A stretch of DNA of 48,490 bases from Candidatus Bathyarchaeota archaeon (GTDB taxonomy: Archaea > Thermoproteota > Bathyarchaeia > Bathyarchaeales > Bathycorpusculaceae). Positions 1 through 48,490 of the stretch are shown here, piece by piece. A program made the translations under genes and the position numbers. The stretch is from contig JAFGNM010000128.1 in NCBI GenBank assembly GCA_016927015.1, positions 1 through 48,490 of the forward strand, in the 5' to 3' direction. Position 1 is the stretch's first letter. Each line of letters begins with the position of its first letter. The notes under the pieces are model-generated. The model saw only the letters and a program-made list of their open reading frames with translations, was not told where the DNA came from and searched no databases.

Positions 1-446
1 AACATGTCGGCGCAGACGAGCATGCCGACTTTGCAGTGTTCCGTGGTGAAGGCGGCTGGCTTGTCGCCGCGGCTCACACCAGCTTTCAACTCGGCGTTGA
101 TGGGGTTTCTTTTGCGGTACTTTCCAATGAGCACGCCGTTTTGCCACAGGGTGCTTGTGTTGTAGAATTTGCCGTGGTCTTCTTCGAGCACGGTGCCGCC
201 TAAAAGGTAGATGTCTTGAAGTTCTTTGCTGGTGTCTGCGAGGAAGCGGGTTGTTTCGTTGTATGTTTCTTTGCTGATTTTTTCTGCAGAAGTGAAATGT
301 TCCATGTTGTTTGGAACCGAGAAGTACTCGGGAAGCGCAATGAACGCAGGCTTTTGCGCAGCGGCTTTATGGATTGCCGTGGCGGCGGCTTCGAGATTGC
401 CTTTTAGGGAGCTGCGGACTTTCATGTGGATTAGACTTACCTTCAA
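1..446 (-). CDS. Carbon-nitrogen hydrolase (nitrilase superfamily), 3' end outside window
   Basis: The reverse strand encodes an open frame that runs off the left edge, so it is missing from the ORF track. It starts MKVSLIHMK in typical nitrilase style. It carries the first catalytic Glu in ALPEYF, the Lys region in GKYRKRNP, and the catalytic Cys in VCADM just at the window edge. Enzymes of this superfamily hydrolyse or transfer amides and nitriles through a Glu-Lys-Cys triad in the cytoplasm; the substrate cannot be told here. I chose the TTG start because AGGTGA lies 4 nt upstream and the N-terminus then fits the family. An in-frame GTG nine bases earlier is the alternative. Only about 148 residues are visible. 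Confidence 0.85.
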   Translation of the reverse strand, partial: MKVSLIHMKVRSSLKGNLEAAATAIHKAAAQKPAFIALPEYFSVPNNMEHFTSAEKISKETYNETTRFLADTSKELQDIYLLGGTVLEEDHGKFYNTSTLWQNGVLIGKYRKRNPINAELKAGVSRGDKPAAFTTEHCKVGMLVCADM

Positions 447-460
447 ACCGTTCACCTGAT

Positions 461-472
461 AGCACATGTGCT
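461..472. promoter_or_regulatory. Perfect 12-bp palindrome before the nitrilase start
   Basis: AGCACATGTGCT equals its own reverse complement. It lies 15 bp upstream of the nitrilase start codon, between a minus-strand TATA-like stretch (TTTAAAAG, about 523-531) and the ribosome binding site. It would sit in the transcribed leader, where a dimeric repressor could block the gene. Function is inferred from position only. Confidence 0.35.
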
Positions 473-646
473 GTTGCAGTTCACTGGATAGTGTCCTTCG
501 ATAAGAACGGAACCTGAAAACTTTTAAACTTAACTACTTGACGGCAAATTGGCTGAAACCAGCCGTTTTAGCATGCGTGTTCAGTATTTGCGCGAGTTTT
601 AACACATATGTTTACATTTTTTGGGCTTTTATATGCATACGGATAG

Positions 647-655
647 ATTTAAATA
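647..655 (+). promoter_or_regulatory. TATA box of the asparagine-synthase-like gene
   Basis: ATTTAAATA lies about 45 nt before the ATG at 696. Transcription would start near 675-680, which excludes the longer ORF-track start at 621. Confidence 0.55.
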
Positions 656-695
656 CCGCGAGATGGCAAACAATGTTAATCGCGAGGGAAAAAAC

Positions 696-1676
696 ATGAC
701 ATTAAATCCACAAGAATACGCGAAGCTTTTGCCGGAAGTTCGAACCTTAGTTAACAAGGTTGTACAGAAAAACATGGCTGACTCCATGCTGTTTTCAGCA
801 GGAACAGACACACAAATCATAATCGCCGAAGCAGCAAAGTACAAACCACAAATCCCCTGCTTAACGATGCACTTTAAGCATGGAAACCCGAAGGACACCG
901 AGTACGTGAAGAAAATGGTGGCTTTCCTGAAGCTTAACCATGAAACCCACATGTTCGGCCGCGACGAAGTCCTCAGCAACGCCCCGAAAGTCGTAGCAGC
1001 ACTGAAAAAGTATGACCCGATGGAAATCAGGAACAGCATGCCAGTTTACATAGGCTTAACAATTTTAAAGAAGAAAGGCTTTAAGAGTGTTTTCACGGGC
1101 GACGCGTTAGACGAGCTTTTTGGGTACCCATGGCAGTTCCACCTGTCCGAAGCTGAGTTTGCCCAGAAGCAGAAGGAGATGTGGGCGGAAATGGGTTTCT
1201 CTTCCATACCAATGGCGGAGTCTCTTGGAATGACCATCAAGGCGCCTTACATGGACCCAGAGTTCATGGACTGGGCGAAAAAGCTGCCGATCAAATTCAA
1301 GATTAACATGCACGACGGCGTGAAATACGGCAAATGGATAATGAGAAAAGCATATGAAGACGTAATCCCGAAAGATGTCATTTGGAGGCCGAAAGCGCCC
1401 TTGGAAGCGGGAACAGGCACCGAAGTTTTGCGCACGTACTTTAACGACATGATTCCAGACGCCGAGTTCGAAGAGAAAAAGAAAAAGATTCGCGCAGAAG
1501 ACGACGTGAAAATACAGGACAAGGAGCAACTGCTTTACTACGAGCACTTCAGGAAAATCTTCGGCAAACCCAAAGACGTCTACCCTGACAACGGCGGAAT
1601 CCAATGCCCATACTGCAAAAGCTACATCAAAACAAAAATCCAGTTCTGCAAAATATGCGGAGCCTACCCCATCTAA
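696..1676 (+). CDS. Asparagine synthase C-terminal-like ATP pyrophosphatase with zinc ribbon
   Basis: This is a 326-residue relative of the synthetase half of asparagine synthase. No N-terminal glutaminase domain is present. The PP-loop is degenerate: SAGTDT at about residues 34-39 instead of SGGxDS. A second ATP/substrate motif reads TGDALDELFG. The protein ends in a CxxC-x10-CxxC zinc ribbon (CPYC...CKIC), which classical AsnB lacks. The family adenylates a carboxylate or similar group and transfers nitrogen or sulfur. With no glutaminase it would need free ammonia or another donor, and the ribbon recalls tRNA-thiolation ATPases. The start at 696 follows a GAGGGA site and a TATA box that lies inside the longer ORF. 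Function as asparagine synthetase is uncertain. Confidence 0.8.
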   Translation: MTLNPQEYAKLLPEVRTLVNKVVQKNMADSMLFSAGTDTQIIIAEAAKYKPQIPCLTMHFKHGNPKDTEYVKKMVAFLKLNHETHMFGRDEVLSNAPKVVAALKKYDPMEIRNSMPVYIGLTILKKKGFKSVFTGDALDELFGYPWQFHLSEAEFAQKQKEMWAEMGFSSIPMAESLGMTIKAPYMDPEFMDWAKKLPIKFKINMHDGVKYGKWIMRKAYEDVIPKDVIWRPKAPLEAGTGTEVLRTYFNDMIPDAEFEEKKKKIRAEDDVKIQDKEQLLYYEHFRKIFGKPKDVYPDNGGIQCPYCKSYIKTKIQFCKICGAYPI

Positions 1677-1793
1677 AACCACCATCCCCTTCCTTATTTT
1701 CCAGCTTCAAGCGGTCACCTGCAGCGTGAGCTGGCTATTTTTCTTTAGAAAGACTTAATTCCATATTCAGAGGACAATTCCAGTAGGAGCCGC

Positions 1794-2855
1794 GTGCGTT
1801 TGGCTAGGCTGTCTGAACTCAAGTTTGCAATGGGAACCTCCATATTCATAGCATCCTTCATATTCGGCGCTTTCCTGATAGCGATACTGTACCTTTTCCA
1901 GTTTGACCTCGTGACAGGCTTAATAATCGGCTTGGCAGGCACAGGCTTATTCATCCTGTTCCAGTACCTGATAGGACCAGCCATAATCAGCGCCACCACA
2001 AGGCTGCATTACCTTAAGCCGGGCGAAAACCCATGGTTTGAAAACACCGTCAAAGAGTTTGTAGATAAAAGCGAAATGCCCATGCCGAGGCTGGCTATAG
2101 TTCCTAACAAGACGCCTAACGCGTTTGTTTTCGGCAGAACCGCCAGCAGCGCCACGTTGGCTTTGCACGAGGGGCTCTTAACCAGTTTGAACGAGGATGA
2201 AGTTAGAGGCGTAATCGCGCACGAGCTAGGTCACATTAAGCATAAGGATTACATTGTGATGACCGTGCTGTCCGCGTTGCCGTTGATTGCGTATATTGTG
2301 GCGCAGGCTATGTTTAGGGCAGGCATGGTGAGTTCTTACTCCAGCCGCAGAAGAAGAGACGATGGGGGAAACGCAGGCTTAGTGCTTGTAGCCGTGGGCG
2401 TAATCTCCTTCATAGTTTACATAATCTCCTTCCTTGCCGTGATGCGGCTCAGCCGACTGCGAGAGCACTATGCAGACGCGTACTCCGCGTACTTGACGGG
2501 TTCTCCGAGAAGCCTGCAAAGTGCACTATCGAAAATCACTTACGGATTGTCCATTGCGCCACCAGCGTCATCAGAAGCCAGAGCCTTCTACATTGAAGAC
2601 CCAACAATGGCGAAGCAAGAAATCAGCATGCTGATGCAGAAAAAACAGGAGTACGACTTGGACAAGGACGGCGTGCTGGATGAGCGTGAACTGCAACAGG
2701 CAATGGAGAAAGAGGCTAAATCCACGTGGAACCAACTCAACAGTTTGTTTGCGACGCATCCGCCTACGTTCAAGCGGATACTGCTGTTGCGCGAGATAGA
2801 AGAGGAAATGGAGACGGGAAGGTACACAACCGACCGCGTCTACGCTCACGTTTAG
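1794..2855 (+). CDS. htpX: HtpX-like M48 membrane zinc metalloprotease with an EF-hand insert
   Basis: This is a 353-residue integral membrane protease for quality control of membrane proteins. Two hydrophobic segments lie near residues 12-35 and 40-65. The zinc site is HELGH at 143-147, with the third ligand Glu224 in LREHYAD. Another pair of TM segments lies at about 156-176 and 195-218. Between the active-site region and the C-terminal ATHPP motif there is a full EF-hand loop, DLDKDGVLDERE (288-299), flanked by predicted helices, which is unusual for HtpX. The GTG start is supported by AGGAG just upstream. The next gene is more than 300 bp away, so it is probably transcribed alone. Confidence 0.92.
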   Translation: MRLARLSELKFAMGTSIFIASFIFGAFLIAILYLFQFDLVTGLIIGLAGTGLFILFQYLIGPAIISATTRLHYLKPGENPWFENTVKEFVDKSEMPMPRLAIVPNKTPNAFVFGRTASSATLALHEGLLTSLNEDEVRGVIAHELGHIKHKDYIVMTVLSALPLIAYIVAQAMFRAGMVSSYSSRRRRDDGGNAGLVLVAVGVISFIVYIISFLAVMRLSRLREHYADAYSAYLTGSPRSLQSALSKITYGLSIAPPASSEARAFYIEDPTMAKQEISMLMQKKQEYDLDKDGVLDERELQQAMEKEAKSTWNQLNSLFATHPPTFKRILLLREIEEEMETGRYTTDRVYAHV

Positions 2856-3015
2856 GAAATCTTGTGCATCATCTTTTGCGTAGAGAAAGCGAAGGCTATG
2901 ATGGACAAGCACGGTAGCTGCTCAATGATGACGCGCTTCTTGAAGTAAACGAGCAGACCTAAGCCTATGATGGATACCTATGCACTGCAGAAAACAGCAA
3001 CGCGTGCCTCCCAAG

Positions 3016-3073
3016 AACTATTTAAAGTTTCTATATAAAGGGGGCTATAGATTTTTCCACGCGCTAGAGAAAA
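3016..3073 (+). repeat. Dispersed intergenic element, copy 1
   Basis: Its parts are AACTATTTAAAG, then CTATATAAAGGGGGCTATAG, then TTTTTCCACGCGCTAGAG. The core is an inverted repeat, TCTATA-N10-TATAGA. It matches the copy at 23034-23094 almost base for base and is related to the copies at 30948, 25541 and 46571. It lies in the same sense as htpX and gar1. Confidence 0.8.
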
Positions 3074-3145
3074 CTCTGACCCAAATTTTCTCCAACACGC
3101 GAAGCAGACGGTTCAAAACTCCATATATCACCGCACGTAGAAAGC

Positions 3146-3153
3146 TTTAAATA
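3146..3153 (+). promoter_or_regulatory. TATA box of gar1-tfb
   Basis: TTTAAATA lies 45 nt before the gar1 ATG. The predicted transcription start near 3175 makes the ORF-track TTG at 3164 unlikely. Confidence 0.55.
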
Positions 3154-3190
3154 CGCTATCACGTTGACGTTGTTGTTTTTCGAGAGGGGA

Positions 3191-3457
3191 ATGTGTTTGC
3201 AGAGATTGGGTAAAGTGCTTCATGTGACTCCTTCTCAAAACATTGTTGTCAAGACTGACAAAACCCCGAAAATCGGCTCAGCAGTCATCAACGAAAATTT
3301 GAAGATCGTTGGAAAAATCTTCGACGTAATAGGTCCAGTACCTTCGCCTTATGTAATAGTAAAACCAGCAATTAAGGAGCCTGAAAAACTAGCTGATAAA
3401 CAGTTGTACCTGCTTCTCTCGAAAAAGAACGGAGCAAAAAAGCATGAGCGAAGATAA
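3191..3457 (+). CDS. gar1: H/ACA ribonucleoprotein subunit Gar1
   Basis: This small beta-barrel protein (about 88 residues) binds Cbf5 in the H/ACA complex that guides RNA pseudouridylation. The N-terminus ([15 protein letters not shown]) and the block [24 protein letters not shown] are typical of archaeal Gar1, as is the PSPYVIVKP segment. The ATG at 3191 is only one base from the GAGGGG site. An in-frame TTG at 3197 has better spacing (7 nt) and may be the true start. The gene overlaps tfb by 14 nt, and the gar1-tfb pair is a recurrent archaeal arrangement, so they are probably co-transcribed. Confidence 0.88.
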
Positions 3458-4418
3458 CAAGCCGCATGAACATGGAGAATCCTCATCGTCAGCGCAACGT
3501 GTTGAGTCATTCAAAGTCCAATCGTGCCCAGAATGCGGCAGCACCAGACTTATGCGTGATTACGAATGCGCTGAAATAGTTTGCATGGACTGCGGTTTCG
3601 TAGTGGCGGCCAAAATAGCTGATAGAGGACCAGAATGGAGAGCTTTCGACGACGAACAAAGATCAAAGAGAACAAGAGTTGGCGCTCCTTTAACATACAC
3701 TATTCACGATAAAGGTTTATCAACAACAATTGATTGGCATGACCGCGACGTATATGGCAAGAGCCTCTCACCCGGCCAAAAAGCGCAAGTATACCGCCTC
3801 AGGAAATGGCAACGGCGCATAAGAGTTTCAGACGCCACAGAACGCAATTTGGCTTTTGCTTTGTCTGAAATCACAAAAATCTCTAACAACTTGAACCTTC
3901 CCAAAAACATTCTTGAAACCGCCTCAGTCATTTACAGAAAAGCAGTGAAAGAACGACTAATACGCGGCAGATCGATTCAGGGTGTAACTTCAGCAGCGAT
4001 TTACTTGGCGTGCAGGCAGTGTGCATTGCCCAGAACTTTAGATGAGATCTCTCAGGCGTCAACCGTGAACAAGAAAGAAGTTGGTCGCAGCTACCGTTTT
4101 CTAATTAAAGAACTTAACTATTCTATTCCGCCGCTTAAACCTAGCCAGTACATAACAAAGTTTTCCAATCAACTGACAATGCAAGGAAAGGTCGAAGAAA
4201 TCGCCCACAAGATTTTGGCAGCCGCAAAAGAGCTTAAACTCACTTCAGGTCGTGGCCCAACTGGAATCGCTGCAGCCGCGAGCTATGTCGCTTCTGTTTT
4301 GACAGGTGAAAGAAAGACGCAGAGGGAAATAGCCGAGATCGCACAGGTAACTGAAGTTACTATTCGAAACCGCTACAAAGAACTTGTTGAAAGACTAATG
4401 TTCCAAATAAGCATTTGA
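3444..4418 (+). CDS. tfb: Transcription initiation factor B (TFIIB)
   Basis: At 324 residues this is a full-length archaeal TFB, which recruits RNA polymerase to TBP-bound promoters. The N-terminal zinc ribbon has Cys28, Cys31, Cys47 and Cys50 (CPEC...CMDC). The B-reader/linker follows (GPEWRAFD, then [10 protein letters not shown]). Two cyclin-like repeats fill the rest, at about 120-215 and 220-320, the second containing [16 protein letters not shown] and the C-terminal [16 protein letters not shown]. The start lies inside gar1, so translation is probably coupled. A highly charged Ser-rich tail of about 20 residues precedes the zinc ribbon. Confidence 0.97.
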
Positions 4419-4556
4419 TTACACAACATCTTCCTTTTCATTTTTCTTTTACATTTTGCAGCGTAGATGTCGGCTTATAATGCAAAGTGTTATAGCTTAA
4501 TCTCAAAAGATGATTTCTGCTGATATCGCATAAACTTGTATGTGAAGGGTTTATCG

Positions 4557-4982
4557 TTGGTTGACTGCCCAAATTGCGGAACAAAAGTAGCCACTGCGGT
4601 TAAATGCTGGACTGTGACGCCTGTGAAACCTAGCGTAAGAGGGAATATACCAGAATTCAAAGTTGGAATTTTCGAGTGCCCAAAATGCAAGTCCAAGTTT
4701 AGGTCTAAAGTGGGCGCAACCGCAAAACCGGTGGAAACAAACGTTAACGATTTCGTCGTAAAAATTAAAGAGATCCGTGAAGGGCTCACACAAACTTTGA
4801 GGACTCTGCGGGAAAAGATAAAGACACTGGAAACGGAGCGGGCAGGTCTGATGGTGGAAATCGAAAATCTCAAAAAAGTTGTGGAGTCACGAGCCAACGC
4901 ACTTGAGACTGAGGTAAACCAGTTGCGAGAAGAGTTACAGTCTCTGAGAGAGCTTTTAGGTGCCGGCGAAGAAATAGATTAG
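4557..4982 (+). CDS. Zinc-ribbon protein with C-terminal coiled coil
   Basis: The function of this protein is unknown. It is about 141 residues from the chosen start. A split zinc ribbon (CPNC near the N-terminus, CPKC about 40 residues later) is followed by a long helical segment with heptad-like Leu/Ile spacing (roughly residues 70-135), probably a coiled coil for oligomerisation. The TTG at 4557 is favoured because GAAGGGT ends 6 nt upstream; the ORF-track start at 4536 has no binding site. The gene stands alone between tfb and the DUF116 gene. Zinc-ribbon/coiled-coil proteins of this kind in archaea are usually presumed nucleic-acid or protein binding, but nothing here decides it. Confidence 0.75.
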   Translation: MVDCPNCGTKVATAVKCWTVTPVKPSVRGNIPEFKVGIFECPKCKSKFRSKVGATAKPVETNVNDFVVKIKEIREGLTQTLRTLREKIKTLETERAGLMVEIENLKKVVESRANALETEVNQLREELQSLRELLGAGEEID

Positions 4983-5018
4983 CAGTTTTTTACGCTTAAT
5001 TCTGATTAGTACACAGGT

Positions 5019-5029
5019 ATTTTTTTAAG
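5019..5029 (+). promoter_or_regulatory. TATA-like box of a probably leaderless DUF116 mRNA
   Basis: ATTTTTTTAAG lies about 30 nt before the ATG at 5054, and no Shine-Dalgarno sequence precedes that ATG. The spacing fits a leaderless transcript. Confidence 0.4.
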
Positions 5030-5053
5030 CATGTATGTCGTTAATCTTAAGTT

Positions 5054-5668
5054 ATGCCCTACCAGTTTACCTTCGATCTGTCAAAGGTTCCGCGCTTCTT
5101 CTTCACCGAGGTTGCTCGGGTCAGCTACCAAAAGGGCATGCATAAAGCACTTCTTAACACTATGCAAGAAATTATTAAAAACTGTAGAATCCAAGAAGCC
5201 ACGGGACTAAATCTCTCAGACGCTGTTGTTCTCCTCCAAGACTTCATTGACCTGCAAGCCGTGAACCTCATGGAAAGAAAAAAGTTCCTGAAAGCGAAAA
5301 AGAGAGTGCTTCTGCTTCCTCATTGTTCCAGAAAATACATGGACAACAGATGCCAAGCATCCTTCGACGCAAGCCTTCCTTCTTACACTTGCGCTCATTG
5401 CTCCAAAGACTGTTTAGTTAACAAAGCAGACCGCTTAGCCAAGAAAAAAGGATACGACGTTTATGTGGTTCCAGGCGGCTCATGCATTTTGAAAATCCTG
5501 AAAGAGAACCCATATGAGGGTGTTATTGGAGTTGCTTGCGGTGAAGAGGTAAAAATGGGTGTGGCTGCCTTGGACAGCATGAACGTAGCTGTACAAGTTA
5601 TACCGCTGATAAAGAACGGGTGTGCAAACACAGCTTTCAACATGGAAACTTTAGTCAAGACTCTTTGA
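5054..5668 (+). CDS. DUF116 family protein
   Basis: This is a 204-residue, cysteine-rich cytoplasmic protein of the DUF116 family. Its hallmarks are LLPHCSRK, a cluster of cysteines in YTCAHCSKDC, the VYVVPGGSC block and GVACGEE near the C-terminus. The conserved cysteines suggest metal or iron-sulfur binding, but no biochemical role is established to my knowledge. The N-terminal third is helical and less conserved in look. No ribosome binding site is visible and a TATA-like box lies 30 nt upstream, so the mRNA may be leaderless. It converges with rpl40e, leaving only 11 nt between the stop codons. Confidence 0.85.
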   Translation: MPYQFTFDLSKVPRFFFTEVARVSYQKGMHKALLNTMQEIIKNCRIQEATGLNLSDAVVLLQDFIDLQAVNLMERKKFLKAKKRVLLLPHCSRKYMDNRCQASFDASLPSYTCAHCSKDCLVNKADRLAKKKGYDVYVVPGGSCILKILKENPYEGVIGVACGEEVKMGVAALDSMNVAVQVIPLIKNGCANTAFNMETLVKTL

Positions 5669-5679
5669 AATAAGAGCTT

Positions 5680-5841
5680 TTACTTTACAAGCTCTCTTTT
5701 CTTCCATCTGAGATTCTTGCCTTTACACTTTCTACACTTCAATGCAGTCGCGGCGTTTCTTACCCCGCAGTCCCTGCAGATTTTCATGTGCAGCCTATGC
5801 TTTTGTGCAATGGCCTTCTTAATAGGATCTAATATTGGCAT
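5680..5841 (-). CDS. rpl40e: 50S ribosomal protein L40e
   Basis: This 53-residue gene is below the ORF-track cutoff. The translation begins MPILDPIKKAIAQKH and contains a four-Cys zinc finger, CRDC then CRKC, followed by a basic tail (NLRWKKRELVK). This is the archaeal L40e family, a small zinc-binding protein of the large ribosomal subunit. A GAGGT site lies 8 nt before the ATG, which fixes the start. The gene converges with the DUF116 gene. Confidence 0.93.
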   Translation of the reverse strand: MPILDPIKKAIAQKHRLHMKICRDCGVRNAATALKCRKCKGKNLRWKKRELVK

Positions 5842-6114
5842 TTGGCGACCTCTGTTTTGGTGCTAAGACTCAGATGGTTCTCTGTCAAATATACCTTTTG
5901 TCTCAAGACCACTGAAGTTGGCTCTCTAACCTGTGGAAAAACTATACCGCTCTATTATAGATTCGATAGGAGTTGATTTATGAGAAGTTGAGCAGCATTA
6001 GCGCTCTCACGAGACTATAGCACAACAGACCCGCAAAACTAAAAAAAAGCAACGGTTGAAAACTCGAGAACTTACAGAAATCTTTAGATAGCTAAACCTT
6101 CTCTGGTAACACTA

Positions 6115-6732
6115 ATGCCAGCCTCAAAATTTCCATCCAGAAAATTCGTCTCTGTTGACCCAAGCAATTGCACTGGTTGCGGGATCTGCGAGTACGCTTG
6201 CGTTCTCGAAAAAGAAGAAACCATCTTGAATCCCATACGCTCACGAATTCGCGTTGTCCGCATGACGCCCATGTTCAATTTTGCTCTCGCTTGCAGGTTC
6301 TGCGAAGACGCCAAATGCGTGACTGCGTGTCCAGAAAAAGCCCTGTCCCAATCCGAACAAACTGGCATTATAATGGTCAAAGAAAAGAAATGTAAAGGTT
6401 GCGACTGGTGCATACAAGCCTGTCCACACGGCGGCATTACGATTCATTCTGACACGGGCATAGCCGTAGCCTGCGACCTCTGCGGCGGAGAACCAAAATG
6501 CGTCGAATTCTGCCCCGAAGAAGCCTTAGACCTCGTATGCACAGACGAAGACGCTGAAACAAGGTTCACTGGCGCTCTTGAAAAGCTTCCTGAAGCAACT
6601 GAGCGCTTAACCAACACTGTTAAGAATAAAGATTGGAAACCCTTGCTTGCAGAAGCGGAAGAAAGGTCAATTAGGGTCAACGAAAAACTCGAAGCCTTGA
6701 ACAAGAAAGCAAGCGCCAAAAAACAAAAATAA
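6115..6732 (+). CDS. Ferredoxin-like electron-transfer subunit with four 4Fe-4S motifs
   Basis: This 205-residue protein resembles the iron-sulfur subunits of multi-subunit oxidoreductases (HycB/CooF/DmsB group). Four Cys clusters are visible in order: CTGCGICEYAC, CRFCEDAKCVTAC, CKGCDWCIQAC and CDLCGGEPKCVEFC, enough for four cubanes. A charged helical tail rich in Lys and Glu follows. Such subunits carry electrons to or from a catalytic partner such as aldehyde:ferredoxin oxidoreductase, but no catalytic subunit lies next to it here. A TATA-like TTTAGATA about 35 nt upstream and no clear SD suggest a very short leader. Confidence 0.9.
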   Translation: MPASKFPSRKFVSVDPSNCTGCGICEYACVLEKEETILNPIRSRIRVVRMTPMFNFALACRFCEDAKCVTACPEKALSQSEQTGIIMVKEKKCKGCDWCIQACPHGGITIHSDTGIAVACDLCGGEPKCVEFCPEEALDLVCTDEDAETRFTGALEKLPEATERLTNTVKNKDWKPLLAEAEERSIRVNEKLEALNKKASAKKQK

Positions 6733-6800
6733 ACTTAAAGCGCTCTCGCCGATCAGATGCATATCTTATCTCAAAAGAATTTTTCCCTAATTACACACCG

Positions 6801-7652
6801 TTAACCAGTCTTTTCGTCGCAACCTCTCAAAAGCTGGTCTATGTCTTTGCCGTTTTGTTCACCCACGTATCCACCTTCCATAACGAAGAATACGGGCTTC
6901 TTCAATGCGGCAATTCTTCTGCCTATTTCTAGGTAGCTGTTCTCTGTTAAGCCAAGCGACGCCAAGTCTCCAAGGTGAGCGTCGAGCCCCACTGAGACAG
7001 CTACAACCTCAAACTTGCCCACGTTAACCATGCCTAACGCTTCGTCAAAAGTTTCCAAGTATCTTTGTTCGCCGCAATCAGCCGGCAATGGAAAGTTCAG
7101 GCAGTTTCCCTCGGAGTATGCGCCTGTGCCGGGATAATGGGGGTAACGATGCAGTGAAACGTAAACCACTTTTTCGTCGCCTTGGAAAATCTCTTGCGTG
7201 CCGTTTCCATGATGCCCATCAATATCCAAAATCAAAGTGGGCTTGTTAAGGGTTTTCACAGCTATCGCGATGTTATTTAAGTAGCAGAAGCCTCGCGTGT
7301 AAACGCCTAAGGCTGCACCGCTTCGTCCCGCATGGTGCCCAGGAGGCCTCATAAGCGAGAAACCATTAATTTTAGCTGCCAGTATTGCGCCTCCAGCTGA
7401 AAGCCGTGCGTGTTTGTAGATGTTGTCGTATGCTGGTGTGTCGGGGTCTTCTACTAGGCCTTTTTTGAGGTTCCAGATGTAGTCGGCATCATGGGCCTTG
7501 AGTAAATCTTCTTCGGATGCAGAGTCAGGTTCCAAAAACGTGTAGTTCTTTTCTTTTAAAATTTCGTGGGCCATTTTCACTCTTTGTGGTCCTTCGATGT
7601 GCCAGCCGCCATAGTGTAAGCATTTTTCTGAAAAAACTATTTTTGTTTTCAT
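6801..7652 (-). CDS. Histone deacetylase superfamily protein
   Basis: This is about 283 residues of arginase/deacetylase fold. Characteristic segments are RPPGHHA (catalytic His pair), GFCYLNNIAIA, the zinc ligands in DIDGHHGNG, SLHRYPHYPGTGA and the last ligand region VGLDAHLGD. Members deacetylate proteins, polyamines or other N-acetyl compounds with a Zn(II) ion; the substrate is unknown here. Deoxyhypusine (polyamine-dependent) genes are present elsewhere in the window, so a polyamine role is only a guess. The ORF track begins 13 codons earlier at 7691. I prefer the ATG at 7652 because homologues begin with MKTKIVFS-like sequence. Confidence 0.88.
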   Translation of the reverse strand: MKTKIVFSEKCLHYGGWHIEGPQRVKMAHEILKEKNYTFLEPDSASEEDLLKAHDADYIWNLKKGLVEDPDTPAYDNIYKHARLSAGGAILAAKINGFSLMRPPGHHAGRSGAALGVYTRGFCYLNNIAIAVKTLNKPTLILDIDGHHGNGTQEIFQGDEKVVYVSLHRYPHYPGTGAYSEGNCLNFPLPADCGEQRYLETFDEALGMVNVGKFEVVAVSVGLDAHLGDLASLGLTENSYLEIGRRIAALKKPVFFVMEGGYVGEQNGKDIDQLLRGCDEKTG

Positions 7653-7752
7653 TCCAGCTGCATCCATACATAGATAAACAACGTTTTTCACATTAAAATA
7701 CCACTTCCTCTTAAAGGTTTAGCGCGCTTCAAACATCGGGGAGAAAACGCAA

Positions 7753-9702
7753 ATGATTTCCGAAAATCCTTTCGCCATGTTCCGTGAGGAATGTGAAACT
7801 GCGTTAGCGTATGCCTTGAAGAAGACTCTTCCAGAGATTAAAGTTGAGACGTTGTCTTTGAGTAAGCCGCCAAACATCGATTTTGGGCAGCTAGCTTCGT
7901 CGCTGTGCTTTGAGTTTGCAAGGAAGCTTAATCAGAAGCCCATTGCTTTAGCTGAACATTTAGTCCGTGCCATGCGTAAATCTAGTTTTTCCCTAATTGA
8001 GAAGGTTGTTGCTGCTGGAGGAGGCTACGTTAACTTTCACGCAGATTTTCCCAAGTTTTCTGCTTTGGTGCTTTCATCTGTTAGGCAATTGAATTTTGAG
8101 TATGGCTTTGTCAAAACGGATTGCCCCGTTGAAGTGATTGTTGAGCACACCAGCGTTAACCCGCTTCATCCCATCCATATAGGTCAGGCGAGAAACCCCA
8201 TGCTGGGAGACGCTTTAGCTCGCATACTTGAGCATCGGGGGCATGCGGTTTCGCGTCACTATTACATCGACGATGTGGGACGTCAATCTTCGGTTGTTGC
8301 CTACGGATACGCCAAGCTGGGTGAGCCTCAACCCGATGAGAAAGCAGATTGTTTTGTGGGCAAGATATACACCATTACAAGCTGCATAGTGGAGCTTAAC
8401 CGCCTGAAAAGAGCGCTTGAGCTTGCAAAAACGGTTTCGCCTTCTGACGACGTAGCTAAAATCAATAAGGACCTTGCTGAGTGGATGTCTGTCGCTGCAG
8501 AGCTTGAAGAGAAATTTCCAGCGCTTTTTGCAAAGCTCTTGGCAAAAATAGGTGAAGACGAGAATCCTGAGGAAGAGATAAACAGGCTTAACCGTGCTTA
8601 CGAGGATGGAGAACCTGAGGCTAAGCGGCTCATAAGAAAGGTAAGTGAGATGTGTATTCAGGGTTTCAGGGAGACACAAGAGCGCGTGGAGGTTCGCTAT
8701 GATTCGTGGGATTGGGAAAGCGATTTCGTTTGGAGTAGCCAAGTCTCTAAGGTTCTTCAGAAACTGCAAACATCGCCTTTCGTTTACACTGAAGGCGGGG
8801 TCTTGGAGTTTGACGCTGAAAAAGTGGCGTGCACCTTGAATCTTAAAGCCAAATTGGGTTTGAGGGAGGATTATGAGGTTCCACCGTTAACGCTTGTGCG
8901 CGCTGACGGCACAACGCTTTACACTACGCGTGATGTTGCTTACACTTTGTGGAAGTTTAACCGAGCGGACAGAGTAGTAAACGTCATTGGCATGGAGCAG
9001 TCTCTGGCGCAGTTGCAGCTGAAAATAGCTTTGTACGCTTTAGGCTACAGCAGGTACGCTGACAACTTTGCTCATTTTGCTTACAACCTCATCACTCTTC
9101 CGGGCTACAAAATGTCCAGTCGGCGAGGTCGCTACATCACTTTCGACGCGGTTCTCGACGAAGCGGTTGAACGAGCTTACGAAGAGGTTTCGAAGCGTTC
9201 TCCTCAGCTGACAGAGACGGAAAAGCGGGAAATCGCTAACTTCGTCGGCGTCGGCGCCGTTCGCTATGCGCTTGTTGATGTTGACCCCTCTAAACCGGTC
9301 ATCTTCACATGGGATAGGGTGTTGAACTTCGAAACTAATAGTGCGCCTTACGTGCAGTACACGCATGCGAGGGCGTGCAGCATTCTGCGTAAAGCCGATA
9401 GGAAACCTGAAAACGCAGACTTCGCGCTTTTGAAGGAAAAGCTGGAGCGCGAATTGGTTTTGGCTGTTGCTAGTTTTCCAGATGCGTTTATCGAAGCCAC
9501 AGAGTATCTTAAACCCAACTTAATTGCGGATTTTGCTAATGCGTTGGCGGACAAGTTCAACACTTTCTATAACGCGTTGCCAGTCATAAAAGCGGAACCA
9601 CAAGAACTCAGCGATGCGAGGATAGCTTTGACGGATGCAGTGCGGATAGTGCTTCATAACGCTTTAAACTTAATTGGCGTAGTGGCACCAGAAAAAATGT
9701 AG
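7753..9702 (+). CDS. argS: Arginyl-tRNA synthetase
   Basis: This is a 649-residue class I synthetase that charges tRNA-Arg. The N-terminal tRNA-binding domain (about 1-115) carries FGQLASSLCFE. The HIGH-type signature is NPLHPIHIGQARN near residues 137-149, and the second ATP motif is present as KMSSRRG near residue 455. The C-terminal anticodon-binding domain contains APYVQYTHARACSIL, which is typical of ArgS. An insertion between the halves of the Rossmann fold (about 210-310) is highly charged. The ATG start at 7753 is 61 bp from the divergent deacetylase ORF, so the two probably share a promoter region. Confidence 0.97.
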   Translation: MISENPFAMFREECETALAYALKKTLPEIKVETLSLSKPPNIDFGQLASSLCFEFARKLNQKPIALAEHLVRAMRKSSFSLIEKVVAAGGGYVNFHADFPKFSALVLSSVRQLNFEYGFVKTDCPVEVIVEHTSVNPLHPIHIGQARNPMLGDALARILEHRGHAVSRHYYIDDVGRQSSVVAYGYAKLGEPQPDEKADCFVGKIYTITSCIVELNRLKRALELAKTVSPSDDVAKINKDLAEWMSVAAELEEKFPALFAKLLAKIGEDENPEEEINRLNRAYEDGEPEAKRLIRKVSEMCIQGFRETQERVEVRYDSWDWESDFVWSSQVSKVLQKLQTSPFVYTEGGVLEFDAEKVACTLNLKAKLGLREDYEVPPLTLVRADGTTLYTTRDVAYTLWKFNRADRVVNVIGMEQSLAQLQLKIALYALGYSRYADNFAHFAYNLITLPGYKMSSRRGRYITFDAVLDEAVERAYEEVSKRSPQLTETEKREIANFVGVGAVRYALVDVDPSKPVIFTWDRVLNFETNSAPYVQYTHARACSILRKADRKPENADFALLKEKLERELVLAVASFPDAFIEATEYLKPNLIADFANALADKFNTFYNALPVIKAEPQELSDARIALTDAVRIVLHNALNLIGVVAPEKM

Positions 9703-9767
9703 CGCAGAGACCGCCACCACAACAAAAACCCAAATAGAACGGGATGTTTTAGGAAAAAGTTTAGAGG

Positions 9768-9794
9768 AGACAGACGAAGCTTTCGTCGTTGTCT
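9768..9794. other. Stable hairpin downstream of argS
   Basis: An inverted repeat has GACGAA and TTCGTC around a GCT loop, extended by an AGACA/TGTCT outer stem with a 2-nt bulge. No T-run follows, so it is not a classic terminator. It lies between argS and the terminase pair and marks the left edge of the island. Confidence 0.4.
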
Positions 9795-9965
9795 GCGCCT
9801 CAGGAGTATATGGTTCTTCTGTTTCTGCGAGGATAGGCTGATTGTGATTATGTTTTTTAAAAATGCTTTGATTATTTGTCATTTTGAAGCACAGAAAATC
9901 AAAAAAGGAGGAGTGGCGCGGATTATGAAGTGTATGAACAATGCTGGGTTAAGGTGAATGAAGTC

Positions 9966-10430
9966 GTGACTAAAGGTTTGCCTTGGACGGTTGAAGAGGA
10001 AGCGTTGCTTAAAGCACTTGTCGAAGCTAAAACGCCCCTAAGCGTGGTAGCTGTGAAGCTTGGGCGGCAGCATGGTGCCATACTCCTTAAGTGCCGACGC
10101 CTCGGGCTGTCGTTTAGTGAGGCTACCGCCGCAGCGATTTCTCTGCCCGCAGAGTTGCCTAGCGTTGAAGAGACTTTGAAGAAGTTGGCGGGTGCTTTGG
10201 AGGCGGCGTGTGCCTCCGGACTTAGCAGGGTGGAAGTTCAACGACTGCAGGTTGTCGCCACGTTGGCTAAAACGTACAAGGAAATCCTTTCTGATTATAT
10301 CAATTATCGAGAGATTGAAGCTAAATTGAATGATATGGAGGCGAAGTATGCCGCGTTACTGCAGCAACAAGCCGCGGGCGTTGCGTCCCAATCAGATTCT
10401 GCCCAAGTGGCAAAAAATCCAGCAGAATGA
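9966..10430 (+). CDS. Probable terminase small subunit (HTH DNA-binding protein)
   Basis: This protein has 154 residues from the chosen GTG. The N-terminal part reads like a SANT/Myb-type helix-turn-helix: LPWTVEEEALLKALVE, then VAVKLGRQHGAILLKCRRLGL. A helical middle and C-terminal part (about 60-135) suits oligomerisation. Small terminase subunits recognise viral DNA and regulate the large subunit. The identification rests on the HTH plus the overlap of 83 nt with a clear terminase large subunit. The GTG at 9966 has AAGGTGA 8 nt upstream; the ORF-track GTG at 9930 has a far weaker context. It could instead be a generic regulator. Confidence 0.65.
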   Translation: MTKGLPWTVEEEALLKALVEAKTPLSVVAVKLGRQHGAILLKCRRLGLSFSEATAAAISLPAELPSVEETLKKLAGALEAACASGLSRVEVQRLQVVATLAKTYKEILSDYINYREIEAKLNDMEAKYAALLQQQAAGVASQSDSAQVAKNPAE

Positions 10431-11799
10431 CCAGCTTGTAGAAGAAGCCATGCTGGAAAAAACTCAGAAGCTCAGTGCTGACCCTGTGGTTTTCTGTAAA
10501 GAAATCTTGGGTTTTAAGCCGTTTGCTTACCAAGAACAGTTTATTCAGCTGTTCAAAGAGAACCAGTTCACGGCTGCCCGTTGGAGCAGGCAGAGCGGCA
10601 AAAGTTTCATCGTTGCAGCCTTGCTACTGTGGTATGCTGTAACGCATTCAAACAGCGCGTTAGGCATTGTTGGTCCGTCGTGGCGGCAAACCAAACGCAT
10701 ACTTCAGCGAATAGCAACGTTCACTCGCAGATTGCCTGCGGGTATTGTGTTTAAGCCGCAGAGAACCCAGATTCACTTCACGAACGGCAGCACTATCGAG
10801 GCTTTTCCGAACAACCCTGAAACCATCCGAGGACCAACGCTGCATGTTGTGTACGCTGACGAATTCAATTATGTTGCCAACGACCAAGAACTCTACGACG
10901 CCATCCTCTACACACTGGGAACTACAGATGGAAAGTTCGTTTGCAGTAGCACGCCTTGGCATACTGACAGTGTTTTCTTTAAGATTTTTACTCATAAGGA
11001 CTTCCAAGACTTCAAAACCCTCCATGTGCCAGTGGAGAAAGCGTTGGAGCCTAACGGTCCACTGAAAACGAGCATAATCAGGAAAATCCGAACCCAGATG
11101 GGTGACGACCCTGCGCGGTGGCGTCGTGAGATGGAAGCGGAGTGGGCGGAAGACGAAGATGTCTGGCTAACCCATAGCCTAATCGCCTCATGCATCGGCA
11201 CATCAAAGACGTGCGGTGAAGACCTCCAAGAATACAATCCTGAAACGCAGCGCAGAGGCGAGTTCTTTGCGGGGCTGGATTTGGCTCAAACCCGAGACTA
11301 CAGCGTTCTCTCCGTAGTGGAAAGGCAAAATGACAAGCTGTTTCTGCGTCACGTGAAGATTTTCCAGCAGCCCACCGTGTACGCCACTGTGTTAGGCTAC
11401 ATGAAGGCGCTGCAGGACCGCTGGGGCAGATTCGAAAGAATCCGCGTAGACTTCACACGCGAAGGACCCAGCATAATCGCAGACATGGAGAACGCAGGCA
11501 TAAACAACGCCGAAGGCGTAAACTTCAGCGTGCCCCGCAAAAGCGAAATGGCAAGCTTACTCAAACAGCGCATGGCAAGCCACCAGTTCTTCTATCCCAT
11601 GATGAATTGGGAGCGCCCCTACAGAGGCGACATATGCACTGAACTCAACGTAGAACGCTACAGCCTACACAAAGACGGCACTATAGGCTACCACCACCCA
11701 ACAGGCACACACGACGACGTATTCTGGGCAACAGCACTAGCAGTATACGCCACAGCAAACATGGAACCAGAACCATTCCTAACAATAATACAACGCTAA
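10348..11799 (+). CDS. Terminase large subunit (viral DNA-packaging ATPase/nuclease)
   Basis: This is 483 residues, full length for a TerL. The ATPase domain has a Walker A, SRQSGKS, at residues 80-86, a Walker B, VVYADE, ending at Asp171-Glu172, and a coupling motif CSSTPWH. The nuclease domain has the RNase H-like acidic residues in GLDLAQTRDYS (Asp311), RVDFTREG and HDDVFWATALA. TerL proteins pump viral DNA into preformed capsids and cut concatemers. All catalytic residues appear intact. The ATG at 10348 has GGAGG upstream and lies inside the preceding gene. No portal, protease, capsid or tail genes follow, so this is an orphan pair or a provirus remnant. Confidence 0.92.
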   Translation: MPRYCSNKPRALRPNQILPKWQKIQQNDQLVEEAMLEKTQKLSADPVVFCKEILGFKPFAYQEQFIQLFKENQFTAARWSRQSGKSFIVAALLLWYAVTHSNSALGIVGPSWRQTKRILQRIATFTRRLPAGIVFKPQRTQIHFTNGSTIEAFPNNPETIRGPTLHVVYADEFNYVANDQELYDAILYTLGTTDGKFVCSSTPWHTDSVFFKIFTHKDFQDFKTLHVPVEKALEPNGPLKTSIIRKIRTQMGDDPARWRREMEAEWAEDEDVWLTHSLIASCIGTSKTCGEDLQEYNPETQRRGEFFAGLDLAQTRDYSVLSVVERQNDKLFLRHVKIFQQPTVYATVLGYMKALQDRWGRFERIRVDFTREGPSIIADMENAGINNAEGVNFSVPRKSEMASLLKQRMASHQFFYPMMNWERPYRGDICTELNVERYSLHKDGTIGYHHPTGTHDDVFWATALAVYATANMEPEPFLTIIQR

Positions 11800-11875
11800 C
11801 AAATTTAGCATTAACAATCAATCTCAATCAGTAGCGTGATAAAGCATATAGGCAGATGAGGAAATAATAGGCACC

Positions 11876-12622
11876 ATGCCTTCAGAATACAAGTTTTTGA
11901 GATTCGAGATAGTAGGTTTGTTTTCAGTAATATTCTTCTTAATTGGGATACTTCCACTAATTAGAATAGAGCTTATTGCAAACACTTTTTCAGCTTTAAG
12001 CACGTCATTATCTATTTTAGCAAGTCTACTACTGCTCTCTCTTCCATTGGGATACTGGGAGCATCAGTTTATCGTAAATAAATACCGTTCTGAGAAAAGA
12101 AATCGTCCCGCAATGCTTTTTTTGCAAGAAATGATTCTTACAAAGATTCCTGAGAACGGGAAAAAGGGCAGAGCATTCTATAATACTTTAAGCACAAGAA
12201 AGAAGAGTGCTCTTCTAGCGAGTCTTCTTGATCTCTGTGTTTATTCTAATACGTCAGGGATTTCCGATAGTATTTACGAACGACTTGCAGATCGCTGGTC
12301 TCATTTTTATGCAAGAAAAGCTGTTGGAGTACTTGCACCCATAATAGGAATTATTCTTTTTATAATAGGTCTTCTCGCAGGTACTGCGATCTGGTCTAAT
12401 GCATTTTCGTTCGGTTGGCAAAGAATTGTTATTTCTGGTGCAATCTGGGCTGTGATATTTGCAATTAGCCTTTACCTAATCAATCGTTACTCCATTAAAA
12501 TCTGGGAAGAGGTCTGTTTTCTGGAAAGCGAGATAGTGCTATCAAAAGAAGAAGAAAATAGACTCGCCGTTGAAAATGTAATAGAACGTGTTGCGGAACA
12601 TCCAGAATTTTTCTCGCCATAA
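11876..12622 (+). CDS. Four-TM membrane protein of unknown function (AT-rich island)
   Basis: I do not recognise this 248-residue protein. Hydrophobic segments are visible at about 11-32, 38-60, 149-172 and 182-204. A polar, basic loop of about 90 residues lies between TM2 and TM3, probably cytoplasmic, and a charged tail of about 40 residues ends in an acidic helix. Base composition is clearly more AT-rich than that of argS or ino1, with codons such as ATA, AAT and TTT common, which suggests transfer from another source. It is followed 83 nt later by a HEPN-like gene in the same direction. The two may form one functional cassette. Confidence 0.8.
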   Translation: MPSEYKFLRFEIVGLFSVIFFLIGILPLIRIELIANTFSALSTSLSILASLLLLSLPLGYWEHQFIVNKYRSEKRNRPAMLFLQEMILTKIPENGKKGRAFYNTLSTRKKSALLASLLDLCVYSNTSGISDSIYERLADRWSHFYARKAVGVLAPIIGIILFIIGLLAGTAIWSNAFSFGWQRIVISGAIWAVIFAISLYLINRYSIKIWEEVCFLESEIVLSKEEENRLAVENVIERVAEHPEFFSP

Positions 12623-12705
12623 TTCCGTTTAGTGGAGGCAACGAAAACAAGAAAAGTGCTAGCAGTTAATAGTATTATCGCGTTTGTGCTAATAGTGAGC
12701 GTCTG

Positions 12706-14028
12706 ATGATTACAAGCGACAACGAAATTCATCTATTGCTTGATTCAGAAAGTATCGATTGCAATATATCCTCACTAAGTAGAAGAGCCAGATCCCTTCT
12801 AAAGTATCGCATTGTTAAACCGCTCGTTTTCTTTAGGACGCCTGATTTAGCAAATAACGACATGCTAAGAGAGATAATCCCTATTGAGATTGTTCGTGAA
12901 AAAGAGAGAATTGTTTGCGTTAAAGTTCCTGTGGGAAAAATGAAGGCAACATATGGGATTAATAAGTTTGCGAATGTATATGCCCAAAAATTTGGCGAAA
13001 TTCTATTCAATAAGAAGATTCTAACTCCTGACGAAATAAGACCAATTGAGCTAGCGTTCATTCAGTCTTCTTTAAACGAGTTTAGCGGTCGCAATCTATT
13101 AGTAACTGAAAACAAGGTTCTGTTGGAGAATCGTCAATGGCTTCAGGGCAGATTCTCAACGCCTTTAAACATTTTCTCTATGGAAGAAGCAGCTGAAATG
13201 ATTGACTTATCATGGAAAAAGGATTCTTTATTTTATATCTCACCGTATCTTACCACTTCAAAGCATAATTGGTATTGGCTTTCCTTTAGAACAAAAGTTC
13301 CTAATTATCATGTAGACGTTAGCCGATTTAAAAGTGGAAATACTCTTGGCGACCTTTTTAGGAGATCGATTTTAGATGCTTTTTCGCAAAGATTTTGCTT
13401 TCTATTAATGAGCATTGACGAGATGGGCTTCAAATTTTGTGCCCCTGTTAATAATGACACGATTGAGGATATGACTTACCATTTCAACTATTTTATCCTA
13501 TTAATTACTGGAATTTTTGACAGCCTTGCTTTACATACAAAAAATCAATATCATCTCTTTGAAGACTCGGAAAAAATTAGTCCGTATAAGATATCATTAA
13601 GAAGCAAAATTGGCAAGAAATTTTTGCAAGCGGTGGAGCAAAAGAACCCTGCCCTTAGAAAGCATATTCATGATAACGTTGATTTAATTAACGCCCCTTA
13701 TTTACTCAGGGAACTTATAGCTCATAGGGAAAGTCTACATCCTCAGCATTTTAATATTGACGGCGCGAACGCCAACTTCCTTTTTGTTACAGATAATTTT
13801 TCAGAGTGTTTAAGAAGACTTGGTGACGACCAAGAAAAAGGTGGTTGCTCAAAGTTTGGGGTATACAGCCGCACATTTTTAAGTCCGTTCATTTTTGCGA
13901 AAGCAATGGCCACCTTGATTTCAAAGTTCTGCAATCGATATTTAGAGCTGCTAGGGTACAAAAATTCTATACTGGAATCTAACGCAAGCGATTTTTTGGC
14001 TTTCCAAGCGGATAATTTGGGGTTTTAA
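12706..14028 (+). CDS. Uncharacterised protein with HEPN-like RxxxxH motif (AT-rich island)
   Basis: This is a 440-residue protein that I cannot assign to a family. The C-terminal half is helical and contains YHFNYFILLITGIFDSLA and then RELIAHRESLH, where Arg335 and His340 form an Rx4H motif of the kind found in HEPN ribonucleases. The N-terminal half is mixed alpha/beta with no recognised motif. Composition is AT-rich like the preceding membrane gene. HEPN domains are common in toxin and antiviral systems, and the position beside viral terminase genes fits such a role, but this is inference. The ATG at 12706 lacks a strong SD. A further ATG is not obvious nearby. Confidence 0.75.
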   Translation: MITSDNEIHLLLDSESIDCNISSLSRRARSLLKYRIVKPLVFFRTPDLANNDMLREIIPIEIVREKERIVCVKVPVGKMKATYGINKFANVYAQKFGEILFNKKILTPDEIRPIELAFIQSSLNEFSGRNLLVTENKVLLENRQWLQGRFSTPLNIFSMEEAAEMIDLSWKKDSLFYISPYLTTSKHNWYWLSFRTKVPNYHVDVSRFKSGNTLGDLFRRSILDAFSQRFCFLLMSIDEMGFKFCAPVNNDTIEDMTYHFNYFILLITGIFDSLALHTKNQYHLFEDSEKISPYKISLRSKIGKKFLQAVEQKNPALRKHIHDNVDLINAPYLLRELIAHRESLHPQHFNIDGANANFLFVTDNFSECLRRLGDDQEKGGCSKFGVYSRTFLSPFIFAKAMATLISKFCNRYLELLGYKNSILESNASDFLAFQADNLGF

Positions 14029-14272
14029 ATTCACAGGTTGTTTATGCTACTTGTGGCATCCTGCACAACCAGACTGCAACCTAAACCTAACTTGGACAAC
14101 AAAACGCAATGTGCCGGGCAGTCTGTTGGAAGTAGTTGTGCTTAGCAATCTTTCACTTCTACTAACAGAAAAAAAAACAAACCCAGCCCGTCAGCAACCA
14201 AGACAATGGGAAAAAGTTATAGATTAGTCAGGCATTAAGCCTTCACTATTAACGGTCATAGAGGTTTAAAAT

Positions 14273-15352
14273 TTGCCAGAAATCCGTGTAGCACTCGTAG
14301 GCGTTGGCAACAGCGCATCCGCCTTGATCCAAGGAACCCAGTACTATAAGGACGCAAAAGAGAACACCACAGTGCCTGGGCTTATGCACGTTAACTTCGG
14401 CGGTTACCACATACGAGACATAAAGTTCGTCGCCGCGTTCGAAGTGAACAAAGACAAAATCGGGAAAGACCTTTCTGAAGCCATATTCACAGCGCCTAAC
14501 TGCGCCGTCAAATTCGCTGAAGTGCCACCTTTAGGCGTGAAGATTTCGCCCGCGCCAGTTTTAGACGGCGTTGCCCCACACATGAGAAAGACTTTCAACG
14601 TTTACGACGACAGCGGATACGACAAGGCAAACGTAGTCAAAGTCCTCAAAGAAACCAAGACACAGGTACTCGTAAATTATCTGCCCGTTGGCAGCCACGA
14701 CGCCGCACGATTCTACGCGCAATGCGCCATGGACGCGGGATGCGCCTTCGTCAACTGCATGCCTGAGTTCATCGGTTCAGACGCTGAGTGGGCGAAGAAG
14801 TTTGAGAAAGCTGGTTTGCCCGTGCTCGGCGACGACATAAAAAGCCAAGTGGGCGCCACCATATTGCACAGGAGCCTTGTGCGGCTCTGCTTGGACAGAG
14901 GAGTTATCGTTGATGAGACTTATCAGCTAAACTTAGGCGGCGACACAGACTTCCAAAATATGACCGTTGAAGAGCGCCTAAAGACGAAGCGGGTCAGCAA
15001 AACCGAGGCAGTTACGAGTCTCGTTCCATACGCGTTGCCAACGAGGATTGGGCCTTCGGATTACGTGCCGTTCCTGCGGAACAAGAAAATCTGCTACGTT
15101 TCGCTGAAGGGCAGAAAATTCGGCGACCGCCCCATTAACATCAGCGTGAAGCTTGAGGTGGAGGATTCACCGAACAGCGCAGGCGTCGTCATCGACTTAA
15201 TTCGTGCGGCGAAGATTGCTTTGGACCGAAAAATCTCTGGCGCACTACTGAGTATGCCTAGTTACGCGTTTAAGCATCCGCCTGTGCAAGTGCCTGATCC
15301 TGTGGCGAGGCAGTGGACTGAGGACTGGATTGCAGACAAAAGAGAACGCTAA
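14273..15352 (+). CDS. ino1: Inositol-3-phosphate synthase
   Basis: This is a 359-residue NAD-dependent cyclase converting glucose 6-phosphate to inositol 1-phosphate (1L-myo-inositol 3-phosphate), the first step towards archaeal inositol phospholipids. The Rossmann motif VALVGVGNSASALIQG is at the N-terminus. Other family signatures are NYLPVGSHDAARFYA, FVNCMPEFI, GDDIKSQVGATILHR and NLGGDTDFQNM, the last carrying active-site residues. The start is TTG, supported by GAGGT 7 nt upstream. A gap of about 90 bp separates it from gcvH, so they may be separate units. Confidence 0.95.
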   Translation: MPEIRVALVGVGNSASALIQGTQYYKDAKENTTVPGLMHVNFGGYHIRDIKFVAAFEVNKDKIGKDLSEAIFTAPNCAVKFAEVPPLGVKISPAPVLDGVAPHMRKTFNVYDDSGYDKANVVKVLKETKTQVLVNYLPVGSHDAARFYAQCAMDAGCAFVNCMPEFIGSDAEWAKKFEKAGLPVLGDDIKSQVGATILHRSLVRLCLDRGVIVDETYQLNLGGDTDFQNMTVEERLKTKRVSKTEAVTSLVPYALPTRIGPSDYVPFLRNKKICYVSLKGRKFGDRPINISVKLEVEDSPNSAGVVIDLIRAAKIALDRKISGALLSMPSYAFKHPPVQVPDPVARQWTEDWIADKRER

Positions 15353-15445
15353 ACTCGCTGGATGCTCCTTGCAAACGAAGAAAGGCTTCATTAAAACTTT
15401 TAAGCGCTGAGCTTCCAGATTATTCACTGTTAGAGGTGCATATGC

Positions 15446-15856
15446 ATGGTGAAAGTAGACAATTACGAAGTGCCTGAAGGCCTATACTACTCAAACGATT
15501 TTGCATGGATAAAGGTCGAAGGAGACAAGGTCCGCATGGGCATAACCGACTACGCCCAAAAACAGTTGCGCGAGATCGTATACGCCGAGTTGCCAGAAGC
15601 AGGAGCAGAAGTGAAACAGAACGAGCCTTACGGTACGCTGGAGTCGGTGAAAGCCGTTTCCGACCTAGTCGCCGCCGTAAGCGGAACCGTGGAGGAAGTC
15701 AACGCGGAAGTCCAGTCACAACCAGAACTTCTGAATGAAGACCCCTACGTGAAAGGCTGGCTGGTAGTCGTTAAGCCTGCGAACCTGCAAGAAGAACTGG
15801 CTAACCTGATGGACTTTGACAAAGCGGTTGAATGGCACAAGAACCAAGGAAAATGA
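15446..15856 (+). CDS. gcvH: Glycine cleavage system H protein
   Basis: This 136-residue lipoyl carrier has the lipoylation site Lys69 in GTLESVKAVSD. It shuttles the aminomethyl group in glycine cleavage, and H-like proteins also serve as lipoate carriers in other pathways. The ATG has AGAGGTG upstream. No gcvP or gcvT genes are in the window. Instead it is followed by a flavoprotein disulfide reductase whose first possible ATG overlaps the gcvH stop as ATGA, so the two are probably translated together. Whether it serves glycine cleavage or sulfur metabolism cannot be decided here. Confidence 0.93.
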   Translation: MVKVDNYEVPEGLYYSNDFAWIKVEGDKVRMGITDYAQKQLREIVYAELPEAGAEVKQNEPYGTLESVKAVSDLVAAVSGTVEEVNAEVQSQPELLNEDPYVKGWLVVVKPANLQEELANLMDFDKAVEWHKNQGK

Positions 15857-15867
15857 AGGAACCCCTG

Positions 15868-17214
15868 ATGGCTAGGCGAATACTCGTTATCGGAGCCAAC
15901 GCTGCAGGTATGGAAGCGGCGTCCGCTGCGCGAAAAAAAGACCGCGCAGCTGAAATCACACTAATAACACAGGAGAAAAACGCTGGATATTCCCGTTGTG
16001 GTTTACCCTTCGTGATAGGCGGACAGATACCAAGCTTTAAGGACTTGATTGTTTATCCAGCTGCCTACTTTCAGATGTTGAAGTTGAATTTGAAGACTGA
16101 GACAAAAGCTACTGCCATTAACACTAAAGAAAAAGTCGTCACAGTTGTTGACAAATCAGGCGCCACCGAGTCGTTGCCGTACGACAGCTTGGTGATTGCC
16201 ACTGGCGCCGACGCTTTTATGCCTCCGATTAAGGGGCGTGAAAAGCAGGGAATACTCAGTCTCCGCAACTTGGAGGACGGCGAAAAAATTCTGCGAGAGG
16301 TGCAGAACGGAGCCAAATCAGCAGTGATTATGGGCGCTGGGTTGATAGGGCTTGAAACTGGCGTGGCTTTTATTGAGCGCGGCTTAAAGGTAACCTTAGT
16401 TGAGATGTTGCCGCAGATTCTGCCTGCTATGCTTGACGCGGACATGGCGAAAATGGTTCAGGAGCACCTGCAAGAAAAGGGCATGTGTATTCTCACGGAT
16501 AAACGTGTGGAAGAGTTTCTCGGCGACGACAAAGTGACGGCGATTATGGCTGGCGGCGAAAAGATCGAGGCTGACCTGTTCCTCAGCGCTTTCGGCGTGC
16601 GAGCCAACACTAAGCTGGCTGTTGATGCGGGTATACCTCTAGGCGAAAGCAGAGCGATAAAAACAAATGGCAAGATGGAAACTGACGTGAAAGACGTTTA
16701 CGCCGTTGGTGACTGCGCCGAAGCCCCGAACTTGATCACCCACAAGGCTGTTTGTGCGCAGTTGGGAACCATCGCGGTTAGGCATGGAAAAGTGGCAGGG
16801 GCAAACGCTGCTGGCGCCTACTCCCAGTTCCCCGGTGTCTTGGCTTCGGCTGTAACGCGTCTGTTCGAAACGGAAGCTGGCGTGACAGGCTTAACGGAGG
16901 CAGCGGCGAAGAGAGCTGGAATCGAAGTGCTCACTGGAGCCATCAGTTCCAAAACTAAAGCGGACTACTACCCTGGCGCTTTGCCGGTAAAAGTTAAGCT
17001 CGTAGTCGAAAAGGAATCGCAGCGCATAATAGGTGCCCAAATAGTAGGGGGCGAAGAAGTCACGCAACGCATAAACGCGTTGTCCTTTGCCATACAGAAG
17101 GGCATGACCGTGCGCGAGTTAGCCAAAGCAGACACGGCTTACGCGCCACCGCTTAATGAGACATGGGACCCTATGGTTTTAGCGGCTGAAATGGTTTTGA
17201 TGAAGCTCCGCTGA
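15868..17214 (+). CDS. CoA-disulfide reductase/NADH oxidase-like flavoprotein
   Basis: This is about 448 residues. It has an FAD-binding motif, ILVIGANAAGMEAA, at the N-terminus, a single redox Cys in YSRCGLPF (not the CxxxxC of dihydrolipoamide dehydrogenase), an NAD-binding GAGLIGLETG, the second FAD motif VYAVGDCAEA, and a C-terminal dimerisation domain. The single-Cys group includes CoA-disulfide reductases, NADH oxidases and polysulfide reductases. Two starts are possible: ATG 15853 (overlaps the gcvH stop) and ATG 15868 (AAGGA 7 nt upstream). The second gives a typical family N-terminus. Adjacency to gcvH hints that it may reduce the lipoyl or a related thiol carrier. Confidence 0.88.
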   Translation: MARRILVIGANAAGMEAASAARKKDRAAEITLITQEKNAGYSRCGLPFVIGGQIPSFKDLIVYPAAYFQMLKLNLKTETKATAINTKEKVVTVVDKSGATESLPYDSLVIATGADAFMPPIKGREKQGILSLRNLEDGEKILREVQNGAKSAVIMGAGLIGLETGVAFIERGLKVTLVEMLPQILPAMLDADMAKMVQEHLQEKGMCILTDKRVEEFLGDDKVTAIMAGGEKIEADLFLSAFGVRANTKLAVDAGIPLGESRAIKTNGKMETDVKDVYAVGDCAEAPNLITHKAVCAQLGTIAVRHGKVAGANAAGAYSQFPGVLASAVTRLFETEAGVTGLTEAAAKRAGIEVLTGAISSKTKADYYPGALPVKVKLVVEKESQRIIGAQIVGGEEVTQRINALSFAIQKGMTVRELAKADTAYAPPLNETWDPMVLAAEMVLMKLR

Positions 17215-17298
17215 ACACTAGCCTTCTTCTTTTCTTGTTTCGTATTTTAGTTTGTTTGCAAGCAGTAAACGATATATCCAAATTGCCACATTTTTTAG

Positions 17299-17649
17299 AT
17301 GGTGATGTTTTTGTCAAAGGCTAAAACTGAAAGACCCTTAGTAACGTACTTGATAGTAATTTGGATGGCAATCAACATCCTTTTAATGACGACTCTGATA
17401 GCAAGTGGCGACGAAGAGGATTTGAACAACTGGATAGAAATAGCGTTATGGGCATTTTCTACCGTAGGCTTGTTGTCGATGAAAAAGTGGGGCTCTGCCT
17501 TCGCCATTTTCACGTTATGCTACACGTTGAGCACAAGCATGGGCATTGTGATCTACTATCAAATATGGTTGAATGCAGTAAGGGTAATCATAAACGCAGT
17601 GGCTATCACTTACTTGTTCAGAAGTATTTTTTCTAAATCATTCAAGTAA
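17299..17649 (+). CDS. Small four-TM membrane protein
   Basis: This 116-residue protein is almost entirely hydrophobic, with segments at about 15-35, 45-61, 65-85 and 92-110 joined by short charged turns. I do not recognise a family. The N-terminus is basic (SKAKTERP), so it is probably cytoplasmic. No SD is obvious before ATG 17299; ATG 17305 is an alternative. It stands alone between the flavoprotein and deoxyhypusine synthase genes. Confidence 0.7.
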   Translation: MVMFLSKAKTERPLVTYLIVIWMAINILLMTTLIASGDEEDLNNWIEIALWAFSTVGLLSMKKWGSAFAIFTLCYTLSTSMGIVIYYQIWLNAVRVIINAVAITYLFRSIFSKSFK

Positions 17650-17703
17650 CCCTCTTTTTTAGTATTTTAGAAAGTTTTAATCACTTGTGCTGATTCTAAG
17701 CAG

Positions 17704-17756
17704 GTCCTCACGCGAGCTGTGAAGACGTGAGAGACAAAGACTTGTGCGGAAAAGTC
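17704..17756. other. Two consecutive hairpins upstream of dys; possible structured RNA
   Basis: GTCCTCACG pairs with CGTGAGAGAC across a 13-nt loop, with one bulged A. Four bases further on, GACTT pairs with AAGTC. Both lie upstream of the dys TATA box (17806-17815), so they are outside the predicted dys mRNA. They could belong to a small RNA or simply be chance structure. Confidence 0.3.
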
Positions 17757-17805
17757 GCCGCCTACTTGCCTGAATAGCGTGGGTTTATTCACATTCGTTT
17801 CGACA

Positions 17806-17815
17806 CATATTTATT
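17806..17815 (+). promoter_or_regulatory. TATA box of deoxyhypusine synthase gene
   Basis: CATATTTATT lies about 45 nt before ATG 17857. It lies inside the longer ORF-track frame, so it argues for the shorter start. Confidence 0.5.
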
Positions 17816-17856
17816 CCGACTTCAACAATCACACAGGTAAGTGGAGAAAGACAGTT

Positions 17857-18795
17857 ATGCTGAAAGAAGTTGTGAAGGATTACGAGTTCCGCGGAGACAT
17901 GTCGGTGGATGAGCTTGTCAAACAGATGGAGCAAGCGTGGGGTTTCACCGCTGGAAAACTCTCCGTGGGAGTAAGCATTCTGGAGCGCATGTTCAAAACT
18001 CAGAACTGCGTTAATTTCCTCTCGTTCACTGGAAACCTTGTGGCAACAGGCACCCGAGGCGTGTTTAAAGAGCTAGTGAAGCGGAAACTCGTTGATGTTG
18101 TAATCACGGCGTGTGGGACGCTGGACCACGACATGGCGAGGTGTTGGAGAAACTATTACAGGGGGTCCTTCATCATGAATGACGCTAAACTTCATGAGAA
18201 AGGCATAAACCGCCTAGGCAATGTGCTGGTTCCAAACGACAGTTACGGAACGATAATAGAGGAGAAAATGCAGGCGCTGCTGGAGAGCCTTTGGAAAGAG
18301 GGCGTAAGAGAAGTTTCAGGCAGTCAACTGTGCCGAGAAATAGGCTTACGCTGCTGCAACGAAAGCTCAATCCTCTACTGGGCAGCCAAAAACGGCATAC
18401 CAGTCTACGTGCCAGGCATCACGGACGGCGCGGTTGGTTATCAAACGTGGCTTTTCAGCCAAGACCACGACTTCAAGCTTAATTTGCTGAAAGACGAAGG
18501 AGAACTAAGCGACCTGATTTTCACGGCGAAAAAGACCGGCGCCTTAATTGTTGGCGGAGGCATCTCGAAGCATCACACTATATGGTGGAACCAGTTCAAA
18601 GACGGCTTAGACTACGTCGTGTACGTCAGCACAGCTGACGAGTGGGACGGCAGCCTCTCTGGCGCAAGACCGCGAGAAGCAGTTTCATGGGGAAAAATAA
18701 GCGAGAAAGCGAAGCGTGTGATGGTTGAGGGGGATGCTTCACTGATACTGCCCGTAATGCTGAGCGCGCTTGTAGCGAGGCTTGGGAAAGCTTAG
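17857..18795 (+). CDS. dys: Deoxyhypusine synthase
   Basis: This 312-residue NAD-dependent enzyme moves the aminobutyl group of spermidine to a lysine of aIF5A. Conserved parts are SFTGNLVATGTRG, ITACGTLDHDMAR, GGGISKHHTIWWN (with the active-site His and Asn), DEWDGSLSGARPREAVSWGKI, and the catalytic Lys280 in SWGK. The start at 17857 has GTGGAG upstream and follows a TATA box. The stop codon overlaps that of the convergent paralogue (TTAG shared), so there is no intergenic space and the 3' ends probably produce overlapping transcripts. Confidence 0.95.
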   Translation: MLKEVVKDYEFRGDMSVDELVKQMEQAWGFTAGKLSVGVSILERMFKTQNCVNFLSFTGNLVATGTRGVFKELVKRKLVDVVITACGTLDHDMARCWRNYYRGSFIMNDAKLHEKGINRLGNVLVPNDSYGTIIEEKMQALLESLWKEGVREVSGSQLCREIGLRCCNESSILYWAAKNGIPVYVPGITDGAVGYQTWLFSQDHDFKLNLLKDEGELSDLIFTAKKTGALIVGGGISKHHTIWWNQFKDGLDYVVYVSTADEWDGSLSGARPREAVSWGKISEKAKRVMVEGDASLILPVMLSALVARLGKA

Positions 18796-19856
18796 GATAC
18801 GCCCTTAAAGAGCCACGACATATCTGGCGCGTTGCGTTTCACTTTCACTCTTTCGTTGAGCGCATGCGTTATCAGCGGCAGAGCAATTGTGGCATCGCAG
18901 TAGCACACCGCGCGGGTGCCGCTTTCGCTGTTGATTTTGCCCCAGCTTATAGCCTCTTCCAGCGTGCAGCCTGACAAGCCGCCCCATTGTGGCGCGTCTG
19001 TGGTTATTTGTATGGCGTACTTGTGCGGGTAATAGTACTCTTGCAAGCCTTTGCGGAGGTGTCCGTCTCTGCCAGCTACGCCTTGGTCGTTGGTTTGGGG
19101 TGAAACTGAGATAGCGATGAGTTGTGTTAGGTCTTTTGGCACTCCGCCGCCGATGTAGACTACGCCGACGTCTTTTGTTTTGGTGCCGATGTTCACGAAC
19201 TGGTCGAACTCTTTTACTGAGTCCAGAATTATGGTGTGCCCTTGGTTCTTAGCCATCAGGAATGTTTCGCCGTAGGCGCTGTCGCTCATGGCTGGGCTGA
19301 AAATTGGAACGCCTTTCTTTGCGGCTACAGCGGTTATGCTGGGTATGCCTTTCGCGCCGAGGTGTTTGCCGAGTAAATGCAGAAATTCCGCGCTTGAGTA
19401 GGCAAAATCCGTTTTCAAAGTCATAACGAAATCTGTTACTAATTCTTCCATCTTTCGGTAGTCGGTTTCTTTGCCGAAGACGTCATAGTACCTGTTTACA
19501 TCCGCTTCTAGGAGCTCCTCGTCGTTTGCCATGTGGCTGCCCTGCCAGTAGCCGAAGCCCATGGCATCCACAATGTCCTCTGAAACGTTGGCGCCCGTTG
19601 AGACCAGCACGTCAATGAACCGGTTCTCCATAAGCCAGTTTACTATCGTCCATTGGCCAGCGGTGCTCATGGAGCCTGCCAAGCCCATAACAATAGTCAA
19701 ATCTTTTTCTTTAAGCATGTTTTCCCAGACGTCAACTGCTTCGCCGAGTTTTCTTCCCTGATAAGCGGTTCGGCTCATTTCCGCCAGAAGCTGTGAAACG
19801 CTTTTTTCTTTAACCTTTATCGGTTCTAGTTTTTTGTTGAAGTATGGTTCGCTCAT
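18792..19856 (-). CDS. Deoxyhypusine synthase-like paralogue
   Basis: This is a 354-residue homologue of the neighbouring dys. The catalytic Lys307 is retained in EAISWGKIN, and STGANVSEDIVDAMG matches the NAD-binding region. However, the KHH motif that supplies an active-site His in true DHS reads PKDLTQ here. Family members of this type are often annotated deoxyhypusine synthase-like and may use a different acceptor, for example making homospermidine or other aminobutyl compounds; the substrate is unknown. The ATG at 19856 is preceded by GAGGTGC. It converges with dys with a 4-bp overlap at the stops. Confidence 0.9.
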   Translation of the reverse strand: MSEPYFNKKLEPIKVKEKSVSQLLAEMSRTAYQGRKLGEAVDVWENMLKEKDLTIVMGLAGSMSTAGQWTIVNWLMENRFIDVLVSTGANVSEDIVDAMGFGYWQGSHMANDEELLEADVNRYYDVFGKETDYRKMEELVTDFVMTLKTDFAYSSAEFLHLLGKHLGAKGIPSITAVAAKKGVPIFSPAMSDSAYGETFLMAKNQGHTIILDSVKEFDQFVNIGTKTKDVGVVYIGGGVPKDLTQLIAISVSPQTNDQGVAGRDGHLRKGLQEYYYPHKYAIQITTDAPQWGGLSGCTLEEAISWGKINSESGTRAVCYCDATIALPLITHALNERVKVKRNAPDMSWLFKGVS

Positions 19857-19954
19857 TAATTTGCACCTCGTTGTAGATTAGGTGACTTGTATATGAAATT
19901 TATCATTTTGGATGAAGCCAAACAATATGGCTGGGTGTATTTTTCTGGACAGGA

Positions 19955-20398
19955 TTAAGTCGTTGATGTTTGTTGCGGATTGGAGGTTTTTTGACCGCGG
20001 TTGCTGAATTTTCCGAGAATTCCAAATGGATAGGGCAGTATCAAAATTTCAACTGCGGCGATTGCGAAGAAAGGCAAGCCTGTAATTGTTTGTAGTAGAA
20101 GGGTGATTGTGGAGAATGTGAGCAGCAGGAATAAGCCGTTGAGCCAGAAGCCTATTTGCCAGCCTTCGCATTTGTACAAACGCTGAAGCATAACGATGTT
20201 TAGCACGCCTATTATTATTGGTTCGATGCCGTATGAGATGAACAGGAAGAAGGCGAAACCCACTGGAGACATGAAAAGCAGCAAGGCATTTTGGAAAACA
20301 TCCAGTAGCAATTGAGCGACAACTAGGGCAATCGTTATTACTAAGCCGTGCATGAACGTTTGTTTAGATAGCTTACGTATTCTGTGCAATCCATTCAC
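19955..20398 (-). CDS. Small polytopic membrane protein
   Basis: This is a 147-residue hydrophobic protein with about four segments (roughly 15-35, 45-75 as one or two, 82-104, 108-126) and a polar Thr/Gln/Ser-rich tail. The N-terminus is basic (HRIRKLSKQ). I do not recognise the family. The gene overlaps the 3' end of the large glycosidase-fusion gene by 26 nt in the same direction, so the two are very probably co-transcribed. It could be an accessory membrane component for that surface protein. Confidence 0.75.
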   Translation of the reverse strand: MNGLHRIRKLSKQTFMHGLVITIALVVAQLLLDVFQNALLLFMSPVGFAFFLFISYGIEPIIIGVLNIVMLQRLYKCEGWQIGFWLNGLFLLLTFSTITLLLQTITGLPFFAIAAVEILILPYPFGILGKFSNRGQKTSNPQQTSTT

Positions 20399-22808
20399 CT
20401 ACTGTTTCTTCTGCGAGCCTTCCGCGTATTCCATAAGTGTTGTCCACACTATTCCAATAGACTATCCAGCAACCTCTGAGCCCCATGCTCTTGAAAAGGT
20501 TGAGACCCCTTATGATGAAGTCGCTTTGGGCTCTGTCGTCACTTGTTGACATGCCAAATTCGGTAATGACCACGTCTTTATTGGTTATTTTGTGCAGCAG
20601 CTGAACAAAGTTCGGAGATAGAACCAAGAAAGAGTCCATAAAGACATCAAACCCTACAAAATCGAGGTTTTCGCTGAATGTGATGGGAAGGTTTGTCCGA
20701 ATGACAAAGCCTGCTTCGAAATTAGTGTAAAGTTGTACTGAAAGCTGATGTTGATCAATTATTGAATACGTCTGTTCAAATTTAGAAATTATTTCATCAT
20801 CTGTAAATAAGGCACCTATATCCCACGATGACGACAACTCGGGTTCATTAAGAACCTGAATGTAAGAAAGAAATTGACCCCATCTACTAAGGTAGTACTC
20901 TATTGCAGCAGAGCCATCATTGTTATGGATTATGAGGGCAACTCTCATGTCAAAATATTGGGTGGCGCTAAAGAATGCATCTGTTAGGCTGTTGGCATAA
21001 TCACTTGGGTCAACTGAGTCACACACCAGATTTACACGGATCACTTTGAAACCTAAATTCTTAATGCACGAAACATCATCGTAGATTTGCCCAATATTGT
21101 CTTGCTCGTAGACATAGGTTACTCCCACCTCGAACGGCGAATTTGAATTAACGGGCAAAGACGAGAAGTAAAAGTATGGAGCGAAAAATTGGACAAGAAT
21201 CATAAGGATACAGGTGCTAATCAGGATTAAATTCAGCACTATTCGGTTATTAGCGATTGAGGCAAGCCGCTGTTTCACGCACTTTATCAAACCTTGTTGC
21301 TTGTAAGACAAAAATCGCTGTTTCTTGAAGTAAACCAGAAGGCAACCGCCGGCAAGAGCCACTATGGCTATGCTGGCTATAATCAAGGCAATCGGAAAAG
21401 GAGGCGCTATGTTGAAGTGAATGGTTTCTGAACTTTCATTTCCCGAGGTGTCAGTAGCGTAGACTGTTACGATATGCTCGCCATCAGCGAGACCTGACAA
21501 GGTGGTGTTCCCAGCGATAGTTACTGTATCTTGTCCGTCTAGGCTGTAACCAAGCCACGAAGTAGCCTCATTCACCACGAAAGTCAATGAAACCTCGCCT
21601 GTCTCGTACTTCTCATTTTTCGGGCTCAAAATAGAAATGACTGGCGGCTGAGCATCGGGTTCTGGTGAAACTTTGGTAAGCCGAATAACATTTCCTAAAA
21701 TCGTATCCAGAACCGCGTATCCGCCATCCGCGGTTCGTATTAAGGAAGGTAAACTGTAATCCACGTCTAGAAGAGCTGGCGGTTCCGTATTTGTCCCGCT
21801 TGCATCAGCATATGTCAAGCGCCACTGTTCACTACCAGAAGTGTCCGTCCTAACTAAAACTGCGCTGCCACCTACGGCTACGGTGTAGCCTTCATCGTTA
21901 TTCTGCACCACTGAACTGAAACTTTTATTAGGTATGTGCCCGTAAGGCAAGCTCCACTGCTCATGCCCGTTAGAATTGATTTTAATCAACCAAGGAACAA
22001 TTCCACCGCTCGCTTGCCATTCTCCCGCTCCTGCAAGCACAAAGCCGCCATCCTTTGTTCGTGCTAGAGAAAAAACAGAATGCAGGTCTGAAGTTTCGCC
22101 GGCAGCATAAGTTTGGCTCCATTGCAAATTGCTGTTTGAATCTATTTTTGCCAGCCAAAAATCGTTTTTCCAGCTACCTGCTAACGCGACACCACGGTCG
22201 TGTGTCTCGACTACATCATTAACAGTGAAACCGCCAGTAAACGTTTTATTCCATAGAATGTTGCCTTCAGTGTCAGTTTTAAGCAGCCAAACAACGTTTT
22301 CATCGTTATTTTCTATCTTGTTACCTACCATAACGTAGCTTTCATCGCTGGTTTGAATGCCGGCGCATAATCCCGTTACTCGTAGATCCCTTGTCCACTG
22401 AACGTTTCCTTCAGCATCCGTCTTAACCAGATAGCCCCCTTCACCAAACAACAAATAGCCCCAATCTGCAGTTTGTACCCCTGAAACAGCACTGTTGACG
22501 CCTCCAAAGACGTCAGCGCCATACTCCTTTTCCCACTGTAACTCACCTGACGAGTCGGTTTTGATAAGTACACTTGTGTACGCCGAGACAGGAGACCCAG
22601 CTATGGCGTATCCTCCATCAGCAGTCTGAATGACAGAATTGCCCCGCCACCCGCGGAAGGTTTTGCTCCACTCAGATGAAGGCGCCTCAGAAGCAACACT
22701 TAATGAAAGAAAAGCAGCAGTCATCGCCAACGCTATAAGCATTACTGCTACAGTAGTTCGTAAACGCCTTCGCCTATAGGAAGAACACTTAAACGCTGAC
22801 ATACGCAT
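20373..22808 (-). CDS. Membrane-anchored beta-propeller/Ig-like/GH-A glycoside hydrolase fusion
   Basis: This is an 811-residue, multidomain surface protein. A basic N-terminus and hydrophobic segment (about 17-40) form a signal peptide or anchor. Residues 47-385 hold about seven repeats of the type IQTADGGYAIAG...LIKTDSSG...QW, a beta-propeller. An Ig-like module (about 390-466) follows, then TM helices at 473-494 and 523-547 around a basic loop. The C-terminal 260 residues look like a clan GH-A TIM barrel: Glu655 in LNEPE would be the acid/base and Glu750 in ITEFG the nucleophile. The topology puts propeller and hydrolase on the same outer side. It probably binds and cleaves extracellular polysaccharide. 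The hydrolase family (GH5/GH39/GH42-like) is not resolved. Confidence 0.85.
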   Translation of the reverse strand: MRMSAFKCSSYRRRRLRTTVAVMLIALAMTAAFLSLSVASEAPSSEWSKTFRGWRGNSVIQTADGGYAIAGSPVSAYTSVLIKTDSSGELQWEKEYGADVFGGVNSAVSGVQTADWGYLLFGEGGYLVKTDAEGNVQWTRDLRVTGLCAGIQTSDESYVMVGNKIENNDENVVWLLKTDTEGNILWNKTFTGGFTVNDVVETHDRGVALAGSWKNDFWLAKIDSNSNLQWSQTYAAGETSDLHSVFSLARTKDGGFVLAGAGEWQASGGIVPWLIKINSNGHEQWSLPYGHIPNKSFSSVVQNNDEGYTVAVGGSAVLVRTDTSGSEQWRLTYADASGTNTEPPALLDVDYSLPSLIRTADGGYAVLDTILGNVIRLTKVSPEPDAQPPVISILSPKNEKYETGEVSLTFVVNEATSWLGYSLDGQDTVTIAGNTTLSGLADGEHIVTVYATDTSGNESSETIHFNIAPPFPIALIIASIAIVALAGGCLLVYFKKQRFLSYKQQGLIKCVKQRLASIANNRIVLNLILISTCILMILVQFFAPYFYFSSLPVNSNSPFEVGVTYVYEQDNIGQIYDDVSCIKNLGFKVIRVNLVCDSVDPSDYANSLTDAFFSATQYFDMRVALIIHNNDGSAAIEYYLSRWGQFLSYIQVLNEPELSSSWDIGALFTDDEIISKFEQTYSIIDQHQLSVQLYTNFEAGFVIRTNLPITFSENLDFVGFDVFMDSFLVLSPNFVQLLHKITNKDVVITEFGMSTSDDRAQSDFIIRGLNLFKSMGLRGCWIVYWNSVDNTYGIRGRLAEETVGEWIAQNT

Positions 22809-24205
<1,397 letters not shown>

Positions 24206-24223
24206 ACGCTTCAGATGCTGAAA

Positions 24224-24233
24224 CTTTAAAAAC
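24224..24233 (+). promoter_or_regulatory. TATA box of pgk
   Basis: CTTTAAAAAC lies about 45-50 nt before the pgk ATG. pgk can therefore be transcribed apart from gap. Confidence 0.5.
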
Positions 24234-24276
24234 CCTTTCCCCATCCTTTTCTTTTTGACAACAGAAGAGTGAAAAC

Positions 24277-25509
24277 ATGGCAAAGTATCTAACACTAGAC
24301 GATTTTAACGTGAAAAACAAAGTAGTCCTAGTCCGAGTTGACTTCAACTCAGAAATAGACCCAGAAACAAAAAAGGTCACAAGCAACGTACGCATTCGAG
24401 CACACGCCGAGTCAACAATCACTGAGCTGGCAGAAAAAGGCGCCAAAGTCGTAGTTTTAGCGCACCAAGGACGCAAAGGCGACGCAGACTTCATACCCAT
24501 GAAACAGCACGCTGAAATTCTAGGCAAAATCTTGAAGTGCCCAGTGCAATTCGTTGACGACGTTTACGGCGAAAAAGCAAAAAAAGCCATAAAAAACCTG
24601 AAAGCCGGCGAAATTCTCGTTTTAGACAACGTTAGAGGATTTGATGCTGAAACCAAAAAAGGAACACCTGAGGAACACGCGAAAACCGAGCTTGTCCAGA
24701 ACCTTGCGCCATTGGCGGATTTGTTTGTTAATGATGCCTTCGCGGCAGCTCACAGAGCTCACGTGTCGATGGTAGGTTTCACAGCGGTCTTGCCAAGTGC
24801 CGCAGGACGCATAATGGAGCGTGAACTGAAATCCCTCAGTAAAGCGTTGGATAAGCCAGAGAAACCCTGTTTGTTCGTTATGGGTGGAGCTAAAGCAGAT
24901 GATTCACTTGAAATCTCGAAATACGTTCTAAGCAACAACATAGCGGACATGGTGCTTACTGGTGGTGTGACTTCGCAGGTTTTTCTCGCTGCAAAAGGCT
25001 ACAAACTCGGCGAAAAGAACATGGCTTTCCTGGAGAAGAAAGGGCTCACTGAGCTGATTCCGGGAATAAAAGAGCTAATGCAGAAGTATCCTAAGGGCAT
25101 TGCAGTTCCAGAAGACTTAGCTCTAGACGTGAACGGAAAACGCAAAGAAATCTCCGTGGACAAATTGCCTGCTGACTACTCAATATTCGATGTGGGAACC
25201 AAAACGGTTGAGAGCTACGGAAAACTTTGCGCGTCAGCAAAATCCATCGTTCTCAGCGGACCAATGGGCGTCTACGAAAACCCAGAATTCGCCGTTGGAA
25301 CAAAAGGAATCTTCGAGGCAATCGCCGATTCTGAAGCCTTTTCGCTTGCTGGAGGAGGACACACCATCTCGGCGCTGAACCAGTTTGGGCTATCCAGCAA
25401 AATCTCTTACATAAGCACTGCTGGCGGAGCGTTAATCGAGTTCCTAATGGGCAAGAAACTTCCAGGCGTTGCAGCCTTGGAAAACGCTGTTAAAAAGAAA
25501 GTCGCTTAA
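24277..25509 (+). CDS. pgk: Phosphoglycerate kinase, archaeal type
   Basis: This is 410 residues. Substrate-binding VLVRVDFNSE, the archaeal LAHQGRKGD in place of the bacterial SHLGRP, NDAFAAAHRAHVSMVGF, and the nucleotide-binding GGAKADDSLE and FSLAGGGHT segments are visible. It transfers phosphate between 1,3-bisphosphoglycerate and ADP. The sequence type is archaeal, in contrast to the bacterial-type GAPDH just upstream. The spacing of 71 bp with a TATA-like box suggests an own promoter, though readthrough from gap is possible. Confidence 0.96.
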   Translation: MAKYLTLDDFNVKNKVVLVRVDFNSEIDPETKKVTSNVRIRAHAESTITELAEKGAKVVVLAHQGRKGDADFIPMKQHAEILGKILKCPVQFVDDVYGEKAKKAIKNLKAGEILVLDNVRGFDAETKKGTPEEHAKTELVQNLAPLADLFVNDAFAAAHRAHVSMVGFTAVLPSAAGRIMERELKSLSKALDKPEKPCLFVMGGAKADDSLEISKYVLSNNIADMVLTGGVTSQVFLAAKGYKLGEKNMAFLEKKGLTELIPGIKELMQKYPKGIAVPEDLALDVNGKRKEISVDKLPADYSIFDVGTKTVESYGKLCASAKSIVLSGPMGVYENPEFAVGTKGIFEAIADSEAFSLAGGGHTISALNQFGLSSKISYISTAGGALIEFLMGKKLPGVAALENAVKKKVA

Positions 25510-25540
25510 ACTCTTCCTTCTTTTTCTTTGTCTTCTCATG

Positions 25541-25616
25541 TTCTCTAGCGCTCGAAAAAGACTACCCCCTCCCTTATTTAAAGGCTGAAATTATAGTAGA
25601 ATTGAAGTTTGACTGC
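25541..25616 (-). repeat. Dispersed intergenic element, copy 4 (B type)
   Basis: Read on the minus strand it runs TTTAAATAAGGGAGGGGG, then TAGTCTTTTTCGAGCGCTAGAGAA. The block GACTACCCCCTCCCTTAT (plus strand, 25560-25577) is identical to 46586-46603. The GCGCTAGAGAA part matches copies 1 and 2, which ties the A and B types together. It lies between convergent genes. Confidence 0.7.
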
Positions 25617-25647
25617 TGTCTGCTGAGCTTCGACTGCTCTCTGCAGA
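25611..25647. repeat. Direct repeat pair with 21-bp period
   Basis: GACTGCTGTCTGCTGA (25611) and GACTGCTCTCTGCAGA (25632) match at 14 of 16 positions and are exactly 21 bp apart. The pair lies in the convergent region after pgk. The role is unknown; a dimeric protein site or part of an untranslated RNA are both possible. Confidence 0.45.
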
Positions 25648-25755
25648 AACAGGTCAGGGCATTGGCAAGATGCGATTAGAAGCCTATTCCCGTTATCATA
25701 TTTTGGGAAAAAGATAAACTGGGCTCAAACAGTTTTTAGGTGAATGTTTGGTTTG

Positions 25756-25977
25756 CTATTCTTCTTGTTTTCTCACGTAAGAGGCTGCAAAAGAGATTAT
25801 GATTAAGATTAGGAATATTCCTCCAAATATGGATAGAGGCGTTCTGAATGTTGGGTCTCCGATGAGGGTATCGTTTGAAGGCATGGGAATGTAAAACGCA
25901 GCCAAGAAAATGCCGTAGAAAACGACTCCTATGCTTTGCGCCAAAAACACTAACAATTCTGCTTGTTTGCTTTTCAT
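25756..25977 (-). CDS. Small two-TM membrane protein
   Basis: This is 73 residues with hydrophobic segments at about 8-30 and 47-67 and a short extracellular-type loop between them; the tail is charged (VRKQEE). I see no family. The start at the minus-strand ATG (MKSKQAELLV) fits a normal membrane protein N-terminus. It is transcribed towards pgk, and the B-type element lies downstream in the same sense. Confidence 0.6.
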   Translation of the reverse strand: MKSKQAELLVFLAQSIGVVFYGIFLAAFYIPMPSNDTLIGDPTFRTPLSIFGGIFLILIIISFAASYVRKQEE

Positions 25978-26113
25978 TTAACTGCCACGTCCATTGCATA
26001 AACCTTATGTCTATGCCTCAATATGTCATTCTCTGTTGTCCATATTAAGCTTTATTTAATTGGTTGCAAGTATAATATACAAATTGTTTTGCATAAGACC
26101 AGAAGGAAGGGAA

Positions 26114-27046
26114 ATGTTCGCTATTAAACCAAATCGGACTATCAGAACAGGTTTGTTCTTAACCGCTCTGGCTTGGTTTACATTTACCTTCTACGAGTTT
26201 ACCAATGGAGTCCTTCACCACATTCACCCCGACCCTGATAATCCAGTCTGGACATACCTAGTGCTACAAGAAACAGGCGGCTGCGTTGGTCTAGGATTAA
26301 GAACAGCAGGCGGCCTAGTTGCCGTTATAGCTTCGATGTTCTATCTCATAAAGAGAGACCTCTCCGAACCAGAAGCCCTGATGGCACTGCGCATGATTGT
26401 AATCTTCGAAGCGTCATACTGGCTTTCTTTCCTTTTCTCCATTATTCCCAGTGACTTTACCCGCCTGACAGTGATGACTGTTGAGAACAACATTCCCGTT
26501 ACTGTGCAGGCAATCGTACTGCCAATAGTATTGGTTATGTTATTTCTCAACTTGTCTCCAAAAAAAGCAGCTACGGGTGGAGTAAAGTGGGGGCTGATTT
26601 CTGGAACAGTCTACATTCTCGTCATCTGGCTTAACAACGCTTGCAACTGGATAGTTGATGTGGTGCCGTTGCAGGGGTCGGAGATTATGGGGGTGAAAGG
26701 ACTAGAGTACCTGATCCTATACCCAGCCAACCTGTTCAGCTTCGCCTTAACAGTGTTTGGACTGCTCTTGTTAACTCTCTACGCCGCGTACTTCTCCAAG
26801 AAGTCAATAGGAAAACGCGACTTTACCACAATCAACTTGAGAACAGTAGGCGTCATAGTCACCGCCCTCGGATTGTACTTTGACATAATATACGTCATGT
26901 ACTTGTTCTTGGGTCCCGTCGGAGGCTGGGGCATATGGTATGCATGGTTTACCGGTCACAACTTGGACCTTTGGCTTATGGCGCTTCCGTTCATAGGTCT
27001 TCCGTTACTTTTCCAAAAGAGGGTTCAACCTTCTAATAGCTCATGA
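26114..27046 (+). CDS. Polytopic membrane protein of unknown function
   Basis: This is about 310 residues with seven or eight hydrophobic segments spread over the whole length, separated by short loops. Several Trp/Tyr-rich boundaries are visible (NNACNWIVDVV, GGWGIWYAWFTG). No catalytic or transport signature was recognised. The ATG at 26114 has AAGGGA upstream, whereas a TATA-like ATAATATAC lies inside the longer ORF-track frame, so the shorter start is preferred. The gene lies before the alpha-glucan cluster, but no link is evident. Confidence 0.8.
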   Translation: MFAIKPNRTIRTGLFLTALAWFTFTFYEFTNGVLHHIHPDPDNPVWTYLVLQETGGCVGLGLRTAGGLVAVIASMFYLIKRDLSEPEALMALRMIVIFEASYWLSFLFSIIPSDFTRLTVMTVENNIPVTVQAIVLPIVLVMLFLNLSPKKAATGGVKWGLISGTVYILVIWLNNACNWIVDVVPLQGSEIMGVKGLEYLILYPANLFSFALTVFGLLLLTLYAAYFSKKSIGKRDFTTINLRTVGVIVTALGLYFDIIYVMYLFLGPVGGWGIWYAWFTGHNLDLWLMALPFIGLPLLFQKRVQPSNSS

Positions 27047-27214
27047 TGAAGGCTTGGTATTTCTGGTTTTCTCGTTGTTATGGGAAGCAAGAATATTCGG
27101 CGTCGCCGAACAGGATTTTGATTTGCTTCAAGACGCGCAGGTGCTAGCCGAGAATTGCCTGCACGGCAAATTAAAAATAAACCTACCTGCCTCATAATTG
27201 CAGAGGAAGTTGGC

Positions 27215-28762
27215 TTGACTGACATCGTGCTTGTGTTTGAGGTTCATCAGCCGCACAGGTTGAAGCGGAACCTGTTTTGGGAGAACAAGGTTTTCAGGCG
27301 TTTGAAAAAAGAGGAACTGTTTGATTACTACTTTGATAATGACGTGGATAGGGAGATTTTCAAGCGAGCGGCTAGGAAATGCTATTTTCCCTCGAACCAG
27401 ATACTGCTCGGCCTGATTGACGAGCACAAGAAGGCGAAGAGGCAGGTTAAGGTTTCATTCAGCGTCTCAGGCGTTTTCTTGGAACAGTGCGAAATGTTCG
27501 AAAAAGACCTTCTGGAAACCTTTAGGCAGCTCGCGGAGACGGGCTGCGTTGAATTTCTAAACCAGACGTATTATCATTCGGTCGCCAGCCTTTACCCCGA
27601 GAAAGACGAGTTTATTGCACAGGTGAAAATGCATCGGCAAACAGTGAAGAGTTTGCTTGGCTGCGCGCCCAAAGTTTTTGAAAACACCGAACTGCTTTAC
27701 AACAACACCATCGCTGGTATCGCAGAGGATTTGGGGTATAAGGGGATTTTCATGGAGGGTGTGGAAAAGATACTTGGCGAAAAATCACCCAACTACCTTT
27801 ACACTCCAAAAGGCTGCAAGAAAATTAGAGTGCTACTTCGCAACTACAAGTTGACAGATGACATAGGTTTCAGGTTTTCAGCACGATGGTGGAGCGAGTG
27901 GCCACTTACAGCTGACAAATACGCGAGGTGGTTAGCTGAAACGCAGGGCGACTGCATCAACATTTTCCCAGATTACGAAACTTTCGGAGAACACCACTGG
28001 CCAGAAACAGGCATACACAGCTTTCTGAGGCATCTGCCCGAGGAAATCTTGAAGCGGGAAAACTTGAACATGACGACTCCTTCAGAAATCGTTGAAAAAC
28101 ATGCGTCAGCAGGAGAGATTGATGTACCCGAAGCAGGCGGCACGGTTTCTTGGGCTGACCTTGAAAGAGACTCAAGCGGCTGGCTCGGTAACGCCCTGCA
28201 ATGGGCTTACTACACAGGTTTGCGGAGACTTGAACCCCTTGTCAAAGAGGCGGAGGATGAAGAGTTTCTCAAGCTGTGGCGATATTTCCAAACGAGCGAC
28301 CATCTCTATTACATGTTTGCTGCAGGCGGAGCACCTGGAGAAGTTCACGCGTATTTCAGTCCTTTCCAGTCGCCTATGGACGCTTTCGTGGCGGCTCAAA
28401 CGTTGCTATTTGACTTTGAAAACAGAATTAGACTTGCAACGTTAACGGCTAATGAACCCTTTCTGTTCTGTACGAAAGCGGGAAAAGAAAACTTCACAGG
28501 CGTGATGACGTGGAGTTTAAAGGGGTTCGTAAAGGCGCTTCAAACGGTTGATGCGGAAGCTTTGGAATTTCATAATCGCCGCGGAGATTTTGAGAGTTGG
28601 GCAGATCATTCATTGCAGGATAAGGCTTTGGCGCATCAACTCGAAGAAATTAGAGCCTCAAAGCTGAAGGGGGAATCGCTAAGAAAAGCGGTTCTTGACG
28701 CGGCGAAAAAAAGATTTAAGAAACTGAGCGCGCAGGTGCAGGCGGCAGTCAAGCTTTTCTGA
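27215..28762 (+). CDS. Glycoside hydrolase family 57 alpha-amylase-like enzyme
   Basis: This is about 515 residues. It begins IVLVFEVHQPHRLKRN, the first conserved GH57 region. The nucleophile region reads FENTELLYNN, and the acid/base region is FPDYETFGEHHW. The C-terminal part is helical, as in other GH57 amylases. GH57 enzymes hydrolyse or transfer alpha-1,4-glucans without a signal peptide, and none is seen here, so it probably acts on intracellular glycogen. The TTG at 27215 has GAGGAAG 5 nt upstream and starts just before the core fold; the ORF-track start adds 20 unlikely residues. It heads a cluster with a glycogen synthase. Confidence 0.92.
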   Translation: MTDIVLVFEVHQPHRLKRNLFWENKVFRRLKKEELFDYYFDNDVDREIFKRAARKCYFPSNQILLGLIDEHKKAKRQVKVSFSVSGVFLEQCEMFEKDLLETFRQLAETGCVEFLNQTYYHSVASLYPEKDEFIAQVKMHRQTVKSLLGCAPKVFENTELLYNNTIAGIAEDLGYKGIFMEGVEKILGEKSPNYLYTPKGCKKIRVLLRNYKLTDDIGFRFSARWWSEWPLTADKYARWLAETQGDCINIFPDYETFGEHHWPETGIHSFLRHLPEEILKRENLNMTTPSEIVEKHASAGEIDVPEAGGTVSWADLERDSSGWLGNALQWAYYTGLRRLEPLVKEAEDEEFLKLWRYFQTSDHLYYMFAAGGAPGEVHAYFSPFQSPMDAFVAAQTLLFDFENRIRLATLTANEPFLFCTKAGKENFTGVMTWSLKGFVKALQTVDAEALEFHNRRGDFESWADHSLQDKALAHQLEEIRASKLKGESLRKAVLDAAKKRFKKLSAQVQAAVKLF

Positions 28763-28832
28763 ACAAACCCAGATGTGCATGTGTTTATAAGTTGAGCCTA
28801 CAATAATCACTTGCAAGCAAGGTGCATGCGAA

Positions 28833-29084
28833 ATGAGAGAAGAACTTCCTTTCCCAGAAAAGGTTTTACAGACGCTGCACAATTTATGCTCGACTGCGGC
28901 TGATTTGGCTAGACGAAGTGAAGAAGTGGCGCGGATTCTGCAACGAGATCAAGGAGAGATTGAAGGCATCCTTGACAAGTACAAGTCTGAGGGGTTCGCC
29001 GAGAGCTTTGTTGATAATGAAGGGAAAAAAAGGTATTATCTTAATGCAAGAGGAATAATCAAAGTCTGTTCTCTTTTCACGTAG
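28833..29084 (+). CDS. Small winged-helix protein in the glucan cluster
   Basis: This is 83 residues with a helix-turn-helix pattern (TAADLARRSEEVARILQRDQGEIEGILDKYKSEG) and a wing ending YYLNARGIIKVCSLFT. The size and end fit a single wHTH domain, so it may regulate the cluster or act as a small DNA-binding partner. It is only 9 nt before the next gene and is likely in the same transcript. A TATA-like GTTTATAAG lies about 50 nt upstream. Confidence 0.75.
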   Translation: MREELPFPEKVLQTLHNLCSTAADLARRSEEVARILQRDQGEIEGILDKYKSEGFAESFVDNEGKKRYYLNARGIIKVCSLFT

Positions 29085-29093
29085 TGAAAGGCG

Positions 29094-29720
29094 ATGCGCG
29101 TCATAATTTTTTCGTGGGAGTATCCGCCACGAGTGGTGGGGCAACTCGCGGATTACATAAACGCGTTGTCAATTCAGCTTGCTAAGAACAACGTTGAGAC
29201 GTATGTCGTCACGTACAGTGATTCTTTAACTGGGGCTGTTGAAGAAGCGAGCGGAGTGAAAATTATGAGGGTGGCGAATCCGGTTCGCACCCACATCGGT
29301 GTTTTAACGTGGGATTTGACTTTGAATCAGGAGGTGGAACGCGCCGCAGCAAGCATTTACTACCAAGCAGATAAGCAGATAGACCTCATAGACGTCTATG
29401 ACTGGCATTTCATACCTGCTGCAGTTACCCTGAAAAACGCGCTCAACATACCGTTTGTTTACTCAGTTGAGAGCTTGGAGGATCACCGTTCTCCAAACAC
29501 GAGTACGCCTTATAACATGTCCATTAAAAGTATCGAGTGGGTGGGCTTTTACGAAGCCGAAAAGGTGAGCGTTAAGTCAGATTGGATGCGAGACGAGATT
29601 GTTAGAATACACAGTGTTCCTGAAGAAAAAGTGAAAGTGGTTTTGCCCAGCGCGGGTTCTTGGATAAAGGATGTTTTGGAGCTATACAAAACTGTGGCTG
29701 GAGGCTTAAACAGGAAATGA
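29094..29720 (+). CDS. Stand-alone GT-B N-terminal domain (half glycosyltransferase)
   Basis: This is 208 residues. Its start IIFSWEYPPRVVGQLADYI matches the N-terminal domain of the glycogen synthase directly downstream (MMFTWEFPPRVIGG). It ends after VPEEKVKVVLPSAGSW, where the second Rossmann domain with the nucleotide-sugar site would begin. It lacks the EX7E region, so it is probably not a glycosyltransferase alone. It could be an acceptor-binding or regulatory subunit. The stop overlaps the next ATG (ATGA), which indicates tight coupling. There is no sign of a recent frameshift: the next gene is complete by itself. Confidence 0.8.
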   Translation: MRVIIFSWEYPPRVVGQLADYINALSIQLAKNNVETYVVTYSDSLTGAVEEASGVKIMRVANPVRTHIGVLTWDLTLNQEVERAAASIYYQADKQIDLIDVYDWHFIPAAVTLKNALNIPFVYSVESLEDHRSPNTSTPYNMSIKSIEWVGFYEAEKVSVKSDWMRDEIVRIHSVPEEKVKVVLPSAGSWIKDVLELYKTVAGGLNRK

Positions 29721-30925
29721 AAAACAAGTTAAGCGTCATGATGTTCACTTGGGAGTTTCCGCCGAGAGTCATAGGAGGAATATCGCCTCACGTCTTCTTC
29801 TTATCCAAGAGTCTAGCAAAAAACGGTGTCAAAGTCCATGTGGTAACCTGCGATTTTCCTGGTGCGCCTGCGCATGAAGTTATTGACGGCGTGGAAGTTT
29901 ACCGTATAGATTCATACAAAAACCCTGCACCAGATTTTGCCACGTGGGTTTACTTGATGAATTTGAACATGCAAAAGGAAGCTGCTGCCATCGCGAATAA
30001 GCTGAGGGATAAAATTGATGTTTTTCATGCGCATGACTGGCTGGTTGCAACCGCAGGAATAGGACTGAAGCACGTTTTCAGGAAACCACTTTTGGTCACA
30101 ATGCACTCTACTGAGATTGGACGGAGAGATGGGCTTCACACGAATACAGAAAAGATGATTCATGAGACTGAAGCTTGGCTTGCGTATGAGGCTTGGAAGG
30201 TGATCTGCTGCAGCGATTATATGGTTTCCCATGTCAAATGGGCTTTCGGGCTTCCTGAAGACAAGTTGGTCATGATTCCTAACGGCGTGAACACCCGTGT
30301 TTATGAAAGTTCCGAGACGGAAGACTACGATGCATTCCGAGCCAAGTTCGCGTTGCCTGACGAGAAAATCGTGCTCTATGTTGGAAGGCTAGTTTACGAA
30401 AAAGGCATTCACGTACTAATCAATGCCGTGCCCAAAGTTTTGGAGAAAGTTAACGCTAAATTCATAATCGTAGGCAGCGGCTACATGAAAGAGCAGCTCC
30501 TGACAATAGTCAGAAGCATGAAGTTAGAACACAAAGTGCTCTTCATGGGGTTCGTAGACGACGAGACCTTGCTTAAACTGCAGAAGTGCGCCGACGTCTC
30601 CGTTGTGCCATCCCTTTTTGAACCGTTTGGTATAGTTGCTCTGGAAGCAATGGCTGCGAAAAGCCCAGTTGTGGTATCTGACACAGGAGGCTTGTCCGAA
30701 ATCGTTGACCACGATGCAACTGGGTTCAAAGCTTACCCGAATAACCCTGACTCTTTAGCTTGGGGTATAACAAAGCTCTTGCTGGATGAAAACTACAGAA
30801 ACTACATCAGAGGAAACGCGTACAGGAAGGTTCAGGAGAAATACGATTGGGAAAGAATAGCGCAGCAGACAAAATCGATATACAAAGCCGTTTTAGGGGA
30901 GTACTCCAAAAGCTTCTGGGCATAA
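29717..30925 (+). CDS. Glycogen synthase-like glycosyltransferase (GT4/GT5)
   Basis: This is about 402 residues with a complete GT-B fold. The N-terminal motif FPPRVIGGISPHV binds the acceptor side. VFHAHDWLVA and MIPNGVNTRVYE follow, then VLYVGRLVYEKGIH of the second Rossmann domain, and the donor-site EX7E in EPFGIVALEA. Enzymes of this type extend alpha-1,4-glucan from ADP- or UDP-glucose, though other GT4 reactions remain possible. It overlaps the half-transferase gene by 4 nt. With the GH57 enzyme it suggests a glycogen or maltodextrin cycle. Confidence 0.9.
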   Translation: MKNKLSVMMFTWEFPPRVIGGISPHVFFLSKSLAKNGVKVHVVTCDFPGAPAHEVIDGVEVYRIDSYKNPAPDFATWVYLMNLNMQKEAAAIANKLRDKIDVFHAHDWLVATAGIGLKHVFRKPLLVTMHSTEIGRRDGLHTNTEKMIHETEAWLAYEAWKVICCSDYMVSHVKWAFGLPEDKLVMIPNGVNTRVYESSETEDYDAFRAKFALPDEKIVLYVGRLVYEKGIHVLINAVPKVLEKVNAKFIIVGSGYMKEQLLTIVRSMKLEHKVLFMGFVDDETLLKLQKCADVSVVPSLFEPFGIVALEAMAAKSPVVVSDTGGLSEIVDHDATGFKAYPNNPDSLAWGITKLLLDENYRNYIRGNAYRKVQEKYDWERIAQQTKSIYKAVLGEYSKSFWA

Positions 30926-30947
30926 AAACGCTGTTAAGTTGTTTGTA

Positions 30948-31002
30948 CTCTGGTGCTCAGAAAAGTCTATAGCCCCTTTTATATAGAAGCTATTTATAGT
31001 TC
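30948..31002 (-). repeat. Dispersed intergenic element, copy 3
   Basis: On the minus strand this reads AACTATAAATAGCTT, then CTATATAAAAGGGGCTATAG, then CTTTTCTGAGCACCAGAG. The TCTATA-N10-TATAGA core is kept; the right part has diverged from GCGCTAGAG to GCACCAGAG. It lies between the convergent stops of the glycogen synthase gene and pmbA, so it is not an ordinary gene promoter. Confidence 0.75.
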
Positions 31003-31045
31003 TGATGGAAGCGCCGTCGTGTAGACCCCTATCGAAGGGATGTTT

Positions 31046-32410
31046 TCATTTTCCGATTACTCTAACGTTTTCGACGAGAATCCAAGGCGCGACCAGCTGA
31101 CCCATTTGCCTTTCATTGTTGGCTATCACGCTCACGTTTTTCAGCACTTCAAAGATGTTGCCCGCCAGCATCACGCCGCGTGTTGCGTGCGCTATTTTGC
31201 CCTTCCTGATTTTCCAAGCGGGTGTGGCTACGACGGAGAATTCGCCGCTTACAGGGTTGCTGCTGTGGGCACCTTGCAAATAGTAGATTATTAAGCCGTC
31301 ATCCACTTCGCTCATAAGCTGGTCGGGCGTCTTGTTTCCAGGCGTAATGTGGAAGTTTGTGGCTTCAATACTAGGCGTTGACAAGTATCCAGCTCTTGAG
31401 GCGTTTCCAGTGCTCTCTTTGCCCTCTTTTTTTGCGGCGTAGTTGTCGTATAAGAAGTTGCACAGGACACCTTTCTCTATGAGCGTTGTTTTCTGGTGAG
31501 GAGTTCCTTCGCCGTCGAACGCCCAGGTGCGAAGACCGCCCGGCAACATACCATCATCATGGATTGTGACGTTTTCTGCCGCAACTTTTTCGCCGACCCT
31601 GCCTTGGAAAGGAGACTGGTTTCTCTGAACATTATCCGCTTTTACCGCATTGATCAACGTGAAATAAAGCAACTCTTGCAGTGCAAACTGGGTCAATATC
31701 AGTTTGGTTGTTGCCGTTTCGATTCGCTTAGTTTTCAAGGCGGAAACCGCCAAGCGAGCCGCTTCTTTTCCAACCCATTCCGGATTAACATTATATGCTC
31801 TTCCAGCGTTAAATTCGAAGCAGACTGGTGTCACAGTGGTTCCTTCTTTGGCTACCGCCGCCAAACTGCACTCCATTATGGTTCCTCTATCGAAGGCTGC
31901 AACTCCATTCGAATTGGCTATGGCACTCGATAGATACGCGGCGCCAGCACCACCTTCAATTGGAAAAACACGCTTGTTCACGCTCACAGCGGCGTCCAAC
32001 ATGCTGGAAGCTAAGTCCACCAGGCCTTCGGAGCTAAGTTCAAGGATTTTGCGGTCATATGTTTTTTCGGCGGCAGCATAAAGCTTCTTTTCAGGAAGAC
32101 CGTTCCAGTCTTGGTCGGGCTTGCTTGCTCTCGCGGCGCTTAAAGCTCTGAGTATAGTGTCTTCGATTGCTTTTTGCCCCTCTATGATGTTTGTGTACGC
32201 AAAACCTACAGCCTTGTTAACTGTGGCTCTGATGCCTATGCCGCGGTCGATTATCCTGTTGGTTTTGGTGATTTGGCCTCGTTCTATGCCCACGTTCGTG
32301 GCTTGTCCTTCATAGACGTAGGCTTCGGCTTCCGCAGCACCTTTTTTCAGGGCTATGCTTACGGCGTTTTCTGCCAAACTTAACATTTCATCTTTTTCAA
32401 GCACTGCCAC
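31046..32410 (-). CDS. pmbA: TldD/PmbA family protein, PmbA subunit
   Basis: This is about 454 residues. It has the PmbA-type pattern [22 protein letters not shown] near the N-terminus and [19 protein letters not shown] towards the C-terminus. PmbA (TldE) is the partner without metal ligands of the TldD/TldE heterodimeric protease, which cleaves unfolded or modified peptides. It overlaps tldD by 14 nt and so is translated with it. The GTG at 32410 has GAGGTGA 6 nt upstream. The ORF-track TTG at 32416 is also possible. Confidence 0.92.
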
Positions 32411-33782
32411 CAACAATCACCTCTTTGATTCTGATGTGCGGTCCGCCGTCGCATATGAAGGCGGTTTGGCCTTTTCCGCACCGTCCAGGCCACAGCTCAA
32501 AGTCTTTTCCAACAGCGTCAACCTTAAAGAGAGTTTCAAGAGTGTTGCCGCTTATGGACGCGTCGCGGACAGGGTCACCTATTTCACCGTTTACTATCTC
32601 GTAGGCTTCTTGGATTCCTACTTGGAAAGTGCCGTCCAAATTGGCTTGTCCGCCTCTGAAACTCTTGAAGTAATAACCTGAACTTATGTCTTCAACCAGC
32701 TCTTCCAGAGAATGGTCTCTTGGAGCCATGAACGTGTTGCGCATGCGGATGATAGGTTCTACTCGAAAGTTCTCAGCTCTTGCGTTGCCCGTAGGTTCAG
32801 CATTGAAGTTTTGTGCGGTCTCGCGGTTATGCATTAAGCCTGTGACCACGCCGTCTTTTATGAGGAGCGTTTTCTGAGTTGGAACCCCTTCGTCATCGTA
32901 TTTGAAAGACCCGAAGGCGCCGTCTATTGTGCCGTCATCATAAAAGGTGACTAAGTCTGACCCGATTTTCTTTCCAAAGTTATTCTGCAATACGCCTCCA
33001 GATAGTGCCAAGTCCGCTTCAGCGAGATGCCCGAAAGCCTCGTGGACGAAGACGCCTACGACATTGGGTCCCAGCACCACCTGAGATTTGCCGCCTTTAG
33101 GCGACTTAGCCCCAAGCTGTTTGATTGCGCGTTTCGCCACTTTTTCACCTATCATTTCAGGCGTTTCCGCATCAAATACTTCGTAGCCCGCTGTGGAACC
33201 TATTTCCTCCCTGCTGAAAGAGAAAACACCTTTACTTCCGGCTGCGGCTGTTATTCTTGACCAAACATAGAGCTTGTCTTGCTCTATGCGTGTGCCTTCG
33301 CTGTTTGCAAAATAGTTGGTGCCAGTTAGGTCCAAATAGTCTATCGTGCAACTTTTGACTCGTTTGTCATAGCCTAAAGTCGTTTTATTTATCGATAAAG
33401 CGGTGTTTATTTTGTCTTCCATGAGGATTGCTGATGGTTTTTTCTTAGGTTTTATCTGAACGCGGTCTTCCACAGTTTTAGTTTCTGCAAGCTTTATCGG
33501 CGTTTTCAGCCGCGAACTTGCAGTTTTCGCCATCTTGCAAGCATCAGAAACGGCGCTCGCTAAGGCTTCAGCGTTTAGGGAGCCAACTGAAGCGAAACCC
33601 CAAGCACCATCCACAAGCACACGTATTGCTACCCCGCTTTCGATGCCTTGTTTGGCGGCTTCGACGCGGCCTTCTTTCAAGGTTAGCATTGTTTTGTACA
33701 GTTTTTGCGCGCGGGTTTCGGAGTATTCAGCTCCGAACTTCTGTACAGCGACGCCGTTTATGTTAGCTAAAATGTCTTCCAA
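32397..33782 (-). CDS. tldD: TldD metalloprotease subunit
   Basis: This is 461 residues. The metal motif HEAFGH is at 247-252, and further family blocks are [18 protein letters not shown] and RETAQNF. TldD supplies the zinc site of the TldD/PmbA protease. The start is TTG with a GGAAGGT/AAAGGG region upstream. Together with pmbA it forms a two-gene operon. In bacteria the pair matures peptide antibiotics and degrades antitoxins; in archaea it acts on short unfolded peptides. The last codons overlap pmbA. Confidence 0.95.
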
Positions 33783-33918
33783 GAGCCCTTTACCTTCCGC
33801 AACAGATTAAGATATGAGTAATGAATGAAAGGGAATAAAATCGTTTTGTTCTCATTCAAGGAGCGCAAAACAAGTTGCTATTGAAATGTTGGATGCGTTT
33901 AGGAAAAAGGGATTGAGC

Positions 33919-34257
33919 TTATGCTTTTCGTAGGGCGCTTTTCATTTGATTAGCAAAATTATATCTTTCAGGTTTTCTTTCAAAATCCATTGTACCTAGT
34001 GAGCCATAAACAGCGGAGATGTCGTCTAAGATTTTGCTTTCTATTGCGAAGGCACCTGAGCTTAGGCAGTCTTCAAGTCCTTTGGCGAAAACATCGATTC
34101 TTTTTGAAAAGTCGCTTTGGCGCAGAGCGTAATTCTGCTCTAGGTATTTGTATATGAAAAGTGTAGCTTCTTCTCCGAAAACTTGCTTCAGAACTTTGTC
34201 TATAATTTGGAAGATTTTGTCGTTTTTTTCTCCAGGCAGAGCGTCCAAAGTCGTCAC
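33919..34257 (-). CDS. NitrOD5-like small protein
   Basis: This is 112 residues. The central stretch IIDKVLKQVFGEEATLFIYKYLEQNYAL and GLEDCLSSGAFAIESKILDDI resemble the NitrOD5 output domain found alone or in archaeal regulatory proteins. The domain's biochemical role is unclear to me. A TATA-like TTATTAAAT lies about 30 bp upstream on the minus strand and there is no SD, so the GTG start is probably leaderless. The assignment to this domain is from memory of the pattern and moderate in confidence. Confidence 0.65.
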   Translation of the reverse strand: MTTLDALPGEKNDKIFQIIDKVLKQVFGEEATLFIYKYLEQNYALRQSDFSKRIDVFAKGLEDCLSSGAFAIESKILDDISAVYGSLGTMDFERKPERYNFANQMKSALRKA

Positions 34258-34347
34258 AGCGACAGTATCGCATTAATTACGATTTAATAAGTATTCCCGT
34301 TAGACCGTTAAACACAACAACACGTAAAACACCATGAAAGTCCATAG

Positions 34348-35634
34348 TCACCAGAAATCTGCAAGATTCAACTGTTGAACGCTTCTGCGGGTAGGCTTCT
34401 CTGCGGGACCGGCCACACCCAAATCAAGCTTCCCGTACACGCCGTCGTATCCCGGAACCACACGAATCGAGCCTGTTCTAACCCTAAGCACAGCATCAGC
34501 AATCGCCGCGTCCGCAACCTCAGCCAGCGCATCCTCAGACGCGTCTATAAGCACCGTATACTCATCGCCGAATTTACCAACAAGCAAATTATACATTTTC
34601 CACACCGCTTGAGTCGAAGGCGAAGCAGCACCCAACACCGTTGCAATTATCTCCGAAAGGGGCAACAGCCGCATGAAACCCGGCTTGTTATCAGGCTTAA
34701 AGTCTGTGGGGCGGTCAGCAAGTTCTTCTACGCGCGGTTCAACGCCTTTTGTGAGTTTTCTACGGCACACCGGGCACATGTTGCCGAATTTTTCGGCTTC
34801 CTGCGGTGAAAGAGACACATTACATTTGCGGTGCCCAGTCCAATGGTATTTTCCGTAAGCAGGATCAGTCTCAATAGTTAACTTGAACCGCGCAGGGTCT
34901 TTGCTGCACACAGCGTCCACAACTTCACGGTAACTCATTCTTCCAAGCTCAAACACATTGGCTTCTCTGCCGATACGCCAAGGCCAAAAGCTGTGACAGT
35001 CGCTGTTCGAAACCAACGCGAACCGGTCAAGCCTGCTCAAACGCCAGTTCATCGCAGGGTCCGATGAAAGCCCCGTCTCCAGCGCGTGTATATGCTTGGC
35101 CATGTCTTGATAGCAGTCTTCGATGCTGTCGAAACCGCTGAAAGCACCGAAAACGCTGAACCACGGCGTCCAGACATGAGCTGGGAAAACCATGTTCTCA
35201 CTTGAAGTCGCCATCACCTCTTCAACTAACTGCGGAGCAGTCATGTTCAGCAGAGGTCTGCCGTCTGCGCCTAAATCGCCGTATCGTTTAAGCGCGTCAT
35301 TGATTTGAACCGCGGTTTCCACGCTTGGTGTCAAGATGACATGGTGAACCTTTTTGACTTCGTTTTCAAAATTGAAGATTGTGCATACTTCAGTCGTCAA
35401 CATGAACCGTACTGGCGAATCCGCTTTGCTGGCAACTTTGTAAAGGCTGGTGTTTGGTTCTGGAACCAAGGTTTCTTGTATTTCCGTGAGCCATTTCGGA
35501 TGAGTAAAGTCACCTGTGCCTACAAGGTTCAGCCCCTTAATTTTCGCGAACCGAGCGATTTCATCAATGCTCATCCGCTGGCTCGTTGCTCGGCTGTAAC
35601 GGCTATGAATATGTAAGTCGGCGATTACCCTCAA
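34348..35634 (-). CDS. Endonuclease Q (PHP-domain DNA repair nuclease)
   Basis: This is 428 residues. The N-terminal PHP domain shows DLHIHSRYSRATS (metal ligands), GTGDFTHPKW and VSNSDCHSFWPWR. A zinc-binding segment has HRKCNVSL and MCPVCRRKL. EndoQ cuts DNA 5' to uracil, hypoxanthine and abasic sites in archaea. The C-terminus ends in QLNLADFW, a good PCNA-interacting (PIP) box with Gln, Leu and two aromatics, as known for Thermococcus EndoQ. The TTG start lies about 23 nt after a CTTTAAG box, so the mRNA may be leaderless. Confidence 0.92.
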   Translation of the reverse strand: MRVIADLHIHSRYSRATSQRMSIDEIARFAKIKGLNLVGTGDFTHPKWLTEIQETLVPEPNTSLYKVASKADSPVRFMLTTEVCTIFNFENEVKKVHHVILTPSVETAVQINDALKRYGDLGADGRPLLNMTAPQLVEEVMATSSENMVFPAHVWTPWFSVFGAFSGFDSIEDCYQDMAKHIHALETGLSSDPAMNWRLSRLDRFALVSNSDCHSFWPWRIGREANVFELGRMSYREVVDAVCSKDPARFKLTIETDPAYGKYHWTGHRKCNVSLSPQEAEKFGNMCPVCRRKLTKGVEPRVEELADRPTDFKPDNKPGFMRLLPLSEIIATVLGAASPSTQAVWKMYNLLVGKFGDEYTVLIDASEDALAEVADAAIADAVLRVRTGSIRVVPGYDGVYGKLDLGVAGPAEKPTRRSVQQLNLADFW

Positions 35635-35710
35635 GTTTTGCGCCTGCTCTTAAAGTGGCAACCAACAATTTTAAAGTTAATGCTTTAATTTCACCGTAAC
35701 AGAGAATAAT

Positions 35711-36382
35711 TTAGTCCGCGTTATTCTTGGCTGCTGCCTCTTCAGAGGTTTTGTCGCTGCTCTTTGGCTCATCTACGTATTTCGCGAAGTGTTTTTCCCA
35801 ATCCAACTTGAACATTATTACAAATACAATAACCAGCAGGACTATTCCAATGATTGTGCCAACCAAAAGGGACGTTCCTTCGCCTTCCACGCCGAAGAGG
35901 GTTTTAACAATTTCAAGAGACAAACGACCACTGTAAGCTATTATAAGGTTGGAAAAGAATTTGCCCAGCAATGCTGGAACAAAAGCGCGAAGCAAACTAT
36001 AGCGCATAACGCCCAACGGAATAAAGAGCAAATCATCCGGCAGAGGAGTCAGAGCAAAAACAAAAATCGCGATTGACCCATATTTTTTGAAGAGTTTCGT
36101 CAAGAAATCTATCCTTTTCTTGTATTTACCGCTGATAACTTTGCTACCCCCCATACCAATCAGGTATCCTGAAAACTCACCTATGGCAGCGCCTGCGCCA
36201 GCTGCAACCGCAATCAAGAGAGGGTCAAAACTCGGGAGACCGCCAAGAATGAATATGACAACCGTGTAAGGAATTGGAACGAAAATTGACATGGCACCAA
36301 ACAGGCTTATGAGAAAAATGCCTAGATATCCATACTGGGTCGCAAAGGTATACAACCAATCTTCAATTTCCTGAAACGACAA
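35711..36382 (-). CDS. DedA/VTT-domain membrane protein
   Basis: This is 223 residues with the DedA/SNARE-associated (VTT) pattern: GYLGIFLISLFGAMSIFVPIPYTVVIFILGG, an amphipathic AAIGEFSGYLIG segment, and FALTPLPDDLLFIPLG. A C-terminal TM (about 170-193) and a Lys/Glu-rich soluble tail follow. Members take part in lipid flipping or membrane homeostasis; the substrate here is unknown. It is oriented like EndoQ but separated by 76 bp. Confidence 0.9.
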   Translation of the reverse strand: MSFQEIEDWLYTFATQYGYLGIFLISLFGAMSIFVPIPYTVVIFILGGLPSFDPLLIAVAAGAGAAIGEFSGYLIGMGGSKVISGKYKKRIDFLTKLFKKYGSIAIFVFALTPLPDDLLFIPLGVMRYSLLRAFVPALLGKFFSNLIIAYSGRLSLEIVKTLFGVEGEGTSLLVGTIIGIVLLVIVFVIMFKLDWEKHFAKYVDEPKSSDKTSEEAAAKNNAD

Positions 36383-36539
36383 GGGACGGTCAAACCTTTC
36401 ACTAATGTATGCGAGTTGCGCTTAAAGAATTTATGAATTTAGAAAAACAGATTTAAAGCGATTTTCAAAGAAGCAAACTATGACAGGTACTTCTCAACGG
36501 GACTTTTCAATTCGATACTTCCTGTTTTCGGTCGAAACC

Positions 36540-36549
36540 TTCATAAATG
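36540..36549 (+). promoter_or_regulatory. TATA-like box of the ribosomal protein operon
   Basis: TTCATAAATG lies about 45-50 nt before the L7Ae start, and GGTGAGG precedes the ATG. Confidence 0.4.
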
Positions 36550-36591
36550 AGAAGTGTCGATAAGACTGTGCCTTAAAAGGGTGAGGCTAAT

Positions 36592-36972
36592 ATGTCCAAA
36601 CCATTCTATGTAAAATATGAAGCGCCTAAAGAAATCGTAGACGCAGCCTATGAAGCCCTATCAATTGCTTCAAAGACAGGCGTAGTCAGAAAAGGAACAA
36701 ACGAAGCCACGAAAGCTGTTGAGCGAGCCATAGCAAAACTCGTAGTCATAGCTGAAGACGTGGATCCACCAGAAGTTATAGCGCATTTGCCGCTCCTCTG
36801 CGACGAAAGAAAAATTCCGTACGTGTTCGTTCCAAACAAAGACAAACTGGGCAATGCAGTGGGCATAGATGTCCCATGTGCTGCAGCGTGCATTATCAAA
36901 GAAGGAGACGCTACAGGATTAATCAAAGAAATCATCACGCGGATTGAGCAGGTTAAAAGAGGAGCTCAGTAA
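36592..36972 (+). CDS. rpl7ae: 50S ribosomal protein L7Ae
   Basis: This 126-residue kink-turn binding protein is part of the ribosome and of C/D and H/ACA RNPs. The signatures are [28 protein letters not shown] and [23 protein letters not shown] precedes the ATG by a few bases. The last base overlaps the next start (TAATG). In the cell it works with Gar1, which is also encoded in the window. Confidence 0.97.
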
Positions 36973-37205
36973 TGAGCAAAAAAGACGATAAAGCAGTAGC
37001 AGAGCAAGAACTTATACCTTCAGAAGTTATCCAAATAATCGGACGCACAGGCGTGACTGGAGAAATCACTCAGGTGAGAGTACGCATCCTAGACGGAAAA
37101 GACAAAGGGCGCATTATAACGCGAAATGTTAAAGGTCCAGTTCGAGTTCAAGACGTCTTGATGCTGAGAGAAACCGAAAGAGAAGCAAAGAAAATCACCA
37201 GATAA
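36972..37205 (+). CDS. rps28e: 30S ribosomal protein S28e
   Basis: This is 77 residues. [24 protein letters not shown] and [27 protein letters not shown] are diagnostic of S28e. It overlaps the L7Ae stop by one base, as in other archaeal L7Ae-S28e-L24e operons. It has a somewhat acidic N-terminal extension. Confidence 0.96.
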
Positions 37206-37241
37206 AAAAATGCAAGGTCAAGCTTATTAGAGGAATTGTCA

Positions 37242-37439
37242 ATGCCCAAACCCCGAAAATGCTCATTCTGCGGTAACGATTTCCCAGCCGGCACAGGCAT
37301 GATGTACGTCAAAAATGATGGAACCCTTTTGTGGTTCTGTTCAGGCAAATGCAAAAAGAGCTCATTGAACTTTGGAAGAGACGCACGCAAGCTCAAATGG
37401 ACAACATATTACGGCAAAGAAGAAAAAGGAAAAGCCTAA
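37242..37439 (+). CDS. rpl24e: 50S ribosomal protein L24e
   Basis: This is 65 residues. A zinc site has CSFCGNDFPAGTG and CSGKCKKSS, followed by a basic tail. The ATG at 37242 has GAGGA 7 nt upstream; the ORF-track TTG two codons earlier is not needed. In many archaea ndk and infB follow; they do not here. Confidence 0.95.
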   Translation: MPKPRKCSFCGNDFPAGTGMMYVKNDGTLLWFCSGKCKKSSLNFGRDARKLKWTTYYGKEEKGKA

Positions 37440-37552
37440 AACCGCAAGCAGCAGTTCCACTTATTTTCCCATTATCAACCCCTTTTTGTTGCGTTATACA
37501 TGAGAAAAGGCTATATCTGATTTGGATACGTATCGCCCTCAGAAAGAACGGT

Positions 37553-37562
37553 TTTATTAATA
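37553..37562 (+). promoter_or_regulatory. TATA box of the small basic protein gene
   Basis: TTTATTAATA lies 30 nt before ATG 37592. It is followed directly by a 7-bp inverted repeat. Confidence 0.5.
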
Positions 37563-37581
37563 CTTACGATATCCTCGTAAG
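37563..37581. promoter_or_regulatory. Inverted repeat between TATA box and start
   Basis: CTTACGA and TCGTAAG are perfect reverse complements around TATCC. The site sits where a repressor would block transcription, or, if the mRNA starts earlier, where a hairpin would hide the AAGGG ribosome site. Confidence 0.45.
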
Positions 37582-37591
37582 GGTCAAACAG

Positions 37592-37819
37592 ATGAGTAAA
37601 AGAAAGAAAACCGTAAAACCAAAAAAAATCGATCTGCTTGAACTATCTGCTTCCAAAAAGACTCGTCTTCTAAGGGAAGCCAAGGAAAAACTGCGGCAGC
37701 AAATAGCAGAATCAAAATTTTGGCAGTCATTTGCCGAAACTGAGAGAGTAACCATAAACGGGCACTCAATAAATTTTGAAAACAGCGACCTCACATGCAG
37801 CCCGTTAGCAACAACCTGA
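37592..37819 (+). CDS. Small basic protein of unknown function
   Basis: This is 75 residues. The first half is Lys/Arg-rich (MSKRKKTVKPKKIDLLELSASKK) and helical. The second half contains FAETERVTINGHSINFENSD. I recognise no family. It has its own TATA box, an inverted repeat and AAGGG about 8 nt upstream of ATG 37592. The longer ORF-track frame overlaps rpl24e out of frame and is not likely. It lies where ndk usually follows rpl24e, but it is not similar to Ndk. Confidence 0.65.
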   Translation: MSKRKKTVKPKKIDLLELSASKKTRLLREAKEKLRQQIAESKFWQSFAETERVTINGHSINFENSDLTCSPLATT

Positions 37820-37875
37820 TTAACGCCATCCAACACTACGCCGCAATCTTTTGGTACCATACCATAGAAGTTGTT

Positions 37876-37977
37876 TGGTAGCGGGGACTAGATTTGAACT
37901 AGCGATCTCTGGGTCTCTCACAGCGCGCAGGCGCCGTTATGAGCCCAGCGGGTTAATCCTGGCTACCCCACCCCGCT
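37876..37977 (-). tRNA. Initiator tRNA-Met (CAU) with a 23-nt intron
   Basis: The minus strand folds as a full cloverleaf: acceptor AGCGGGG/CCCCGCT, D stem GGGT/ACCC, anticodon stem CTGGG/CCCAG with loop CTCATAA, T stem GCTAG/CTAGT, and an encoded CCA. The A1-U72 pair and the three consecutive G-C pairs of the anticodon stem mark it as initiator. A 23-nt intron interrupts the loop after position 37. CTCA pairs with TGAG and the flanking 3-nt bulges TAA and AGA form a canonical bulge-helix-bulge. The inner helix CGGCGC/GCGCTG closes the intron. A TATA-like box lies at about 38024-38035 on the minus strand. Confidence 0.95.
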
Positions 37978-38105
37978 GAGTTTACGCTGAAACTTTTTGA
38001 ATCCTTTTAGTACTACCTCGCGTCAAATATTAATAGTTTCTTTTTTTGCCTCAGCAAAAGCCTTTTAGTGTTGACAATTACTGTGTATGCGTGGTGCAAT
38101 GGTGA

Positions 38106-38750
38106 ATGGATAAGCCGTACCTGCGCAAGATGTTCAATCCAGCTCTTGAAAATCCAGTTTTTGTTCAGGGCCTTCCAGGTTTCGGCAACGTTGGGAGAAT
38201 AGCGGCGCATCTTTTGATAAAGTTTTGTGAAGCAAAACCTTTCGCAGAATTATATTCTCCTTCCTTTCCAGATTACGTTTCAATCAGCTCAAAAGGAATA
38301 ACCCACCTGCCTAAGTATGAGTTCTATGCTGCACCTATGGAGAAAAACAACCTCATCATTATGACTGGTGAAACGCAGCCTTCATTCGACGATGTTTTGG
38401 CGCACTACCAAGTTTGCTCTGAAATAGTGGAATTTGCCGAAAAATTAGGCTGCCATTTCATCGTGACCATGGGAGGCGTGCCCATAACCGAAGATAAAAC
38501 CCAAGTGTACGTAGCAGCTACCTCGCCAAGGCTGGCAACCGAGTTCATGGAAAAAGGCGCAGTCATATACGGCAAAGGCAGAATAGTCGGGGGAACAGGG
38601 CTTACGTTAGCGCTTGCAAAGGAGCGAAAACTCGACGGCGTCTGCTTGCTGGGCACCACAACAGGTTTCAAGGCGGACCGCGGCGCTGGGTTCATGGTTT
38701 TCAAGTTTTTGATGAAGGCTTTAGGAAAAGAGATAAAAGAAGGGTTATAA
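38106..38750 (+). CDS. PAC2 family protein
   Basis: This is 214 residues. The start FNPALENPVFVQGLPGFGNVGRIAAHLLI and VTMGGVPITEDK fit the archaeal PAC2 (proteasome assembly chaperone 2-like) family. Such proteins are thought to help assemble proteasomes or to bind ATP-grasp-like partners, but archaeal members are poorly studied. The start at ATG 38106 has GGTG close upstream. It shares a promoter region with the divergent tRNA. Confidence 0.88.
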   Translation: MDKPYLRKMFNPALENPVFVQGLPGFGNVGRIAAHLLIKFCEAKPFAELYSPSFPDYVSISSKGITHLPKYEFYAAPMEKNNLIIMTGETQPSFDDVLAHYQVCSEIVEFAEKLGCHFIVTMGGVPITEDKTQVYVAATSPRLATEFMEKGAVIYGKGRIVGGTGLTLALAKERKLDGVCLLGTTTGFKADRGAGFMVFKFLMKALGKEIKEGL

Positions 38751-38791
38751 GAAGAAAGATTGCACCTAAACAATAGCGGGATTGTGTTTGA

Positions 38792-39004
38792 ATGGTCGAG
38801 AACGATGTAAATTCAAAATTCATGAGAGTTCTCTTAATCATAGTCACGTTTGTTCTGATTTTTGCTGGTCCAACATACGTTCCCTACGTGCTTTTCAGCA
38901 TCTTAAACTTGAATTACGTGGCCTCGGCAGTTTCGGGTTTTGCCCTGTTCATAGCAGGATTACTGTTAATGTTCTTTCTTATTCGAAAGAAAATCATCAC
39001 GTAA
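38792..39004 (+). CDS. Small two-TM membrane protein
   Basis: This is 70 residues with hydrophobic segments at about 12-34 and 40-63, a short charged N-terminus and a basic tail (RKKIIT). No family was recognised. It follows the PAC2 gene by 41 bp in the same direction. The competing 97-residue ORF in another frame lacks a membrane-like pattern and is rejected. Confidence 0.6.
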   Translation: MVENDVNSKFMRVLLIIVTFVLIFAGPTYVPYVLFSILNLNYVASAVSGFALFIAGLLLMFFLIRKKIIT

Positions 39005-39158
39005 AAATGCGCCTCAGATACCCCAGGGTGCATCATCGGTATCAGCATTTTGGATTCTTCATCGGCATTTTCTAGATTCTGGTGGCGCGTATTAAGTCTT
39101 CTCGGGTATTCGTGGCGGCTAGAAAAGCATATAAAATATTCCTAAAGATATATCCAGT

Positions 39159-39752
39159 ATGCAAGAGGAGAAAAAGAAGCGCCTAGAAGACATGGTTAGC
39201 AAGGATGAAGAGGGCACCAAGAGAACAACAATCATACTGGAAAAAGACGAACGCGATTTCGTAGACCAAATGATACGAGAGGGAAAGGAGCCCGGGATTA
39301 AGCCGCTTATCTCCAAGATGCTTGACGTTTACCGAAGCATGATGATTTACGATTGGCGTTTTCCCGGCGAATACTACTGCGGCATAAGCCGTATTGCTTT
39401 CGTTAACGTGGAGTTGCTGAACATCCTGATCCAGCACATTCCAAAAGAAAAATGGCGTGAAATCGGGAAAGAAATGGGCGCCGCCTTGAAAGTCTCAATG
39501 GAAACAACCTTAGGTCTTCAAGCAGCACAGCGTGAAAACTGGGAAAACATTTTCAAAAGATTAAGAGTGCAAGGATTCGGAGATTTCTATTTAAAAGACA
39601 AATATCTCCTTCTTAAAACACCGTTTATTGGTTACCCTGAACTTTGGGAAGGCCTTTTGGAGGGACTGTTCGATATAGAGTTGGACATGAAAACCACGGC
39701 GCCTCCGCTTGTTTTCGAGATAAAAACACAAAAACCACTTCCAACACAATAG
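39159..39752 (+). CDS. Uncharacterised protein with RHH-like N-terminus
   Basis: This is 197 residues. The beginning, KRTTIILEKDERDFVDQMIREGK, has the beta-strand/helix pattern of a ribbon-helix-helix DNA-binding domain. The remainder (about 65-185) is alpha/beta with FVNVELLNILIQHIPKEKWREIGKEMG, a pattern seen in several archaeal regulators of unknown ligand. A possible role is a transcription factor. It lies upstream of the his operon in the same direction but 270 bp away. Confidence 0.75.
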   Translation: MQEEKKKRLEDMVSKDEEGTKRTTIILEKDERDFVDQMIREGKEPGIKPLISKMLDVYRSMMIYDWRFPGEYYCGISRIAFVNVELLNILIQHIPKEKWREIGKEMGAALKVSMETTLGLQAAQRENWENIFKRLRVQGFGDFYLKDKYLLLKTPFIGYPELWEGLLEGLFDIELDMKTTAPPLVFEIKTQKPLPTQ

Positions 39753-39914
39753 ACTAAGATGGCACAGCTAATATTAGAGAAGATAGATTTATTAGGAGAC
39801 GCCAACTTAAGGTGCCCTTCAGTGATAAAAGTTGAGGGATTGCATTCATACAAGGCGATTGCGTTCATCAGAAGTAAAAGCAATCCACGAATCACAAGTC
39901 TAAAAACGAAAAAC

Positions 39915-39924
39915 TATTTTAAAC
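39915..39924 (+). promoter_or_regulatory. Probable TATA box of the his operon
   Basis: TATTTTAAAC lies about 100 bp before hisG. The leader would be about 75-80 nt long. Confidence 0.4.
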
Positions 39925-40024
39925 TACGCATATCCCTCCAGAAGTCACAAATTTTCTCGGAAAACATATTTTCAGTTAGACCCCCACTCCGAGAGTACTT
40001 TAACAAAAAAGTAGGTTATGAAAA

Positions 40025-41023
40025 ATGGATAAAGTGAAATTTGCCATACCCGCTGGCTCCTTAGCCAAAGCAACCTTTGACATTCTGAACCGTTCAGGAT
40101 ACAAAGTGTCAGGTCAAGAACGCACTTACAGACCAACAATTAACGACCCGCAGATTGAATTGAAAATTCTCAGACCACAAGAAATACCCGTTTTCGTTGC
40201 TGAAGGTCTCCAAGACGTAGGCATAACGGGTCAAGACTGGATCAAGGAAACCGGCGCCGACGTTGAAGTCCTCCAGAACTTGGAGTACGGGAAAATACGC
40301 TTGGTAATAGCCATACCGAAAAGCTTGAGTGCAAACTCAATCTCCGAACTCATGGAAGACGTGTGGAGCAAAGGAAAGAACTTCCGCGTTTCCACAGAAT
40401 ACTTGAACATCGCAGCTGAATACTTGAAAAGCAGTCCAGCCTATCAAAAACGCTTCGGCAAGTCAGAACCCTTGATGGTGACGCCGTGGTGGAAAAAAGG
40501 CGAAAACGCCCGCGCAAAGATTTTTCTGTCTTTCGGCGCTACAGAAGCCAAGCCGCCGGAAAATTCTGACTGCATCATGGACGTAACTGAGACGGGCTCC
40601 ACTCTAGACGCGAACAATTTGAAGATAATTGAAGACGTACTGCGGTCTTCAGCGGTGCTTGTAGCGAACAAGGATGCTTTGGCTGACTCGAAGAAGAAAG
40701 AAAAAATCTATGACATCCTGACCCTGCTGAAAGGTGTAGTGGACGGCTCCAAGAGAATTCACATTTTCGTAAACGTGAAGAAAGCAAACCTGCAGAAGTT
40801 GCTCAGCGAGTTGCCAGCCTTGAGGAACCCTACGATAGCGCCGTTGGCAGATGAAGAATGGTGCTCAGTTAACACGATAATCGAAAAAGACTGCCTCATA
40901 AGCCTCTTGCCCAAAATCCGCAAGCTCGCCCAAGGCATCGTTGTCTACGAACCTCGGCAGGTGCTGGCTTTAGACGAGATAAGCAGGAGAGAAAAAACCA
41001 AATGCGCAACCGAACCCAAGTGA
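40025..41023 (+). CDS. hisG: ATP phosphoribosyltransferase, long form
   Basis: This is 332 residues, so it is the long form with a C-terminal ACT-like regulatory domain (about 230-320, GSKRIHIFVNVKKANL...). The start KFAIPAGSLAKATFDILNRSGY and the phosphoribosyl-binding DVTETGSTLDANNLK are typical. It catalyses the first step of histidine biosynthesis and is feedback-inhibited by histidine in known homologues. The first ATG has AGGTT upstream. It overlaps hisD by 22 nt. Confidence 0.97.
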   Translation: MDKVKFAIPAGSLAKATFDILNRSGYKVSGQERTYRPTINDPQIELKILRPQEIPVFVAEGLQDVGITGQDWIKETGADVEVLQNLEYGKIRLVIAIPKSLSANSISELMEDVWSKGKNFRVSTEYLNIAAEYLKSSPAYQKRFGKSEPLMVTPWWKKGENARAKIFLSFGATEAKPPENSDCIMDVTETGSTLDANNLKIIEDVLRSSAVLVANKDALADSKKKEKIYDILTLLKGVVDGSKRIHIFVNVKKANLQKLLSELPALRNPTIAPLADEEWCSVNTIIEKDCLISLLPKIRKLAQGIVVYEPRQVLALDEISRREKTKCATEPK

Positions 41024-42306
41024 GAACATGGAAATCCTCAGCGTTACCGCCTGACTGGTTCAAAAGACAAGCGCCAGACGAACAAACCAATAAACAAGTC
41101 GAAAGCAACGTTAAAGCAATAGTAAGCACCGTCGTGAAAAGCGGAGACGCTGCGCTGATAACGCTTACAGAGCAATTTGATGAAGCCCGTTTAGCAGCCA
41201 AAGACCTGCGAGTAACATCCAGAGAGATTAAAGAAGCATACAACGAAGTGAGCCAAGAGCAGGTCGCTGCCCTCAAGTTCATGAAAAACAAGGTCAGCGC
41301 CTTCGAGAAGCTCACGCTTAAGCAGGCTTGCTTCAAAACTTCCAGCGAGGGCATTGCTGTCCAAAATGTTCTGCGCCCAATCGAAAGCGTCGGCTGTTAC
41401 GTTCCAGGAGGACAAGCCGCTTACCCAAGCACTTTAGTCATGACTGCAGTTCCCGCCAAGGCAGCAGGAGTTCCCAGAATCGTGGTTTGCTCGCCGCCCA
41501 ACGCCGAGGGCAAGGTAAACCCGTTTGTTCTCGTCGCCGCCGACATCTGCGAAGTTAACGAGATCTACAAGGTCGGAGGCGCCCAAGCCATTGCCGCGCT
41601 TGCTTACGGTACAGAAACAATCCAGCCCGTGAAGAAAATCGTCGGTCCAGGAAGCAGGTACGTGACAGCGGCGAAGATTCTTGTCTCAAAGGATGTTGCC
41701 ATTGACATGCCTGCTGGTCCCAGCGAGGTTCTGGTGTTGGCAGATGAGACCGCGAACCCGCAGTTCATTGCTTTTGACATGGTTTCTCAGGCGGAACACG
41801 GCGGAGACAGCGTGGCTGGGTTGATTACCACTTCGGAGAAGCTTGCAGACGAGGTGCAGGGTTGGCTGGCTAAAGCGGCTGCTGGCGCAGAGCGCGGAGA
41901 AATCGTTGCGAAAGCTCTGGAGCAGTACGGGTTTATAATCACCTGCGAAGACTTGACTGAAGCTGTTGAGTTAGCGAATGTTTTTGCTTCTGAGCACGTT
42001 GAGATAATGACGCGGAACCCTGAGCGAACAGCTGAGAAAATCACGTCAGCCGGGCTAATTCTTGTCGGCTCGTACAGTCCTGTCGCCCTAAGCGATTACG
42101 CCAGTGGAACAAATCATGTCTTGCCCACAAGCGGCTTCGGGCATGCGTTTTCAGGCTTGTCTGCCCTTGACTTCGCGAGAAGAGTTAGCATCGTTGAGAG
42201 TTCACGGGAAGGATTACAAAGAGTACGGGAACGTGTGAAGGTTATGACTGACGCGGAAAATCTTCCGAACCACTACAAAGCAGTTGAAGCGAGGTTCAAG
42301 AAATGA
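41002..42306 (+). CDS. hisD: Histidinol dehydrogenase
   Basis: This is 434 residues. Family blocks are VGCYVPGGQAAYPSTLVMTAVPAKAAGV, VGPGSRYVTAAK, AIDMPAGPSEVLVLAD and the metal-binding QAEHGGDS and TNHVLPTSG. It oxidises L-histidinol to histidine using NAD and zinc. It starts inside hisG and ends in an ATGA overlap with hisC. Confidence 0.97.
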   Translation: MRNRTQVRTWKSSALPPDWFKRQAPDEQTNKQVESNVKAIVSTVVKSGDAALITLTEQFDEARLAAKDLRVTSREIKEAYNEVSQEQVAALKFMKNKVSAFEKLTLKQACFKTSSEGIAVQNVLRPIESVGCYVPGGQAAYPSTLVMTAVPAKAAGVPRIVVCSPPNAEGKVNPFVLVAADICEVNEIYKVGGAQAIAALAYGTETIQPVKKIVGPGSRYVTAAKILVSKDVAIDMPAGPSEVLVLADETANPQFIAFDMVSQAEHGGDSVAGLITTSEKLADEVQGWLAKAAAGAERGEIVAKALEQYGFIITCEDLTEAVELANVFASEHVEIMTRNPERTAEKITSAGLILVGSYSPVALSDYASGTNHVLPTSGFGHAFSGLSALDFARRVSIVESSREGLQRVRERVKVMTDAENLPNHYKAVEARFKK

Positions 42307-43418
42307 ACGCGTCATGTAAGAAGTGGCTGGAAGATAAACTTGCAAAGATAGAGGCTCTTGAAAGCTATGCCCCTGAAAAAACCACTGAAAACGTAGCGAA
42401 GCAGTATGGGCTTTCGCCCGCCGACATCGTGAAGCTGAACTTCAACGAAAACCTGTACATGCCACGGGCAAAGCTCGTTGAGCTCCTTAAGGAAGTGGCG
42501 GAAGAATGCGACTTAAGGCTTTACCCGCAGGAAGAAGAAGAAAAACTGCGCAAAGCTATAACCGAGTATCTCAGGCTACAGCAAGGATGCGTTGCCGTTG
42601 GGAACTCAAGCGACGAAGTTATGGACCGGACCACGCGCTTGTTCTTGGAGAGAGGCGATCGTGCAGTCACTTTTGCGCCCACGTTCAGCGTCTTCAGGTA
42701 CTGCGTGAAATATCAGGGCGCCGAGTACGTTTCCGTGCCGCTTCGTGAAGGCTTCACGCTTGATGCTGAAGCGATGCGTAAGGCGTTCACGCCCGAGGCG
42801 AAGCTGCTGTACCTGTGCTCACCGAATAACCCGACGGGTAACCAGTTTGGGCTGGATGCGGTTGAGGCTTTGATTGAAGAGTTCCCAGGGATAGTGATTG
42901 TTGACGAGGCTTACGGGGAGTACGCGGATTACTCCGTGGTTCCGCTGATAGACAAGTACGAGAACCTCGTAGTGTTGCGTACCTTCTCGAAAGCCTTCGG
43001 CTTGGCTGGGCTCAGGCTTGGCTACGCCGTAGCTAACCCGACGCTGGCGAACGCGGTTAACAAGATACCTGCGCCTTACGTGATTAACATTGTATCGTTG
43101 ACTATGGGCAGGAAGCTTCTGGAGAACGTTGGCGTAATGAGGCAGGCGGTTGCCGCGTTGAAGGCTGAACGGGGAAAACTGATAAACGCGCTGAACGAGA
43201 TAAGAGGTGCGGAAGCGTTCGATTCACGGGCGAACTTTGCGCTGTTCAACACCAGCAAGCCGTACGAGGACGTTTACGTGAACATGCTGAAGCGGGGCTT
43301 AATCATCAAGAAGCTGGGCAAGCTCTTGATGTACGAGAACTGCCTCAGAGCCACGGTTGGATTGCCCGAGATGAACGCGAAACTCCTTAATGCGTTGAGA
43401 GAGTATTTGGGTGATTGA
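42303..43418 (+). CDS. hisC: Histidinol-phosphate aminotransferase
   Basis: This is a 371-residue PLP fold-type I enzyme. NFNENLYMP at the N-terminus, LCSPNNPTGNQ, VDEAYGEYAD, and the PLP Lys in RTFSKAFGLAGLRLGY are visible. It converts imidazole-acetol phosphate to histidinol phosphate. The ATGA overlap with hisD indicates coupling. Confidence 0.96.
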   Translation: MNASCKKWLEDKLAKIEALESYAPEKTTENVAKQYGLSPADIVKLNFNENLYMPRAKLVELLKEVAEECDLRLYPQEEEEKLRKAITEYLRLQQGCVAVGNSSDEVMDRTTRLFLERGDRAVTFAPTFSVFRYCVKYQGAEYVSVPLREGFTLDAEAMRKAFTPEAKLLYLCSPNNPTGNQFGLDAVEALIEEFPGIVIVDEAYGEYADYSVVPLIDKYENLVVLRTFSKAFGLAGLRLGYAVANPTLANAVNKIPAPYVINIVSLTMGRKLLENVGVMRQAVAALKAERGKLINALNEIRGAEAFDSRANFALFNTSKPYEDVYVNMLKRGLIIKKLGKLLMYENCLRATVGLPEMNAKLLNALREYLGD

Positions 43419-43420
43419 GC

Positions 43421-43996
43421 ATGAGAAAGGATGAAGTGTACAGGAAAACGAAGGAAACAGAAGTCAGCGTGAAAGTAAACCTTGACGGAGCAGGAAAAGC
43501 CGACGCCAACACGGGCGTGCCCTTCCTTGACCACATGGTTACTTCGCTGGCTACACACAGCATGATCGACATAACCGCCAAGGTCAAGGGCGACTTGAGG
43601 CACCACTCTGTTGAAGACCTCGCCATAGGCTTGGGAGAGGCATTGAGCAAAGCGTTAGGCAGCAGAGAAGGGGTCACCAGGTTCGGTTACGCAGCGGCGC
43701 CTATGGACTGCTCCTTGGCGTTTGCAGCCGTGGACCTCGTGAAGCGCCCATACTTCAAGATTGACCTGAAACTGCGTGGCAAAAAAATCGAGGACATGCC
43801 CACAGAAGACATCAACCACTTCTTCGAGTCGCTGGCGACTTCGCTTTGCGCGAACGTCCATGTGTACACCCAGTACGGCAGCAACGACCACCACAAGGCA
43901 GAAGCCGCAGTCAAAGCCCTAGCGCTTTCGCTGAGGCAAGCGGTAGCCTTGGACCCGAGGCGGAAAGGCGTGCCGAGCTCCAAGGGAGTAATCTGA
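43421..43996 (+). CDS. hisB: Imidazoleglycerol-phosphate dehydratase
   Basis: This is about 191 residues, the dehydratase domain only. The family motifs FLDHMVTSLATHS and HHSVEDLAIGLGEAL carry the metal ligands, and NDHHKAEAAVKALALSL repeats the pattern near the end. There is no phosphatase domain, so histidinol phosphatase must be encoded elsewhere. The ATG at 43421 is preferred to the ORF-track TTG because GGGTGA lies 7 nt upstream. Confidence 0.96.
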   Translation: MRKDEVYRKTKETEVSVKVNLDGAGKADANTGVPFLDHMVTSLATHSMIDITAKVKGDLRHHSVEDLAIGLGEALSKALGSREGVTRFGYAAAPMDCSLAFAAVDLVKRPYFKIDLKLRGKKIEDMPTEDINHFFESLATSLCANVHVYTQYGSNDHHKAEAAVKALALSLRQAVALDPRRKGVPSSKGVI

Positions 43997-44601
43997 TGCC
44001 TGAAGCCGTAATATTCGACTATGGCGTCGGAAACCTTCTCAGCTTGAAATGTGCCTTGGAAAAAGTTGGGCTAAACGCCAAAATCGGCGTGTCAGCTCAG
44101 CAACTGAAAAAAGCAGATGCTATTGCGTTGCCGGGGGTTGGGAGCTTTTCTGCTGCCATCACCAAACTCGACGCAGTGAAGGAAACGCTTTTGGCTGCTG
44201 TGGAAAGCGGCACGCCCCTAATCGGCATATGCTTAGGCTTGCAGTTGTTCTTTCCAGAAAGCGAGGAAGGTCCAGGAAAAGGCTTGGCGCTTTTCGAGGG
44301 CAAAAACGTCCGATTGAGAGGCGAGGTGAAGGTGCCGCACATGGGCTGGAACACGCTTCGAATAGTGAAGCAGAACGCGCTCTTTGAAGGCGTTGCTGAC
44401 GAGTCTTACGTGTACTTTGTTCACTCGCTTTACCCAGTGCCCACCGACAAGGCTATTGTGGCGTCGGAAACAGAGTATGGGGCAACGTTTACTTCAGCCA
44501 TAGCCAGCAAAAACGTGTTCGGCACGCAGTTTCACCCAGAAAAGTCAGGCGACATTGGGCTCCACATTCTGGAGAACTTCGCCAAAATCGTGAAAAGGTG
44601 A
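43996..44601 (+). CDS. hisH: Imidazole glycerol phosphate synthase, glutaminase subunit
   Basis: This is 201 residues of class I glutamine amidotransferase. The oxyanion/nucleophile motif is GICLGLQLFF with the catalytic Cys, and the His-Glu pair is in GTQFHPEKSG. It supplies ammonia to HisF. The ATG overlaps the hisB stop as TGATG. The ORF-track start 50 codons earlier lies inside hisB and is not real. Confidence 0.97.
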   Translation: MPEAVIFDYGVGNLLSLKCALEKVGLNAKIGVSAQQLKKADAIALPGVGSFSAAITKLDAVKETLLAAVESGTPLIGICLGLQLFFPESEEGPGKGLALFEGKNVRLRGEVKVPHMGWNTLRIVKQNALFEGVADESYVYFVHSLYPVPTDKAIVASETEYGATFTSAIASKNVFGTQFHPEKSGDIGLHILENFAKIVKR

Positions 44602-45335
44602 CGCGGCAGTTGCAGTTGATTCCAGCTATTGACTTGATGAACGGCAAAATTGTTCGTTTGACGCATGGTGACCCGAAAACCGCCAAGGTTTACGACCAGT
44701 TTGGTGGACCAGTGGAAACCGCGAAGAAATGGCAGGCGGAAGGCGCAAGAAAATTGCACATAATCGATTTGGATGCGGCGTTAAGCATTGGTAACAACTT
44801 GTCAGTCATCGCGGACATCGCCGAAAGCGTGGATTTGCCCATCCAAGTTGGCGGCGGAATCCGCAACATCGACGCGGTGGAAAAGGTGCTTAAGCTGGGC
44901 GTTAGCCAAGTTATTTTCGGCGCTTTGGCGTTCAGCGACCCAGACGCGGTAACGCAGGTCCAGCAAGAGTTCGACGCAAAGTCCGTGATTGTTGCTTTAG
45001 ATAATAGGGATGGCAAAGTAATGGTTGAGGGATGGAAAACTGCGACGGCGCTAGGCATGAAAGAAGCATTGGAAAAGTTTGCTACGCTCGGCGTTAAGGC
45101 GTTTCTGGTGACTTCGATAACAAAGGATGGGACGCTTTCAGGTCCAGACCTTGACACGCTTAGGGAAGCATGCCAGTACCCGAGTGTGGAGGTAATTGCG
45201 GCTGGAGGAATAGGCGGCTTGAACGATTTGGTGGCGTTGAAGCGTGTGGGCGTTGAAGGCGCAGTTATTGGTAAGGCTCTGTACGAGGGCAGATTCACGT
45301 TGAAAGAAGCATTAAAAACAGTAGGAGAAAAGTAG
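44598..45335 (+). CDS. hisA: ProFAR isomerase
   Basis: This 245-residue (beta/alpha)8 barrel has the catalytic Asp in [13 protein letters not shown] and the phosphate-binding QVGGGIRN. The second Asp is in [13 protein letters not shown]. It isomerises the aminoaldose ProFAR to PRFAR. The GTG start overlaps the hisH stop (GTGA). Confidence 0.97.
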
Positions 45336-45337
45336 AG

Positions 45338-46141
45338 ATGCCGTTAGCGAAGCGAATAGTGCCCTGTTTGGATGTGACCTGCGGGACGGTTGTCAAAGGA
45401 ATCAACTTCTTGAACTTGAAAAAGGCGGGTGACCCTGTTGAGTTGGCAAAGCGTTATTCGGATGAAGGCGCTGATGAACTGGTTTTTCTTGACATAACTG
45501 CTTCCTCGGATAACAGGGACATACTTCGAGGAGTCGTCGAGGGCGTGGCAAGAGCGATAAGCATCCCGTTCACTGTTGGGGGCGGAATCCGTAACGTGTC
45601 GGACGCCCGTCTTGTGTTGTGCAGCGGAGCGGACAAGGTTTCGGTGAACACGGCGGCGGTGGAAAACCCGCAGGTGATAACGGAACTTGCCGACGTGTTC
45701 GGGCAGCAATGCGTGGTAGTTGCTATAGACGCAAAAAGAAGGCATGAGAAGGCAGAGAGCAAGATAACGGTGGAAACCCGCGAAGGTCCCGTCTGGTTCG
45801 AAGTCTACACTTACGGCGGAAGGAAACCCACGGGAATAGACGCGGTTACTTGGGCGCTGCGGGCTGTGGAGCTTGGGGCAGGCGAGTTTCTGGTGACTTC
45901 GATGGATAAGGACGGCACGAAAGATGGTTACGACATAGAGTTGACGCGGACGATTTCTGAAAAAGTGAACGTGCCAGTTATAGCAAGCGGCGGCGCTGGG
46001 GTGCCTGAGCATTTTGTTGAAGTTTTCACGGATGGAAAAGCTGATGCGGCGTTGGCGGCTTCGGTTTTCCACTACAACCAGTATCCTGTTCCAGTCATAA
46101 AGGAGTTCTTGCGTAAGCAGGGGGTGATTGTTCGACCTTGA
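45338..46141 (+). CDS. hisF: Imidazole glycerol phosphate synthase, cyclase subunit
   Basis: This is a 267-residue barrel related to His[18 protein letters not shown] carries the catalytic Asp; [12 protein letters not shown] and [13 protein letters not shown] are the later active-site segments. It closes the imidazole ring, releasing AICAR. It begins 2 nt after hisA and ends in an overlap with hisI. Confidence 0.97.
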
Positions 46142-46467
46142 CTGAAGATTTGAAGAAGCTGGATTTCAAGAAGGGCAAAGGTCTCATACCAGTAGTTGTA
46201 CAAGATGCTGAGTCTAAAGAGGTTCTTATGCTGGCTTACGCTAACGAGGAAGCCTTACAGAAGACGTTAAGCACAGGTTACGCGCATTACTGGAGCCGCT
46301 CACGGAAAAAACTGTGGATGAAAGGCGAAACATCAGGGAACACACAGAAAATCCAAAAAGTAATGACAGACTGCGATTACGACACCCTGTTGTACGTGGT
46401 GAACCAGAAAGGACCAGCATGCCACACAGGCAAATATACATGCTTCCACAACAAGCTAAAGGGTTAG
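46138..46467 (+). CDS. hisI: Phosphoribosyl-AMP cyclohydrolase
   Basis: This is 109 residues, the HisI domain alone without a fused HisE. The conserved [18 protein letters not shown] and the metal-binding [11 protein letters not shown] with CHTGKYTCF are visible. It opens the adenine ring of PR-AMP. The start is TTG, overlapping the hisF stop (TTGA). No hisE follows in the window, so that activity must be elsewhere. Confidence 0.96.
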
Positions 46468-46570
46468 CTAACCGTTTTGGGGTCTCTAATGCTTGGTGGA
46501 AATTGCACCCTCTCCCCCTCTATCTTTTCTGCATTGTATTTCTATTAGGATCCAAATATGATGGTGTTTT

Positions 46571-46642
46571 TTGCGTCTCTGCGGTGACTACCCCCTCCCT
46601 TATAAATACGTTGAACTTCTGTGTAGAATTTGCGTTTGAATG
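46571..46642 (-). repeat. Dispersed intergenic element, copy 5 (B type)
   Basis: GACTACCCCCTCCCTTAT (46586-46603) is identical to copy 4, and the following TGAA...GTAGAATT...GTTTGA..TGC pattern is shared too. On the minus strand it reads TATTTATAAGGGAGGGGG then TAGTC. It lies between hisI and the convergent wHTH gene. Confidence 0.7.
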
Positions 46643-46665
46643 CCAGGTCGATTGAGGTTTTTAGT

Positions 46666-47172
46666 CTATGAGGTGCTTGCCAAGGTTGAATGAGGTACTT
46701 GTTCAGTTTGGCTGCTCAGTTTGGTTCGCCTGTGGTGCAGTAATGCTTCAACGGTGAACACTACCATGGCGAATCCAGTTATCAGTATTAGTAACAGGAA
46801 GAAAACTTTGAATTCGTAGGTTTCAACAGAATAGTGCATAGCGAGAACAACGAGTTCAACGATTAGAATGCTCATGAAAATAAGGGAGTAAACCAGCATT
46901 TTCGGCAGCATACGCCTACCAATCCAGATGTACCCTCTCACGCGGGCTTTGTCTTTGGTCACGTATTCACCGTAATTGTTTTTCTGCAGGTAGCCCATGT
47001 CTTCAAGCTTCTGCAAGTGCCTGTAAGCCACGCTCGGGCTGCTGAGGTGCGCGCCTTTCATGACATCTCTGGGACCGACTGGGGTGCCTTTCCTAACAGC
47101 GTACAGGTACACGCTTAGTGTGATGCCTTCGAGTTCCTCGTTACTTGAGTTCGGCACATTTAAGCCTCGCAT
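46666..47172 (-). CDS. Membrane-anchored winged-helix transcriptional regulator
   Basis: This is 168 residues. A wHTH of about 70 residues (GITLSVYLYAVRKGTPVGPRDVMKGAHLSSPSVAYRHLQKLEDMGYL) precedes two TM segments at about 91-112 and 122-143 and a short polar tail. Such one-component membrane regulators are a known archaeal design in which signals at the membrane change DNA binding. Upstream lie two operator-like repeats 21 bp apart and a divergent gene for a tiny secreted peptide. Confidence 0.88.
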   Translation of the reverse strand: MRGLNVPNSSNEELEGITLSVYLYAVRKGTPVGPRDVMKGAHLSSPSVAYRHLQKLEDMGYLQKNNYGEYVTKDKARVRGYIWIGRRMLPKMLVYSLIFMSILIVELVVLAMHYSVETYEFKVFFLLLILITGFAMVVFTVEALLHHRRTKLSSQTEQVPHSTLASTS

Positions 47173-47288
47173 GCACGACGACTATTTTGGTGACTATGGC
47201 GTATTAGTTTTGCCCAAAAGCCACGCTGGTTCATGGGGTCCCGCATGGTTTTGCCGTTTTAAGCCCTATAGGAGACTGGGTTTTTTGG

Positions 47289-47324
47289 TGTTCTTCTGGG
47301 AGAACAGCGTGTTCTCCTGGGAGA
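47289..47324. promoter_or_regulatory. Tandem operator-like repeats, 21-bp period
   Basis: TGTTCTTCTGGGAGA (47289) and TGTTCTCCTGGGAGA (47310) differ at one of 15 bases. Each holds a TCTnC..GGGAGA-type dyad, and the centres are exactly two helical turns apart. A TATA-like AGTTAATAG follows directly. The pair lies between the divergent wHTH and peptide genes. Confidence 0.6.
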
Positions 47325-47376
47325 GTTAATAGTTACTTTCTGATTAAGAGTTTATGTGGCTGTGGGTGATGGCGCT

Positions 47377-47505
47377 ATGGCTAAAAGAATAGCTGTAACA
47401 ATTATCATCTTGGCGCTGTTGTTTTCAGCGGTAGCTGGAACACGGTATGCGTACGCTGCTGGGCTGGGGGTCGAAAGCGCCGTTGGATGGACTAATAGTT
47501 TTTAA
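47377..47505 (+). CDS. Very short secreted or membrane peptide (42 residues)
   Basis: This is not in the ORF track. The start MAKRIAVTIIILALLFSAVAG is a clear signal-peptide or TM pattern, followed by TRYAYAAGLGVESAVGWTNSF and a TAA. GGTGAT lies about 7 nt upstream. It may be a real small peptide or the 5' remnant of a longer secreted protein. Its promoter carries the tandem repeats, which favours a real, regulated gene. Confidence 0.45.
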   Translation: MAKRIAVTIIILALLFSAVAGTRYAYAAGLGVESAVGWTNSF

Positions 47506-47573
47506 GAAAAACTTACCTATTCTAGGTGAGAGTTAACGCAAGCAACTCTTTATTCGAAAATAGGTGACAATTG

Positions 47574-48490
47574 TTGTCTTTACATGTAGCTATGCTTTAC
47601 GAGAAGCAGAAAGATAAGAAAGTGAAGTGCCATTTGTGCGGGCGTCGCTGTCTCATAAGTGACGGCGCAACAGGTTTTTGTTTAGTGCGTAAAAACGAAG
47701 GCGGAACCCTTTACTCGTTGAATTATGGGAAGGCGGTTTCTGCGGCTGTTGACCCAATAAGTAAGAAGCCGCTCTCACATTTTAACCCTGGAGCGCTGGT
47801 CATGTCTGTGGCGGCGGCTGGCTGTAACTTTCGCTGCAAATTCTGCGACAACTGGATGGTGAGCCAAGAAACAGAAGTGGTGGGCAGACATTTTCCCCCA
47901 GCGGAAGTCGTGAAAGCGGCAAGAGACAGGAGTTGCCAAGGGATAAGCTACACTTACACTGAACCAACCATCTACATGGAGTACGCGTATGAAACCGCCA
48001 AACTCGCTCATCAAGTAGGAGTCTTCAACACTTTCGTAACCAACGGCTACATGACGCCTGAAGCCGTGAAAACAATTGCGCCGTATCTGGATGCTGCAAC
48101 GGTTGACTTCAAAGGCGGCGGAGACCCAGACTTCTACAAAAACTTTTCAGCAGTTCCAGACGTGAAACCGATTTACGAGGCGTTGAAGGAGCTTAGGAGA
48201 AACCGAGTTCATATTGAAATCACGAACTTGGTTATTCCCAAAATCGGAGACTCAAGAGACAGAATAAAAGAGATGGCAACGTGGATTAAAGACGCGCTGG
48301 GTAGAGAGACGCCCTTCCACTTGCTGCGCTTTCATCCCGACTACAAAATGACGACGACCCCTGCCACAACCGTTGAAGACATGGAGAAAGCGTACATGAC
48401 CGCCCGAAACGTAGGACTGCATTACGTTTACATTGGAAACGTTCCTGGGCACCCATCCGAGAACACTTACTGCCCAAACTGCAACGAACT
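47574..48490 (+). CDS. amrS: AmmeMemoRadiSam system radical SAM enzyme (partial, 3' end outside window)
   Basis: The frame runs off the right edge, so it is not in the ORF track. The N-terminal part has CHLCGRRCLISDGATGFC, typical of this PflA-like family. The radical SAM cluster motif is CNFRCKFCDNW. YTYTEPTIYMEYAYE, FVTNGYMTPE and DFKGGGDPDFYK follow, and the visible end is YCPNCNEL. The AMMECR1/Memo/radical SAM trio is widespread in archaea but its exact substrate was long unclear. The TTG at 47574 has AGGTGA 6 nt upstream; ATG 47592 is an alternative. Confidence 0.9.
   Translation, partial: MSLHVAMLYEKQKDKKVKCHLCGRRCLISDGATGFCLVRKNEGGTLYSLNYGKAVSAAVDPISKKPLSHFNPGALVMSVAAAGCNFRCKFCDNWMVSQETEVVGRHFPPAEVVKAARDRSCQGISYTYTEPTIYMEYAYETAKLAHQVGVFNTFVTNGYMTPEAVKTIAPYLDAATVDFKGGGDPDFYKNFSAVPDVKPIYEALKELRRNRVHIEITNLVIPKIGDSRDRIKEMATWIKDALGRETPFHLLRFHPDYKMTTTPATTVEDMEKAYMTARNVGLHYVYIGNVPGHPSENTYCPNCNE

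Follow-up and report, generated by a model that had tools for sequence, protein, structure and literature searches.

A recurrent two-unit operator in Bathyarchaeota, probably of a surface-protein regulon with membrane-anchored winged-helix regulators

Introduction

Does a pair of near-identical repeats, located between the gene for a membrane-bound DNA-binding protein and a very small open reading frame, represent a compact signalling circuit of its own, or is it a single copy of something larger? This question is raised by positions 47289-47505 of the DNA analysed here, a stretch of 48,490 nucleotides (the window), which is contig 38 of an archaeal genome of 1.93 Mb from Candidatus Bathyarchaeota, i.e. 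from a group of abundant, largely uncultured sediment archaea. The original prediction was that two operators with two-turn spacing, a divergently oriented membrane-anchored winged-helix (wHTH) regulator and a secreted peptide of 42 residues together form a surface-sensing or peptide-signalling circuit. Literature searches on the motif and on regulatory sites of Bathyarchaeota returned nothing relevant, and no paper was found on regulatory sites of this kind in Bathyarchaeota.

The reading that we favour, and consider rather likely, is that 47289-47336 is an operator of a surface-protein regulon, which is bound by membrane-anchored wHTH regulators and probably acts in activation. The idea of a compact peptide-signalling circuit has to give way to this picture, in which the window holds just one copy of a regulon-wide operator with large surface proteins as its usual targets. 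As a finding, the regulon is both stronger and more general than the circuit that was originally proposed.

Anatomy of the repeats

The two repeats, GTTCTTCTGGGAGAA (47290-47304) and GTTCTCCTGGGAGAG (47311-47325), are identical at 13 of 15 positions and have a start-to-start spacing of exactly 21 bp, and TAATAG (47327-47332) directly abuts the second of them, all of which agrees with the original prediction. Together with the related sites described below, they can be resolved into a composite element on the forward strand. Unit 1, the near-palindrome GTTCTTCTGGGAGAAC (47290..47305), is followed by the spacer AGCGT (47306..47310), which has 5 bp here and 5 or 6 bp elsewhere, by unit 2, GTTCTCCTGGGAGAGT (47311..47326), and by the TATA-like element TTAATAG (47326..47332), which in a sequence logo of 133 sites is conserved and stands at a fixed distance after unit 2. 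As modelled, the whole operator/core-promoter element (47289..47336) has a length of about 48 bp and scores 48.9 bits with a sequence-only covariance model. The consensus over the 133 aligned sites is approximately TGTTCYTYTnGnGGAACAnnnnTGTTCTYnGGGAGAGCTAAAAG, with near-palindromic units of the type GTTCTYYnnRGAGAAC and a TATA-like element that reads CTAAAAG or TTATTAG in the family consensus.

Unit length is 16 bp in 115 of 131 parsed sites, and only three layouts occur among these, i.e. a 16-bp unit with a 5-bp spacer (90 sites), 16 bp with 6 bp (25 sites) and 15 bp with 6 bp (16 sites). Consequently, the period is 21 bp in 106 sites and 22 bp in 25, with no other value, which corresponds to two turns of DNA and places both units on one face of the helix. 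A dimer could have its site on each of the units or, alternatively, on the central palindrome GGAGAACAnnnTGTTCTCC. In the logo, GGGAGAG, which forms the right half of unit 2, is better conserved than the corresponding half of unit 1, and it lies at the expected position of a BRE. The TATA-like TAAAAG or TAATAG lies about 36 bp upstream of the typical start codon, so that, by general archaeal promoter geometry, the leader would have about 10 nt and include a ribosome site. The position of the element upstream of the TATA-like box led us to reject a role at the RNA level.

The sequence AGAACAnnnTGTTCT within the central palindrome (47299-47317) is identical to the consensus of the vertebrate glucocorticoid response element, a likeness that we take as coincidence. 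In the intergenic region after the pgk gene (25608-25643), the 15-mers TTTGACTGCTGTCTG and TTCGACTGCTCTCTG also lie 21 bp apart; their sequence is unlike that of the operator.

Recurrence of the element across genomes

A pattern search with GGAGAACAnnnTGTTCTCC and 3 mismatches gave only two good sites, since the spacing of the units varies, and a matrix derived from three sites and scored at the loci of wHTH orthologs added sites in some genera only. The pattern was replaced by the covariance model, which was built from an alignment of eight sites from several genomes. Within the host genome, the same element is present at three other places. One copy (C92), found in a DNA search of this genome, precedes two tandem genes for secreted coiled-coil proteins; another (C45), reached via a paralog of the regulator, stands before a secreted-protein gene that is followed by a second gene for a wHTH protein with two transmembrane helices (wHTH-2TM); and the third (C39) precedes a Kelch-protein gene, after which comes a third wHTH-2TM gene. 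Thus, a wHTH-2TM gene adjoins three of the four strong operators of the host genome.

At the level of the family, the element was found in 51 of 91 genomes (E<=0.05); a single-contig genome has as many as 29 matches, and the matches listed include 147 family sites. In the order, 44 of 163 genomes carry it at E<=1e-3, i.e. 36 in the family of the window and 8 in a sister family, and in the class, it occurs at E<=1e-4 in 43 of 257 genomes, all of which belong to the families f1 and f4. A model search at this same threshold of E<=1e-4 found the element in none of the 94 class genomes outside the order. As judged from sequence, the putative regulon therefore spans two families of one Bathyarchaeota order.

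Could the repeat have arisen by chance, or could it be an extended core promoter that operates without a regulator? Pairs of 15-mers with at least 13 of 15 matches and spacings of 15-39 bp do arise elsewhere in the window, with four places at 21 bp (the operator included) and one at 27 bp; of the other three 21-bp pairs, two lie inside genes and one is intergenic. Spacing by itself is therefore weak evidence, and it is the recurrence of the element that is strong evidence. With an E value of 1.2e-12, with the 147 family sites listed and no occurrence in the class genomes outside the order, and with near-palindromic units in helical phasing, this explanation seems extremely improbable.

Genes downstream of the operators

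What nearly all operators have in common is the kind of gene that they precede. Altogether, 135 operator loci were read, and 122 of these have a downstream open reading frame of at least 100 aa. A hydrophobic N-terminal signal or anchor segment is present in 111 of the 122 proteins, as compared to 9 of 46 for the genes of the window, and the distance from the first operator base to the start codon is mostly 70-90 bp, with a median of 78. Pfam families, which overlap, were assigned among 75 targets and include NosD (20), Beta_helix (15), Laminin_G_3 (15) and Kelch (2). By these sequence features, the predicted targets are secreted or surface proteins, with several folds that are unrelated to one another. 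As in the original prediction, the repeats are operator-like and the genes behind them encode proteins of this kind. From sequence alone, the element predicts between 1 and 29 candidate co-regulated surface-protein genes per genome, and it offers a handle on how Bathyarchaeota cells present themselves to their surroundings.

The window itself also contains a gene for a large secreted or membrane protein of 811 aa (20373-22808), which resembles some of the operator targets and has no operator match before it. A secreted-protein family designated P0003 (L002 691-1482) is conserved in many genomes between the operator and wHTH genes of the B type. It gave no match in a Pfam search, and its predicted structure is of low confidence (pLDDT 53.5) and suggests at most an N-terminal helix and a beta-rich ectodomain; a function of P0003 proteins as co-sensors is possible. 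The operators of these B-type operons (L002 613-659 and orthologs) constitute a subtype, in which the first unit has 15 bp and the spacer 6 bp (GTTCTTTTGGAGAACAnTTTTGTTC).

A winged helix on a membrane hairpin

The divergent gene next to the operator in the window (46666..47172, reverse strand) encodes a protein of 168 aa with two hydrophobic segments and a winged helix in its AlphaFold2 model, and was thus correctly recognized in the original prediction as a gene for a membrane wHTH protein. The model, with a mean pLDDT of 74, comprises helices at residues 17-28, 34-41 and 46-58 and wing strands at 62-64 and 70-72, which together make up the winged-helix domain (residues 17-72; 46957..47124) with its recognition helix SSPSVAYRHLQKLE. 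Two long helices follow (79-113 and 119-155). With hydrophobic spans at residues 87-117 and 118-147 in the hydropathy plot, these would form a two-helix membrane hairpin (residues 87-147; 46732..46914) with a very short external loop. There are four Lys/Arg residues before the first span and none in the short loop between the spans, for which reason we expect the winged helix to face the cytoplasm.

The DNA-binding domain resembles winged helices of the IclR, LexA, TrmB and MarR types only weakly, in profile as well as in fold. All Pfam matches to IclR, LexA and TrmB HTH domains remain below the curated cut-offs (the best has 17.3 bits, with a cut-off of 22 for HTH_IclR), the effector domains of these families are absent from the protein, and when PDB was searched with the model, no fold reached E<=0.001, and only generic winged helices came up. 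The NCBIfam search gave nothing useful.

Relatives of the regulator occur in Candidatus Bathyarchaeota assemblies. Those encoded beside operators have 150-180 aa and two C-terminal membrane helices. In a phylogenetic tree, the wHTH proteins encoded in the order operator, secreted-protein gene, wHTH gene fall into one clade with a support of 99/99, and the regulator of the window belongs to another clade, named A. The recognition helix is almost invariant across A- and B-type proteins while the remaining sequence varies, which is what would be expected if both types of protein read the same element.

Linkage of operators and regulator genes

Do these wHTH-2TM proteins really belong to the operators? 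Among the matches listed, 36 of the 147 operators have a listed wHTH-2TM gene at a distance of at most 3 kb, with 1.5 expected by chance placement, which upholds the link between repeats and membrane-anchored wHTH genes. The commonest gene order is operator, secreted-protein gene, wHTH gene. The divergent layout of the window is also found in two other genomes (G006 and G071) and a tandem layout in a third (G075), and in these other genera, the place that the small open reading frame has beside the regulator is taken by a 317-residue LamG-like protein (G071) or a beta-helix protein (G006). According to the original prediction, both the repeats and the peptide gene should accompany orthologous wHTH genes. 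This fails at the closest ortholog (in G083, see below), and what does recur in G071, G006 and G075 are the repeats together with a secreted-protein gene.

Co-occurrence points in the same direction. With thresholds of E<=1e-50 for an A-type ortholog and E<=1e-6 for an operator, operators are present in 24 of 27 family genomes with an A-type ortholog versus 5 of 64 without one (Fisher p 5e-14, shared ancestry being ignored). Within the genus g5, the respective numbers are 13 of 13 and 1 of 19 (Fisher p 4e-8, again ignoring shared ancestry). In the sister family, the operators of which were outside the set used for building the model, a wHTH-2TM gene adjoins 11 of the 14 operators among the matches listed, mostly in the order operator, secreted gene, regulator, with fewer than 11 independent cases since several of the genomes are closely related.

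Another explanation would be that an unrelated soluble protein or a special TFB occupies the operator, and that wHTH-2TM genes are merely frequent members of the regulon because they travel with surface-protein modules. Consistent with this, about three quarters of the operator copies have no wHTH gene nearby, and several operator-rich genomes (G058, G060, G063 and G026) have no A-type ortholog above approximately 52% identity; other wHTH-2TM paralogs are present in these genomes. Conversely, two genomes (G008 and G054) have an A-type sequence and no operators. Against a soluble factor, however, stand the recurrence in two families of regulator genes inside the target operons, the additional divergent and tandem layouts, and a recognition helix that is conserved in otherwise variable proteins, and we therefore regard it as unlikely.

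Relation to known systems and a possible mechanism

By its layout, the system most closely resembles ArnR and ArnR1 of Sulfolobus acidocaldarius. These proteins have an N-terminal HTH domain and two C-terminal transmembrane helices and activate a surface structure; in the flaB promoter, their binding needs both of two inverted repeats of 15 bp, which lie between -43 and -84 (PMC6396743; Lassak et al. 2013, cited therein). The protein of the window, by model and hydropathy, shares this domain order, the operator likewise has two inverted repeats of about 15 bp in a stretch of about 41 bp just upstream of BRE/TATA, and both systems have to do with surface structures and include paralogous regulators. 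There are also clear differences. In ArnR, HAMP and sensor domains are inserted between the HTH domain and the membrane helices, whereas in the window protein the first span follows the wing after no more than about 15 residues; the ArnR boxes read TCGAC-N5-GTCGA rather than GTTCT-N6-AGAAC; and ArnR regulates archaella and pili rather than many surface-protein genes with the regulator often in the target operon. By analogy, the window protein may work like ArnR, to which, lacking the HAMP and sensor domains, it is likened in layout and not assigned as a family member.

In a broader sense, the protein shares with the transmembrane transcription regulators (TTRs), which have been reported to be widespread in archaea, the combination of a DNA-binding domain and a transmembrane region in one polypeptide (PMC10269533). 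Its DNA-binding domain is a winged helix in the model with weak HTH profile matches, and it has at least one transmembrane region, as TTRs do. Bathyarchaeota are not mentioned in the main text of that survey, the consulted passages of which give no operators for proteins like the one studied here. EarA of Methanococcus maripaludis, as described in PMC6396743 and PMC13286277, is also a wHTH activator, and it binds to short elements that are repeated ahead of a surface-structure promoter. EarA controls the archaellum operon, whereas the sites described here are scattered over the genome and their putative regulator is membrane-anchored.

Given these parallels, membrane-anchored wHTH dimers might occupy both units from the same side of the DNA, and binding would most likely recruit TFB/TBP and thereby activate transcription. 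Activation is favoured because both units are located immediately upstream of the BRE/TATA position, and by the analogy to ArnR. The same regulon could also be under the control of a wHTH-2TM repressor that covers the BRE, blocks TFB and is released by a signal. The right half of unit 2, located at the expected BRE position and abutting the TATA-like box, would suit such a repressor, as would the regulator genes inside operons, a common arrangement for repressors. Yet neither unit lies over or after the TATA-like box, both being upstream of it, and the closest studied layout, i.e. the ArnR boxes upstream of BRE/TATA which are both needed, serves activation, which makes repression seem somewhat unlikely.

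Staying with activation by membrane-anchored regulators, autoregulation could be expected wherever the wHTH gene sits in the operon, and the signal may be the state of the membrane or envelope as read by the two-helix hairpin, or a co-encoded secreted partner. Tentatively, this could amount to a system not described before, in which a minimal membrane sensor, made of a winged helix and a hairpin of two helices joined by a few residues, would determine the make-up of the secreted and surface proteins via a single two-unit operator, and in which a co-encoded secreted partner would belong to the sensor. It would be a test case for how a membrane-tied transcription factor can control many scattered promoters.

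The 42-residue open reading frame

What, then, is the small open reading frame behind the operator of the window? It extends from an ATG at 47377 to a stop at 47505 on the forward strand (47377..47505), encodes 42 aa with a signal-peptide-like N-terminus and is preceded by GGTGAT (47365..47370), which resembles a ribosome-binding site. It could thus be taken for a genuine small secreted signalling peptide under the control of the divergent membrane wHTH protein, since start codon, ribosome site, operator and N-terminus are all intact in the window. Pfam and NCBIfam contain no match to it, and searches for relatives produced no convincing one, the best match elsewhere being located at the syntenic position in the nearest relative (G083). 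There, the reading frame has a frameshift and a stop, start codon and operator are missing, and the part corresponding to the open reading frame is conserved at 88 of 129 positions, i.e. less than the non-coding sequence that follows (56 of 66). Stops also break the A-type wHTH gene of G083, and a gene for an alpha/beta-hydrolase occupies the operator position (L017 1681-1983, 2838-3137). Moreover, other operators precede proteins of 150-600 aa.

Hence, the secreted peptide of the original prediction survives as an open reading frame with a signal-peptide-like start and not as a conserved peptide gene, of the kind that a peptide-signalling circuit requires and of which no conserved ortholog was found. 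A secreted signalling peptide is, on this evidence, very unlikely, and that the open reading frame is a working gene at all is doubtful. From the frameshift, the loss of start codon and operator and the broken wHTH gene in G083, we read it as a remnant, probably the leftover 5' end of a larger surface-protein gene, so that the target of this operator copy would have shrunk to 42 aa. A second apparent remnant target is found in G083 itself, where another operator (L047 1501-1769) precedes a 63-aa stub of a truncated gene for a beta-helix (NosD-like) protein.
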